In this document: piece after piece, positions 1 to 64,000 of the stretch
How the letters are laid out: the number at the start of each line of letters is the position of its first letter
Numbering within the stretch: position 1 is the stretch's first letter
Position numbers and translations under genes: made by a program
Notes under the pieces: model-generated
The model's database searches: none
What the model was told of the DNA's origin: nothing
Seen by the model: the letters and a program-made list of their open reading frames with translations, nothing else
DNA from: Falciphora oryzae
Taxonomy: Eukaryota; Ascomycota; Sordariomycetes; Magnaporthales; Magnaporthaceae
Reading direction: 5' to 3'
DNA length: 64,000 bases
Assembly (NCBI GenBank): GCA_000733355.1
Contig: JNVV01000001.1
Location: 3,727,642 to 3,791,641, forward strand

Positions 1-510
1 CACACAAAGTGCTTGACCGTGGCCTGGACGCCCGTGCTCTGGATGCCGCGGATCAGCGCCGCGGCGCCGAGGCCGGCCACGACCGGGTCCTCGCTGAGCG
101 ACTCGAAGCCGCGGCCGCCCAGGGGCGAGCGCTGGATGTTGATGGTCGGCCCCAGGATGGCGTGCGCGCTCTTGGTCTTGGCGTCGGCACCCATGGTCTT
201 GCCGGCCTCCTCCAGAAGCGGCAGGTTGAAGGTTGCGCCCATGGCTGTGCCGCAGGGGAAACAGGCCGCCCTGACGCTGTTGAAGAACTTGGTGCCACGC
301 ACGCCATTGGGCCCGTCAGATAGCCGTAGCGATGGCACGCCTAGTCTGTGGACTGGCCTGGTGTGCCAGAAATCGATACCTTTTGGCGCTGCTGTCAGCA
401 GTTGCTCCTTCGGCGTGACTAAATAGGGGCCACCACTTACCCGAAAGCAGCTCAACCTTCTCGGTGAGCGTGAGCTTCTTCAGCACATCCTCAACGTCGA
501 TCTGAGCCAT
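1..510 (-). CDS. GH3 beta-glucosidase, N-terminal part (runs off left edge)
   Basis: Family 3 glycoside hydrolases release glucose from the non-reducing ends of beta-glucosides. Exon 1 is 510..441, starting [21 protein letters not shown] 61-nt intron (440..380, GTAAGT...AAAAG) follows, and exon 2 (379..1) continues past the window edge. After splicing the frame reads [11 protein letters not shown], then [20 protein letters not shown], the conserved substrate-binding stretch of the family, then a [12 protein letters not shown] segment. There is no signal peptide, so this resembles the intracellular fungal beta-glucosidases rather than the secreted ones. The catalytic aspartate region lies outside the window. 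The ATG follows the longest homologous start. Family assignment is firm; substrate is not. Confidence 0.88.
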
Positions 511-1830
511 TGTGTTGTCCTTTGTCGGTGTGCAACACGAGCCTGTGCACCGCATTCTAAGGTTCGTGAGGTTGTTTCAAGTCAAGTTGAGACAGGTCAC
601 GCTGAGAGGGAGAGGAGGGGAGGGTCGGCTTTATATGCGGTAGTCTGTTAGCCGTCGGGAGGCCGCGGAGACATAGGGAGCGGATAGCGCCCTCTTATAC
701 AACGACGGGCTTGCATGACGAGCGACGGCCAGGTAGCGAACGGCTTGATTTATTGACACTCATATGGGGAGACAGAGAATGGGATCCGGGGATGGCGGGG
801 CGGATGGAGTCCAGGTGGCTCCGTCGAATGCACCGGTGTGCCGGCTTGCGCTGTTTTCTTCCCCGTTTTGGTGACGCCCAGAGGGTCGAACCCGCCACGC
901 TGCCCTCTCTGACATGGCGGCTTGCCATCTGAGCCAGACACCGCCCGAGGATTTCACAAGAAGGAGGAATAAACATCACCGGACAACGGTCAACCTAGTG
1001 GAAACACCAGGGGCAGCCTCCCTCAGATGGATCCCAGCCCAGCCTTTGCTGCCGAGGAATAGCCCTGGACCGAACTTCAGCCGGCTGTCCCGGCCTTCTT
1101 CCGGCGCTCCATGGATCATCAGGTGGAGCACGGCGGGGCGAACTGGATGGATGGCACAGGTGGGCCGAAACCCCGACGTGCAGGTGGGACACATCCCAGC
1201 ACGAGCCGCTTTCCCGCCCGCTCCTCGCGAGACATCCCTCCCTCCTCCAGCCGACCTGCCGCCGTCAAGAAGGCCAAGTACAGGCAAGCAAGGGGACGGC
1301 CAAGTACATAAGAAGCACCCACGTAACATCCTCCACCGGGCCGGCCTGACTCCAGCATTAATCCCCGCATATCTGTGGAAAGCTTGCAGCCGCCTTGTGG
1401 GGCAACGGGCGGCCAAGAGCGCCGCTCCGCCAGGCTAACAACATGAGCCTGAGATGCTGGGGAAAAAAAGACGCTCAGGAGATTCATGTCTGGTTCCCCG
1501 CGAGGTTCGACGAGGCTGTGCAAACGCTAAAATCAGGACGACCAGAGGGAGAGTGAGAAACAGGCTTGGTCGCATTAATCCGAATAACAGCATGACCCCC
1601 AGATTCATTCATCCCGTTCGTTCCTTGCAGGTTCTTGTCATCAAAGAATCAAATCAAAGAGCTCCCTCGTATATCCCACATCAAGTCTTTCCTCGCCAAC
1701 CAAAGCACAGCATCTACGACATAATAGGGGAGAAAGGAAAGCCCAACAGAAATCATGACGCCGTTCCAGGCGCATTGACCGAGACCAATGCAATGAAAAG
1801 GAAACAAAAAAAATGTAGTTATCCTACGCT
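511..1830. other. Spacer between the GH3 gene start and the MCM2 stop
   Basis: It should hold the beta-glucosidase promoter and the MCM2 3' UTR. Open frames on both strands are arginine/proline-rich without family motifs and look like GC-driven shadows. A tRNA-like but poorly folding segment lies at 870-942 (minus strand); see findings. Confidence 0.5.
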
Positions 1831-4638
1831 TTACGCGCTGGCCGTCGCAGTGGCCCTCCCCTTGCCACGCCCAGCTCCAAGTCGGCGGCCGGCCCCGGCT
1901 CCAGGCCGTGCCAGCGTGTACTTGGCAAAGGCCCGGGCCAGTGCCTTCTTGCAGCTAACCTTCTGGCTACCCACAAGCGACTCGACCGTAACGGCGATGG
2001 CCCGGTCGATGTCCTGCGCCGAGCAGTACTCAGACAGCCGCATACGGCAGAAGGCCTCGCTGATCCGGATGATTGCTTCCAAATGACGCACCTATTGATT
2101 GGAGTTTTCTGTTAGAGCTCATGTTTCCGTGGCAAATGGCAGAGTAGCGACGTTCAGGCCGGCTTCCAAAACTTACAGTGATTGGGTAGGCGCCAGTCGC
2201 CTTCGACTCCCGACGCATGTCAGAGAAGAGTCGTGCGACCTTGTCCTCGTCCATGTGGTACAGCTTGGGCGAACACCTCTCGCGAGCATACTTGATGTAC
2301 TTGCGCAGCAGGTCCTGAGGAATCTCGCCCTCCTTGTCTCGACCATCAGAGGCCTGTGTCTCGGTCTGCTCCGAGTCGTGCTCGACCTCCATCGAGCCAT
2401 CCCCACCCTGCGTCCCGGACGACGACGGGTGGCTGCGGCTGTGGGAACCAACAATGAAGCGCGCCAGCCGCTCGTCCTCGGCCGGGTCGACCGTGTCGCG
2501 CACAACACACAGAATGTCGAAACGCGACAAGATGGGCTCGGTCAGTTCGACGTTGGCCGAGAACGGGATGGTCGAGTTGTAGCGCCCTCCTATCGGGTTC
2601 GCCGCTGCTATGATGCCACACCTGGCTTGCAGCGTCGTCACAATACCGGCCTTTGAGATGGAGATGGTCTGCTGCTCCATGGCCTCGTGGATTGATGTCC
2701 TGTCCTGGTCGTTCATCTTGTCGAACTCGTCGATCAGACAAGTACCCTTGTCGGCAAGCACCAGGGCACCGCCCTCCAACGTCCACTCGCTCGTCAGGGG
2801 GTCCCGTCGTACGCTCGCCGTGAGACCGACTGCACTGGCGCCCTGGCCCGTAGCAAAGACAGCCCGGTGCGCAGTCTTCTCGGCATACTTGAGAACCTGA
2901 GACTTGGCTGTTCCCGGATCTCCCAGGACCAGCACGTTGATGTCGCCACGCACATGGTGCTTGCCCTTGGCCGTCTTGGCGACACCACCGAACAACGACA
3001 GAGCGACAGCGGTCTTGATGTCGGTGTGCCCGTAGATGCTGGGGGCGATCGAGTTGATGATCTTGTCCACGATCTGCGGGTCCTTGGATAGCTTCCGAAT
3101 CTGCTGCTCGTCTTCCTCAGTCATGCGGAAGCCAGCCAGCTGATCGTGGGCCTTGACGATGTTGTTGGCCTCCAAGATGGTGGCAAAAACAGGGAAGCCG
3201 TTGCGGTTGTTCAGCTGCGCATCGTAGTTGTTCCTGTAGACGCCCGTGACCTCAATCTCCTCACCAGGCTTGGCCTTGTCGATCAAGTCCCACAGAAGCA
3301 CGATATCCCTGTGCCGAGGAAGACGGCCAGCAGGAACGGTGCCGGGTGACTCCTGAAGAGTGAGTTTCTGGTAGTTACGGTACACCGTCTTCTCCGAGTT
3401 GAGCGTGAACGGGCCACGAGACTGGCAGTTCTGGCAGTATGTGACCTTGACCTCGACGTTGGACTCCTGTTGGAACGGGCCGAGGGTGACACCGCACTTG
3501 GTGCAGTCAACCTTGACATACTTGAGCTGGGGGAAGACGCCAGTGCGCCGGGTAACGACGCCACTGACGCGGACCAGGCAGTTGAGGTGCGACTGGCGGA
3601 GCTGGCGGAGAGTGTAGTGGACAGGAAGGTCGAAGATGCGAACGTGGATCTCCGAGTGAATGCGCTCGTAGTCGGGGTAGTGCAGGAGGACGACATCCAT
3701 GGCCACCTCGTCGAAGAGCTTGAGCATCTCAGTCGGGGCGTTGGCGAGGAAGTAGGCCAGGATAGCCTTGGATGCAGACAGGTGGTCGTACGAGACCTCG
3801 AGGGACTCGGCGTTGATCTCACCCAGAGTGCGGATGCGGCTTCCGTAGACCGAAGAGCCGTGCTCATCCGTGTACTCTGTGAGGAAGGCCTTGAACTCGC
3901 GCTTGATGGTGCGCTGGACAGACGGCTGCGAAACCCACTCGGTCAAGCTAGACGCCTTGACGTCCTGCAGAGCCTCGAGCGAGAGCTCCTCGTCCATGAT
4001 GTCGGCATCCATGTCCTCGTCCAGGTCCTCATCATACCGGTGTCGGCGCCGGCGCGGCTGGGCCGTGAGATCGATGTCGCCATCCTCGTCTTCACCAGGC
4101 AGGAAGGCAGCGGGGATACGCTGTCGGCGGGCGACCTCGCGATCTCTGCGGTTGAGCTGGGCTTCGAGGCGCCTCCTGTCGCCAAGGCTCATGGCCTCGT
4201 AGTCGGCCTCGTCGTCGATGTCAATACGCTCATACTCGTCGTTTTCCCTATCCTTGTAATCCCCCTCGAAGCCCTCTCCGAAGAGGTCCACATCGTCCTC
4301 GGCCATCTCATCGAGGTCTTCGATGTCGTCCTGGATCTCAGCATCCTCCTCGATGTCGTCATTGTCATCTGCCCCGTGCGCCATGTTGAAGGCGGGGGGA
4401 GAGGAGGGGATAGGCGGGCTCGAAGCCGCGGCGATCGGAGAGGTGCCATCGTCGCCAGCGCCAGATCTAGCTCGCTTCCGGCTCCCGCCCGCCGCAGCGG
4501 ACAGGCCACGGTTTGCAGAATTCGAGTTGCTTCTCAGCGGAGAACTAGAAGGGCGGCGGCGTTAGCGATGAGGGGAGGGCGAACCGGGGAGGCGGTATCT
4601 GCCAAAACAAATGATGCACGAGGCTAAGCTCACCTCAT
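1831..4638 (-). CDS. mcm2: MCM2, DNA replication licensing factor subunit
   Basis: Mcm2 is a subunit of the hexameric MCM2-7 replicative helicase; its acidic N-terminal tail is phosphorylated by Cdc7-Dbf4 and binds histones H3-H4. Exons are 4638..4634, 4544..2177 and 2091..1831, giving 877 residues. The first coding exon is only ATGAG; splicing over the 89-nt intron (4633..4545, branch CTAAC) gives a start MSSPLRSNSNSANRG typical of fungal Mcm2. A later in-frame ATG at 4384 would lose 55 residues. Visible in order: Ser/Pro and Asp/Glu-rich tail, a C4 zinc ribbon near 348 (CTKC...CQNC), Walker A GDPGTAKSQ near 543, Walker B LIDEFDKMND near 601, arginine finger SRFD near 672, and a winged-helix C terminus (RHLEAIIRISEAFCRMRLSE) in exon 3. 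It is divergent from the UBR7-like gene. Confidence 0.96.
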
Positions 4639-5225
4639 GCTGGATAGTGTCCCTGGTACAGTCTCGAGAATTGGTTGTTATGCGACACCTGTAAAGCACA
4701 CCTGCTGATATCGGGTTCGCTGCGCTCGTCGCAAGATGAATCGGGTTGCTGGGGGAATGCGAATTCAGAGAAGAGTTGAAAGAGGGGGGACCCGCCTGCA
4801 GGGAAAGATTGCGGTCTCCAGCCTGGAACGTGGACAGGGGTCAAATTGGAGACGCGTAAAGTGGTTTTGACGCGCCTCCCTCGCGTTAAGTGGTGGGGCG
4901 TTTGGTGGGCCGTACCTCTGCTTTCATGATTCGAGGGCTCGGATTGGTCCATCTATTGAAGCTTCCGCTGGAGGGACCTGCAGCCTTCATCCCAAGGCGC
5001 TGCTGCGCGCATCGCATCTCGTCCATTTCTCCCATCGCGGAAGAGCATCGTAAGCGGAGCTTCCATCTTCATCCATTCATGGAATTCGAGTGACCTCGCG
5101 ACTACAGGCTGTAGTCCTATCGCCGCACCTAACTGTTTCCAATTGCGAAAACCAAGAACCCTCCCGAGACCGACAAGACAGCAAGAGCTACCTCAGGCCC
5201 CCGCAGCCTCACCTCAATCGACACC
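4639..5225. promoter_or_regulatory. Shared divergent promoter region of MCM2 and the UBR7-like gene
   Basis: The 587 nt between the two start codons must contain both promoters and 5' UTRs. I see no coding potential. No specific transcription-factor site can be claimed with confidence, so the role is inferred only from the divergent layout. Confidence 0.5.
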
Positions 5226-7039
5226 ATGTCGCAGTCCGATGCATCGACCGCCGTCGCAAATGGCGATGCCGACGTCACCCAGGTCCCATCTCTGAAGCGC
5301 CGCGAGAGCTCGTCGCAGCAATCCCAGACATCTCAGACGGCTGCAGAGTAAGGCGACACACCCATCATTGCCTCCTACGCTGTGGGTCAGGGCCATTGAC
5401 TAACACAGGACTTTTCAACAGCTTCATCCGCGAGCAGATGCAGCTAGAGGCCGATGCGCGCGAGGCTCTGCCATACGTATGTCTCGGAACCAACCATACA
5501 CCCCCTTAGCATGCGCGCAACAGTGACAGGGAAGGTCGCTAACCCGCCGCGCATCACCAGAGCATCCAAGACTGCACCAAGCCCCTGGGATCGCTGCGCC
5601 AGTCTGTCTTCGCCTGCCTCACGTGCAACCCCCCGCCCGCCGACACCAAGGACCCTTACAATGCTGCCGGCGTGTGCTACTCGTGCTCAGTCCAGTGCCA
5701 TGGCGAGCACACCCTCGTCGAGATCTTCACCAAGCGCAACTTCACATGCGACTGCGGCACCACACGCTTCCCAGCCACAAGCCCCTGCAACCTGCGCGAG
5801 GATCCCAAGACCAAGGAGAAGGGCGTCCACTCGGAGAACCCGGACGCGAATAACAAGTACAACCAGAACTTCCGCAACCGCTTCTGTGGCTGCGAGTGCG
5901 ACTACGACCCCTTTCAGCAGAAGGGCACCATGTACCAGTGCCTTGGCCTGGGCACCCACGAGACCGGGGGCTGCGGCGAGGACTGGTGGCATCCCGGCTG
6001 CGTCGTGGGGCTCGGCTCGAAATGGTTTGAGAAAGACGAGAGCCAGGCCAAGGCCAAGCCGTCGGCCAATGACGCGACCCCCGCCCCAACCACAGCAGCG
6101 CTAGCCAGCCAGCCGCTGGCGACCATTTCAGAGGACGCAGAGACCAACGGGGGTGCTCCTCCTAACGGGCAGGCTGGCGCTGATGACGCCAGTGCGGACG
6201 GTGATGATGACGATGATCCTCCCATGCCGCCTGGATTCCCCGAGGAAGACTCGTTCGAGGCCTTCCTCTGCTACAGATGCGTCGACGCCTACCCATGGAT
6301 CAAACGCTATGCGGGGACCGAGGGCTTCCTGCCAGCCGTGTTTAGCAAACAGGTTGCGGCCGCCGCCGCCGACGGGGCAAAGCCCACCGAGGCTCCGTCG
6401 GCAGGTTCGTCGCTCAAGCGGAAGGCAGATGACGAAGGGGAGGAGGAGTCTCAGGAGTCTAAGCGTCACAAGAGCGAGGAGGAAACTTCGCCTGCCCCAC
6501 TACCCCCGCAGCAGCCCAGTGTCCCCGACGCTTCAACCTCCGCAGAGGCGCCAAAGGTTACTTCGGACTCCAGCTCCACCTGCAAGCTAGATAAGCTGCC
6601 GCCGGCGCCCAGCGGTCAGTTCTCTCTGTTCATGAAGGAGGACTTCCGCGAGCGCTTCTGCCGCTGCGCCGAGTGCTTCCCACACCTCAAGCCACACCCA
6701 CAGCTTCTGGAGGAGGAGGATACCTACGAGCCGCCCGTGTCGGAGAACGGCGGCTCCGAGCACGGCGGGTCGACGCAGGGCAGCCTCCTGGAGATGGGCG
6801 AGAGCGCGCTGCGCGGCGTAGACCGTGTGCGCGCCATCGAGGGCGTCATGGCGTACAACCACCTCAAGGACAAGCTCAAGACGTTCCTCCAGCCGTTCGC
6901 GCAGAGCGGCGAGGCGGTCTCGGCCGAGGACATCAAGGAGATCTTTGCCAAGCTGCGCGGCGACGACCAGGCGATCAAAGAGGCAGGCGAGTCTGCCAAT
7001 AAGTCTGCCGACTCCCGCCACGAGCAGAGCGGCTACTAG
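5226..7039 (+). CDS. UBR7/Mlo2-like UBR-box and PHD-type zinc-finger protein (putative E3 ubiquitin ligase)
   Basis: Proteins of this family (human UBR7, fission yeast Mlo2) carry a UBR zinc finger and an atypical PHD finger and are considered putative ubiquitin ligases, with UBR7 reported to act on histone H2B. Exons are 5226..5347, 5422..5476 and 5561..7039, giving 551 residues; all introns are GT-AG and phases match. The UBR box spans about residues 70-135 (CLTC, VCYSCSVQCHGEHTLVEIFT, FTCDCG). A PHD-like module follows (FCGCECDYDPF, GCGEDWWHPGC, FLCYRC), then an acidic low-complexity linker and the family's C-terminal block (FRERFCRCAECFPHL, EEEDTYEPP). The single-transmembrane or kinase alternatives can be excluded. 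The ubiquitin-ligase role is inferred from family. Confidence 0.93.
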
Positions 7040-8060
7040 CCCGTTCTAGTTCTGACCCTTTCCCCCTTTCATCGTTTCCCGCTTTGGGCTTGTTTATGAT
7101 TTTTGTAATACTATTTCAGGTGAGCTTTGGGACATTACGACATATGGCTCTAAATACAGGCAGGCACAGATTCACGCCGCTTATCTTCTCCCTGGTGTTC
7201 TCTTGATCAACTTGCTATTGCATGTAAATTAGGTTCCTCTTTTCGGATGGCAGGATCGATCAGCCGCGAACGTCGCCCGGGCGCGTGGCGTTATTTGTGA
7301 CAAGCTTTTGTGTCCGTCATGAGCCGGTATTTCACGAGAGTGTATGCACGGTGATCTCCCAAGATAGGTATCCAGCATTATCTCGGTGATTCCCTTTCTA
7401 TACCATGGAACCATGATATGCTCGCGTGGCCGCTCATGCTGTTTCTAATCGCGCCTCCACCCCCATTTCCAAGCCATCACCAACCACGCCTCTGCCATTT
7501 TCTCGAAATGCAGAGTGTCGACGACCGGGGAAACCTACAACCCAGCCCGTGCTTTCTTATCGCTTAGATGCAGCTGCCAGCCACACTGATGGTCGAGACC
7601 CGCGACCACGTTCGCGGAAGTGTATCTCGAAGCATGCCCTTTCCCCATATCCAGCGGAAGCCCTTGCAACCTTCCGGCCATGATAAGTGTGCTCCTTCCT
7701 CTACCTCTTCCAGCTCCTCGAGCTGTGCCTCGTGCCCCCAAGTTCTCGAACCTTGCTCCAGGTGGCTGGAACTCTGTCCTCGCTGTCGACTTCGTATTTG
7801 CATTTAAGACCCAAGGTTCGTCCTAGCGACATTCTCTGGGTGTCATCACTCTTGTCACCGTTATCCATCCATGTAGTCGCTGTTTCGACCGACGGCACGC
7901 CGTATATCGTTATTGAGCACACCATAAACTCAGGCATCGCCTCAACAAGAGTCTCGCCTGTCGCCAGAGCTCTCCAACCCTCCCACTTACTCCCTCCCTC
8001 CAAGACCTGAGCGGCAGGATCCCCCCGAGGCGGGCAAAGCAGCGACACGACCGGCACAAA
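7040..8060. other. Spacer upstream of the amino-acid permease
   Basis: 3' UTR of the UBR7-like gene followed by the presumed promoter and leader of the permease, which is C/T-rich towards the ATG. I find no gene here; the overlapping short frames lack motifs. Confidence 0.45.
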
Positions 8061-9800
8061 ATGGTGTTCGGCTTCATCAACAGGGCCTTCACGGCCCTGT
8101 CCCCCGGGCGGCGCGCGAGCGCGCAGAGCGGCGTCAGCGGCCACAGCGGCAGCACGACCGCAACGACAACCGCCAAGGACGGGCAGGCCGTCGTCGCCGA
8201 CGCGCCCGAGACGCAGGACGGGCTCAAGCGCCAGATCAACACGCGGCAGATGGTCTTCATGGCGCTGTCGAGCTCCATCGGCGCGGGCCTGATGGTGGCG
8301 TCGGGCCAGGCGCTGACCAACGCGGGGCCCGGCAATATGGTTCTGGGCTTCGCGGCCGTCGGCTTCGGCGTCGTGTGCACCATGGCGGCGCTGGGCGAGA
8401 TGGCGGCCGCGCTCCCGCTCAGCGGCTCCTTCTACACGTACACGGACCGCTTCGTCGGCCCCGCCGCCGGCTTCGCCATGGCCTGGAACTTCGCCTTCAA
8501 CTGGCTCATCGTCCTCCCCTTTGAGATCGTCACCATCGCCGCCCAGATCAAGCTCTGGGACACGACGGGCGCCGCCCACCCGGCCCTCGTCATCGCCGGC
8601 TTCCTCACCTTCGTTTCGCTCGTCTCGCTGATGGGCTCCCGCTGGTTCAGCGAGGCCGAGAACGCCCTGGGCGGCCTCAAGATCCTCGCCATCTCCATCT
8701 TCATCTGCCTCGCCATCGGGCTCACAACCACCGGCCAGCCCTTCGTGCCCGGCCGCACCGTCCCCCTGCCCCAGGGCCAGATCGCCTACGGCACCACCTT
8801 CTGGCGGCACCCGGGCGCCTTCCTGCACGGCTTCCAGGGCTTCCTGACCGTCTTCAAGATCGCGGGCATGGCGTACGGCGGCACGGAAACCCTCGGCCTG
8901 ACGGCGGCCGAGTGCCTGCGCCCCTGCAGGCTGATGCGCATCGCCACCTACGTGACCTTTGCCCGCATCTTCCTCTTCTACCTCCTCGGCCTGACCATGC
9001 TCGGCTTCCTCCTGCCCTCCAACACGGTCGAGCTGACCCGCTCCGACGGCGGCGCCACCCCGTCCCCCTTCGTCCTGGCCATGCGCCAGGCGGGGCTCCG
9101 CGTCGTCGAGTACGTCATCAACACGTGCATCGTCGCCGCCCTGACCTCCATGGCCAACGTGGCCATCTTCGCCTCGTCGCGCGCCCTGCACGCCCTCAGC
9201 ACAAAGGGCATGGCGCCCAGGTTCATCTCGCGCACCCGCCGCGGCGTCCCCGTCTTCGCGACCGCAATCTCGATCGGCTTCGGCCTGCTGGCCTTCGTCG
9301 GCGCCGCCCCCGGAGGCTCCGTCATCTTCTCGTGGCTCCTCTCGCTGGCCGGCATGTCCAACTACTTCACCTGGCTGGCCATCTGCGTCAGCCACGTGCG
9401 CTTCCGCCACGCCCTCCGCCACAACGGCAGGCCCGTCTCGTCGCTCAGCTTCGCGAGCCCCTTTGGCACCTGGGGCGCCTGGGTCGGCATCGCCACGTCG
9501 CTCAGCGGCCTCAGCTCCCAGATCGCCATGGCCTTTTGGCCCATGGCCCCGGGAGCCCCCATCAACCCTAAGGAGGTGGCCATGGACGTTATCGGCGCCC
9601 CCGCCGTCATGATCCTCTTCGTCGCGTACCTGGTCTACCAGAAGCGCAACGGCGGCGGCTGCCGCGTCTTCCGCCCCGTCGCCGAGATCGACGTCGACAC
9701 GGGCTTCCGCGGCCGCGCCGAGCTCGAGCGCGAGAAGGAGGAGCTGTCGGCCGCGGAGTCCACCACCGACACCCCGGCCGCCGCCCCCGCGAGCAACTAG
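8061..9800 (+). CDS. Amino-acid permease, APC superfamily (fungal YAT type)
   Basis: Fungal YAT permeases import amino acids across the plasma membrane by proton symport. This is a single exon of 579 residues. The N-terminal tail (about 70 residues) is Ser/Thr/Ala-rich, followed by the family's entry motif: INTRQMVFMALSSSIGAGLM replaces the canonical iso-sequence around the first helix. Next comes LPLSGSFYTYTDRFVGPAAG (helix 3 region) and about twelve hydrophobic segments. Other recognisable points are MAYGGTETLGLTAAE in mid-protein and SSRALHALSTKGMAP before helix 8. The C-terminal tail is Arg/Glu-rich and cytosolic. The substrate cannot be told from sequence. GC content is very high, which opens a long antisense frame on the opposite strand. 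The protein ends about 460 bp from the convergent next gene. Confidence 0.92.
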   Translation: MVFGFINRAFTALSPGRRASAQSGVSGHSGSTTATTTAKDGQAVVADAPETQDGLKRQINTRQMVFMALSSSIGAGLMVASGQALTNAGPGNMVLGFAAVGFGVVCTMAALGEMAAALPLSGSFYTYTDRFVGPAAGFAMAWNFAFNWLIVLPFEIVTIAAQIKLWDTTGAAHPALVIAGFLTFVSLVSLMGSRWFSEAENALGGLKILAISIFICLAIGLTTTGQPFVPGRTVPLPQGQIAYGTTFWRHPGAFLHGFQGFLTVFKIAGMAYGGTETLGLTAAECLRPCRLMRIATYVTFARIFLFYLLGLTMLGFLLPSNTVELTRSDGGATPSPFVLAMRQAGLRVVEYVINTCIVAALTSMANVAIFASSRALHALSTKGMAPRFISRTRRGVPVFATAISIGFGLLAFVGAAPGGSVIFSWLLSLAGMSNYFTWLAICVSHVRFRHALRHNGRPVSSLSFASPFGTWGAWVGIATSLSGLSSQIAMAFWPMAPGAPINPKEVAMDVIGAPAVMILFVAYLVYQKRNGGGCRVFRPVAEIDVDTGFRGRAELEREKEELSAAESTTDTPAAAPASN

Positions 9801-10257
9801 TGCCGCCGCGGATCGGGCTTCCCGAGGCAGCCGGAAGAATTTGGTCCAGCTGCCTGAAGAACGGCGAGCGTAGAGAACATACCCGAGTCTTACTAGAGAC
9901 AACTGCCTGACCCTAGTGGTCTTGGCGACAGCTCCAAGGAGCAGAAGCTGGTCTCAAATCAGGGGGCCAGTGACCTTTGTACCTAAGAAAACGGCATCGG
10001 TCGTTAACACTTTTCTTATTTGTAATCTCACTGGGCGTTTGGCGGGAGGCGGTTGGTTGGTCAAAGAGGCTGTGCCGTGGAGGGAATCTAGTAGATCAGT
10101 TTTATTTAACATTTCTTCAGAAAACCCTGGGTCCAGAGCACGCTCGGTGTGATTCAGTGCGCTGTTTGCATAAAAAGAAAAAAAGGGTAACCTCGAACCA
10201 GTGCTGGAAAACAATACTAGATGCTAAGACAGACAACAAGTGGAATAATCGTCATGA
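9801..10257. other. Convergent 3' spacer
   Basis: AT-richer spacer between two convergent stop codons, presumably holding both polyadenylation regions. No gene seen. Confidence 0.5.
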
Positions 10258-12187
10258 CTAGAGGATGGGATCATCCCTTTGCATGGCAACGCCGCCCATC
10301 GAGAATCCAACTCCGGCCTGCTGCTGTTGGCCCTTGGCATCGGACGTTTGCGAGTTCTGTGAGCTTTCTGAAGAGTTGAGCGATGCTAGAATCGAAGTCC
10401 GGCCATGCTGTACCTGTCCGTCGACTGCTGAGCCATCGCCGGGCCCTTGGGTTGAGACTGCATTTGTGCCCAGTTCATCTTGCTGCTGCTGTTGATCTTG
10501 AAATTGTTGTTGCTGCTGCTGGTTCTCCTGATCCATAGCGGCTTGTTCCTCCTCGAGCTGCATCTTAAGCTGCTGTTCGGCGGCAAGCGCCGCGGCGGCG
10601 CGCTCGACCTCGGCCAGACGCTTAGTCTCGGCCGGGTCGATGAGGTCGTCGTCGTCGCTCCAGCAGGGGTCGTCGTCGGGGATCTCGGGCATGGCCATGC
10701 GCTTCCAGAAGCGGACCTCCTGGCGCAGGGCGGCGTGCTCGACGCGGGACTCGTAGCGGGACGGCTCGGCGTCGTAGCGGGCGCGAAACCGGCGGGCGAG
10801 CTCGTTGAGGCGACCGCCGCGCCCCTGCATGTCCCAGACCTGCTCGCGCAGGCGCGAGTTCTCCTCGCGCGCCTCGGCGAGCTGCTCGCGGTACGACCGA
10901 TGCCAGGCCGAGACGTCCGACACGTTGCGCGACTTGTACTCGTGCGCCTGCCGCACCATGGTGCCCAGCGCCGACGCGTACTGCTGCAGGAGCGCCATGT
11001 TGGTGTCCCTCTCGTGAGTTGCGCGGTCCAGCGCCTCTGACAGGGCCGATACCAGCACGTCAAGGTTCTCCGCTGTGAGGTTGGTAGGGGGTCTTGTTAA
11101 CAATGTGTTACACGCGAGCCTTACTCCCCGGTTACTTCCTCGTGCTAGACTTACGGTTCAGGTCTTCAGCGTTTGTGATAATCTCCTCGTTGGACACGTT
11201 CTGCGCCCTAGCCTTGGACCGGATCTTACCGACCAGGGAGACCACTTCCTCAAGGACTCTCCTGTTGTCCGCCAGTTGCCTACTGAGGTCCTCGACCATA
11301 GCGTAGATGTAGTTAAGCTCTGTCTGGTGGCCGGCCGGCGTAGGGCCCACCATGCCGGCACCCATGTTCCCACCGTTAATACCGTTCATGGTGATTGTGG
11401 CGTTATGGTCCTGGCGAATAAACGGCGCAAAGAACGGAGGGGGTCGGACGTCGGTCTTGCGCCCCTCGTCGCGGGGAGGCAACGGCGGCGGGGGCGGCAA
11501 TAGAGGCGGCGAAGGGTGAGAAGGCCAGGAGCCGTGAGGTGGCGGAGGAGGTCCGCCCGAGTCAAGGGGCCCAAAGACCGGAATGCCGGGGCGACTTTGC
11601 CGCGCAGAGAGGAAGTCGAGACGATCTAGGCCTTGTGGGACTGTTGACGACTTCTGCTGAGCAAATCTGAAGGCCTTCGACTTGGGCTTGCCCTCCGTCA
11701 ACTGGGCCTGAAGTCGCAATCGAACTTTGGGCGGGCCCTGATCTTGAGACCCTGAGGGTGGGCAGCTCTGTGCGGGCAGCTGATCGCGGGGTTGGCGCAA
11801 GAGAAGCACGGGGTCGTCGTCGGCGAAGGGGTCAAGCAGGCTGGCTGGGGTCGAATCGGCGGCGGCAAGAACAGGGTGCGATTGAAGCGGTCTGGGGCCA
11901 CTGGGAGCAGCGGGAGGAACTCGTGGCGCGGCAGAAGAAAGCTCTGTTTGGTGCGACGTAGATGCGTGTGGTGGTTCAATGGGACGGCCCAAAAAATCGA
12001 CCTCGCCGGTGTCCTCAGTGCTAACGTTGTTCAACGCCGCCGCCAGATTTCGCAACCAAGCACGCTGCAAAGCATCGCGGCTCGACTCGCTGTCCAAAGC
12101 AGGGGTTGTGGTGGTGGGTCGATCTGCGTCAGGCGCGCACTCATTGGGCAGAGCGCCAGGGGTGGATCTAACGACCCTGTCGGCCAT
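10258..12187 (-). CDS. Uncharacterised coiled-coil protein with poly-Gln tract
   Basis: I do not recognise this family. Exons are 12187..11155 and 11072..10258 (82-nt intron, GTAAGT...CTCACAG), giving 615 residues. Residues 1-260 are Pro/Ser/Asp-rich and probably disordered, with a Pro stretch (PPLLPPPPPLPP). From about 275 to 500 the sequence is heptad-like and charged (MVEDLSRQLADNRRVLEEVV, EQLAEAREENSRLREQVWDM), strongly suggesting a coiled coil. A short conserved-looking block, FWKRMAMPEIPDDDPCWSDD, sits near 490-510. The C terminus has glutamine runs around 540-560. There is no signal peptide or membrane segment. A structural or adaptor role is only a guess. Start codon is the first in the frame that also lies upstream of the ordered region. 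Confidence 0.85.
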
Positions 12188-12855
12188 GTTGGCTGCGGTG
12201 CAAGGGCTGGGCGTGGGACTAGCGCGAGCGGCGGGGTGATGTTAGCGCATCGCCGTGTGGAAACGGCAGTTGCAAAACTCACTCCCACATCAGTTGCCGA
12301 TCACGACATGCCGCAGCAGGCGCGATACACGGAGACAAGGTCGATGACAGGTGAGGGGCCGTCGAAAAGAGGAAAGAGCAGATGTTTGAAATACGCAATC
12401 TTGTTCCTTGCTTCTCAACTGCTTTCGGAGCATTGCCTGCTGCTACGACGGGTGTCAAGTGGCGAGAGAATCAGGCGGCGACGGAACGGAAGAGCGATGG
12501 AGAGAAAGGAGAAGGAAAGAAGTAATGGTGTTTGTGTGAGTCGGTGGAGGGTAAGAACCGCAAACGAAGACAGGGTCAGAAGACGTCAGAGAAAAAGAAG
12601 AGCAAACAGACCAACCTGCAAGGTTAAGTGTTTGCTGTTGGGACTAGGGACTGCAACTCAGGTTTACAAGTGGCGTGTCTGGCTGTTTCCTATACATTTT
12701 TACTGTTTGCGCCGCGCTATCAGAATCCAATCAGACGAAAGGCGTACCCAATTCTATTCTAGGAAGTCGCGCTCCAGTCCCAATATCCAAGCACGACCTT
12801 AACGGCACACTCCTTTCCGTCCTTCCAAACACATAGGAGCCATATGCATATGCTC
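12188..12855. other. Spacer
   Basis: Presumed promoter and leader of the coiled-coil gene (purine-rich) plus the 3' UTR of the MATE gene. No gene seen. Confidence 0.45.
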
Positions 12856-14596
12856 TCAGACATGGTCCTCAGCAGCGACGGGTCCTGCGCCGCCAGTCTC
12901 CAACTGCCGCTCACCCTCTAGTTGCGCCGCCACCGCCAGCCCGCCGCTCTCTAGTCTTTCTCTCGCCCTCTCCACCTCGCGCTCCCACTTACTCATCCCG
13001 ACGATCACCCACTCAAGAGCTCCTACCAGGTATAGGGCCACGCACTGCCCAATCCACAGGCCCCCAAGCCCCCATCCGTGGAATGCCAGGTATATCCCCA
13101 TGGGCAGCGCGCCGCCGTAATAGCTGAGGATGTTGACCGCCGCGCCCACGGACTGCCGCCCCATGCCGCGGAGCGCGCCGCCGCACGAGCCGTTGAGCCC
13201 GTCGGCGATCTGGAAGAGCGCCACCCACGGCATGACCTCGCCCACGAGCCGGACCACCCTCTCGTCGTCGTTGAACAGGCGCCCGAACACGTTCTTGCTG
13301 CCCCATAGCGCTGCCAGGATCAGGCTACCGTTCAGCACGCTGAGCACCGCGGCGCAGTGCGCTGCCCGCTCGGCGTCGCCCGCCCGCCGCGCCCCCAGCA
13401 GGTTGCCCAGGCGCGACGACGTCGCCACCCCGAGGCCGAACGGGATCGTGTTGATGATCTGGTCCGCCGTCATGATGACGCTCTGCGCCGCGAGCGGGAT
13501 CGTGCCCAGCTGCCCCGCCGCCAGCGCCACGATCTCGAACGCCCACCATTCGGTGCCCACGTGCATGATGCCGAGGAGGGCCAGCTTCACAAAAGGGGCC
13601 ATGTGAGCTGGCCGCAGCGCTCGCCGTAGATCGAACCCGCCCCAGCATTCGTGTCCCCGCACGAAGGCCGCGTAGGCTACGAGCAGCAGAAACGAGACCC
13701 AGTAAGCGATTCCTGTCGCTATGGGGGCGCCGTAGAGCCCAAGTCCAAGGTTATGGATGAGGACGTAGTTGAGCACTGCGCTCAGGGGTGATGTTATCAA
13801 GAGCACGTAGGTCCCGGGCTGGTATATCTCTGTAGGTTCACAAGTATTGTCAGGAAAATGCATCTCGGTTCTCCTCTCACAGCCCTTTGGGTTTACTGGA
13901 CAGTAACACCTTCCGGTCGGAATCTCACGTGTGTCCCAACGCTTAGGAGATTGAAAACTACTTACCCTGGGCTTGTAGATACTTTTTCATTGCCTCAAAC
14001 CAGATGTACCCGAAGCCGCCCGGGATCAAGCATCGCAGGAATCGGGAGCTCTGCACGCAGATGAACTCCTCCTGGCCGAGCGCACGGAATAGGGGCTCGG
14101 AGAACCACCACACACAAGCGACGGCGACGTAAAATGCGGTGAGAATAACGACACCGCGCTGCAGTAGGATCCCGAGGTCGTGTTTGCTGGCCGAGCCTGT
14201 GTAGCTGCTCGAGGCCAGGGTGTCGAGAGCCGTGGTTCCGCCCAGCGCGATCAGCCAAGCGGTCGACATGGCAAACATGTACGAGAAAGCTGCCGTGGCA
14301 AGAGCCTCGGGGCTCAGGCGACCCACGATCAGCACCGACACCGTCTGCACCGAGTTCTGCAGCGTGTAAGCCAGGATCACGGGTATGGAGGTCTTGGTCA
14401 GGAGCCATATCTCGGAGAGGCACTGGCGGTACTGCGAAGGTCTGGAAGCCTCGCTCGCGCCAACCGAGATGCTGTCGGGCGTGGACAGTGTCGACGCAGA
14501 GCCCTCGATAGAGGCAGGCTTGGGCAGGAGACTTGTTGTCTCGGTAGGTTGATTTTCGGTATCGCCCGGCCCTCGGGCATCCTGAGTTGCAGGCAT
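12856..14596 (-). CDS. MATE-family multidrug/toxin extrusion transporter
   Basis: MATE proteins export organic cations or other compounds in exchange for protons or sodium. Exons are 14596..13966 and 13829..12856 (136-nt intron), giving 534 residues. The N-terminal 65 residues are hydrophilic (TETTSLLPKP motif resembles vacuolar-sorting dileucine tails of fungal MATEs). The transporter core follows, with family signatures LTKTSIPVILAYTLQNSVQT in helix 1, TALDTLASSSYTGS, and KKYLQAQ-EIYQPGTYVLLI directly across the splice junction, which confirms the intron. The second half has GIMHVGTEWWAFEIVALAAG and GLGVATSSRLGNLLGA. About twelve membrane segments are visible. Upstream in-frame ATG at 14704 would add 36 residues of untypical sequence, so the inner ATG is preferred. 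Substrate unknown. Confidence 0.93.
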
Positions 14597-16196
14597 TTCT
14601 GAAGTCAAGGGCCACGGCCAGCAAGGCAGGGCATAACACAGAACATCCAGAGAAGTGAAACCACGAGGCGTCTGCCAGAGCCAAATCCCAAAAAGGTACA
14701 ACAAATAATTTCAGTGAAACAAAATGGGAAGCGAAGCAGAAACGAAGAAAAGATAAAGGAAACAAAAAGGCGAGGCTTTCAACAAGGCGTCACTTTCACC
14801 CTTCAGGTTTGAGCTTCGGAATGACGGGGCAGATTGTGTTTAAGGATGCACTAAAATCCAGGTACTGGGTGTCTGGGTAGGTAGATGTAGATAAGACGAG
14901 GGGAAACATGAAATAGCAGGGGAGACTAAGTTGGAGACGGCACTTGCTCGACGAGGTGGACCCTCAGTGATGTGATATAAGGCGACTCGAGTAGGGAGCC
15001 CAGGAGACGTGCCTGCACATTTCCCGCGGGCAGGGCCCCGTCAAGAACGGCAGAGGCGGTATCGAGTGTACTCAGTATGCTATGCAGTGCCCTCTTGACT
15101 CGCTACTCTGCCATTGGCCAATGGGTTCAAGCTTCTGCTTCACCGTCTAGTCATACAGTAAATGCACGACACCTTCGGTTGTTGGCTCTGGGCAGTGTGC
15201 TCGCCCAAACACGGGCAGCTATCTGGGCCCGGTCTTGGCCCGCCCCATCGACCTGCAGTCGTGATAGGGGCCTGATGCGGGCGGAGGTGTCACACGAAGG
15301 GCGCGGGACGGACGGCGGTGACGGGACCCAGCGCGAGCCTTGGGCTTGTTCGGGCGGGGGAAGTCCGAGCCTCGGGAAGCCCGCCCCCGCCGCCCTTATC
15401 TGGGCCCAATGGCGCAAAAGAATAAATGCCGGACGTAGCGTAATGCCATTAGGTCGCCCGGCGATTTTGCCCTGTCTATGCGGCCTTTTGCATTTACCGC
15501 TGCGAGCCCACGGCGTTTATTTACGTAAATCGTGTGGACTGGCTTGTTAGTGAGAGCCGAAGAAGGCATCGATCGAAAGCAGGATGGGAGAAGACGTTGA
15601 AATGTGATGGGAATTTGCTCCTGTGAGAAAATGGTGACCGACTTACACCGTTACACACACAAGCATAAGGCCGCTGGAGGGCACCATCTCATCGCAAAAT
15701 TTAGCGTCTGACCCCCACTGTGCCAGGAGTGAGATTAGGTCATGTTGAGGCTCCAACCCACCAGATGCTTGCCTTCACCGCGTGCAGGGTCAGGAGAAGG
15801 GAAGACGTCAAGGCGCTGTGGATGCAGGAATTGCAATCAAAAGCCGAAAAGAATCTCTCCGGGGCTCGAAGACTTTTCATCCTAACTGCCTGCATGGAAA
15901 ACATATAGAAAAACATGAACACTCGGCCCGAGAAACACCTCGAAGGAACCAGCCTGAACTCCGCGCCTGCTGGGTGACTTGTTTGGGCATTATGGTGTTC
16001 GGAGACAACAATAACAAGATGTGAAAATGGCTGACGAAAAGAACAAGAAAAGAAAAATTAAGAACGTGTTAGAGAGATCAGAAAAGAAGAAGGGGAAGAT
16101 AAGAGCTGAAAAAAAGCAAAAGCATTAGGTACCAGGGAGGCCATTAAAAAGATTATAAACTTCAAAACCCAGCAGCCGCCAATCCGTCACCCGGCG
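14597..16196. other. 1.6-kb spacer upstream of the MATE gene
   Basis: It contains the MATE promoter region and the 3' UTR of the zinc-cluster gene. The stretch 16000-16130 is very A-rich. Short frames lack motifs; no gene or RNA recognised. Confidence 0.45.
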
Positions 16197-19031
16197 TCAC
16201 CATGGCGATATCGCCCTCCCATCCTTCCTCTCACCACCGCCAGTGCCAGCACCGGGGCTGAGGCCCTCTCCAACCCGCCCGCCGGCCGCGTCATCCGAGC
16301 TAGCGCGGCGCTTGCCCTCCGCAACCGCCGACAGCCCCTCCCCAGCCGGCACCGCGGCACTACCACCAACATTGCCGTCCGCCGCCGCCGCCGAGCCACC
16401 GCCGCCGAGCCACTCCTGCAGCCGCAGCGCGGAGCGGAGGGCGCGGCCGGCGATCTCCCAGTTGTCGAGGCTCATCTGGACGCCCCAGATGTTGAGCATG
16501 CTCTTGATGAGGCGGTCGTGCGGCGTCCCCCTCGCCGACGACACGATGGGCAGCACGATCCAGCCGAACACGCCCAGCGCCCCGCGCCACCGCGTCAGCG
16601 ACACCCGCCACGTCGCCGCCCAGAGCCGCGCCAGGTCCGCCCGCCCCACCACGGCGCTGAACGGCCGCCGCGACGCCGCCGCCCGGCAGTACAGGAGCGC
16701 CGCCTGCCGCACCGCCTCGTACATGTAGTCGGGCGGCTCCGTCGTCGTCGTCGTCGTCGTGGCTTCTGTCGTGCTTTGGGGTACCGGCGGCTCGGGCGAG
16801 CCGAATGATCCCGCGTCGTCGGCGTCGGGCGACTCGTGTTTGATGATGACCGGGGTCCTGGCCCTCGCGCTACCGTCTGGTTCCGCGCGCAGGTGCTGTC
16901 CGCCGCCGCCTCCGTCCTCCGACGTGGGAGAGCCGCTGTAGCCACTGAGTGCGGCCCAGTCCCCGACGTTGTCTCCCCAGCCCATCCCATCGTCACCGTC
17001 GCCGTTGTTATGAGACGAGTGCGCGGGCAGCTTGGATATCCTCTCGAGCATCCACGCCGCCAGCTTCCCGAGCTTGCGCAGCTCCGACGCCGACGGGTCC
17101 GGCGGCATGCCCAGCACGCGCGAGATGAGGAACCGCATGTCGTCCAGGATCGAGGCCGTGACGGGGTCGATGGCGAGCGCGTCGGCGCAGTCGGCGAAGG
17201 GGACGAGCGGCGACACGAGCGGCGTGTTGTAGGCGACGCGGAACGGCACGTGGCTGGCCTCGCGGTACTCGAACTCGTCCCCCTTGCGCAGGAACGGCGC
17301 GACCTCGAACGACAGCGCGATGGCCACGTCGGCCACGATGGCCAGCTTGCCCACCAGCCCGTTCATGCCCAGGCACCGGATGCCGCCGCGCAGGCGGATC
17401 ATCTCGCGCAGGCCCCGCAGGTGCGCGCGCAGGTCGCTCGTCTCGCCCCAGTACCACTCGTCCAGGATGAGTTGGATCACGGCCGTGATGGCCTCGTCGC
17501 TCGTCGACGACTGCGACGACCGGAGCAGCTCGTTGAGCATGCGGATCGCCCGGCCCTTGTGCGACATGGTCGTCGTCTTATCGATGTGGCCCGTCTCGTG
17601 GAGGAAGCACGACGCGGTGTAGATGGCGACCTGCGCCAGCAGCGGCGTCTGGATCGCGAACGGGACGTAGAACTTTACGTACTGGTTCTTGTCGGGGTCG
17701 GGGTTTCCGTCCAGGGCTGCTTTGAACCTGGAGATGAACTTGACAACTGTTTGGTTGGGCGTTGTTGACATTAGCAACCCAAGCTTTTGGGTTTGTGACA
17801 GCCAGGATACGAAAAATGGCAGCCCAAGTACGAAGCGGTAAGCAAGCAATGCAGGGTACGCACATATCCGGAGCAGGTCCGCATTCTGCTTCGTCGCCGG
17901 GACCGGCAATAGGCTCATGTCCTGGTGGGCTGTGTCGCCGGGAGGCTGGCTCGTAGGCGCGCCGAGCCGGGCGCTCGTATCCAGCGTCATCAGCCACGAC
18001 ACGATCTCCTCGGTCCTGCCCAGGTTCCAGTTTCCGCCTAGGAAGCGGTCGGGGATGGCGGTCTGTAGATTCACCATGGCGGCCGTCGCTTTTGCAAGCT
18101 GAGGGTGAACCTCGCACTTGGAGCTGCACAGGATGTTTGCCGGGCCGGGGCCGGGCGGCCCCGGCGACGTCATCCACGGGAGCGCCTCGTACGTCGACGG
18201 GCCGGGGAACTGCGTCAGTATGTCGATCCCGGTCCACCGGACGAGCTCGCCGGCGTCGAACCCGGAGCACATGCGCTCGCGCCAGGACCGCACGACGCTG
18301 GGGTCGATGTCGATCCACTCCGAGGCCACCTGCCCGATCTGGAGGAGTGGCAGCTGCTGCGCCCCTGCATTCTCGTGCTTGCCGTCCTCCCCGGGGCCCG
18401 CAGGGATCGTCGAGAGGGTGAAGGCCGGTTGCGGGTCGGACCCTGCAGGGCGTCTGGTGTAACGATGGCGTTAGAATACGTGGCCGCCCGCCGCGCCTCT
18501 CCCTTTCCCCTTCTGGGTGGCTGGCGGGTGTGCCATGTCTTTTTGGCACCAGCAACGAAAGGATAAAGGCGGATTGGGGAGAGCATCATACCGATGTGTA
18601 CTCGGAGTGTATTCGCAGGGTGGCTGTGGAAATCTCCTTGCACAGTTGCTGCAAGGCTGTCCTTGGTTGCACTGCAAGTATCTCGAGGGTTAGAGCACTA
18701 CACTGGATCAAGCTTGTGTTATTCCGTCCCTATTGCCCTTGTCGATTTTGCAGCTCAACCCATCACAAACATGGGCAGAGGGAAGGATCTGAAGACATCG
18801 AAAGCGAGAGAGACCCAACAGTCTGGTTCTTGCCCCAAGAGTGGACGTCGAGGGGTCATGCGGGGGTTCTCCGGGGATACTAGTTCCTTTGTATGCCAGA
18901 ACACGGCATACACAGACACGGCATACACACATACTCACCCTCTGCTTTCTCCTTCTGCATTCCGAGCAGGACGTGGTAGTACGCTCAACACGTGAGCCGC
19001 GCGAGATTCGTATCTGCATGGCTTCGGACAT
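16197..19031 (-). CDS. Zn(II)2Cys6 transcription factor
   Basis: Fungal zinc-cluster regulators bind DNA through a six-cysteine binuclear zinc cluster. Exons are 19031..18939, 18671..18592, 18453..17864 and 17746..16197, giving 770 residues. The cluster is split by intron 1: SCSECRRRKQR from exon 1 joins CNQGQPCSNCARRFPQPPC from exon 2, giving C-x2-C-x6-C-x5-C-x2-C-x8-C near residues 22-51. The third intron (17863..17747, 117 nt, near-3' CTAAT branch) is a multiple of three without a stop, but removing it gives LLRIFVKFISRFKAALDGNP, which reads like homologous regulators. The middle region (SPLLAQ-type block, YTASCFLHETGHID, DEWYWGETSDLRAHLRGLRE) is the fungal regulatory domain. The tail is Gly/Ser-rich. 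Targets are unknown. A long 3.5-kb upstream spacer is compatible with complex regulation. Confidence 0.9.
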
Positions 19032-22000
19032 GGGAAGAAAATGGAACGCAGGCAGCGTTTCGGGGGTGGGTGCGGCGGGATGCTGCTGGATAGAGACAGG
19101 ATCCCTATTTCTGGGCGGCGGCCGTAGGGCTGGCTGGCTGGCTGGCGAAAGGGGGGGTATATCAAAGACTTGGCCCCGCCAGGCCAGGCCTGCATCGCTG
19201 GGCCTCTCCGTGCTCCTGGCACGCTAAAGGGGGGGGAGACCCTTGGGGCGGCCCTGGGTCGAGCCAGAACCTGGGTTGAAATCCAGAGTTTTGGAGGAGG
19301 CGCATGCGAGACGTCGGAAATATGCCGCTTTGGGACTAGCGCCCAGCCTCTCAACGGGCGCCTCTAGGTCTGGCGAGCGACGGGCGCAGCGCGTGAAGAA
19401 AAATAAGCTTGCTTTTGCTGACCAGGGGGAGAAAAAAAAAGATCAAGCCCGCCTGCAGATCACAGAAACAGATTGCGAGGGGCGGCGAGAAAAATGGCGG
19501 CAGTTGTTCGCTCGTCTGGTCGAAGCTCGGTACTTTCCGCCAGGGGCTGCTGTTGGTATAGATGCCTATCCCAAGCGTTGGCGTAGGTACTTGGGTAGGA
19601 AAACTGGTAGAAGAGGTAGGCACATCAAAAGGTGTCCAGTGTCAAGAGAACACGACGAAGCGGCCAACTGACTGCCTGCTTGGACATGGACTTGGGACGA
19701 GGAGCTGTTGGATGAAGTTATATAGTCGACGGGATCGAGCAGAAGAGCAACCAGCGATTCCCCCATCATCTCAAAGCTGGAACGGGCCAGCTCAACAGAC
19801 AAATCCGCCTTGATATATGCAAAATGGCCCCGCCCACTCCTACTTCTCCTTTCTTTTCCCAACAGACACCGCCCACGAGCTGGCTAGTAGAGCGCGCTTA
19901 TCAGGGACGGCCTGTTCCCAGTCCGCCGGGCCATGCAGGGCACACACGCCCCTGTTTGCCGTCACGACCCATTCCTTCCAGGTGCTGGAGCTCGACCCCT
20001 GATTCGCAGGAGCTCCCCGTCTGCTCGACAGGGGCGGTGCACACACACAACCACACAGCTGGCGTCCAGCCCTTGCTTACCTGCCATCAGACTGCCGGAG
20101 GTGGGTGGGTGGGCACCCGAAATGCGTGTGTGGTGGTCCGCTAGATCACCGCATGGACTGCCCCCCGCATGGGACGTGTCGATCCATTTCCAGCCAGCGC
20201 CTTGCAGATCACAGGGTGACATCGTGCGAAAAACAAAAGTGCCCTAAGATCGGGAGCTATGGGGGATGCCTGGAGCTTGAATTCACCACAGCACCGAGAC
20301 GCGACTGTCTCCGGCTCCAGTATTGTGGTTGCCTGGGATCGGAGTGCCCGCGCGACTGAGGAGGGTTTGTGTTTTTCGGCTGCCAGCCAATAGGAGGGGC
20401 CTCCTAAAGTGTGGTCGCGTGATTTCGTGCCCTCTGCACTACCAGCCCAACTCCCTATAATTCAGACCTGTATTTAGGTACATGAGGTGGTAGGTGCCTT
20501 GTGTGGTACCCAAGGCATCAGCAACCCACATGCCCTCTCTCTAGCGTGTCCTAAAACTTGGTCCTGGCCTTGTTCTGGCTGCCTTCTCAAGCCCATGTGG
20601 CTTGGTCCTGATGCCATCCACCTCCCGCCCGGCTCGAGAACCAACCAACCCAAGGCAAAGGGCAAGCCATCGTCTCAGCCTTCCCGCAGGACTCAAAACA
20701 CCCGACCCCGATGGCAGGCCACAAAACGTCGACAATACGAGAAACGGCGAGGTGGACTTGGCGACAGGTCCCCCAGCCAAATATAGCGGTCTGCCTGTGC
20801 CCTCGCAGGGGGGGTTACTCCAGGCGAGGCACCCTCTGGAGCTCTGGCCCCAAATAGCCGAGCTGGTGGCGTTTGTGGCGCTTGCTAGCCCTGCTCAGGC
20901 TAACCTCCTCGTGCGCTCTGGTTGGACCTGCCGCAGGAGGAAAGAAACGACGAAAAGGGAAAAGGGTGAAAGGGAAAGAAAATAAGTGGATGAGAAAAGA
21001 AATAGAGGGTCTAAAAAGAGGCAAAGTTAAAGTAAACGTGATGGAAATGATAACAAGGGAGCAAGAGGAGGAGAAGCGAGATGATGTGTTGAAGCGTGTT
21101 GCAGCTCAAGGACCCTGAATTTAGACCATGTCGCAGGGGGATGACCTGGTTCGTTTGGCTGGCGGTAACTGCCGTCGCAAAGAAACCTGACTGTTCGGCG
21201 GCGAAAAAAGAAAAAAAGAAAAAAAAAAAAGCAATGAAATGGCCATGGATGACCCTCTTGCAAAAATGCCCTGGAGCGTCTGCAAACCCAAGCAGCTGAA
21301 GGCCACGAGACGATCCGGTTGGCCTTTTTTTTTTTTTTTTTTTTTTTTTTCCCGGCAGCTGAGCGCCTCCAAGAAATGGAAGCCAGTGCCACTCGGCACC
21401 ACCATCCATCGCGCGCATCTGTGGTACTTTTCTTTTAGCTTGAGCTGCCCCTAAAGATCGAGATCGTGGCCGCCCGTTGGTGCCAAGCCTTTTTTTACTC
21501 TCACGGCTGTTGCTGGCCCCTGGCTCGTGGCTGGCTGCGGGAGAGCCAAAAAGAGGAACGGACAGACGGACGGACGGACGGACGACCGGTCCATCCCCCA
21601 GACCGGCTCCAGGCCCGACCAGGGGCCCAGAGCGGACTAAGTGGCATGATGGGAGCGTGCCGCCTTTCTTTGCTTTCCTCTGGCTGAAGGAGCTGAAGAT
21701 GAAGAAGCACCAGATTTTTCAAAGTGCCCCACGGACTAGAGATGGCGGCGGCGCGCCAGGGTCCACGAGCGGCTTAGTCTCGACGGAATTTTCCATGCCA
21801 AGCAGGCTCTAAAAGACCCAAGGCACACGCACACATGCCTTCCGGGCAGCAGCTTCTGATAGAGCTTTTGGTTCGCTCTCCTTTTCTTCCTCATATCACC
21901 TCGTTACCTCATCAAAACTAGAACAGGCCTAAGTTGTTTCTGCCAACAGTTCCACCGGAAGACTTTGCTGTAAGTAGAGGCTGCATCGCGACGACCCTGC

Positions 22001-22584
22001 CTGACTCTTTGCTCGCATTTGATCCACAGACGAGGTTCCCTCTCGGCCTTGGCCATGCCTGATGTCATCATCTTCATATACTCCCAGCGATGGGCAGTTG
22101 TAGGGATCAAAGGCCCTTAATCTGACCGGACATTTACCAAGTTGTAGCTGAAAACATGAGCAGTGCCCAAGATACATAATGGAACTGGAAGCGGCTGAGG
22201 TGACAGCTGACGCTCTGATACAAGCCAGGACAGCGTTCGACGTTTTGGTCACAGGAAGGAGAAAACAGGGCTGCTAAATAATGGTATCCGCGGAAGTGAA
22301 CTAGATCAAAAAAATCGTTGACGGGCAACAGCCAGATCATAGAAGGGTGGAAAAATAAACCAGCCATATAGGAGAGAAACTGACAGCTCCAGACGCCTCC
22401 GTTCTTCACCATGTCATCATCAGATAATCATATAAGAAACCCCCGGGGGTTGAATGCTTCAATCCACACATGGAGGTTTTGACAAGAGTCGAGACCGAAT
22501 CATCGGAAAGGAAAGGATAAGAGTCATTAAGAGGGGATGAGAGAAGAGAATAAAAAATAAAAAAATGAGGGGTATTGTGCGCGC
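19032..22584. other. 3.5-kb spacer with homopolymer runs
   Basis: Between the zinc-cluster gene start and the patatin-like gene stop. It includes an A-rich run at about 21205-21230, a T run of about 29 nt at 21325-21351, and a GGAC tetranucleotide repeat at about 21564-21585. I find no conserved protein motif or RNA gene in either strand. Confidence 0.45.
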
Positions 22585-24772
22585 TCAAGGTCTTTCGCGG
22601 TACTTGGGCTTCCTCGCCATGTTGACAACCGGCGGCGGCTCGTCATCCATGGGGTAGGGTAGCGTCGAGGCTCCCGGCCGCCGTCCGCCAACGGCTTGGT
22701 GCTCCGGAAGGGGTGTCTTGGGTGGGAGCGGCGGTGGGTAGCTAGGGTGAGCCCCGTGGTGCGGCTGATGGTTGCCCGACCTGTTTCCGTCATCCGCTCG
22801 ACGTTGTGGCTGCTCGTCAGCCCCCATGATCGCAATCTTGTCCTGCCCCGACGCGTTCCGCCACTGAGCCGGCGTCGGCGCCATCTCTACGAGGCGGTCT
22901 CCATCATCCTCTGAATCTGTCAACGCACTGACAGCGCTGAGTGTGCTGCCGGCCATTGAAGGGGTCTGCTGATGAGACGACTGTCGCGGACTGCTCGTTC
23001 CTGCGGGGCGGATCCCCGCCGGAAGAGCCGTGGCGCCGGGCGGGGGTGGCAACGGGCGATCTGTCAAGCGGTCACCCGAACTCCGTGGAGAAGTTGCCGA
23101 CCCAGGCACCCCAAGACTGTCCCGTCCCGACTCATATGACTGCCTGCTCGAGGGCGTCATGGGAGCGTAGCCGTAGTTCGGTGGGCCGGTCGGCATGTCA
23201 CCCGGCAGCTCGACCGCGAACGGCATCGAGACCTCGGACGACGTCTGAACCAGCTCTGGTACGGGGGCTACGCGGTCCCATCGCATCTTGGCGCGGTGGA
23301 TCTTGGCAAGCTTCGCGGCGGCGCCTTGAACCATGCTGTTCTCGTCGTGACGGCGCAAGTACTGCCTCGTGCCTGTGCTGATATCGGCGAGGCGGTGCCA
23401 CTCGTTCATACCAAACTCTCCCACGCCCATCTCCACGTTGAGGCGATAGTAGTTCTCGACGTTGACCCCACGCTTAATGAGGTGCTCCTTGTAGACGTAC
23501 TGGTGGATGGTCTCGCACCCCTCGATCTTGGCGATCAGCTTCCTCCTCGCCTCGGCAAACTCGCCCAGAAAACCCTCGTACCAGACCGACTGATTTGCAT
23601 CGCTGCTCTTCGGACGCTTTCCCGTTCCTACGCTGATGAAGACACCAACTTCACGGCCCGGCCACTCATTGACTACGGCCTCGTCCAAGGCCTGTATCGC
23701 GGGGTTGAAGGTGCCGGCACCGTCATCGTGGAACACCGACTGGCCAATTCGGATGGGCTTGAAGGCAAGGCCGATCGCGCACGTCGCCCTTCCCGCTTCC
23801 CATATTCTGCAATCAGACTCTGGCGCCGGTTCCTTTCTTGAATCGTAGGATCTCAATATTGCCGGCTCGGCACCCTTCTGGGTACCCTTGTATATCGCGG
23901 TGACGGCCCTGTTCATGAGGAAACATCTAATTAGCAAACCAGTGTAATGACTTTGAGCACGAAACACCATGTCGCAGTCTTGCCACTCGAGATTACTCAC
24001 GTTTTTGTCCTATTCTCTCTTGCGTCGTAAAGGCTTGCTTCGGGGTCGCCTCCCCGCGAATTATAGGCCGGGCGGGCCATCTGCGTTGTTGGACTCCTGG
24101 CGCTGAAGCTGACCACGCTCGCATTGCTGGAATGCCTGCGGGGGTACTGCTGGCCGTTCGGGCGCGCCAATCTGTTGCGATGGGTGGCGCTTGCGTTGCT
24201 CGTAGCCGGTGACTCGGACCCATCGTTGCCCTCCGCCTCGTCGACTGTGTGTTCCCTCACGGCCTCCTTGATGGCGAGCTCAAGCATCGAGGCCTTGAAA
24301 AGTGTCGACCTCGTGGGTATTCCGAGTATCGTCTTGTCCGTCTCGAACACCATACGTGTCAGGCGCACATACAGCTCCTTGCACGTCTCGAGGTCCAGCC
24401 GCAGGCGGCCGAGCATAAGGGCGATCAGTCCGCCCGTGCCCGTGCCCACGATGAGGTCAAAGTGGTCGGCCGGCTTCGGGATTTCGGAACGGCGCGGGGC
24501 GCGCCCTTCGATCTCGACAAACGTCCTGTGCATAATCTCCTGGAGTATGATGAAGATGCTATAGCCGCGCACTCCTCCTCCATCTGTATTTGCGGTCAGT
24601 CGGCAATACGTCAGCCACCATCGTCGCCAAAGCGGGTCTGCCGAGAAGGAAGAAAAAATTGAAAGGACGGAAGAATTGTACGTCCCGTCGCGCGCGCGCA
24701 CTCACCTAAAGAGAGTACCCGGAGGGGAGGACCCTTGGTGGTGTCCTTCCTCCGCACATGGCTGATGTCCAT
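22585..24772 (-). CDS. Patatin-like phospholipase-family protein lacking the nucleophile serine
   Basis: Patatin-like enzymes are lipid acyl hydrolases using a Ser-Asp dyad. Exons are 24772..24706, 24583..24001 and 23908..22585, giving 657 residues; splice phases join cleanly (VLSL-DGGGVRGYS and ENRTK-TAVTAIYKGT). The oxyanion loop DGGGVRGY is at residues 23-30. The nucleophile elbow, normally GTSTGG, reads GTGTGG at 69-74, so the expected serine is Gly71 (codon 24440..24438). The partner aspartate appears intact (FHDDGAGTFNPA). Downstream FISVGTGKRP and the block before MRWDRVAPVPELV match fungal patatin proteins. The C-terminal ~250 residues are Pro/Ser-rich and disordered. It may be a non-catalytic relative, perhaps lipid-binding; activity should not be assumed. 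Confidence 0.9.
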
Positions 24773-27700
24773 GGTCGCGTTGGTCTCTCGCAGGCCTCGT
24801 CGTTGGCGTCGTTGACTCCTAGGAACCTCTGGTAGATTTGCGCCTAGGCGCGATGGATTTGGTGCAGAGTGATGTCTTGCTAGTCTTGCTAGTTGACCAG
24901 CGGGGAAGACTCGGGCAGCGGAGCGGCTAAGTCCAAATCGATCGGGGGCGAGGCAAAGATGCGCGGGCCTGCGGGTTGGGTCGACTCGACTCGAATGAAT
25001 GGATCAATGATGGCAAACAAGCAACAGGATTCAATCGAATGGAACTCCCCACAGCGACAGCGGGCCCTTGATTGACAGTGACGCACGACGCAGGGCAGGG
25101 TGCGGCGGTGCCGGAGCTTGGGCCAAATGGAGGGGCGTTTCTGGCCGATCGCAAAGCCCACACAGGACGGGAAGCAAACTCGAATCAAAAAGGGGGTCGC
25201 TGCCAAAATGTCGGGTTCATCGTTCTTTGAGTTGACCAGGATAGAGAGCGGAGCGCAGAACAGAAGAGAAGAAGAGAAGGGCGATTGTCGCAGTGGAGGG
25301 AGCCGGAATTGTGTCACCGTTGTTTTTTTTTTTTTTTCTTCCCCAGCCAACGGGCACGGGGATGTATTGGCGCTTGCCTGGCGGGTGTTCTTGTGACGCC
25401 TGCGTTTCTGGGCGTGCAGACTCGTGTGGCCTTGGGCAAACCCGACGTGGGTGGCAGTGCAGGCTGGGGCTTCCCTGCTTCTGTCGTGTTTAGTCGATCA
25501 GGCACCCGCCAAACCTCGGGTTTCCTGGTGGCGGCTCTCCTCTTTGAAGATGGGTCCCCTGGTCTGCTCAGCTTGTCAAGCGAGTGTCGAGCAGATTTTA
25601 TGTCCCAAACCTGACATGCAGATGTTTTGTTTCCCACCGGAATGAGCGGAAATGATTTTACGCTTACATTGTGGATGTTGGTCCTGGCTGACCTCTCTGT
25701 AGTCAGATCACCGAACGACTGGGTCTCATGTAGGGTCTTCCGAGGAGTCCCCTAGCGGTCAGATCAGCTCGGCACATGCACCGGACATGAAGCCGCGGCG
25801 GACGTCGTGCAGGTGTCAGAAATCTATCTTCCGTCTCAATCACCTGTGGGCGTTGACGGTGCTAGCCCTGAAGAACGGCAAGGTTTGACCAGAGCTGCTG
25901 CTTGCGCCATCGTCGTCTAGACTGGGGCTTCCCGCAAGTCAGGCAGGCAAGGGAGGTAGGTTAAACCTTCGGCATCTTGCGGGCTTGCATCTGCAGGTGT
26001 GGTATCGTAGACACGCGGCGGCCAGGAACCCGGAGGGGGGGCGGAACGTCATGGCTGTCTCAGATCGCTCGTTAGGTCGACCGGTCGCGCGCAAACGTCG
26101 CCCGTCTCTGAGGCCGCCACGCCAGGCCCGCATGCGCCGGGTGAGCCCACTCAGGCAACTGGGCAGAGTTGATTGGCTCCCGGCGCAGCCATCTCCATCG
26201 GGTTGATTTTCATGTGTCTCCCGCTGGGAGGTGGCGCAGCCTGCCGGCGAGCACGCGCGCGTTCCAGCCAACGGGTCCCTGCTGGCTGGTTGATTCGATT
26301 CAAGTTCGCCACGGCGCGGACATGGGACGGCAATGTTACTCCGTATAAGTGCGTATGCGCGAATCCGACTGCGCACGACGTTGCATCCACTAACACCAAG
26401 ACTCCCCTTTCTCGACTATCACGACCATCTCCGCCAAAAACGCTGTTGCCATCGCCTCACTAATTTATTTCTTCTCCGCCTTGGCGTCCCCAGCATTATC
26501 TGCAAATTTCGTGCATGCTGCCGTAGCTCTCGAAAATGGCGAGACCGGCGAGGGAACATACCTATTCTCAACTTGGGCTATAATGATTCGCTCCAAACAC
26601 GAAGCGCCATGGAATACCCGCCAACCAGCCAGCCCCAGTCTCCTGCAGTATTCTCGCCAGCCTCACCAAAGTCGAGGGTCGACAGCTCTATCCCCTTGAG
26701 TGCCGTTGAGTGCCCGACTGCCAAAACTGGAATAAGTCTCCAGAATTTATCCCTGATAAAGATTCGTGATTGATTGAGAGAGGAAGATCTGCGGACGGGC
26801 ACTCAACGGCACTCAAGGGGATGCAGAGCCCGGCCCCCAAAAATAAACATGGAATATGCTTGGGCGATGTCCCAGAATAGGACGTGTTCAAGCACGCATC
26901 CACAAACCCAATTCCACCGCTGCGCCATCCTGGCCTTGACAGGGGATTAAATGGGAGACCGTTGAAACTTGGGGGCTTTGCAAAGAGACGCCAACCTCCC
27001 GTGCCTCCCCCAGCTATGACCAAGCCACCGGGCACACGGTTAGTTTTTCTCTGCGAGCCCTGACGTGTGTGATCCTGTCGGCGCTAGGGGACTCCTCATT
27101 CGGAAACCATCGCCAGCCTTCTCCTCTATGGGTGGCCTTGGGCCCACTACATCATTGGTGTTTACACCTAATTTTCGCGCGCTGCATTTGGGCTCGGACT
27201 CGCGAGAACTTTCTCCGTGAGAAGCTTTTGTCTTGATGTATTTTGTCCGCGCAGTTTCTCATTATCCTCTAACCACCTTGTCCCTCCCTCAATGCTTCAC
27301 TCGTTTATGTCTCCATCGTGATGTGTCTCTAGGTGTCTCTTGCTCCCCGTGAGAGTGAAAGGAAGGTTCGGGCTAGCTTCAGCCCTACTGCAGGTGGACC
27401 CATCCACGTCCGGGGCCGTTTGGAGGGGTGGGGAGCACGGGTCGAGAGCTCCTCCAGGCAGCTCAGCCTCTGTTCAACGCCGTCATCCTTGCACCGTTCC
27501 CGACAAACCAGGACCAAACACAGATCTTGGAATGCGGACAATGCCAGGGGCCAAGAAGTGTCTTGCTCACTCGCTTCCGCAGACAATTGCTGCATGACAA
27601 CCCTGAGGTAGAGTCACTGCAGCAGTGCTGCCTAGCATCCATTTACAAACAAAGGTAGCGCTGTGGGTGGAACATACGGTATTGGGATGGCGGAAGCACG

Positions 27701-28235
27701 AAAAGACCGTGATCATCACCAGTAAATCGTCACACCTATGGCGGGCGCAGCTCGACTCCGGTCCAAGTCTCCCCGCCTCAAGCCTTCCATGGCCTGCCCG
27801 CCCCGGCAAGCGGGGTATCGTGGCACATTTTTCAGCCTACAGTGCCCGTCGTGGAAGATCCCAGCCATTCATATCGAGGGGCGTGTCAAACGCTCCTTCC
27901 TACTGCACCATGATCCTTCGCGCCCGCGGCGCTGGTACCTGACCACTCCTGATCGGCAGCAAGTAACCTAGCACGCCTAGCCCCCGGCAAAGCCTTGCCG
28001 TCTTGTCTTGCATGTCCCCCATCCTCTCCCGAGCACACAGTGCCGTGAAACTTCTTGGTATAAAGGCCGAGGCCTTCCTTCTCCTTGAACAGCCTGTCCG
28101 CATCCCGTCCGGCTTTCCAGGGACCCTCCCGTCTTCCATTGCCCGACCACAAACAACCACTTCGCTGCGCCAAGCTTCCGCACACGAGCGCGATCACTTC
28201 CCACTCTTCTCGAGACCATAAAGATCAGACCCAAG
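24773..28235. other. 3.5-kb spacer
   Basis: Upstream regions of the patatin-like and MARVEL-like genes face each other here. Contents I can name: a T run near 25321-25336 and a perfect 27-nt inverted repeat at 26690-26822. A short Pro/Ser-rich open frame starts at 26609 but lacks support as a gene. No RNA gene recognised. Confidence 0.45.
26690..26822. repeat. Perfect inverted repeat, 27-nt arms
   Basis: Arm 1 is 26690-26716 and arm 2, its exact reverse complement, is 26796-26822, with 79 nt between. Beyond a two-base bulge the arms extend by five further pairs (GCTCT outside). It could form a cruciform or an RNA hairpin, or be the remnant of a small inverted-repeat element. No target-site duplication is evident. 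Confidence 0.85.
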
Positions 28236-29008
28236 ATGCTGAACCTCGTCGCATTGGGCCTTCGAGGCTTCATGGTACGGTCGGCCCGGCTCTCTCTCCG
28301 ATCTGCTCGAGAGCCCCAAGTCCAACATCCTATGTTCTGATCCTGATTTGTGGCCCATGAAATCCGCAGCTCATCGCCGCTGCCGTCGTCCTCGGTATCT
28401 CGGTCACTCTCGCCAAGCACCAGGTTGTCGAGGGCCCTCCCGCCGAGACCTCCTTCGCTAGCTTCACCGGTGGATTTGGCATCTTTGCCGCCGCCGTCGG
28501 AATCGCTGCCATCTTCTTCGAGGCGATCCCCTCGCTGGTGCCCTTGGCCCTCGATGGCCTGTCCGCACTCTTCTTCCTCGCGGGCGGAATCGTCAGTCTT
28601 CCCCTCCATCGACATCCCCGTATCTTCGACCGCTACACCGCGTGACGACCACCCCGACTACCTGATGCACCGCAATTACTCGTGGCTCGATTGCTGACTT
28701 TGCACCAACTATGGTTCTAGGCCCTCACCATGGCAATGAAGGGTGTTTCATGCACTTCTTCCAGCGACGGACAGGACCTTATACGATACCTAAACAAGAT
28801 CTTGAACGGCGGATGCTACACGGCTAGCCGTTGTGCCGTAGGCGACGGCATGAGAAGCGAGGATGATCTGTACAACGAGCTCAAAGGCCGATGCGTGCGG
28901 GCACAGGCAGACTTCTCCTTCCAGTACATCGCCTTCGTCGCTGCTCTCGGCTGCCTCGTAGTGACGTTCCTCTCGGTGAGGAGGTCTGGCACCAAGGTCT
29001 TCGCCTAA
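28236..29008 (+). CDS. Small MARVEL-like tetraspan membrane protein
   Basis: Exons are 28236..28274, 28370..28591 and 28721..29008, giving 182 residues with all junctions in phase 0. The 5' donors are GTACGG and GTCAGT. Four hydrophobic segments are visible: near 8-28 (LGLRGFM-LIAAAVVLGISVT), 45-65 (FGIFAAAVGIAAIFFEAI), 68-88 (VPLALDGLSALFFLAGGIAL) and 150-170 (YIAFVAALGCLVVTFLSV). The loop between the last two holds cysteines (SCTSSS, GGCYTASRC, GRC). Order and short termini fit the fungal MARVEL family (Nce102-like and relatives), which organise plasma-membrane or vesicle domains. The exact orthologue is not claimed; function is inferred from topology and family resemblance. Confidence 0.85.
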
Positions 29009-32000
29009 ACGCCGGATAGAGCGTGCCTCTATGGGCTATATCCACGGACCCTCTATTGAGTCTCGAAGCATCGGACCTGGGAGATGCTCTACTTGAAACC
29101 TTTCCAAGGCACGCGGCACCAGTCACCAAGGCCGTCCCAGGCCACCCCTCGGCATGAGATGACGATGTTTGTTGGAATTTTTTTACGTCAAATCTGATTT
29201 TACGGCAGTCGAGATACCACTTTATTCATTCGTTCGCCCTAACTTTCTATTTCTCCGAACATCTTTCCCACTGCATTAGTCACTGAGCAGGCGTGTGGAT
29301 AGATTGGGGCTTGTGGATTTTGATATAGGAGAGACAACGGAGCGGATATCATGAGGCGTTTGTGGATGAGACAGTCGTAATTATTCTCGTTAGTTAGATC
29401 CAATGAACGTTATCTACCATTCGCATGAATAGGGCCGTACAGCTGATTACTCTAACTTCTCCGCTCAGATCGATATGACGATGTCTGTGGAAGGCGTTGG
29501 ACCCCAGGTTCCGGCGCATGCACTCGGAGGACCCTCGGGGCTCAGAGTCAGGGAGCAGGGAACGGCCTTCCCGTGATCTTGCACGTGCATATAACGGCGT
29601 CTCCTGCTCTCCCTCTTGTAAATAGATTCCTTCCCCTGTTTATACACAATATGGGTGACCTTCTACTGGTCGGTCGGATCTGTTGTCCGTCACCTTTGGA
29701 GATCTCCAGCCTAATAGGAGAGAAGCTCCTGCCAACAGAAGGGGCATATGACCCTAGGCACGTGATATGATTAAATGCTGTTTTGGGAATTGTGAAACGA
29801 ATATCACTTAACCTCGAGTCTGCTACCGGTTCTCCCGAATGAATTACGAAACACTTTTCATTTGATATAAGGATAACGTCTAGATACTGTTTTGAGAGTG
29901 TGTTTCGGGGAGTTCTTCTAGCCCACAGCATCCTCTGAAATACATTACGCGGAGACACTACTGCCCAGAAAGGTGTAATCCCAGAACTCTTGATAGCTCG
30001 AACGAGGTTATGATCGGGAGAACATTCATTGAGATGAACCGCTAGTGGGTACTCACTTGTTCTAACAGACCGTTTTGGACATCTGAAGGGGATGGGTTGT
30101 TAAGCTCTGTCACCGAAAGGGGCTGCTAGCTAGTTGTGTATTGGCAAGGTAAATCAACCGCCATCCATATTACGCTTCAGCATTCTCTAGAGCTTACCAG
30201 TTCGACTCGCAAGTGGCACCAAGGGCTTTCAGTGCCGAAGCGGTGAGTGGTAGGTTCTAAGCTTTCAAGAAAAAAAAAAAAGCATTTTCACAGTGACACA
30301 AGGAACTTGTGACAAAAAGGACGTAAGGCGATGCATCAGAGCCAAAGAGGCATGGCGACATGGCTGATCGGCCTGTCTCTATGTCTGTGGAGAGAAAGCA
30401 TTGCGTCTAGGTCACAATCTAGCATGTATTTATATCTGACAAACGCTTTCTTGTTTTTATACTTTGTAGATGCTGCTTATATAAGATCCATGCACCTGCA
30501 TCTTCTGTGGTCGGGAAACAACACTCCAATAAGAGCAAAGTTCGCTCGCGTGTGGGTCCGTAATACGCTTCCACGCGGCTGCAAAGAGGTCAGCAGCCAC
30601 GCTCATCAAGAGAGCTGGACGTAGCAGGATGACGAGGGCTACCGCTGCCCCAGAGCCATGGCGACGCAGAGTTGGGCGGCTGACGGTGAGGGGTGAAGAA
30701 AATCGGTGGGTCGCATATGTTTGCACACCGACAATTGCTAGGGGGGCTCAATGGTGGGAGGCGTGGAGCGGGTGGGTTGCGTATGTATGTGAGTTTTGGG
30801 TTCGCGCGCGCCGCTGCTGCTGGCTGATTCCTGGATGGAGCTGATTATGGGCTTTGATGGCCCGAAACGGATGTAAGCGTGTGCTTTTAGCGCCGGACAT
30901 CGGAGCGTGCAGCAGCGGACTGGCAAATATTGATTCTGCTGCAGACGTGTTGTTATAAGGGTGCTGCTTCGCCAAGAAAACGAGGTGAGGAAGGCAGTCA
31001 CACGTGCACCCGTCGTCGCAACCCCGCAAGCTAGGAGAGCATTGGGGAATGGAGCCGGGCAGCAAGGCGCGGGAGTCGCGACGGCCTTCCCTGCTTCCTT
31101 GTCTGCTATCCCATCCCTGAGGTTGTCACGTTGCCCTTCGGCCTGTTTGTCTCAGTCCCCCGCCTCCAGTCGTTTTGCTCCTTCTCACAATCGGTCCTCT
31201 CTCCACTGACAGCGATGCATCCCTGACTCGACATCCTTGCAGCTCGATAGCGCAGCCGTCCAACCACAGACAATGAGCACCACAGAGCCGGCTGCAATCC
31301 AGAAGGCCAAAGGGTCTGGTCGGTTTGCAGGGCGGCCAAAGAGGTTGCCACAAAATGCCATCGCCTCCCCGCCCCGATTGGACCAGGTCATCCCACTTCA
31401 TGCGCCTGCAGTTGACGCCACCGGATCACCTCCTCCACCGATTCGAGCTTCCGGCTGGGTCGTCCACGACAAAAAAAAATTAGCGCCTCTCACCTGCCCA
31501 CACCACCGCCAGAAAAGTAGTACAGATAAGATACAGGAACAGGAAAGAGGTACGGGAACAGGAAAGAGATACAGGACTAGGAAAGAGATACAGGACTAGG
31601 AAAGAGATCCAGGAAAAGGAAAGAGATCCAGGAAAAGGAAAGAGATACAGGAAAAGGAAAGAGATACAGGAACAGAAAAAGATACAGGAACAGAAAAAAT
31701 TATTACCGGAACAGGAAAATACTGGAAGCATTGGGGTGCTATCTTTTCCGTCGCGAACGAGAGTAAACAAAGGCAAAGAAATTAAAATAAAATAAAATGG
31801 GACAAAGTAAAACAGGAAGCTGGCAATCTACGACCAGCCATTCATTCACGCATCCCCAGCGCTAACTGCTGTGCCTAGCGTCCCGTCCTTTAGGCTGGCT
31901 GCAGCAGATCACCAATCAACCAGACCGGGTGGGCCGATACACCACGTAGCCGAGGCGCGGCGGCCATGGAAACCCAAACAAAGGCTGGATGGTACGGCCA

Positions 32001-33275
32001 GCCAAAGGCGGCGGTAGGGTGTATGTAGGTATGGGGCCCCGTTGAAGCCTGAAAGGCAGCCGGCGCCGGTCGGTGTGGTCTCGACTCTCGTGTCGGTCTG
32101 TCGTGGAGTCTTCCCACTGTTTGTTGCGTGTCCACGGCGACGGGAGGAAAATCCCGAGGCGCACACAGCAGCATCAGCAGGCAGTGGCGGCAGCAAACAA
32201 CAGGGCCTGGCTGCATGCGTTGCGTTGCGCGAGAAACGACGGCGTCTTGGGGCGCGCCAAGGCCGAATGCCCGTCCTGCTCGTAGATTTACCTACATACC
32301 TCCTCGCTCTAAGAAAATTTAGAAGAGAGACTCGGCGGCAAATCAATTGAGCCTGTCGCCGTCCAGGAGGGGGAGGAGTCGAGCCGGGACGGACAATGGA
32401 ACCATAAAAGATGATGGGTGGATGGATGGAGACTCATGCCGGGAGGGGGAAAAGAATCGATCCCCTTGATGGCGGCGATGGGGGCCGCTGATTGGCGGAG
32501 GCTGAATGGCTGGCTGGGCCTTGGTCGCGACAGCCTCCTTCCGGCGATTCCATCAGGCCGCACGCAGGTTGGCACAGTTGGGCATGGATCGAGGTGTGCT
32601 ACGGCGTGTGCTTGGCCGCTCGCGCTGCGCGGGCCCACACGAGCCCTGATGGCGCCTTCTCACAGGTGCCCGCCCGGGCCTTTCCAGGTCATGCCCTCCC
32701 GCGCTGGATGCACTGGCTGCACTGGCTGCACCACCGAGTCTGGCCGGCTGCAAGATGCTGCACTCGACTGCTGCACTGCTGGCCGGCGCCCACCCACCCG
32801 GCTCCAGAGCTCCGCTGCTCGCTCAATGCCAGGCCCCAGTGCTGGCCTGGCCCCCTCCATGTCACCACGAGGCTAAGTGGTAGCCGAACCTCCTCGCCAA
32901 AAGCTCTCGCACAGCCTTCTCCCACCCCCCCAGGCCTCCGGTTCCTGGCCACCACGCCCGCTCGTTTCCATGCTCCCTTGTTTTTTTTTTCTTGCTCCCA
33001 CCGCCCCATCCACCACCCGCTGCTGCTCCCACTTGGCCACGCCAATTGCCTCATTTATTGCTGCCTTCTCGTCGCTTCTAGCCCGTCGACGCGTTCTTTG
33101 CGGTGCCAGCCTCATTGCCTTCTGCCTTGCTTGGGGTGCCACAGCCTGCCGCCTCTTGGCCTGCCCTCACCGTATTCTCCCGCGAGCTCCTGCTTGCCCG
33201 CGACTGTGCGAGCCCATCCCACCTCGCTTTCCCGCCATTGCGACCGACCTGACGACTGCCGCCACCGCTCCTCGA
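29009..33275. other. 4.3-kb spacer with a 19-bp minisatellite
   Basis: AT-richer from about 29160 to 30560, then more GC-rich. It carries the minisatellite at 31528-31728 and the presumed promoter and leader of the caspase-like gene. Frames on both strands lack recognisable motifs; no transposase or reverse-transcriptase signature was seen. Confidence 0.45.
31528..31728. repeat. Minisatellite, 19-bp purine-rich unit
   Basis: About ten imperfect copies of a 19-bp unit of the form AGAGATACAGGAAAAGGAA, with variants at positions 7 and 13-14; the outer copies are more diverged. The strand is almost pure purine. Its unit length and core (ACAGGAAAAGGAAA) resemble, on the opposite strand, the array at 36942-37055. 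Confidence 0.9.
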
Positions 33276-36200
33276 ATGGACCACCCGAGCAAGCGCCGGC
33301 GACTGGCGCCAAAAATGCCCGACATGCCACCGCCACCGCTACCCTCCCCGGCTCCTTCTGCTGCTGCGGCTGCGGCTGCCGCGGCCGCCGCCACCACCGC
33401 TGCTGCCGCCGCCGCCGCCGCTGCCTCGATAGCTCCCACACCAGCTCCCAGCCCAGGGACCTCGGCGGGCCAGCACCCGCCGCCATACACCAGCGAACAG
33501 GTGATTGATTATTGCCTTGATTCGGCGCTCCGGGAGACGGCAGCCCGGCTGCAGGCCATGTGAGCGCCGTGCGATGCTAACGTCTCACCACAGCTACTAC
33601 AGTTGCAACATGCCCAGCAGTACCCGGGCCCCGAGCCCATCCACGTCCCCGAACGCCACGACTTCGAGGCCTTTGCCCGCCACCTCCAGGACGCCGCCAT
33701 GCTCATATACCGCCAGACCCAGCGGTCGCCCTACTCGAGCGTCTCGGTCCTGCTGCTCCGCTGGGAGGAGGATGCGTCGGTCGAGAAGGACCTGGCCGAT
33801 CTCGAGGCCGTTCTGCGCGAGCGCTACAACTACCACACCGACCGCTGGTCCATACCAACCGTCCCGAACCCTAGCATCAAGCTCGGCGTCCAGATGGCCT
33901 CGTTCCTGGAGCATGCCCGTGCCGACCACCTGCTCATCATATACTACGCAGGCCATGGCTATATCGGGGCCGATAATCACTTGTATTGGGCATGGTGAGT
34001 TGGTTGTGGATGTAGCCAAGTGCCGGTTACCCCTTATCGGTCATATCTTTTTTCCCCATCTTATCTTTCATCTTTCTTGCAGCTTTTGAAGCTCAGACAA
34101 GCTTGAAGGATGGTTTGCTAACAGTAATTTCTTGTTCCTCGCTCCAGCCACAAGGGAGACGATGCCTCAAAACTAAAGTGGGATGGTGTGAGGTGCTTGT
34201 TTGAGGACGCACAGTCGGACATGCTCCTGCTGCTCGACTCATGCGCTCCCAGGGAAGCTCCAATGGCTGGCAGCCACGGGGTCAAACAGGCCATTGCGGC
34301 TTATACTTCAGATCAGATTCCCCGCGAGGCGCCCGCCCGCTCATTTACTTCCTGCCTGGCAGAGTCCTTCTCGAAGCTTTCGGCGGGCCGGCCCTTCACA
34401 ACCCGGAGGTTACAAGAGGAGGTCGCCCTGCTGCAGCAAAAAAGCGTACCGGAGCGGGCTCTGACCAATGGAGCTGCAGGCCCTCCTACTCCGCAACAGG
34501 ACGCCTGCCTCCCGGTACTTTTCACCCTGACGGCGGGCAAGGGGCAGGGCATAAGTCTGCCTGTCTTGCCTCTACCCAGCGGTGCTCGCGGCCAAGCCGA
34601 GCAGCCGAATGGTGACAACGACGCCCAGGTCAAGCGCGAGGACGAGCTCATTGGCCCCGAGGCCGTCGCTGACCTTACCTTTGACGAGGCCAGGGCGTTG
34701 GTGTGCACGACCTTTGTCGGCGATGCCAGCCAGGACATGACCTTCTTCAACAACTGGTTGCAAAACGCCACCCCCATTGGGATCAAGCTCACGGTGGAGG
34801 GCATGTTCCTCGGCCCCCCAACCATGCTTCTCGTCTCGATGCCTCACTCAGTCTGGAACGTAGTGCAACACGATAAGGTCTGCTGTTTCCTGGGCCACAT
34901 CACCTCCCACAACATGACTCACTTATACAAGCGCCTGGTGGGATCTGCCATGCCTGCCCCGGCGGCGTCCGCCAAGGACGTCGAGGATGGCAAGATTCTT
35001 CTAGAGGCCAGAGAAGCCCTGGTTCGTCACGAGCAGGGAGCACATACGCAGGGCACCCAGGCACAGAGCGCACACAACGCTCCAAACGGCAATCACCTTG
35101 TGCCAGAGGCCACGTCCGCACCCGTGCGTCCTCGAACTGGTGTCAGGCACGGACTTCCGTCATCAGCGCCGTCGTCCGCCGCGAAGACGGCCGCGCCGGT
35201 CGTGGCCAAGGAGGAGGTTGAAGATTCGGCGGAAATGCAGGAGGCAGCCGAGCAACTGAAGGCACTGAGCCATCTCGGTCATGCAGGCGGAGAGCCTCAG
35301 ACGGGTCAGAAGCGGCCTCATGGTGAAGTGAGCAGCCGTTCTTCGCACGAAGCAAATGAGTCGGGCGCCGAGGAGGCTCTGTCTGCCATGGGCTCGGGCA
35401 CCACGACGCCGCCTGCAAAGCACAAGCAACGAAGGTCTCTGCAGAAACAGCCAACACCAAAGCAGGAGACAAGGTGCACCATGTGCAGCCATGCCCCGTT
35501 CAAAGACTCGTCGTCGCTGCGAAAGCACATTGCGGCCGCGCACACGCGGCCCTTCCCATGCGCATTCTCCTTTGCCGGCTGCACGAGCACGTTCGGGTCT
35601 AAAAACGAGTGGAAGCGTCACATATCTTCGCAGCACCTCTGTCTCCAGTACTACCGGTGCTCCTCGTGTCCGCTGAGCGCGATTGAGGGTAAAGGGAACG
35701 AGTTTAACCGCAAGGATCTCTTTACACAGCACCTTCGACGCATGCACGCACCTTTTGCCATTAAAAAGGCGATCAAGAGCGATGGGAAGCTGCAGACGGA
35801 GTGGGAGAACCACGTCAAGGATATGCAACAGTCGTGTCTGGTGACGCGCCGCAAACCGCCGCAGCGGTCGGCCTGCCCCAAACCCGGCTGCCAGACCGTG
35901 TTCGAGGGCCCGACATCGTGGGACGGGTGGACCGAGCACGTCTGGCGGCACATGGAGAAGGGCGAGGGCCAGCGGATCGGGGTCGACCGACTGCTTGCCA
36001 AGTGGGCGCTTGACGAAGGCATCATCGAGAGGAAGGACGACGGCGAGTATCGACTCTGCAACCAGGACGAACTGCCGGGCAGGAAGGACGCTAGCATCAA
36101 CTCGTTTGCAAGGCCCGAGACGCCCAAGGAGCAGCATGAGCAACGGGAGCAGTCGCCGCAGCCGGAACAGCGGGAACCGCAACGGCAGAGGCAGCAGGAA

Positions 36201-36350
36201 GAGCAGGAGCGGCGGCAGCAGCAACAACAACAACAGCAGCAGCAGCAGGAGCGGCAGCAGCAGCAGAAACACGAGATTGAGGATGAGGGTTCCATTGTAG
36301 TCGCGACTACAGCACCCGCCGAAGACGACCGCATGGATGTTGACGACTGA
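33276..36350 (+). CDS. Caspase-like protease domain fused to C2H2 zinc fingers
   Basis: Exons are 33276..33500, 33594..33994 and 34148..36350, giving 942 residues. Residues 1-75 are a basic KRRR patch followed by Pro/Ala runs. From about 76 to 260 lies a caspase/clan CD-like domain: LLIIYYAGHGYIG carries the candidate catalytic His196 and MLLLLDSCAP the candidate Cys241, each after a hydrophobic strand as in metacaspases. After a linker, four C2H2-type fingers follow: CTMC...HIAAAH, CAFSFAGC...HISSQH, CSSC...HLRRMH and CPKPGC...HVWRH. The C terminus is Gln/Glu-rich with a poly-Gln run. The first donor (CAG/GTGATT) is chosen because it restores phase 0; the alternative short intron at 33560-33593 breaks the frame. 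The combination suggests a nuclear, possibly proteolytic regulator; protease activity is inferred from the dyad only. Confidence 0.85.
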
Positions 36351-37871
36351 GAGCATGCTGGATACTTTCAATGTTCGAGACACGACACGACACGAAACGA
36401 TCATCGTTGTCCTTTTTGCAGGGGCAATTTTTTCTTGCTTTCTTGGTTCTTCTAGGTTGTACTGTCTTGATCTTATGGGGGTTGCGATTTGTCGTTTGGG
36501 GGTTTTACCAGCATTACATGGAGCGTGCGCATTTAAAGGGTCATTTCTCGCATTTATATCTTCGCATTGCAAACTTCCCTAGTTCGGGGCATAAAGGGGA
36601 ATGAATGAATGGTTTGGAGGGGGTTTTCTGTCGTCATGAGCACCCACGTTCTGGTGGTGCCTGCAGTTGGCTTTTTGTTTGCGCGATTCCCAGCATCAAA
36701 ATGATACCAGACGGGCGAGGAAGCATCAGATATCCACCCACGCTTGCTTTGTTATTGCACGCTTGTTTCGGCCGAATTCCCATCTGTGATGCACAGGCAG
36801 CTTGCGTTGTTCCCAGTACCAGTGTATACCCCCATATCTAGCTCAGATACCTATGCACGGCGCGCCCAAATAAAAATCTGCAGTTCCGATAGCACTACTC
36901 AGAACCTCCGGGCCCCAGTACCCGAACTTATCCTGTAGGTTTCCTTTCCTGTTTCCTATTTCCTTTCCTGTTTCCTATTTCCTTTCCTGTTTCCTATTTC
37001 CTTTCCTGTTTCCTATTTCCTTTCCTGTTTCCTATTTCCTTTCCTGTTTTCTGTATCCTAAAGAACTATGTGTTTGTGGGTGTTCTAACCAAGGTTGCGC
37101 AGTTTATACGGACTGCAGGCTTTGTTTGGGGAACGTGCCATGTATGTACCTAGCCAGCGGTCCCTTTATACATCAACATCGACTTTGTTCTGTGCCTGAC
37201 GAGCCGCGTGACTTGCGACCTGTCTTGCACGGTACCTGCCCTCAGCCTGACAGCAATCAATGGCCGAACTCTTCGAATCTTGGAATTAAGCCCTTTGAAG
37301 CAAGTCTACGCCCGTGAAAAAGAAACGGGCAAAACACAACCATAATGTGTCATTCTAGAATACTTTTCCGGCCTCCTCATTTTCGTTGACCAACATATCT
37401 GGCAAAACAGTCGGTCTTTCAAACCACTGCCGAGACTAGGACGGCGTAGCCGATACAAAGAAGCATCACACAACAGAAACGGAACAAATTAATAAAGACC
37501 ATGAGCCAAACGCGAGACAATTTTGTGCGCAAGAAGAAATTTTTGTTACAAGCATAGATATCAGCGATATTATGCCAAGATAGAGAATACAAGACAAATG
37601 AAAAATGCAATGTCTCCGTGAGAACCCCCGTCTTAGAAAGGTTTGGACATGCTTCCCACCCCATGCAAGGGAAACGAGGAGTCTGAAAAAGAGCAGCAAT
37701 CCCGCCCAAGAACAAAAAAGAAAAGGTCCAACTAGTCTAAGGCCTTGGTCTCATCCCAGTAGCTCATCCCATCCCGTTAGGACGTAAGGAAAACGTAGGG
37801 AATAAACTGGCCTAGCTCCCGTGAGGAGAACGAGACGTCCCATGCGCAGAACCCATAGCACCGCGGCGTTC
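36351..37871. other. Convergent spacer with a pyrimidine-rich minisatellite
   Basis: 3' regions of the caspase-like gene and of the convergent nuclear-basket gene. Apart from the 19-bp repeat array (36942-37055) I see nothing that codes. Confidence 0.45.
36942..37055. repeat. Minisatellite, 19-bp pyrimidine-rich unit
   Basis: Five almost perfect copies plus one diverged copy of TCCTTTCCTGTTTCCTATT. The near-identity of copies suggests recent expansion. The reverse complement shares length and core with the purine-rich array at 31528-31728. Confidence 0.93.
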
Positions 37872-40800
37872 CTAAGCCCCAGCATTACCGCCTCCGGGAG
37901 CGCCTCCACCCGCTCCACCCCTGAGCCTCTTTCCTCCAGGCCCACCGCCTCCGGTCTCGTCGTTCCGTGGGCGCTTGTTGCCAGGTTGGAAGTCGCTAGC
38001 ACCGGGGTTGAGGGCGGCGACACTGGCGTTGCGCTGCGCACCACCCCTGCCTCCCCTGCCTGCCTGGCCGCCTCCGCGCGCATTCGGTGCCTGGTAGACG
38101 CCGGCTCCTCTTCCGCCACGCTGAGCATTGCCGCCTCGGCCCGACGGTACCGGGATGCCTGTTCGTGCAGCTGGTTGCTGCGCCTGCGCCTGTTGCTGTC
38201 CCGCTGCCGGCTGCGGCACTTGAGAAGCAAATGGGTTTGTCTTCGCAGGGCCGTTGGTATTGGCGTTGGCGTTCTGCGCGAAGGGATTATGCACAAGAGC
38301 GGGGGCCGAGGTCGCCGGCTGCGGCTTCATCGGCAGGGATTTGGGTGCCGGCGTTCCTGTGACGCCAGGTGCGGCTGGGGTGGCTGAAGCAGCCGTTGGG
38401 GTAGCAGGCGCTGGTAATCGAGAAGAATGGTTAGCTTCAGAGCATAGCGATTTCGTAGTGCAGCGGGAGGACACACTCGGTTGAGCTGGACGGCTGGCTG
38501 GGGGAATGGCGGCCGACACAGGAGCTGCAGAAGAAGCTGTGGGAGTTCCCGGCACAGGCGTGCCCGGGGCAGTGGTGGCCGGCGCAGGAGGAGGCGGCTT
38601 GTACTGGGAGGCAACCTCCCACACCTCAGCGACAGGGCGCTCCGGCGTTTCCTTGGCAGCTGTCTCGACAACATTAAGCTTCCCGTTTGCCAACTTGAAC
38701 TTATTATCCAGCATGTTGATCCTCAATGCCGACTTCTTCTCGGCCATCATGGTCGCTTGCTCCTTAACCTGCGCCACCTTGGCCTGCTCCTCCTCGTCGC
38801 GTGTCTTCTTGATCTCCTCGACCTTCTTGCGAATATTGTTTGCAATAATCGACTTGATCGTGGCGTTCTCCGTCAAGAGCCTCCGAACATCCGCATCACT
38901 AAGCTTGCCCATATCCACCGACGTAGACGGCGCCTGTTCAGGCTTGACAGGCGTTGCCGGGGTTGGGCCTGGATCGGATGCAGCTGCGGGGGCCGACGCG
39001 GAGTTTTCGAGGAGCCAAATCTTCCGCTCCTGCTCCAGGCGAAGATCATACTCCTGCTGAAGTTTCGTCTTCTCTTCCTCAAGCTCCTTGGCCATATTCT
39101 CCTTGGAGTCCTTGAGGCGCTGGTTGAGAGCCTCCTTCATTTTGTTGGAGCGCTGGTCGACCGTCGCCTTGATGTTGGCCTCAACCGCCGCCACCTTCTT
39201 CTCCGCCTCCTCCGCCTTGGCCTCAGCTGCAGATATCTGCTCGCGGAGCGCCGCTGCCTCGGCGTCAGACAAGCCAGCAGGTCCTGTCGCTGAAGACCGG
39301 GGTTCCCCGGGCTCGCTGCCGTTGGCGACCTTCGGCTCCCCATCCCGCTGAGATTGCGCGAGAGCTTGTAGCCGGTCCCGATCCCCAATCGCAGCAGACA
39401 GTTGCTCCCTGAGGCTTTCAACCTCCTGTTCGGTCGCTGCCTTAAGAGCGAACGTTGCCTGGAGTTCCTGTCGGAGACTTGCCAAGTCTTGCTCCAGCTG
39501 CGCGATCCTACCGTCATCCACAGCCATGGCGCTAGAGGCAGAAGCCGTGACAGCAACATCTTCGGAGGTCACCGCATTCTGAGCTTGTTGTTGAAGTTGA
39601 TGCTGAGTCGTCTGCAGGCGATCCTCGACAGCCGCCTTTTCTTGTCTCGCAGCCTCCAGCTGAGCTTGAACAGCAGCAAGGGTATCACTTGTGGCCTTGA
39701 GCTGCTCCTCGGCCGCATTCTTCTCGGCCTGGAGAGTGTTGATCCTGCCTGCTTGCTGCCGCGACTTCTCCTTCGCCTGCTCAACCAGCTTCTGCCTGGA
39801 TTCCTTCCAAGCAGTGGCGTTGGCCTCATTCCTGGCCTCCAGCTCGGCAATCTGGGCCTTCAGAGGCTCCTCGCTCTGAGTCAAGGCATCACGCTGGGCC
39901 TCGAGGTCCGCGACGGTCTGTTTCAGCTGTTCAAGCTCGGCTGGATCGACGCGACCATACTTCGTAAGTATAGAGTTGGTGCGCTCCTGCCACCTGTCGC
40001 GGTCTTCCTGTAGCTGCTTCACCTCCTCTTGCAAAAACAGATTCTGGTTCTCAACCTCGGCAAGGCGGGCCTCCAGAGGCTGCAACTTCTCCCGGAGCTC
40101 CTGTACCGTCTTGTTCTTGATAGTGAGCTGCCTCTGCGCGTGCTGGACTTCGTTACGGAGCGTCACGTTGCTCTCCCGCACGACGTTCATCTCGTTGACT
40201 TTATCCATTAGCTCCGCGTATGCCCGTGAGCTAGTTCCCGTCTCCGACTGGGCTCGGCGTTCTTGCTCCAGCTTGAGACGCGCCTCGTCGAGCTGCGACT
40301 GCAGGTAGTTCACCTGCTGCTGCAGCCTCTTGGAGTCTTGGAGCTTGAGCTCGTACTGGTACTCCAAGATCTCCTTCTCCTTGCGCAGGTAGCTGTTGAG
40401 CTCCCTGAGTCCTTCGATAGCCGTGTCAGCAGAGAGAGGTGCCGTGGCGGCCACGTCGTCACCCAAAGACCGGCTCTGCTGAAGATCCGATATTTGCGTG
40501 GTGACATTTTCGATCTGCTGGTGGAGGAGCTTGTTCTGCGCATTCGCATCTTCCCGCCGCGCGCGGAGTTCCGCGAGCTCTTGCTCCATCTGCTTCGCCC
40601 GCTCCTCCCACGAGCTCTGGCCCTGAGCAAGTGACACCTTGGCCGACTCAGCGTCTGCCCGCCACTTCGCAGCCTCTGATTTGAGCTTGTCCTGTTCCGC
40701 CCGCAGCTTTTGCACCTGCTTCGCGGCCTCGGCGTGTTTCAGAAGCTCCTGCTCATAGTCCTGTTGGGCCTTCGCAGTGATTTCACACTGCGACCGAAGA

Positions 40801-43800
40801 TTGGCTTGATGGTGCTTGGCCTTCTCCTTGTATGTGGCTTCTTGGTCACGGAGGCGTGTGATCTCAGAGTCAAGGATCCGCTTCTCATCCTCGAACCGGC
40901 GGTTGGTCTCTGCCTGCGAGTCTCGGAGCGTCGACAGCTCCGTGTTGGTAGTCGAAAGCTCTGCAGACATGTCGCTGATGCGCTGCTCGAGCTCCTTGAT
41001 CGTGGAATCCCTGGAGTTGATTGCGGCATCCATCTCCTGTCGGTATGCCTCCTGTGCGCTCTCCAGACTACGGAGGTCTTCCTCAATAGTGCTGGCCAGC
41101 TCCCTGAACTGATCGGCCTCCGCCTTGGCGTTCTCAAGGCGCGCGTTGGCGATTTCAAGCTCACGCCTGAGATCAGCAGCTTCGTCGGTAAGCTCCTGGA
41201 TGCGAGCCTCCAGGTCTTCACTCTCTTCACCTGTCGCAGTGCTTTGCTGGGCCCTCGAGGTGGGCTGAGGCTGCAGGCGCTGAGCCCGCTCCTCGGCACT
41301 TCGGAGCTCGACTGTAAGTTCGTTGACACGCGCCTGCAGATGATCCCGGCTCGTCTTGATGGCAACCAGCTCCTCCTTGTGTTGCCCAAGGCTCGCCATG
41401 AGATCATCGATACGCTTCTGCGCCTGCTGTGAGTCGTATTCCTTCCGAAGCTGCAACTTCTTGGCTTCCTCAACCTCGTCCGTCAGCTTGCGCTTAGTGC
41501 TGCTGAGTTCAGACTCCAGGTTGTCAATCTGTGCCTGAAGTCGTCGCTTGGACTCGGACTCGGAAAGCTGGCGTTCGTTCTGCAGCGACTGCTGGGAGGC
41601 TAGTAGGTTGTTGAGACGCGTCTTCTCCTCTCCAAGATCCTCGTTGTCCTTAATCAGTCGCTCCTGGATGCTCTTCCAAAGCGCCTTCTCAGCCTTCAGG
41701 TTTGAGTTCTCGGCGCGCATGCTCTCCAGCAAGCCCTTGGTCTCAATCAGATCCTCCGCCCTGGATTGTGCAAGCGCCTCGGTCTTCGCTGCGTTTTGAG
41801 ACAGGTCTTGGCTTCGCTTCTTAAGATGGTCTTTTTGGCTCTCGAGATCCGCGTTGGTCACCTGCAAGATCTCGTAGCGTTCGTTGACCAGGGCCAGCTG
41901 GCTGTTCAGCCTGGCCACCTCGCCCTGAAGCGCGCTCTTCTCCTCAGAAAGCTGCTTGACCTGTTCCCGCGCAGCTTGCAGGTCAACGCCTTGCTCGTTG
42001 CGGTAGGCATCGAAGTTGGCCTGGAGTTCACGCAGCGCAGCGCTCAGATCATGGTCGTCGCCGTTGTTCTGCTCGATGCTAGCAAGCACTTCCCGACCGT
42101 CAACAGAGTTGCCGAGGACAGAGTTGATCTCGCCAGCGCTCGCCTTCTGCTGGAGCATGCGTCTGAACATGTCCCGCTCAGTCATGTAGCTCTTCATGCG
42201 GGTTGTCAGTGACTTCGACTCCTCCTGAAGCTTCGACACGAGGTCTCGGAGCTTCAGAACTTCTTCTTGGTCCTCCGCAGCCTGTCTCTTGGCAGCCATG
42301 GCCTCTTCGTTCTCGAACTTGTCGGCAAGATCGCGAGTGACCCTAAGCAGTTCCTGGTTCTTCTCCTGGAGCTCGGCTATATCCTTGAAGGCCACAAACT
42401 TCTCCGTGATGAAGATGTGCGTGTCAGACATGTCATTCAGAGAGTTGTCCGAGACTTCGCCACGCTGGAGCTTGGCGAAATGATCGGCCTCTTCGTCGGT
42501 GAGCTGATCGAGACCCTTTTCGCGAGCATGCATGTTGAAGATGAGGACCTGGACCTGCGTGCTCAGATCCCTCATTTGGGCGCGAAGGAGCCTGATTTCT
42601 GCCTGCGAGGTGTTTAGCGCAGCCTCAGCCTTGCGGGCAGACTTCTTGGCCAGATCGCGCTCCTGGAAGCTCTCGTCGGCGATGCGTGTCATCTGCACAT
42701 TCTCGTGTCGAAGCCGCTCGGCCTCTTCTTGGAGCTCGCTAAGCTCTGGCCCCTTGGCCTCCAGCGCATTCATCATCTCGTCAAGCTCCTGGGTCAGGTT
42801 GCGATTGCGACGCTTCTCGCCAGCCAGCTCGCCTTTGACCCTGTACAACTCCTCCATCGCTTGGGTGGCGGTGATGGATGACTTGACACGGAGGGAGCCG
42901 GGGGTGCCGAAGGGAGAAGCGGCACGGAAGAGTGATCCGTTAGGCCTGGGTGTCTGAGGCGCGGAGCCTGGAGCGGTGTCGTGTCCCTGCGACGACGTCA
43001 TAGCCCGGAGTTGATCAACCTCGGCCTGCAGTTGTTGTTCCTTCTGCTCTAGCTGGCTGCACTCTTCCCGGGCCTGCTCAAGCTGTTGTAGAACTTTCCG
43101 CAGTTCGTCGGCGCTGTTGTCCTTGACCCGCTCGAGATTGAGCTTGATCTGGCTCATCTCCTTCTTGTACTGCTCGGCGTATTCTTGAGACACTTCGGCC
43201 AGACGCTTGGCCGTGTCGACCTCCTGCTTGTATCCTGCATCCGAGCGCGCCGCAGCCTCCTGGAGTTGCTGGATCTTAGTGAGTGCCTCTTCAGTCTTCT
43301 TCTGGGCAGCATCGAGCCGGGACCGTAGCTGTTGTTCGCTTTTGGTGAGGGAATCGACAGTCGAGTTCGCTTCATCGTTCAGGCGCTGGAGCTCCGCGAT
43401 GCGCTCGCCCTTCTCCTTGCGATACTTCAACGCGTCCGCCGTCTTGGCCTTGAGCTCCGTCTCCAACCACTCGTTGTTCTTCTGGGCAAACTCCAATTCT
43501 TGCCGCAAGGACTGCTCGCGGAACTTTGCGCTGTTCACGACAGTCTTAGCAGCTTGCACCTCTTGCTGGACCTGGCTCAATTCCTGGCTCAGAGTGAGGT
43601 TTTTCTGATGCTGCTTCTGTAGCTCCTCCGAGAGCTCGGCATTTGCAACATTCTTGGTGTCCAGAATTGCCAGTGTGTCACGTTTCGAGGCCTCGAGCGA
43701 CGTGGTACGGGCGCGAAGAGTTTCGACCTGCGAGACCAACGTCGTGGTCTCCGACTTCATGGACTGAAGCTGATTTTCCGTGGTTTGGCGTGAGGTTTCT

Positions 43801-44168
43801 GTAGATCAAAGAACAAAATCATGTTAGAGGGCGGTGAGGAACGCGTGGCAATCAGGCCAAAGGTATAATTGTAGCCCACCTTCTTCCTGGAGTTTGCGCC
43901 GCAGTTCCTCAACTTCCTTCAGCGCGCCATCGGTGGTCGCCTTGAATGTCTGGCATCGCGACTCAGAACCGCGGACAGCGTTCTCAAGCTCGATACCGAG
44001 TTGGAGTTTTTCGGAATATAGAACATCAAACTCGTGCGCCTTCGTAGCGACAGCATTGAGGATAGCGCTGACAAGGTCGGCGGTTGGATCGGTTGCGACC
44101 GTCGTGATGGTGTCGCGCGGCAGGCTCAAATGGCTGGACAAGTAGTCCAGGTCCATGGCGGCCGCCAT
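37872..44168 (-). CDS. Mlp1/TPR-type nuclear pore basket protein
   Basis: TPR/Mlp proteins form the filaments of the nuclear basket and act in mRNA export surveillance and checkpoint signalling. Exons are 44168..43880, 43798..38477 and 38410..37872, giving 2049 residues, within the family's usual range. Residues 1 to about 1650 are nearly continuous coiled coil, with the family's central block (QVQVLIFNMHAREKGLDQLT, FVAFKDIAELQEKNQELLRV). Near 1250 LNSYLRKEKEILEYQYELK matches the conserved TPR/MLP1 signature. The C-terminal ~300 residues are Pro/Ala/Gly-rich with NPFA repeats and RGG-like stretches, expected to be disordered. The 66-nt third-exon intron (38476..38411, branch GCTAACC) is a multiple of three without a stop, so retention would still be translated. 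A second ATG at 44156 is a possible start. Confidence 0.93.
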
Positions 44169-45786
44169 GGTGTCGCGCGTGAAGGAACCTCAAGCAGTAG
44201 CAGCCGGTGCCCTTGTTCGTGGTAAATCAGTCGCGTGGGATATCGCCTTGCTGCATGATCATGCGGTGAGAGGGAGAGAAGAAAATGTGCGATTATCCGC
44301 CTCTGGGATGGACAATGCTTCCTTCGGCTCTTCCAGCCTTGCACCTGTTTTCGGCAGGGTGCAAAATGCTGTTTGAGCACAATGAAAGTGACGGGAGCTG
44401 GGTGGAAACGCGGGCTGCTCAGGCGACGGGTTTTGGCAAATGGTAGCGCGACAAACTGTGGGTCTAGCCGAACACGGCAGCAACGGCCTTGACCATCCCA
44501 GGGCCTGCCAAGTGGAGTTGGAAGCTTGGTCCATTCAATGCCAAGAAGACAGGGCGTGCTTTCTCTTGCGGGATACCTTCAGCTGCGCCTGCCGCCTGTG
44601 TAGGTCCCGCGGTACTCAGGTACCCATTTTGAGGCGCATTTGATTTTGAGCTGCGGGGAGATGGATTTCTACGTTTTCGCTCCTGCCCGAAGTCGACAGA
44701 ATGACCCGCAACCTCCCCAAAAAAAGTCAACCGGGCAGGCACCGGCCAAGAACTGACGAGAATGGAATCATGCAACCTCCACGCCCCCAAACCATCAATC
44801 TATGGATAACATCCATTCTCAGCCCAGCCTTGCCCTCTTCCTGGCTCGGCTTTTCATTCAAGAACCACGTGGATAAATGTGATGGTCACCAGTGCATCCA
44901 GCTCTCGATACCGACATGTACCCAGGAAGGTATCAGGACCGGGCGGGTTTCATCGTCAAAGTAGTGTCCATATCAAGCAATCTGGTCTCACGGATCTCTG
45001 TCCCTTCCAAAATCATCACCTACGGAGCCGCGGTGTGTTCCAGAGGCATCAGGCAGACCCCCGAAGCCTGGGTCACAGCTCAAGTTCTGTCTACCAAAAC
45101 ATCAAGCTTCGGCTCTAGTCTAGTAGGTAGTCGGGCTGAACAGGGATTTACCTCCAGTGATTCCCAGTCGAGTACCTGACACCAACCATGGGAACCAGTG
45201 CTGGTTGCCTGCGAGAGCCCTACTTTGTAAACGGCGCCAACGCTCCGTTCCCTGGGGTTATGGTCCATAGCTACCTACTCCATCTGTTCCATACGGGTTT
45301 CCATCAAGCCAGCCTTCATGCTCAGAACATTGCGCTGCGCTCCTCGCCTGGGCGCTCGCTATGTGGGCAACCGTTTTGGCGTCAAACTGACTGTTCTCAT
45401 TGCGTCTACCTTGGGCAACCGAAGGTAGCATCGCGCTGGGCTATACCCAGGCTGAGGCCTGTCAAAGATGCAAGGGAAGTTGGCTAGGACTTCGCGAGCC
45501 TGGTGGGCCCATCCACCCATTGATACAGCTGGTCCCCAATGCCGTGAGTGGTTCTTTCGGCCAGGCGGGCGATGAGACGTACATAGTGCTGATTGCATTA
45601 CAGCGAGGCTAGCCAGCCCTTGATATCGTTCCCGGCCAAAGTTATCCGCACCGATGCGATAGGGCATAAATCTAAAGTCTGGGTAGCCTCTAAGGCCAGA
45701 CGATAGACCTCATTTTCACCGGGTTCGGGTAGATCTGGGACTTGGCCTACCTCGGCTCCTGGCCGATGGAATACCGCACCGTCGAA
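44169..45786. other. Spacer upstream of the nuclear-basket gene, up to the assembly gap
   Basis: Holds the promoter region of the TPR-type gene. Frames on either strand are short and without motifs. No RNA gene recognised. Confidence 0.4.
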
Positions 45787-46032
45787 NNNNNNNNNNNNNN
45801 NNNNNNNNNNNNNNNNNNNNNNNNNNNNNNNNNNNNNNNNNNNNNNNNNNNNNNNNNNNNNNNNNNNNNNNNNNNNNNNNNNNNNNNNNNNNNNNNNNNN
45901 NNNNNNNNNNNNNNNNNNNNNNNNNNNNNNNNNNNNNNNNNNNNNNNNNNNNNNNNNNNNNNNNNNNNNNNNNNNNNNNNNNNNNNNNNNNNNNNNNNNN
46001 NNNNNNNNNNNNNNNNNNNNNNNNNNNNNNNN
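45787..46032. other. Assembly gap (246 N)
   Basis: Unbroken run of N. Its real length and content are unknown; any frame crossing it is meaningless. Confidence 1.
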
Positions 46033-49000
46033 CATTTCCACTACGTTATAGGGCATGTTGGTCACCAGGCTGGCCTCGCGGTCCTAACCGGCGCTTTCGT
46101 TATCTGACGGCTCCACTGGGGGTCGGGGACTCTCAATCTGTCCCCGACTCTCTCTAGGCCTGACCTGACTGGCTTTGGAGGCAGTTTCGCGGCGCGGGCC
46201 AGGATGGGCTTCATGAACGGATTGCATCGCATGCTTGTGGCCCGGCGATTGGGCACGCTCTCCAATAATGGAGAATCCCTCCCTTTATGACGGGAATTAT
46301 TCAGCCGTTCGAACCATTCAACAGCCATCCGACTTTTGCCATCTAATTAGTCTAGAGTCATACCTTGACCGTACTGGCCGTAGCGGCTGTTGCCGTCGCC
46401 ATCTCCATCCCACAGGCCTCGTTTTCCTGGCGCCCGAACGGCGTGCCTCGCACCCTGGGCAACAAGATACGAGGCTTCCGGTGGGAAGGTAGCGCAGGCT
46501 AACTGGCCATCGATGGAACTGACCATGCTTTGGGGTACACGTGTGCGTACGGGATGCAAAAAGAAGCATTGACATATGAAAGGAGAAGAAAATAGAGATG
46601 CAAAAACAACGTTTACTTACGTAACAAGGTCGGATTAGAGCAGCAGGGAGCGGCTACCCAAGGTGACCGTGTTGTTCGAGCACATGTTGGGATGGGATCT
46701 CTTTGTTGTGAGGATCGAATCATGACGAGAATGTTGTATGCGGGGGTGAATCTTAAATAAAAATTAGAGTAAGAATAAAAATTACAGAGCGCCTAGAGCC
46801 ATTCTTGGCAACAACCCACGAAGCGAGGACGCCGCTTCTCGGCTCTTCGACCCGGTGGACGGGAACTCGTCACTCGACTGAATGGAGACGTAACGCTGTC
46901 ATGATACGGACTGCCCGGCCGTTGTTCTCCTGTCGATCCCAGGACGGAAGCGGCCGACCGGCGCACGATAGTTTGCGGAATCTCCCGGCGACATACATGG
47001 CAAGCTGCCGGCACATAGCGACCATACCCGCTCCTTCACGGATATGCCTCACTTGGTGCAGTCGCACAGAAAGACACAATGGGCCGGGTCAGATGCTGAT
47101 CCCTGCACGCGTCGTGGCTTGTGGCCTATCCGGGTTGGCCTGGGTCTAGACCCGATGCAATGCAGCGTCCTGTTTGTGCGACCTCACGGTCCCAACGCTA
47201 AGACATGCGGCATGCGGGTGCGCAACTACTAGCACAAACGCCTCCCGTTCTCAAGCGCGGTCTCTGCGGAGATGTCCACTGGCAGGCAGAGTGCGACCGC
47301 GCTTCGCACACAGACCCGGCTGGAGGCGTCAGCTATGCCTGGCGGATGGGCCAATTGCGACCCCAGCCAGCCTTCCGTGACCGTTGAAGGAGCATTTAGT
47401 TCGAGATACTGGGTACCAGATCTTGACAGGGTGCAAGGTGGAAGTCGGTTGGCCGGCACCAGAAGAGGTTTTCGTTTTCATAGAACGATTGGGCGTGAGC
47501 CGACGGGGCTAGCTACCCCGGCATCCATGCCATTAGCGGACAACGGGCGCACTTACCTCATACTTAGGAGGGTCATTATATACCTACCTAGGTAGAGGTA
47601 GGTAGCTCTCCAGGAACATGCGCATAATAGGGCGGGCGTGAGTGCGGCCTTTTGATTTTCCTGGTGTCCATTCCAGGGGTCCGCTCGACGCGGGCTGGCT
47701 GCTGAGGCACGGTCGAGTTGTCGTCGGGCTGGCGCGGGCTGGCAACACCCCTGTCGGTTCAACTGGAGTGACAAGCACGGGATGGGTGGGGGCGAGCTGC
47801 CGATTGCACGATTCCCCTCATTCCCAAAAAGATCATACGATTTCTCCCACCGACATGCAATTTTTCTCCCAGAAGACCACCAGGGGCTCAACAGCAACAT
47901 GTTACAAGACCTCCCCAGGCGCAATGGCAAAGTCAGGCCATCTCGAGCCCTTTGGAACCATTTCTTCCAATCGGCTCGACTCGTCCCTCTCCATTTCGGC
48001 GCATGCAAAGTGGGCCATCCCTGTCGCCCTCCTTCAAGCTCCCGACACTGCGCTGCCATTGATTGAATTGCTGTTCTCGGGCGGGCTCGACCTTTGACTG
48101 CACGGGTCTCGAGGCACCAGCCAGCCGCCGAAGCTTGCGGAGACGAACCAACCTTGGAGACAAGTTTTTGTTTTTGCAAATGACGCTGCAACGTTTGCCT
48201 TTGGCCATCCTCTGCCTTTTGATCACGCTCGCATCGCGCATCGCCAGCAATCCTTCCTGACAAGTTGTCACCCTGCCTTGCCGTCCCTCCAACTTCGTTC
48301 GGGTGCAGGGCCCATCCAGCCAGTACCCTTCAACTCTGGTGGCGCAACATCAGCCAGACGTCGCAGTTGTGCTCGCACACGGTGATCCACGGCGTCCGCC
48401 AATACCCACCACCACCACCACCACCACCACCTTCTGCCGTTGCGCACGCTGCCGCACCCAGCCAGCAGCCCAAGAGGGTGTCACCGAGCCATAGATAATT
48501 CCGCCACCCGTGCGCGTTGTTGCGCGCTCGATACTCTCGGCCTCGCTCGCTTCCTACCCAGCTCCCTAGCGATCCCAATCGCCCCCTCTACCGTTCTGTC
48601 TAAATCCGGACTCCTTTTCTCTCCCGTCTTCGGCGCAGCTTGGTTTTATGTGTTGGGGCTCCGCGAACCTCACACCAACGTCGCCGATTCGGTACCATCG
48701 CCTCTTGAGCCGGGTGATGCGCTCGTGCTGCGTGCTGCGTGCGCATCGCATCCCGTCCGTCCCGAACCACGAAACCGACCGAGCATCTATCCATAAGCTC
48801 ACGCCACCTCGCGTCCGCCCCGACTCCTTTTTACCCAAAGGCGGCCAAACGAAAACAGAGCCCACTCTCACATCACTGTAAAAGAGACAAGCCAACACTC
48901 GCACCTGCTTGTCGGCTCCGTCTACTAGTGCCGTCGCACGAAGCCCTTCGGCCCGACCGGCACACTACTTTCCTACCCCTGCGGTGGTTGCACCAGACGG

Positions 49001-49201
49001 TATTGGGTTATTTGTCTTACGAGGGACGGGGAGTGGTTGCTGTCCAAGCATTCTGTCGATGGGCTGAGGCGTTGTCCCGGGCCATCGAAACTTGTCAAAC
49101 CATTGTGTGCACTCTTGAGGCGGGGGAAGACGCTGGGGGTTGGTTGACAGATCACCTGGCGACGGCGCAGCAAGGAGTGAGCGGGAGCCGTTGACGCCGC
49201 C
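46033..49201. other. 3.2-kb spacer and leader upstream of the bHLH gene
   Basis: No supported gene. Features noticed: a near-palindrome of CCTA/TAGG units at about 47580-47606, and a CAC trinucleotide microsatellite at about 48411-48431. The last kilobase is pyrimidine-rich and may be a long 5' leader of the bHLH gene. Confidence 0.4.
48411..48431. repeat. CAC trinucleotide microsatellite
   Basis: About seven tandem CAC triplets within a pyrimidine-rich leader region; not inside a supported frame. Confidence 0.85.
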
Positions 49202-50868
49202 ATGGATCCCAATCTGAGACACATCGAGTATTTCTCGGTGCCCAACAACCAGGTAACTATAGCAGCCGCCCCGCCGCTGCTGGTGTCCAGCCACTGGAGC
49301 TGTTTTCGACGCTGACGCCGCCCTCGCAGACCGGCAACCCGATCGGCCGCGCCGGCGCACTGTCGCGCCTGCCCGCGCCACAACCCCTTTCGCCATGGAA
49401 CACTGGGTCGCTGGACCCCGCGAATCAGCAGCACAACGCCGCGTCGTTCGAGGCCTACCAGCAGGCCCAGAACCAGGCCGCTGGTGGGATATCTTTTGAT
49501 CCCCCTGAACGGCAGCGGTCCCTCTACAGCCAAGGGCCGAGACAAATCCTACCGACGCGCACCTCCAACCCAGCAAGAGATAGACATGACCGGAAACGAT
49601 CAAAGCTCAGCACCGACGCAACACCTTTTGACTCGGTTGACTATTGGCTCCAGTTCGACAACAATGAAGAAGGAATTCAGGAGGAATCGGCGGCTGATAC
49701 GACGGCCAAGGCCGACCCTCAGGCCACTTCGACCAAACAGGGAGCGGCCGACGCGGACAGGTGGGTTTACGTCATATCAATCCAACCCGCCCTGGGTCTT
49801 TTCCCACCCCTCTGCCGCGCCTGAAGAACGGCCAAGGTCATGGGCCGGGACTGACAAGGCGATGCCTAGGCAACGAAAAAACAGGCCATCTGCCAGGTCG
49901 AGGCAGGTCTCGCAGTCAAACCTGGGAGCGACTGACGAAGGTGTCGATGACAGTGCGCTTGACAATGCCCTTTCTGACGAAGAAGAGAATTTCTCCAATA
50001 TCAACCTCGCGGAGCATCTTTCCAAAATCGACTCGGTCGCGCCCTCGGAGGTGCCGCAGCGGGAGGGCTTATACTCGACACCGCTGAGCTGGGAAAGGCC
50101 ACAGCCGGGCTTGCGCATGGATTCGATCATGAGCATCCAGAGCCCTGCTACGCTGGATCAAGCAGAGCAACGCCGGCTGATCGCGATAGCGATGAACCCC
50201 GGACCATCCTCGGGAGGACTTGGATCGAGCATCGCGAACCAGTATCAGTACGACACGGGATTGGGGCCGACAATGGGGTCTGGTATGGGCGCAGCGGCGA
50301 TGGGCCAGATTGTTAATCTGGGTGGTACGCACCCTCAGGCAATGCGACCAACCGCAACGTACCCGCCGTATCACCCACCGCGCGAGGGGAGCATGAATGA
50401 TAAGGGGAAGGACAAGGCCGCCAAGCCTGGAGACCGCACAGCCCACAACGATATCGAGCGCAAGTACCGGACGAATCTAAAGGATAAGATTGCGGAGCTC
50501 AGGGATGCAGTCCCGGCGCTTCGGACGATACCGGAAAATGACGTGGATGATGGAGAAGAAGGGGGTCAGCCGTCGCGTGGCCCTAAAGTTAGCAAGGTGG
50601 GTTTGATACGTGTCCTGGCTGGCTTTTGCAAGTCTGGCGAAGGCTCGAGTTTGACGAGACTGACTTTGTTTTCCAGGGCGCTGTTCTCACCAAGGCGACC
50701 GAGTACATTCACTACCTGGAGAAGAAAAACAAAGCCATTGTGCAGCAGCACCAGGAGCTCTCCAGGAGGCTCCAAGCCTTTGAACAACTCCTCAGCGCGA
50801 CGGCGCGCCCGACTTACCAGATGCCGAACTACAGCAGAACGCTGTTCGATCCAAGAGCGTTCTGTTGA
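49202..50868 (+). CDS. bHLH transcription factor with SREBP-type basic region, no membrane segment
   Basis: Exons are 49202..49252, 49330..49760, 49870..50596 and 50677..50868, giving 466 residues; all phases match. Residues 1-340 are hydrophilic, Gln/Ser/Asp-rich, with acidic stretches (TDEGVDDSALDN, LSDEEENFSN) that could activate transcription. The bHLH lies about 345-440: HNDIERKYRTNLKDKIAELR (basic region and helix 1), a loop with an acidic insertion (ENDVDDGEEGG), then SKGAVLTKATEYIHYLEKKN (helix 2 start, exactly after intron 3). The tyrosine in ERKYR, in place of arginine, is characteristic of SREBP-family factors, which can bind sterol-regulatory elements as well as E-boxes. Unlike SREBPs anchored in the ER, no transmembrane segment follows; the protein ends 30 residues after the leucine-rich coil. 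Relation to SrbB-type factors is plausible but unproven. Confidence 0.9.
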
Positions 50869-51663
50869 GGCAGAGCTATATCCCGTCCACTCCGCCTGGC
50901 TGGCCTTCAAACTGTACATATTACGACCATATCCGGCCTTTTATTTTCCCGCCCTTGCAATGTCGTTATCTTGTTGTTGAGGTCATGGTCGGATCAGCGC
51001 CTTCGGTCCAGGCGACGACGCATTCCGCCCATCGCCCTTGTATTATGAACGATAAAGAGTCCCCGATCCGCTCATTTCTACCATGTCTTTGATTCATAAC
51101 GTCTCATACATACACATACACGCACATACACGGATAGAAGCCTGCCATCTTATATACCACGCAGATAGTTATTTTACTCTACCACGGCTGCATTGCTTGG
51201 GGGAACACCAAAACGGGGATAAACGGGGCCAGAAAACGAAAGCTGCGCAGGAATTCAATGCACCTGCACTGTCTGTATTCACTTCCATTTTCTACTTGTT
51301 CTTGTTTTGTTGTAATCAGCATTAGGCGCAAGACAGGGAACGGAAGACCCTTTGTGATGAATCTTAGGAGTCTGGCTTGGATCGTAACGTCGAAATCTTC
51401 AACCCGTCGCATTACGCTGGGATTGGGACCTTGCTGGCAGCGTGGAGCTTTTTTCTTTCTCGTAAACAGCCACCACTGCGCGCAGCTGTCCAAGGGGGCC
51501 TGGAAAGGGCAGGGGAATCGCTTGGTCTGGCCCCCTTTAGGGAACTGATACCGGACGGGATAAGAGAGTGTGCGCACATGGAATTTGAGAATATAGTTGG
51601 TGCTGGCTATGATACAAATCACTGCAGGGGACTTCCATCGCGAAGGGCCGCCCACGTGTCGAC
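50869..51663. other. Convergent 3' spacer
   Basis: Between the bHLH stop and the aminopeptidase stop on the other strand. AT-richer, no gene seen. Confidence 0.45.
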
Positions 51664-53289
51664 TTATACCTCCCGTAATGCTTCAATATCAACCACCTCC
51701 TTAACGGCCTCAGTGGTGAGAATGAGCGGGTCGTCCTCCAAGACGCAAACGCTGTCCTCGATCCTGACGGCCAGCCCGCGGAAGTGGCTCGGCCAGCGGT
51801 CGTCGTCGGGCACGTAAACTCCCGGCTCGACGGTGACACAGTGGCCGGGCAGCAGCTGGACGGCGCGGGAGTAGCCGGGGACGTCATGCACGTCCAGGCC
51901 GACGTAGTGGCTGAGGTGGTGGGGGAACAGGGCCGAGATGGCACGGCCGCCGGCGCCGTCGAGGTCGAAGCTCAGCGCGCGCAGCTGGTCGGCCAGGGCG
52001 CGCTCGGCGACGCCGTGCAGGCGGTCGAGCGATAGGGCCGAGCTGGCGCGGCACAGCGAGACGCAGGTGCGCTGGACGCGCAGCACGGCCTCGTACAGGT
52101 CGCGCTGGGCGGGCGAGAAGCGGCCGCCGACGGGCCAGGTGCGCGTGATGTCGGTCACGTAGGTGCCGAACTCGCCGCCTGCGTCCACGAGCACCGTCTC
52201 GCCGGCGGACAGGGCGGCCGCGTTCTGCACGTAGTGGATCAGGGAGCCGCGGGGACCGCCGGCGACGACGGGCACGTAGGCCGGGCCGTCGCACCCCGCG
52301 CGGGCGAAGCCGTAGTCGAGAAACAGGGCGAGGTCCCGCTCGCGGGTCCAGTCGCCGCCGGACGCGGAGCCGTCGCGCCCGCGCATGGCGTCGGTGATGA
52401 CGCGGCCCGAGAGCTGGCCGGCCTTTCGCATGTTGGCCACCTCGGCGGGCGACTTGATGGCGCGCAGGGAGTGGATGAGCGGTGCGAGCCGTTGAACTGA
52501 GCTGGAGCCGCCTCCGTACTTTGGCGCGTCGGTGAAGACAAAAGACGCGGACTTTACGAGGCGCGAGACCTCGTCGGCGGCGCTGGCGATGGGGCCGGAC
52601 ACGTCGGCGTTCCACACGTCCATGGCGGCCTGCACGCCGCTCCACGGGCCGGACCACTGCTCGGCGACGGGGTCCTTGGGGCGGACGTAGAGGCGGAACT
52701 CGTGGTCGGCCGGGTTAGGCCCGGCGGGCCTGTAGATGACGGCTACAGCATCCTGCTCGGCGAAGCCGGTCAGGTAGAGGAAGTTGGAGTCTTGCCGGTA
52801 GGGGTAGAACACGGCGCCGGAGCGGTACCTGAGCTCCGCCGCGGTAAGGATGGCGATGCTGTTCTCGGGCAGCAACCTCGCCAGCTTCAGCCGGCGATCG
52901 TAGTACTCCTGGGCCGTGATGCCGGGGGTCACTGCAGGATGTGGGAGTCAGCATGCTTTCTACTTGACCGACTTATAATACTGACACGGGACCAGTAATT
53001 TCCTGTTCTACATACATTCCCCGGCTTCAAGGATGTGCGGATGTGTCTCATGGACCGGCTGCCCAAACTGCAACTCTGAGGCTGATACTGCCGTGGCATA
53101 GCTCCTCGAGCCTGATATGCTCTGCGGGGTCGATGACGTGCATTGCGCATGTAAATGCGCCGGCCTCGCTCTCAGGGGCTGTGCTTGTAAGAGATATTCC
53201 CGGACGGGAAGACTATTGGTGATCACATCGGTCTGCTGCCACCGCCGCAAGCCGGGCCGGCCGAGACGAAATCCTGTCCGGAATGCCAT
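51664..53289 (-). CDS. icp55: Icp55-type mitochondrial Xaa-Pro aminopeptidase (M24B)
   Basis: Icp55 trims one residue from many imported mitochondrial proteins after MPP cleavage, stabilising them. Exons are 53289..53016 and 52931..51664 (85-nt intron, GTATGT...CCTGCAG), giving 513 residues. The N terminus MAFRTGFRLGRPGLRRWQQT is basic and lacks acidic residues, fitting a mitochondrial presequence. QFGQPVHETHPHILEAGE joins LTPGITAQEYYDRRLKLARL, the conserved start of the aminopeptidase P N-domain, across the intron. The dinuclear metal site of M24 enzymes is visible: VDAGGEFGTYVTDITRTW (two Asp), HHLSHYVGLDVHD (His), VTVEPGVYVP (Glu) and VRIEDSVCV (Glu). A non-ATG upstream extension of the frame exists but the ATG at 53289 gives the expected presequence. 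Length fits fungal Icp55. Confidence 0.93.
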
Positions 53290-54311
53290 TTTTGACGTGC
53301 CACGGGGGCGGCGCACAGGGGGGCGGCAGCCGATATGGTTACTTACCGGCGTTATTAAACACGGGCTCAGGCGGCGGGTTGGTATGGGTCACTTCATCTC
53401 GGTAGGGCCAATTTCGTGCAGACGGATCCCGAGTCGAGCGAGTCGCGGGTTTGTTTGTCTTCTTTTTTGGGTCTTTAACTTCTTGCTCAGTCAATTGAGT
53501 TCCGCCTCATGTCTTTATGGCTTGAATCAAAGCCGGTAGCTTCCAACGGGTTTGCCGTCTGGGGCCGTCTGTTCAGATCGCGCGGCTGCAGGTAGGTTGG
53601 TGATTGAGTTGGTTGCCCAGGCTTCTGGGTCAGGGCTGGTTGCTGCTGGTGACGAGGTTGGCTTGCGGGCCAGGACACCCCCACACGACTTTGCCCAATC
53701 GGGGCGTTATTATTGTTGACCAGCAGTGGAGCGGGACACGGCACGGGCTGGCAAAAAGGCCTGGCCCGAGCTCCTCGCCCATCCAAACTTTCCCTTCGAA
53801 CTCGCGCCAAATTCTTCCTTCACACACTGACCGTCCACCGTCAGCTCGTCGCCTACTAACCAACCTACCCAGCCCGACAGCACACAGCAAACACACCTCG
53901 CCTTCCCCTGGAAACAGAGTGTGCATCACGATCTTTCAGTCGACCGCTTCCAGTCCTTCCTTCGTTTCCTGCATCTCCCCAGCTCCTCATGTCGGTGGCC
54001 AACTGAGCACTTTTGGCCCTAGCACGTCGCCTTTTTTTTTTTTTCGTGTGGCGGAGACGTGTTTGCTGGTGGCGGGCCCGTCGCGTGTCCGGGCAGTAGC
54101 CAGAAGACAACCCCTCCCTGGGCCTAAGCACCAACCACACCGCACGCAGCGACATTCTCCACCCGTGCCAACCTCGACTCACAACACGCGGAACCTTTCA
54201 CGCTGAGCAAGCAAGGCGTGCACGCAACTAGCAAGCAACCACCGTCGACCACCACCAACGACACCGTCCTCGCGACAATTGCCTGCTCACGCCGTGTCTG
54301 CCCACGCGCTT
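53290..54311. promoter_or_regulatory. Divergent promoter region of Icp55 and Dbf4
   Basis: About 1 kb between the two divergent start codons, C/T-rich towards the Dbf4 start with a T run near 54033-54044. No coding potential recognised; regulatory role inferred from position. Confidence 0.5.
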
Positions 54312-56524
54312 ATGGCAACTGTATCCCTATCCGTGTCTCCGGCGTCATTCTCTGCTATGTCGACCAGGAGAGTCCCTCTCTCGAACAATCCGAATGTCGC
54401 CAATTCCCCATTGAGAGGCAATCATGTCTCGGCCGCCGCCAATTCGTTCGGCTTCTCCAAGCAGAAGCGCTCCTATGCGAGCGCTCAGCGGGAGGAGCTC
54501 TACGGCCAGCCTCCCCCGGCCAAGAAGCAGATGCTCAGCAACGTCTCGGCCTACCGCACCACCCTTCGCTCCCCGGTGAAGCCCAGGGCCGTCGCCCACA
54601 CCGGCTCGCTGCAGCGGGCCTCTGCGACCGACAGAGATCGTGAGAGAGAAAGAGAAAGGGAGAGGGCCTCGCAGCAGGCCTCCAAGGCGCCCAAGATCAC
54701 CGAGAGGGAGATCGAGACCATCCAGAAGTGGGTGGCCAACCAGAAGGCCCAGTTCCCTCGCCATGTTTTCTACTTTGAGAGCGTCCCCGACGATGTGCGG
54801 GCCAAGCTGGCCCGGCAGCTCGTCGCTCTCGGTGCTGTAAGTCCTGTCCTAGACCCATCGGTCTAACAATGCTTGTCGCTCATAGTGCGAGTCCTTGCTA
54901 AATCCGTTGCACATCGTCTAGCGCGAAGAGAAATTCTTCTCAATCTCTATCACCCACGTCGTCACAACCCGGCCCATCCCCACCGCCCCGACCGTTTACA
55001 AAGGCGCCGCCGATGCCAATGCTGCCCCCCAAGAGCATTACGAGCAGCCTCAGACTATCAACCCATCCCTCCTAAGCCGGACAAGCGACATCAACAGCAC
55101 CAAGAGGAAACTGTTCGACACGGCTTCCACCGGGAGGAGAGCTCCAATCCAGCTCGGCGACGATGTCGTCCGGCGTCCCAAGGTTGCTCGCAATGTGGAC
55201 ATATTGGAGCGGGCTCGTGAGATGGGCAAGAAGATTTGGTCCCTGGAGAAGATGCACAAGGTCGTCAACACAATCCTGGAGCCGGACCCGTACCGTAGTG
55301 CGGCCCTCGGTTTTGGCGTCAGGACTGCTGGGAGTACCCAGACCAAGTCAGTTGAGGAGGGCAGCCTCCTCCAGCTCCTGAATAAGGAGCGTGTTAGTGG
55401 CCCTTCAGATCGTGATCCTACGGCCTCGACCAAGGAGATACACATCTTCAAAGGTCCTCACATTTACGTCTACGACATTGAGGAGAAGCAGCGACCCATT
55501 ATGGTGCGTGAGTACGCCAAGGTTCACGACAAGAACAAGGGCGATTGGCCGCAGTTCCGAGCGTCAGCCAACGGACGTTGCCCCTTTATCGACGACGAGC
55601 ATGAGAAGCCGTCACGCAAGGAGCATACCCGGCAGACGACTGTGAATGCGGCTGTCGAGTCGGCCCCGAAGCTCAAGCCCCCAGTGCAGATATCACGCCC
55701 GAAGCCGCTGACCGGTAAACGGACCCTCGCCGAGATGGATGAGGCCGCCAACCGGGGCGCCAACACCGTCCTGGCACCCACCGAGCTCTTCGGCCCGGCC
55801 AAAATCATCGCTCCTCCCACGATCGATTTCAACCCCACCAACGCATTCACCAGCACGAACTGCGCCAAGCCTGCCCGGTTCTTAGCTGGCGAGCCTGTAG
55901 CGTCTGGTCTCCAGGCTTCGGGTATCACGTCGGCCATTCGCTCCCAGATGGTGTCATCGACAACGGGGACGTTAGGAGCCAAGACGGGCGTTAGCAAGGA
56001 GGTCATGGGCCTGCAGCGGAAGGTTCTGCAGAAGAATGACGCGGCGTCACAAGACCCGAGCTCCCGCCGCCACAACGATTTGAGCGTGGATAGTGGCTCG
56101 TTCATTCGTTCGGCGAGCATGGGCAACAGCCGCCGTAGACTCGACGCGATCGACGAGTCGCACGCGGCAAAGGATGATAGGCACAAGAGGACACACAGCG
56201 TTCCCTCACGGCTGGCGCCGAAGCCGAAGAAGCGTGACCTCAAGCCTGGGTACTGCGAGAACTGCCAGGACAAGTTTGAGGACTTTGAGGAGGTAAGCAT
56301 GCACAACAAGAAAACCACTCCTGACCTATTATAGTGACCTAAACTGACGCCATCACTCTCAAATGTAGCACATACAATCTCGCCCGCACCGGAAATTCGC
56401 CGAGAACGATGACAACTGGGCCGAGCTGGATGGACTCCTGAAGGCCATTGGCCGTCGTCCCAGGCGACAATCGCACCGAGACTTTGACAGCGACTCGACC
56501 GAATACCAGGCGTACGACGAATAG
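54312..56524 (+). CDS. dbf4: Dbf4/Dfp1-type regulatory subunit of Cdc7 kinase
   Basis: Dbf4 activates Cdc7 kinase, and the complex (DDK) phosphorylates Mcm2-7 to fire origins. Exons are 54312..54836, 54922..56292 and 56369..56524, all in phase 0, giving 683 residues. A second in-frame ATG at 54357 begins MSTRRVPLSNNPNVANSPLR, which looks like the conserved core start and would give 668 residues. The three family motifs are present: motif N, a BRCT-like region near 160-210 (PRHVFYFESVPDDVR, EEKFFSISITHVVTTR); motif M near 380-400 (FKGPHIYVYDIEEKQRPIMV), which contacts Cdc7; and motif C, a CCHH zinc finger at the end (PGYCENCQDKFEDFEE joined to HIQSRPHRKFA across intron 2). A conserved LERAREMGKKIWSLEK helix lies between N and M. 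Cell-cycle regulated expression is likely but not shown by the sequence. Confidence 0.94.
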
Positions 56525-57932
56525 GCCATGCGGCGTAGCCTCGTCATGTTCAGGCTTCAGGGGGGCGTGGTTCTCGATCTGGATTCATCTCCCATTAATT
56601 ATTGCTGTTGCTGCCTGTTTTGCCCAAGCGGTCATCTGCAGTTCATCTTCCCAAGCCACTAAAAACAAAACAAAGTTCTCTCGCTTCTTCTTTGCTTCTC
56701 TCCCAATGCTCTCTCCCCATAATCGCGATGGGTGGATGGAGCCAGTACATGGCGGATACCTTTCATTTCTCATTCACGCCATATTTTCACCCGGCGGACT
56801 TGCGTGTCATGCCGGCATCTGCTGCGTTTTCACACATTCACGGACGGCGTCTTCGATACCACATACACCACTTGACTTGTTTGAATTTTTGGCCTGGCCA
56901 ACTTGCCTTGATCGATCCAACCCTCGTTGTAGCACGATCTCACTTCTTCCTGATACGGCACTTTACCTCATCCTCGCCGCGTCCGTTTTCTCCTGGCGGC
57001 GGTCCATCTTTACACAAGGCTGTGTGGGGTGTCGATAGATCTGGTCACTTTCTGCATTCATTGCAAGGCGGTCTCTTGTTTTGTCCTTGCTTTCTCTTCA
57101 TCGCATCAGTTTTGGCGTCAGCGGAATGGTTTAATGTTTGGGCTCATTGTCTGATTTTTTACGTTGTTTTTGGCACTGAGTTGCCCTGCGCCATGTTATC
57201 CCCACGAACGACTGTCTGCGTCGTGGGGAGGAATACCATTGGGGGAGGAGCGCTGTCGAAGCATGGATATCACGGACATTTTGGATGACGTGGACGAAGG
57301 GACTCACTGGACGGCACGACGGTTTTCTGGACCTCCTCACCGACACAGCTGAACCAGAGCCTTGTGTCGGACTAGCAATTTGGGAGGGTCGGGAGGAATC
57401 AACCGGATGAAGGGTGTATGTCCTATTGGCATGTGTACACTGTATCATACGAATCAGAGACGGAAATTGATGGTTTTATTTTTTTTGTTTAGCTATACGC
57501 ATTGTGCCTCGCCTGGTTGGTCTGCCGATGCGTATCGATCAATTAACCCAACCTAATGTCTTTGGGCACCTGTCCAACATGCTATGCACGATCGTACATT
57601 GATTTACAAGCCGCACTTCGGCGTCCGGGTGACGTGGGTGTGGGGCTTGCGTAGGCTGCAGCTCGCTGAATGGTGGTGGGGTCTGGAGCCCGTGCCCACG
57701 CCGCCGCCTGCATGCTCCGCGTCTTGGTTCATCGGCCTCTTCCAATCCCAGCCACACCACAATTCCTTGGAGACACCAAAATCTTTCCGTTCTGACTGTT
57801 TGCCAGCGGGCAAAATCTTGGGGGTGTGAGAGTCACGAACCGACGGGCGTGGGCTGTCAACAAGTCCACACCACCAGAGGCGATCTCAACACAAGACTTG
57901 ACCCCCTGGCGGCCCAGGCAAACAGACAAACC
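56525..57932. other. Spacer upstream of ATG12
   Basis: 3' UTR of the Dbf4 gene, then about 1 kb of T-rich sequence and the ATG12 promoter/leader. Open frames here have no motifs. Confidence 0.45.
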
Positions 57933-58595
57933 ATGTCATCCCCGCCAAGGTACAGGAGCCCGCGCCTGCGACGGCCGTCAGCATCAAGCTCATCCACGCC
58001 CACCGCGAGCGGCGTCCAGGCCGCGGCAGGAGCGGCGACATCACCGCCCCGCGGCACAGCATCGCCCGGCAGCGTGCCCGACGATGTGGTAGACGCGGAA
58101 GCGGACGGCACCGACGAAGACGGCGGCGGCGGTGCCGGCGGCGACGACATACCGCTGACCATGACGGCGTCGGTGATGCTGAGCCAGCTGCCGCGCGACG
58201 CGACGGCGGCGCTGGCGGACGCGGGCGCCTTCCCCGCCGACCTCAAGGTGGTGGTGCGCTTCAAGCCCGTGGGCGGGAGCGCGCCGCCGCTCAAGCAGGA
58301 GCTGAGCAGGGTCAGCGCGTCGCAGCGCTTCGAGTTTGTCGTCCTGTTCCTGCGCCGCAAGCTCCAGGTCGCGCCGACCGACAGTGTCTTCCTCTACATC
58401 AACTCGACCTTTGCGCCGGCGCTCGACGAGATCGTCGGGAACCTCCACCGGGTGGGTGGCCCTCCCTGTCTCTCTCCCCTGAGGGGGGTATGGGTGTAGA
58501 TTTTTCTTACTGATAATCCGAGTTCTCCGCAGTGCTTCAAGGACTCTAACGGCCAGCTGAATGTGGCATACTCCATGACGCCAGCTTTCGGATGA
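57933..58595 (+). CDS. atg12: ATG12, ubiquitin-like autophagy modifier
   Basis: Atg12 is a ubiquitin-like protein conjugated to Atg5 via Atg7 and Atg10; the conjugate with Atg16 promotes Atg8 lipidation. Exons are 57933..58451 and 58533..58595 (81-nt intron, GTGGGT...CCGCAG), giving 193 residues. The first ~80 residues are Ser/Pro/Gly-rich and disordered, as in other fungal Atg12. The ubiquitin fold follows: [54 protein letters not shown], then the exon-2 part [20 protein letters not shown]. The protein ends in the diagnostic C-terminal glycine (Gly193), needed for conjugation without processing. It is convergent with the panB gene. Confidence 0.96.
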
Positions 58596-58886
58596 AGCGT
58601 CGCCGTGCGACCGACTGCTTTGACCGCGAAAAAAAAAAAATATGTATCATCTATCCTGAGCGAGTGCTACCATCTCCTCGGTATCCGTCGTCGCAGGCTT
58701 GCTACGTCTCCATGTCCAAACAATAAGAGGAAAAAGGAGACATAAAGTGGGCAAGGAGAGAAACGACGCAAGGTATATTCAGCCTCCCAAACAAAAGCCA
58801 CCGATGCCTAACCAGCATGCACATCTGCATGGCTGCTATGATAATATAAACCAAAACGCTGACTAAAGCAAGAAGTCAAGATCATT
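58596..58886. other. Short convergent spacer
   Basis: Holds the 3' UTRs of ATG12 and of the convergent ketopantoate hydroxymethyltransferase gene, with an A run at 58629-58640. Confidence 0.5.
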
Positions 58887-60008
58887 CTATGATGAAGACC
58901 GCTTCTCTGCATCAGCCTTCTCAAGCCTGGCAGTGAAGTCAGCCAGCTCCTCGGGCGGGATAGGGTAGGTGTGTTCGGTGGCGGGGTAGGCGCGGGACTT
59001 GACGTCGTCACGGTACGCCTCGATGGCCCTGAGCGACTCGGCCCAGACGTTACCGTACTGCTTGACGAACTTGGGCAGGAAGCGACCAGGAGGGAAGTTT
59101 CCCGTCATGTCGATCTGGACCAGCACCTGGCCGGAGCAACCGTTGCCAGCACCGATGCCGATGGTGGGAATGCGCAGGCGCCTGGTTATCAGGGCTGCGA
59201 CCTCAGCAGGCACGGCCTCGAGGACGGTGGCGAAGCATCCGGCCTCCTGCACGGCGAGGGCGTCCTCCAGCACGGCGGCGGCGCCAGCAGCGGTGCGGCC
59301 CTGAACGCGGAAGCCGCCGAGGGCGTGCTGGCGCTGCGGGGTCAGGCCGACGTGGCCCAGGACCGGGATGCCGGCGGCGGTGAGGCGGCGGATCGTGGGT
59401 GCCATCTCCCGCCCTCCCTCGAGCTTGACGGCCTGGACCCGGCCATCCTTGATGAAGCGGATGGCGGTAGCCAGGGCCTGCTCGGGCGAGATCTCGTACG
59501 ACCCCATGGGGAGGTCGCCGACGGTGAAGGACGATTTTGTGGCGCGAGCGACGGAGCGGCAGTGCAGCAGCATCTCCTCGACGACCACCTCGCTCGTGTC
59601 CTCCATGCCCAGGGCGACCATGGCCAGACTATCGCCGACGAGGATGACGTCCATGCCAGCGGCGTCGGCCACATGGGCACTGGGGAAGTCGTGGGCCGTC
59701 ATGACGGTTATGGGCTCGCCCTTGCAGTGCATAGCGCGCAGAGTGCCCAGCGTGACTTTCTTCCGCTGGTTGGGCAGCGGCGCGCCCATGGGGGAGTGCG
59801 AGCTGTACCTGCGCTGATGCAGCGGCAGCTGGCGGTGGTGTTGGTGTTGGTGTTGGGACTGGGACCAGGGGCAGGGGGCCAGGGTTAGGGGTTGCCTTGG
59901 GCAATTGAGGGGCTGGATTGTTTGGCGCAGAGCGGTGGTGCAGCCGTTGCTGGCGACCATCGAGGCACGCGACCTGGCCAGTGCGGATGGGATGATTGAC
60001 GGTTGCAT
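58887..60008 (-). CDS. panB: 3-methyl-2-oxobutanoate (ketopantoate) hydroxymethyltransferase
   Basis: This enzyme transfers a one-carbon unit from methylenetetrahydrofolate to alpha-ketoisovalerate, making ketopantoate, the first committed step of pantothenate and CoA synthesis. One exon, 373 residues. The N-terminal ~75 residues are Gln/His-rich and basic without acidic residues, resembling a mitochondrial presequence as in other fungal homologues. The TIM-barrel core has MTAHDFPSAHVADAAGMDVI and VGDSLAMVALGMEDT (metal-binding Asp), FTVGDLPMGSYEISPEQAL, AVKLEGGREMAPTI, VLGHVGLTPQ, CFATVLEAVPAEVA (catalytic Glu) and PTIGIGAGNGCSGQVLVQID, all family signatures. Start codon is the first ATG of the frame; the core begins at about residue 83. 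Confidence 0.96.
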   Translation of the reverse strand: MQPSIIPSALARSRASMVASNGCTTALRQTIQPLNCPRQPLTLAPCPWSQSQHQHQHHRQLPLHQRRYSSHSPMGAPLPNQRKKVTLGTLRAMHCKGEPITVMTAHDFPSAHVADAAGMDVILVGDSLAMVALGMEDTSEVVVEEMLLHCRSVARATKSSFTVGDLPMGSYEISPEQALATAIRFIKDGRVQAVKLEGGREMAPTIRRLTAAGIPVLGHVGLTPQRQHALGGFRVQGRTAAGAAAVLEDALAVQEAGCFATVLEAVPAEVAALITRRLRIPTIGIGAGNGCSGQVLVQIDMTGNFPPGRFLPKFVKQYGNVWAESLRAIEAYRDDVKSRAYPATEHTYPIPPEELADFTARLEKADAEKRSSS

Positions 60009-61899
60009 GTTTACGGTACGCGGGTTGCGGGGAGAATTATGCAGTGCAGCCAGGTATAAGATACTTTATGTGCGACCAATGACAAGATATGCAAGTGATT
60101 GGGAGGACTAACTGGCTGAATGTTGGCTGCTGAGGGGGGAAAATACCTTGCGTGCATTCAGTCTGGAAAAAGAAGAAAAGGGAACAAGAATTCAAATCGC
60201 ATTGCGAAATTGTTGGGGCGCGTGCTCTCGCAGCTTTAATAAGCTAAGGTCATGATGGTTTTTACTCGCGTACAATCCAGTATCACCACAGGCTCCGCTG
60301 GTGGTTTGGTTTTTCTTCTCCCAGTTTCCGTGCTGGGGTCCGCCCGCCCGCCCGGGTCCAGGTGCGCAAAAAGGTACCGCAGCCACATGATTTAGCGCCA
60401 CGAGTGACCTGCATCTGGGCGATGCAGGGTGTTGCGCCCAGGCATTGAGGCGGTGGGTGGGCCCCTGGCTGACGGCTGTCGTAAAAGCGGCAAATGGCCA
60501 ATCCGTCCAACATAATCTGAGGGCGGAGCGGTAAGGTTCTCGCGAGATGCCGAGGTTGAAAAGGGAACACGGTGGCGCGCGCCTTCAGTGCCTTGCTGGG
60601 TTGCCCCCAGGATTCAACGGCCGACCTTCGGTTTGGCAGGCGTCATAATGCCCGTTTCTGTGATGTGAATGGCAAAGGTTGCCGTTGCTGTTGTTGTGTC
60701 TGCGTCAAGAATAACAAACTCCTTTTGGGCCCCTTGTTTCAAACAAGACGACCAGGCACCTTCGGCTACAAATTAGCCCATCTCGTAGGCCACGGATGAT
60801 GTCCATTCGGTGACGTCTTCAGCAAGGGGCAAGCCGAAGAGGACTGACTCTCGTCGGCTCCGCCCACACCTGAAGACCCGGCCGAACATCCAGGTCGAGG
60901 TCAGGTGGCTTTCCCGATCCGGCAATGCTTGTTGGGTCCCCACGCCTGCTGATTGATTGAGAGTCTACGTGCCTCTACGCGGGAAGGAAAAGGCCGGAGC
61001 AGGGGATCCGACGGTGACGGCGACAATCTTGGGGATGAACCCCTGAACACATGATGTGTTTGGGCCGGGCGCGAGCACGTCAGGCTGGCGGCCACATGGC
61101 ACACGGCGGGATGGTGGGCCTCGATGTCATAGGTTCAGCGGCCGCCGCCATCTTTCAATCTCGAATCTGCGGCTGGCGCCAAAGTGTGTTCTGTCGTTGT
61201 CATACAGTCCAGACCTTGGGAAGAGTTCTAGGCTGGGCCAATTGTGGAAGAACGGTTAGAGAAGTTTTTGAGGCCAGTAAACAGAACAGAAACTCGCCTG
61301 CTCCTCCGAGAACAAAGGCCCAAGATCAGCACGCTCGGCACCTGAAGGCCCATCCCCGGTTTCGTCCCACTTTCAGCGCAGCCAGCGACAATTCGACTGC
61401 CGCTTCTGAGGTGACAGCCCCCGCCTCAGCTGGCTTATCGGGCACCTATGACCCTGGCTTATCACCAGCCTCCACATCATCGCTAGAATCCCCGCTTGCA
61501 GCTCCAAACCGCCTGAGGTTGCGTGACCTGACGCTGCCTTTCTTCAAAGCCGACTCCTGACTCGGCCTGACAAACCATCACCTTTCGAACTCTCTTGCTG
61601 CCCTTCTTCATTCCTTGAAAAAGTTCCGCTACCTCCTCAATCTAGCCTAGCCTACCTGTCTTCGAGACGGACCATCCGACCCAACGTGCCCTCATAACCG
61701 ACTCCCTATCCAGCAGCAAGCCCAGCTCGCGCAATCCTTCACGCTCCATCGCCCCTTGCGACGCTCCCGGATCCGACCGGCCGACCGACAGACTCTGAAG
61801 CCGCTTCCCTTCGACTACTGCGAACCGCGTCAGGCCAGCTCCCGGAATCGAAGAACCCGCGAGTCCCCCGCCGAAGCAAACACCCCCCAGACCGTCAAA
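60009..61899. other. 1.9-kb spacer between panB and the E2 gene
   Basis: Divergent promoter area. A 169-codon frame at 61051-61560 on the plus strand lacks motifs and overlaps the presumed 5' leader of the E2 gene; I do not call it. Nothing else recognised. Confidence 0.45.
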
Positions 61900-63237
61900 A
61901 TGAGTAGCCCGAGACGGCGGATCGAGACGGATGTATGCCTACACCAGCTCCCGTGCCGCTTTCGTGGCTCTCCCAGAAGCATGGGCTGTACCCCATGGAA
62001 TGCCGACCAGGTTGCTGACTGACTGGATGTTCCCCGCCCGTCCGTCTAGGTCATGAAGTTCGTCCCGCACACGCCAGATCCGGCTCAGCCGCCCCCTCTT
62101 CCGAGAATGACGCTCGACTGACATGCTCTCCGCCAGGATGTACGACAGGAGCGCGCCGACCCTGTGCCTCTTCCGCTTACTGACGTGCGCAGGTTCATGA
62201 GCGACTACGAGGTCACTCTGGTCAACGACAACAGTATGTTGGCGCTGTCCCCCACCCTTGCTCCCCTCATCCTTGCTTCTCCGTTTGGCTCCGCTTATGC
62301 TCTCCGCCATGGCCACAAACAACTGACTAACATGTGTCTATAGTGTGAGTCTCCGGGAAATCGATCATCAGCAACGGGTCTACTCCTGCATGCTTCACAA
62401 TTGTTGCTGAGACGACTCCAACTCGCACAGGCAGGAATTCTACGTCATATTCAAGGGACCCCAAGAGAGTCAGTAACCTCATGAGCCGAAATACGGCATG
62501 GCCAGTCGGCCGGCCCCGGCGCGCCTTGACCAGCAGGAAGAAGCGGATGAGGATGGGACCGCTGACAGCCACCGAACCGGAACAGCCCCCTTCGAAGGCG
62601 GCACCTGGAAAGTCCACGTCGAGCTCCCCGACCAGTACCCGTACAAGTCCCCCAGCATTGGCTTTGTCAACCGTATATTCCACCCCAACATTGACGAGCT
62701 GTAAGTCTTCCCGGCGGGAGGCGCTCCCATGGCGAGTCGGGCGTTGCCCCAGGAAACCCAAGCGGATAGAAAAAGGAAGAAGGGAGAATTGGAAAGGCTA
62801 AAGAGGTTTTCCGGGCGAACGCCCCTCGTTTCGAACATCCCTGCAGATCCGGGTCCGTCTGCCTGGACGTCATCAACCAAACCTGGTCGCCCATGTTCGA
62901 CATGATCAACATCTTCGAGGTCTTCCTGCCGCAGCTGCTGCGCTATCCGAACCCGACCGACCCCCTGAACGGCGAAGCGGCGGCGCTACTCATGCGTGAG
63001 CCCAAAAGCTACGACGCCAAGGTCAAGGGTGAGTAGGCTAACGTGGGCCCTTTGCCTCCAAAAACGCTGAGCTGACAGGCGAGGCCGTCACAAACAGAGT
63101 ACGTACAAAAGTACGCCAACAGCGACACGACCAACGAGGGGGGCGCCGAGACCGAGGATGATGACGACATGTCCTCCGTCGCAAGCTTTGGCGACGACGA
63201 CGATGAGGAGCCGGCCGGTAAGATGGACGATGTCTAA
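61900..63237 (+). CDS. ubc8: Ubc8/UBE2H-type ubiquitin-conjugating enzyme E2 with micro-exons
   Basis: E2 enzymes carry activated ubiquitin on a cysteine; the Ubc8/UBE2H type works with the GID/CTLH ligase that degrades gluconeogenic enzymes in yeast. Eight exons: 61900..61932, 62050..62057, 62193..62233, 62344, 62431..62468, 62586..62700, 62847..63028 and 63098..63237. Total 558 nt, 185 residues, close to UBE2H. Spliced protein starts [23 protein letters not shown], then [23 protein letters not shown], the family's conserved path. The E2 core shows [18 protein letters not shown], the HPN motif (HPNIDEL) and active Cys in [12 protein letters not shown]. The tail is Asp/Glu-rich as in Ubc8. 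Exon 2 is 8 nt and exon 4 a single T; skipping the latter shifts the frame, and running on from it gives an immediate TGA. The model needs transcript support, but the core identification is firm. Confidence 0.9.
62050..62057 (+). other. ubc8: 8-nt micro-exon of the E2 gene
   Basis: GTCATGAA between acceptor CGTCTAG and donor GTTCGT. It supplies V-M and the first two bases of K in the conserved ETDVMK-FMSDYE block; without it the frame is lost. Confidence 0.8.
62344..62344 (+). other. ubc8: Candidate single-nucleotide exon of the E2 gene
   Basis: A lone T between an upstream intron ending GACTAAC...CTATAG and a downstream intron beginning with the strong donor GTGAGT. A (end of exon 3) + T + G (start of exon 5) form the ATG codon of the invariant NDN-MQEFYV sequence. 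Confidence 0.75.
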
Positions 63238-64000
63238 GTGACCCATAGGCCGTGACGATCCTCCCGGGGGGCCGCCTTCGCAAGATGCCGTGGCTTTGGC
63301 GGGTCTGGCCCTGGCTCCTCCCGGCGCACCATCTTTCAGGCACGCGGAGTCTTGAGAGCGTAAAAGCGTGTAAACGGATCCTTGGTTTTCTTGCGTTTCT
63401 TGACTTCCTTTTATTGCATTTCATCTCAGTTTCTCCCCCCGGTTGGCCGAAAAGTCGCATCTTCGACCTTCTTTCAAGGCCTTCCTTTTTCGCAAAGTTG
63501 GTTTTCACACGACTTATACGCACAGGGTTCTTTTTCTTGTAATACTCTCTCTCGGCAATGGGCGTTTTGTTAGCATTCTTTTTTATTCCCCTCTCTTTTT
63601 CCTCTTCAGTGGGCAATGAGGACTGGGGTAGTCTACACTGAGCAAAGAGGCTGCGGATAATGGGGTGACAGTGGATGAAGTGGAAGGCGGATCAGGTCGA
63701 GGGATTGCGGCCGGGAGAGCTCAGGACATGCATAGTATCGACTTTGGTTCGATGTTTGAGAGGCAGAGGATGTTGGATATCACGTTTGTGTACTTTGGGC
63801 GGTTGGCCGACCGCGATGGCACCGCCTCCGGCCTCGCTCTTTGGGGCTGCTTCACTCCATCAACCCACAGTATCCCGGATCCCTCCTTTTGACATGCTCT
63901 TGTTTGTTCATACGAGGGCCGATGCAGTCTCTTGTGATCTAAATTGGCAAATACAGGCATTAGGAGATCCTAGACTATTTCCGATTCATCGGCTGCTGGT
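63238..64000. other. Downstream spacer to the right edge
   Basis: T-rich 3' UTR-like sequence of the E2 gene up to about 63600, then sequence without recognisable coding potential on either strand. Confidence 0.45.

What the first reader, a model, noticed from the sequence alone, without database searches (positions are those of the whole stretch)
62234..62430. Candidate one-nucleotide exon in the Ubc8/UBE2H-type E2 gene
Exon 3 ends in ...AACGACAAC-A and exon 5 begins G-CAG-GAA-TTC. The conserved family sequence needs one T between them to read NDN-M-QEF. Exactly such a T (62344) is framed by GACTAAC...CTATAG on the left and GTGAGT on the right, i.e. a full branch-acceptor and a strong donor. 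Skipping it shifts the frame, and extending from it meets TGA at once. Single-nucleotide exons are extremely rare (Arabidopsis APC11 is an established case); gene finders cannot predict them, so the gene is probably misannotated in relatives.
Basis: partly seen in the sequence, partly recalled or inferred. Interest (0 to 1): 0.87.

Follow-up and report, generated by a model that had tools for sequence, protein, structure and literature searches.

The report
One-nucleotide exon in fungal UBC8 gene
A fungal ubiquitin-enzyme gene appears to be stitched together from pieces that include an exon one letter long and another three letters long; without the single letter the protein would be scrambled, and many public gene models of related moulds go wrong at exactly this spot.

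Summary
In a single-copy Ubc8/UBE2H-type E2 gene (61900-63237, + strand) a lone T (62344) lies between a branch/acceptor (CTGACTAAC...CTATAG) and a GTGAGT donor. It supplies the middle base of Met29 (NDN-M-QEF). Skipping it shifts the frame before the catalytic Cys85. No single-intron alternative gives NDNMQEF (0 of 49). Relatives give indirect evidence: transcript-like proteins without organism names read NDN-M-[QS]EF in 73 of 73, named Pezizomycotina gene models in 19 of 93. Many failures are readable artefacts. Models of Fusarium coffeatum and F. flagelliforme run straight through the interval and fit CAG-T-GTATG after a CTRAC, with implied 47- and 52-nt introns. The serine-adding donor (62238) belongs to an artefact class (NDNS[K/M/E/T/Q/L]QEF). 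I saw no RNA of this species and no relative's genomic DNA. Single-nucleotide exons are known (APC11, VPS55, Fusarium CYP621A), so this is a new member of a known kind, notable as a housekeeping gene, perhaps Pezizomycotina-wide, with a 3-nt exon alongside.

The parts
61900..61932 (+). exon 1 (33 nt), start codon, [11 protein letters not shown]
62050..62057 (+). exon 2, 8-nt microexon GTCATGAA (VMK, part)
   Evidence: intron 1 GTATGC...TAG with CTGAC at -35/-31
   Evidence: only in-frame internal exon candidate found between 62058 and 62192 (GT donors, flanking introns of about 35 nt or more); 73 of 73 transcript-like relatives have two residues between K/R and M[SN]DY; K-M-Y read-through in three named relatives
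62193..62233 (+). exon 4 (41 nt), ...VNDN + A
62234..62343 (+). intron 4 (110 nt), GTATGT ... CTGACTAAC ... CTATAG
62323..62331 (+). overlapping branch-like motifs CTGAC/CTAAC, 21 and 17 nt before the end of intron 4
62344..62344 (+). exon 5, the single-nucleotide exon T (middle base of the Met29 codon ATG)
   Evidence: relatives
62345..62430 (+). intron 5 (86 nt), GTGAGT ... CTGAG ... GCACAG
   Evidence: the same donor hexamer begins intron 8 of this gene model
62431..62468 (+). exon 6 (38 nt), G + [12 protein letters not shown]...
62586..62700 (+). exon 7 (115 nt)
   Evidence: own-genome match
62847..63028 (+). exon 8 (182 nt), carries the catalytic Cys85 (SGSVCLDV)
63098..63237 (+). exon 9 (140 nt), acidic tail and stop codon
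62238..62243 (+). rival in-frame donor GTTGGC (would add a serine: NDNSMQEF)
   Evidence: judged to belong to an artefact class

Best explanation
The gene is the single Ubc8/UBE2H-type E2 of a fungus close to Gaeumannomyces, with nine exons of which three are microexons (8, 3 and 1 nt). The T at 62344 is a constitutive single-nucleotide exon that gives the middle base of Met29. Inferred mechanism: each flanking intron is short and is recognised across the intron (intron definition), so the exon itself needs no recognition signal. The upstream acceptor CTATAG and the downstream donor GTGAGT are one base apart, so the two splice sites can hardly be engaged at the same time and the introns go one after the other. 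Removing intron 4 first rebuilds a donor AACAT|GTGAGT; removing intron 5 first leaves CTATAG|TGCAG. Either order gives AACATGCAGGAA. Shown: the signals, the frame need, the fit to the family, and the pattern in relatives. Inferred: that this species' mRNA has the T, that inclusion is constitutive, and the order of splicing.
For: Frame and letters. Of 49 in-frame single-intron alternatives none reads NDNMQEF. Enumeration of internal exons of 1-88 nt (GT donor, AG acceptor, about 40 nt or more of intron on each side) finds two in frame and open; the T scores 6.9 and the other (28 nt) -2.2 on a hand-set consensus score. Shuffles: 0 of 20,000. Family: in the five PDB alignments printed, yeast Ubc8 (8pmq, INDSMQEF) and 2onu align here without a gap; human UBE2H (8pjn, 2z5d) and 1yf9 are one residue shorter; none has an extra residue. 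Relatives, (120 listed of 5713): transcript-like 42 of 42 read NDN-M-[QS]EF against 12 of 76 named fungal models (Fisher p = 1.9e-21). All 210 proteins fetched: 73 of 73 against 19 of 93 named Pezizomycotina. Letters read back from wrong models: F. coffeatum and F. flagelliforme peptides (R[H/L]QCM) are compatible with CAG-T-GTATG, the T being fixed by the Cys codon, with a CTRAC-compatible stretch upstream and implied introns of 47 and 52 nt; 6 of 24 long inserts fit branch + YAG-T-GTRNG against 0.36 expected from residue shuffles. Beauveria, Fusarium sp. Ph1 and Diplocarpon models read NDN-M-Y, compatible with T|GTAY.
Against: No RNA of this species and no genomic DNA of relatives could be examined. 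The branch point of intron 5 is only CTGAG. That the short-contig proteins come from transcripts is inferred from source and contig length. The lists are ranked by likeness to a correctly joined query, which favours correct readings. 18 of the 24 long inserts do not fit the core-plus-branch pattern. The six that do are five Fusarium rows and one Apiospora, so few independent cases; where the fit runs through Ser-Val (F. pseudograminearum twice, Apiospora) T and C cannot be told apart, and the C control fits 4 of 24. Met is not invariant in the wider family (2onu has T, human UBE2H has L).
Confidence: 0.93

Rival explanations
1. A single 193-nt intron is removed using the donor at 62238 (AT|GTTGGC), adding a serine (NDNSMQEF).
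For: In frame with no stop. Three named models read NDNSMQEF exactly (P0034, P0072, P0135) and one NDNSMLQEF (P0110).
Against: GTTGGC is a poor donor by the usual fungal consensus (recalled) beside GTATGT four bases upstream. In 16 named models that read NDN-S-X-QEF, X is K, M, E, T, Q or L; K, M, E, T and Q are what results when the second GT of a GTNNGT donor is used in place of the first (five hexamers tried), so X looks like intron letters and not a conserved residue. 0 of 48 transcript-like rows carry the serine although the query of that search did. 42 of 44 named non-Pezizomycotina entries lack it; the other two (P0001, P0038, plant labels) did not fit the test pattern and on view read NDGLNEF and NDGMQEF.
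Confidence: 0.04
2. An assembly error or a decayed gene: a base missing at an exon border makes a false need for the T.
For: A one-base need is what an indel error would look like.
Against: Trouble at the same codon in 74 of 93 named Pezizomycotina models; the rest of the gene is open and single copy; a T with full splice signals is present.
Confidence: 0.01
3. Another in-frame route: the 28-nt internal exon 62350-62377, the good donor 62234 joined to another acceptor (62412, 62466, 62470 or 62474), or a post-transcriptional fix (editing, frameshifting).
For: These joins are open and in frame; some relatives' gene models use joins of this kind.
Against: The 28-nt exon scores -2.2 against 6.9. 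The other acceptors insert or delete residues beside the NDN-QEF stretch, which none of the 73 transcript-like proteins does. Nothing seen suggests editing or frameshifting; neither was tested.
Confidence: 0.02

Closest known systems
Arabidopsis APC11 single-nucleotide exon (PMC4674806; part 1 of 3 of the text read)
   Same: one constitutive base between AG and GT, needed for the frame, with a putative branch point upstream; missed in annotation
   Different: base A in a plant gene, shown by cDNA and reporter constructs; there is no such experiment here
Plant VPS55 1-nt microexon (PMC8831610; passages seen)
   Same: conserved over a large clade, GTRAGT donors, missing from annotation
   Different: plants; a second gene copy without it in many; alternative forms in some lineages
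Fusarium CYP621A one-nucleotide exon (PMC12940212; parts 1 and 2 of 3 read)
   Same: fungus, single base between AG and GT, seen through failed gene models; RNA reads in print
   Different: base G, a rarely expressed P450, reported within Fusarium; here a single-copy E2, base T, apparently across classes, with a 3-nt exon in the same gene
Fungal mitochondrial rnl-576/rnl-577 introns (PMC12308204; passages seen)
   Same: two introns separated by one exon nucleotide in a fungus
   Different: group II introns in a mitochondrial rRNA gene, not spliceosomal and not coding
Trichoderma virens Xlr2 microexon (PMC11121469; start of the abstract seen)
   Same: microexon in a filamentous fungus
   Different: a regulated switch, not a constitutive frame-keeping exon; its size was not seen
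Recursive splicing with zero-length exons (recalled)
   Same: acceptor and donor nearly abut, so stepwise removal of the interval is expected
   Different: here one base stays in the mRNA and is needed

Membership tests
single-nucleotide exon | one base flanked by a 3' splice site and a 5' splice site | tested here: met
   CTATAG-T-GTGAGT at 62338-62350
single-nucleotide exon | needed for frame and family sequence; no better route in the interval | tested here: met
single-nucleotide exon | mature transcript of this species joins 62233-62344-62431 | not testable with these tools
   no RNA data of this species at hand; transcript-like relatives only
single-nucleotide exon | conserved in relatives at the DNA level | tested here: inconclusive
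   read back from wrong protein models in Fusarium, Beauveria, Diplocarpon and Apiospora; genomic DNA of relatives could not be fetched
Ubc8/UBE2H E2 | UBC domain | tested here: met
   PF00179, E 8.5e-40, residues 12-142
Ubc8/UBE2H E2 | closest solved relatives are Ubc8/UBE2H; catalytic Cys in [10 protein letters not shown] | tested here: met
   8pmq_E 3.2e-68, 8pjn_2 8.3e-67, 2z5d_A 3.4e-65; Cys85 aligns to Cys in 2z5d, 2onu and 1yf9; the 8pmq and 8pjn chains carry K there
Ubc8/UBE2H E2 | E2 activity with a GID/CTLH-type E3 (recalled function) | not tested
   not addressed here
recursive splice site (zero-length exon) | AG directly followed by GT, nothing retained | tested here: not met
   one base lies between them and is needed

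The most novel reading that the evidence does not exclude
The 1-nt exon and the neighbouring 3-nt exon of UBC8 were fixed before the Pezizomycotina radiated and have been kept since in most classes (Sordariomycetes, Leotiomycetes, Dothideomycetes, Eurotiomycetes, Pezizomycetes). If so, a core single-copy gene of a whole subphylum of moulds depends on constitutive splicing of a one-base exon, most public models of it are wrong as are most of those seen here, and it would be the most widely conserved spliceosomal single-nucleotide exon known in fungi.
Probability: 0.6. Interest if true: 0.78.

Novelty: new member of a known kind. Interest (0 to 1): 0.68.

Why it matters
If true, a spliceosome tuned to short introns handles exons of 1 and 3 nt as routine in a core gene, and model moulds would offer a genetically easy system to test in what order abutting splice sites are used. 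It also means that many public UBC8 entries of Pezizomycotina (74 of the 93 named ones seen here at the 1-nt site; 51 of 93 at the 3-nt site) carry false inserts or deletions, which structural or evolutionary work on this E2 would inherit.

Tried and rejected
Rejected: the serine donor, an assembly error, the 28-nt exon and other acceptors (see rivals). Set aside: a search for more 1-nt exons in the whole genome, because the genome gives no file. DNA-level comparison with other fungi was not done: by the tools' own descriptions the genome collections held are prokaryotic and the cap for metagenome scans is 0; I did not try them. The splice-site score uses hand-set weights, not a trained model, and serves only to rank candidates. 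In one search one transcript-like row (P0044) failed the 3-nt-site test because an N-terminal extension confused the pattern; one search uses a corrected pattern (73 of 73). Six of the 210 proteins did not fit the pattern at the 1-nt site (P0081, P0092, P0100, P0106 among the 93 named Pezizomycotina; P0001 and P0038 among the 44 others); they are counted as not reading NDNMQEF. P0064 and P0109, listed under both named and transcript-type sources, are counted as named. Against my reading of the 3-nt exon: the G. avenae model P0003 reads MKLF, not MKMF, which I cannot explain without its DNA. The provenance of the two Gaeumannomyces models was not established (RB594 and 'locus tag' not found in PMC11905480, passages only). 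Literature: ten full-text searches, nine of them on this question (one search was on Gaeumannomyces annotation). No listed title or abstract start reports a 1-nt or 3-nt exon in fungal UBC8; one search listed 10 of 264 papers, and most listed papers were not opened. One paper naming ubc8 was opened at that passage and is unrelated (PMC5007530). Only the open-licence PMC library was searched, and no search was made for a 3-nt exon by size.

Full report
What is there. The window's last 2 kb hold a nine-exon gene model on the + strand (61900-63237) that encodes a 186-aa E2 of the Ubc8/UBE2H type: Pfam UQ_con at 8.5e-40, best solved relatives yeast Ubc8 (8pmq, 3.2e-68) and human UBE2H (8pjn, 2z5d). 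In the own genome (50.18 Mb, 123 contigs) only this place matches closely (exons 7, 8 and 9, at 95-97%); the 12 other matches are at 28-45% identity. The best fungal hits by name are Gaeumannomyces tritici and G. avenae. From the shared FMSDY to residue 80 both differ from the model at a single residue (position 40), and their last 100 residues are identical to it. So the fungus is a close relative of that genus (Magnaporthaceae).

The single T. Exon 4 ends AAC-A at 62233 and exon 6 begins G-CAG-GAA at 62431. Between them lies CTGACTAACATGTGTCTATAG-T-GTGAGT, with the T at 62344. With the T the frame is open to the stop at 63237; without it the frame shifts at residue 29 and hits stops. Forty-nine single-intron joins between exon 4 and exon 6 are in frame and open (17 with GT, the rest with GC donors); none reads NDNMQEF, and the only GTRNGT donor among them is 62234 itself, with four acceptors that all insert or delete residues. 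A script that tried internal exons of 1-88 nt in the interval (GT donor, AG acceptor, about 40 nt or more of intron on each side) found two that are in frame and open: the T (score 6.9) and a 28-nt stretch (-2.2) (hand-set weights). In 20,000 dinucleotide shuffles of the interior none held branch + YAG-T-GTRAGT. GTGAGT is also the donor of intron 8 of this model. Intron 5 lacks a CTRAC branch and has CTGAG at -24; intron 7 shows no such motif within 60 nt of its end, so the motif is not strictly needed in this gene.

A second microexon. To give the family's K-x-x-MSDYEV, a 3-nt exon GAT (62137-62139) is needed between the 8-nt exon GTCATGAA (62050-62057) and exon 4. It is the only in-frame internal exon candidate found there. 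All 73 transcript-like relatives have two residues between K/R and M[SN]DY, as have the 44 named non-Pezizomycotina; of 93 named Pezizomycotina models 42 have two, 30 have one (as if the 3-nt exon were skipped) and 21 something else. Models of Beauveria, Xylaria and Pyrenophora read K-M-Y..., compatible with GAT followed by GTAY, the retained start of the next intron. The G. tritici model keeps what corresponds to intron 2 and then reads ARMFMSDY, consistent with an AG|GAT border. G. avenae reads MKLF, which does not fit and is unexplained.

Relatives at the 1-nt exon. In the first protein search (120 listed of 5713: 42 transcript-like, 76 named fungal, 2 plant-labelled) 42 of 42 transcript-like proteins read NDN-M-[QS]EF while 12 of 76 named fungal models do (Fisher p = 1.9e-21). 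Over all 210 proteins from three searches: transcript-like 73 of 73; named non-Pezizomycotina 42 of 44 (the two others are plant-labelled and did not fit the pattern); named Pezizomycotina 19 of 93. 'Transcript-like' means entries from jgi, lgn, merc or ena without an organism name, on contigs of 0.9 to 8.7 kb where a length is given; that they are RNA is inferred from this. The lists favour correct readings because the query was correctly joined. For this reason a second search used a serine-bearing relative (P0072) as query: 0 of its 48 transcript-like rows had the serine.

How the models fail is informative. Sixteen named models read NDN-S-X-QEF with X = K, M, E, T, Q or L. Using the second GT of a GTNNGT donor in place of the first gives K, M, E, T and Q (five hexamers tried); L would need GTTTGT or GTCTGT by the same logic (not run). 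They include Coccidioides (Eurotiomycetes) and Tuber (Pezizomycetes), which suggests the same intron border in distant lineages. The window's rival donor at 62238 is the same kind of shift (NSMQEF). Three Fusarium models (two F. flagelliforme, one F. coffeatum) run straight through the interval: their peptides are compatible with CAG-T-GTATG with a CTRAC-compatible stretch upstream, and the two measured (one of each species) imply introns of 47 and 52 nt; one F. pseudograminearum model implies 49 and 56 nt. F. coffeatum also fits at a second place. In all, 6 of 24 long inserts fit branch + YAG-T-GTRNG against 0.36 expected from residue shuffles; 18 do not fit, many perhaps because they are only partly retained. 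Controls with A, C or G in place of T gave 0, 4 and 0; C can fit because AGT and AGC both encode serine. Models of Beauveria bassiana, Fusarium sp. Ph1 and Diplocarpon coronariae read NDN-M-Y..., compatible with T followed by GTAY.

Mechanism. Two short introns recognised across the intron leave an exon that needs no recognition of its own. As acceptor and donor are one base apart, they can hardly be engaged at once, so removal should be sequential. Either order yields AACATGCAGGAA. This step is inference. Loss of the T would remove Cys85 and most of the fold, so inclusion should be constitutive; this is inference too.

Known or new. Single-nucleotide exons are in print for APC11 (PMC4674806), VPS55 (PMC8831610) and Fusarium CYP621A, which its authors call the first in a fungal gene (PMC12940212). 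Mitochondrial cases exist too: placozoan cox1 (PMC5436844, listing only) and one nucleotide between two group II introns in fungal rnl (PMC12308204, passages). My nine searches on this question showed none for fungal UBC8 in the listings. I file it as a new member of a known kind, notable for a housekeeping gene, a likely subphylum-wide range and a 3-nt exon in the same gene.

Noticed in passing
   Followed up: yes
62050-62057: Exon 2 is only 8 nt, so the first 41 codons are spread over six exons of 33, 8, 3, 41, 1 and 38 nt.
   Followed up: partly
63095-63104: A look-alike CAG-A-GTACGT at the start of exon 9, with a CTRAC upstream; an ordinary acceptor followed by coding letters, useful as a false-positive control for pattern scans.
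   Followed up: partly
P0003 (Gaeumannomyces avenae model): Reads IEMDVMKLF where the window gives IETDVMKMF, and has a false-looking insert after IDEL; cannot be resolved without its DNA.
   Followed up: no
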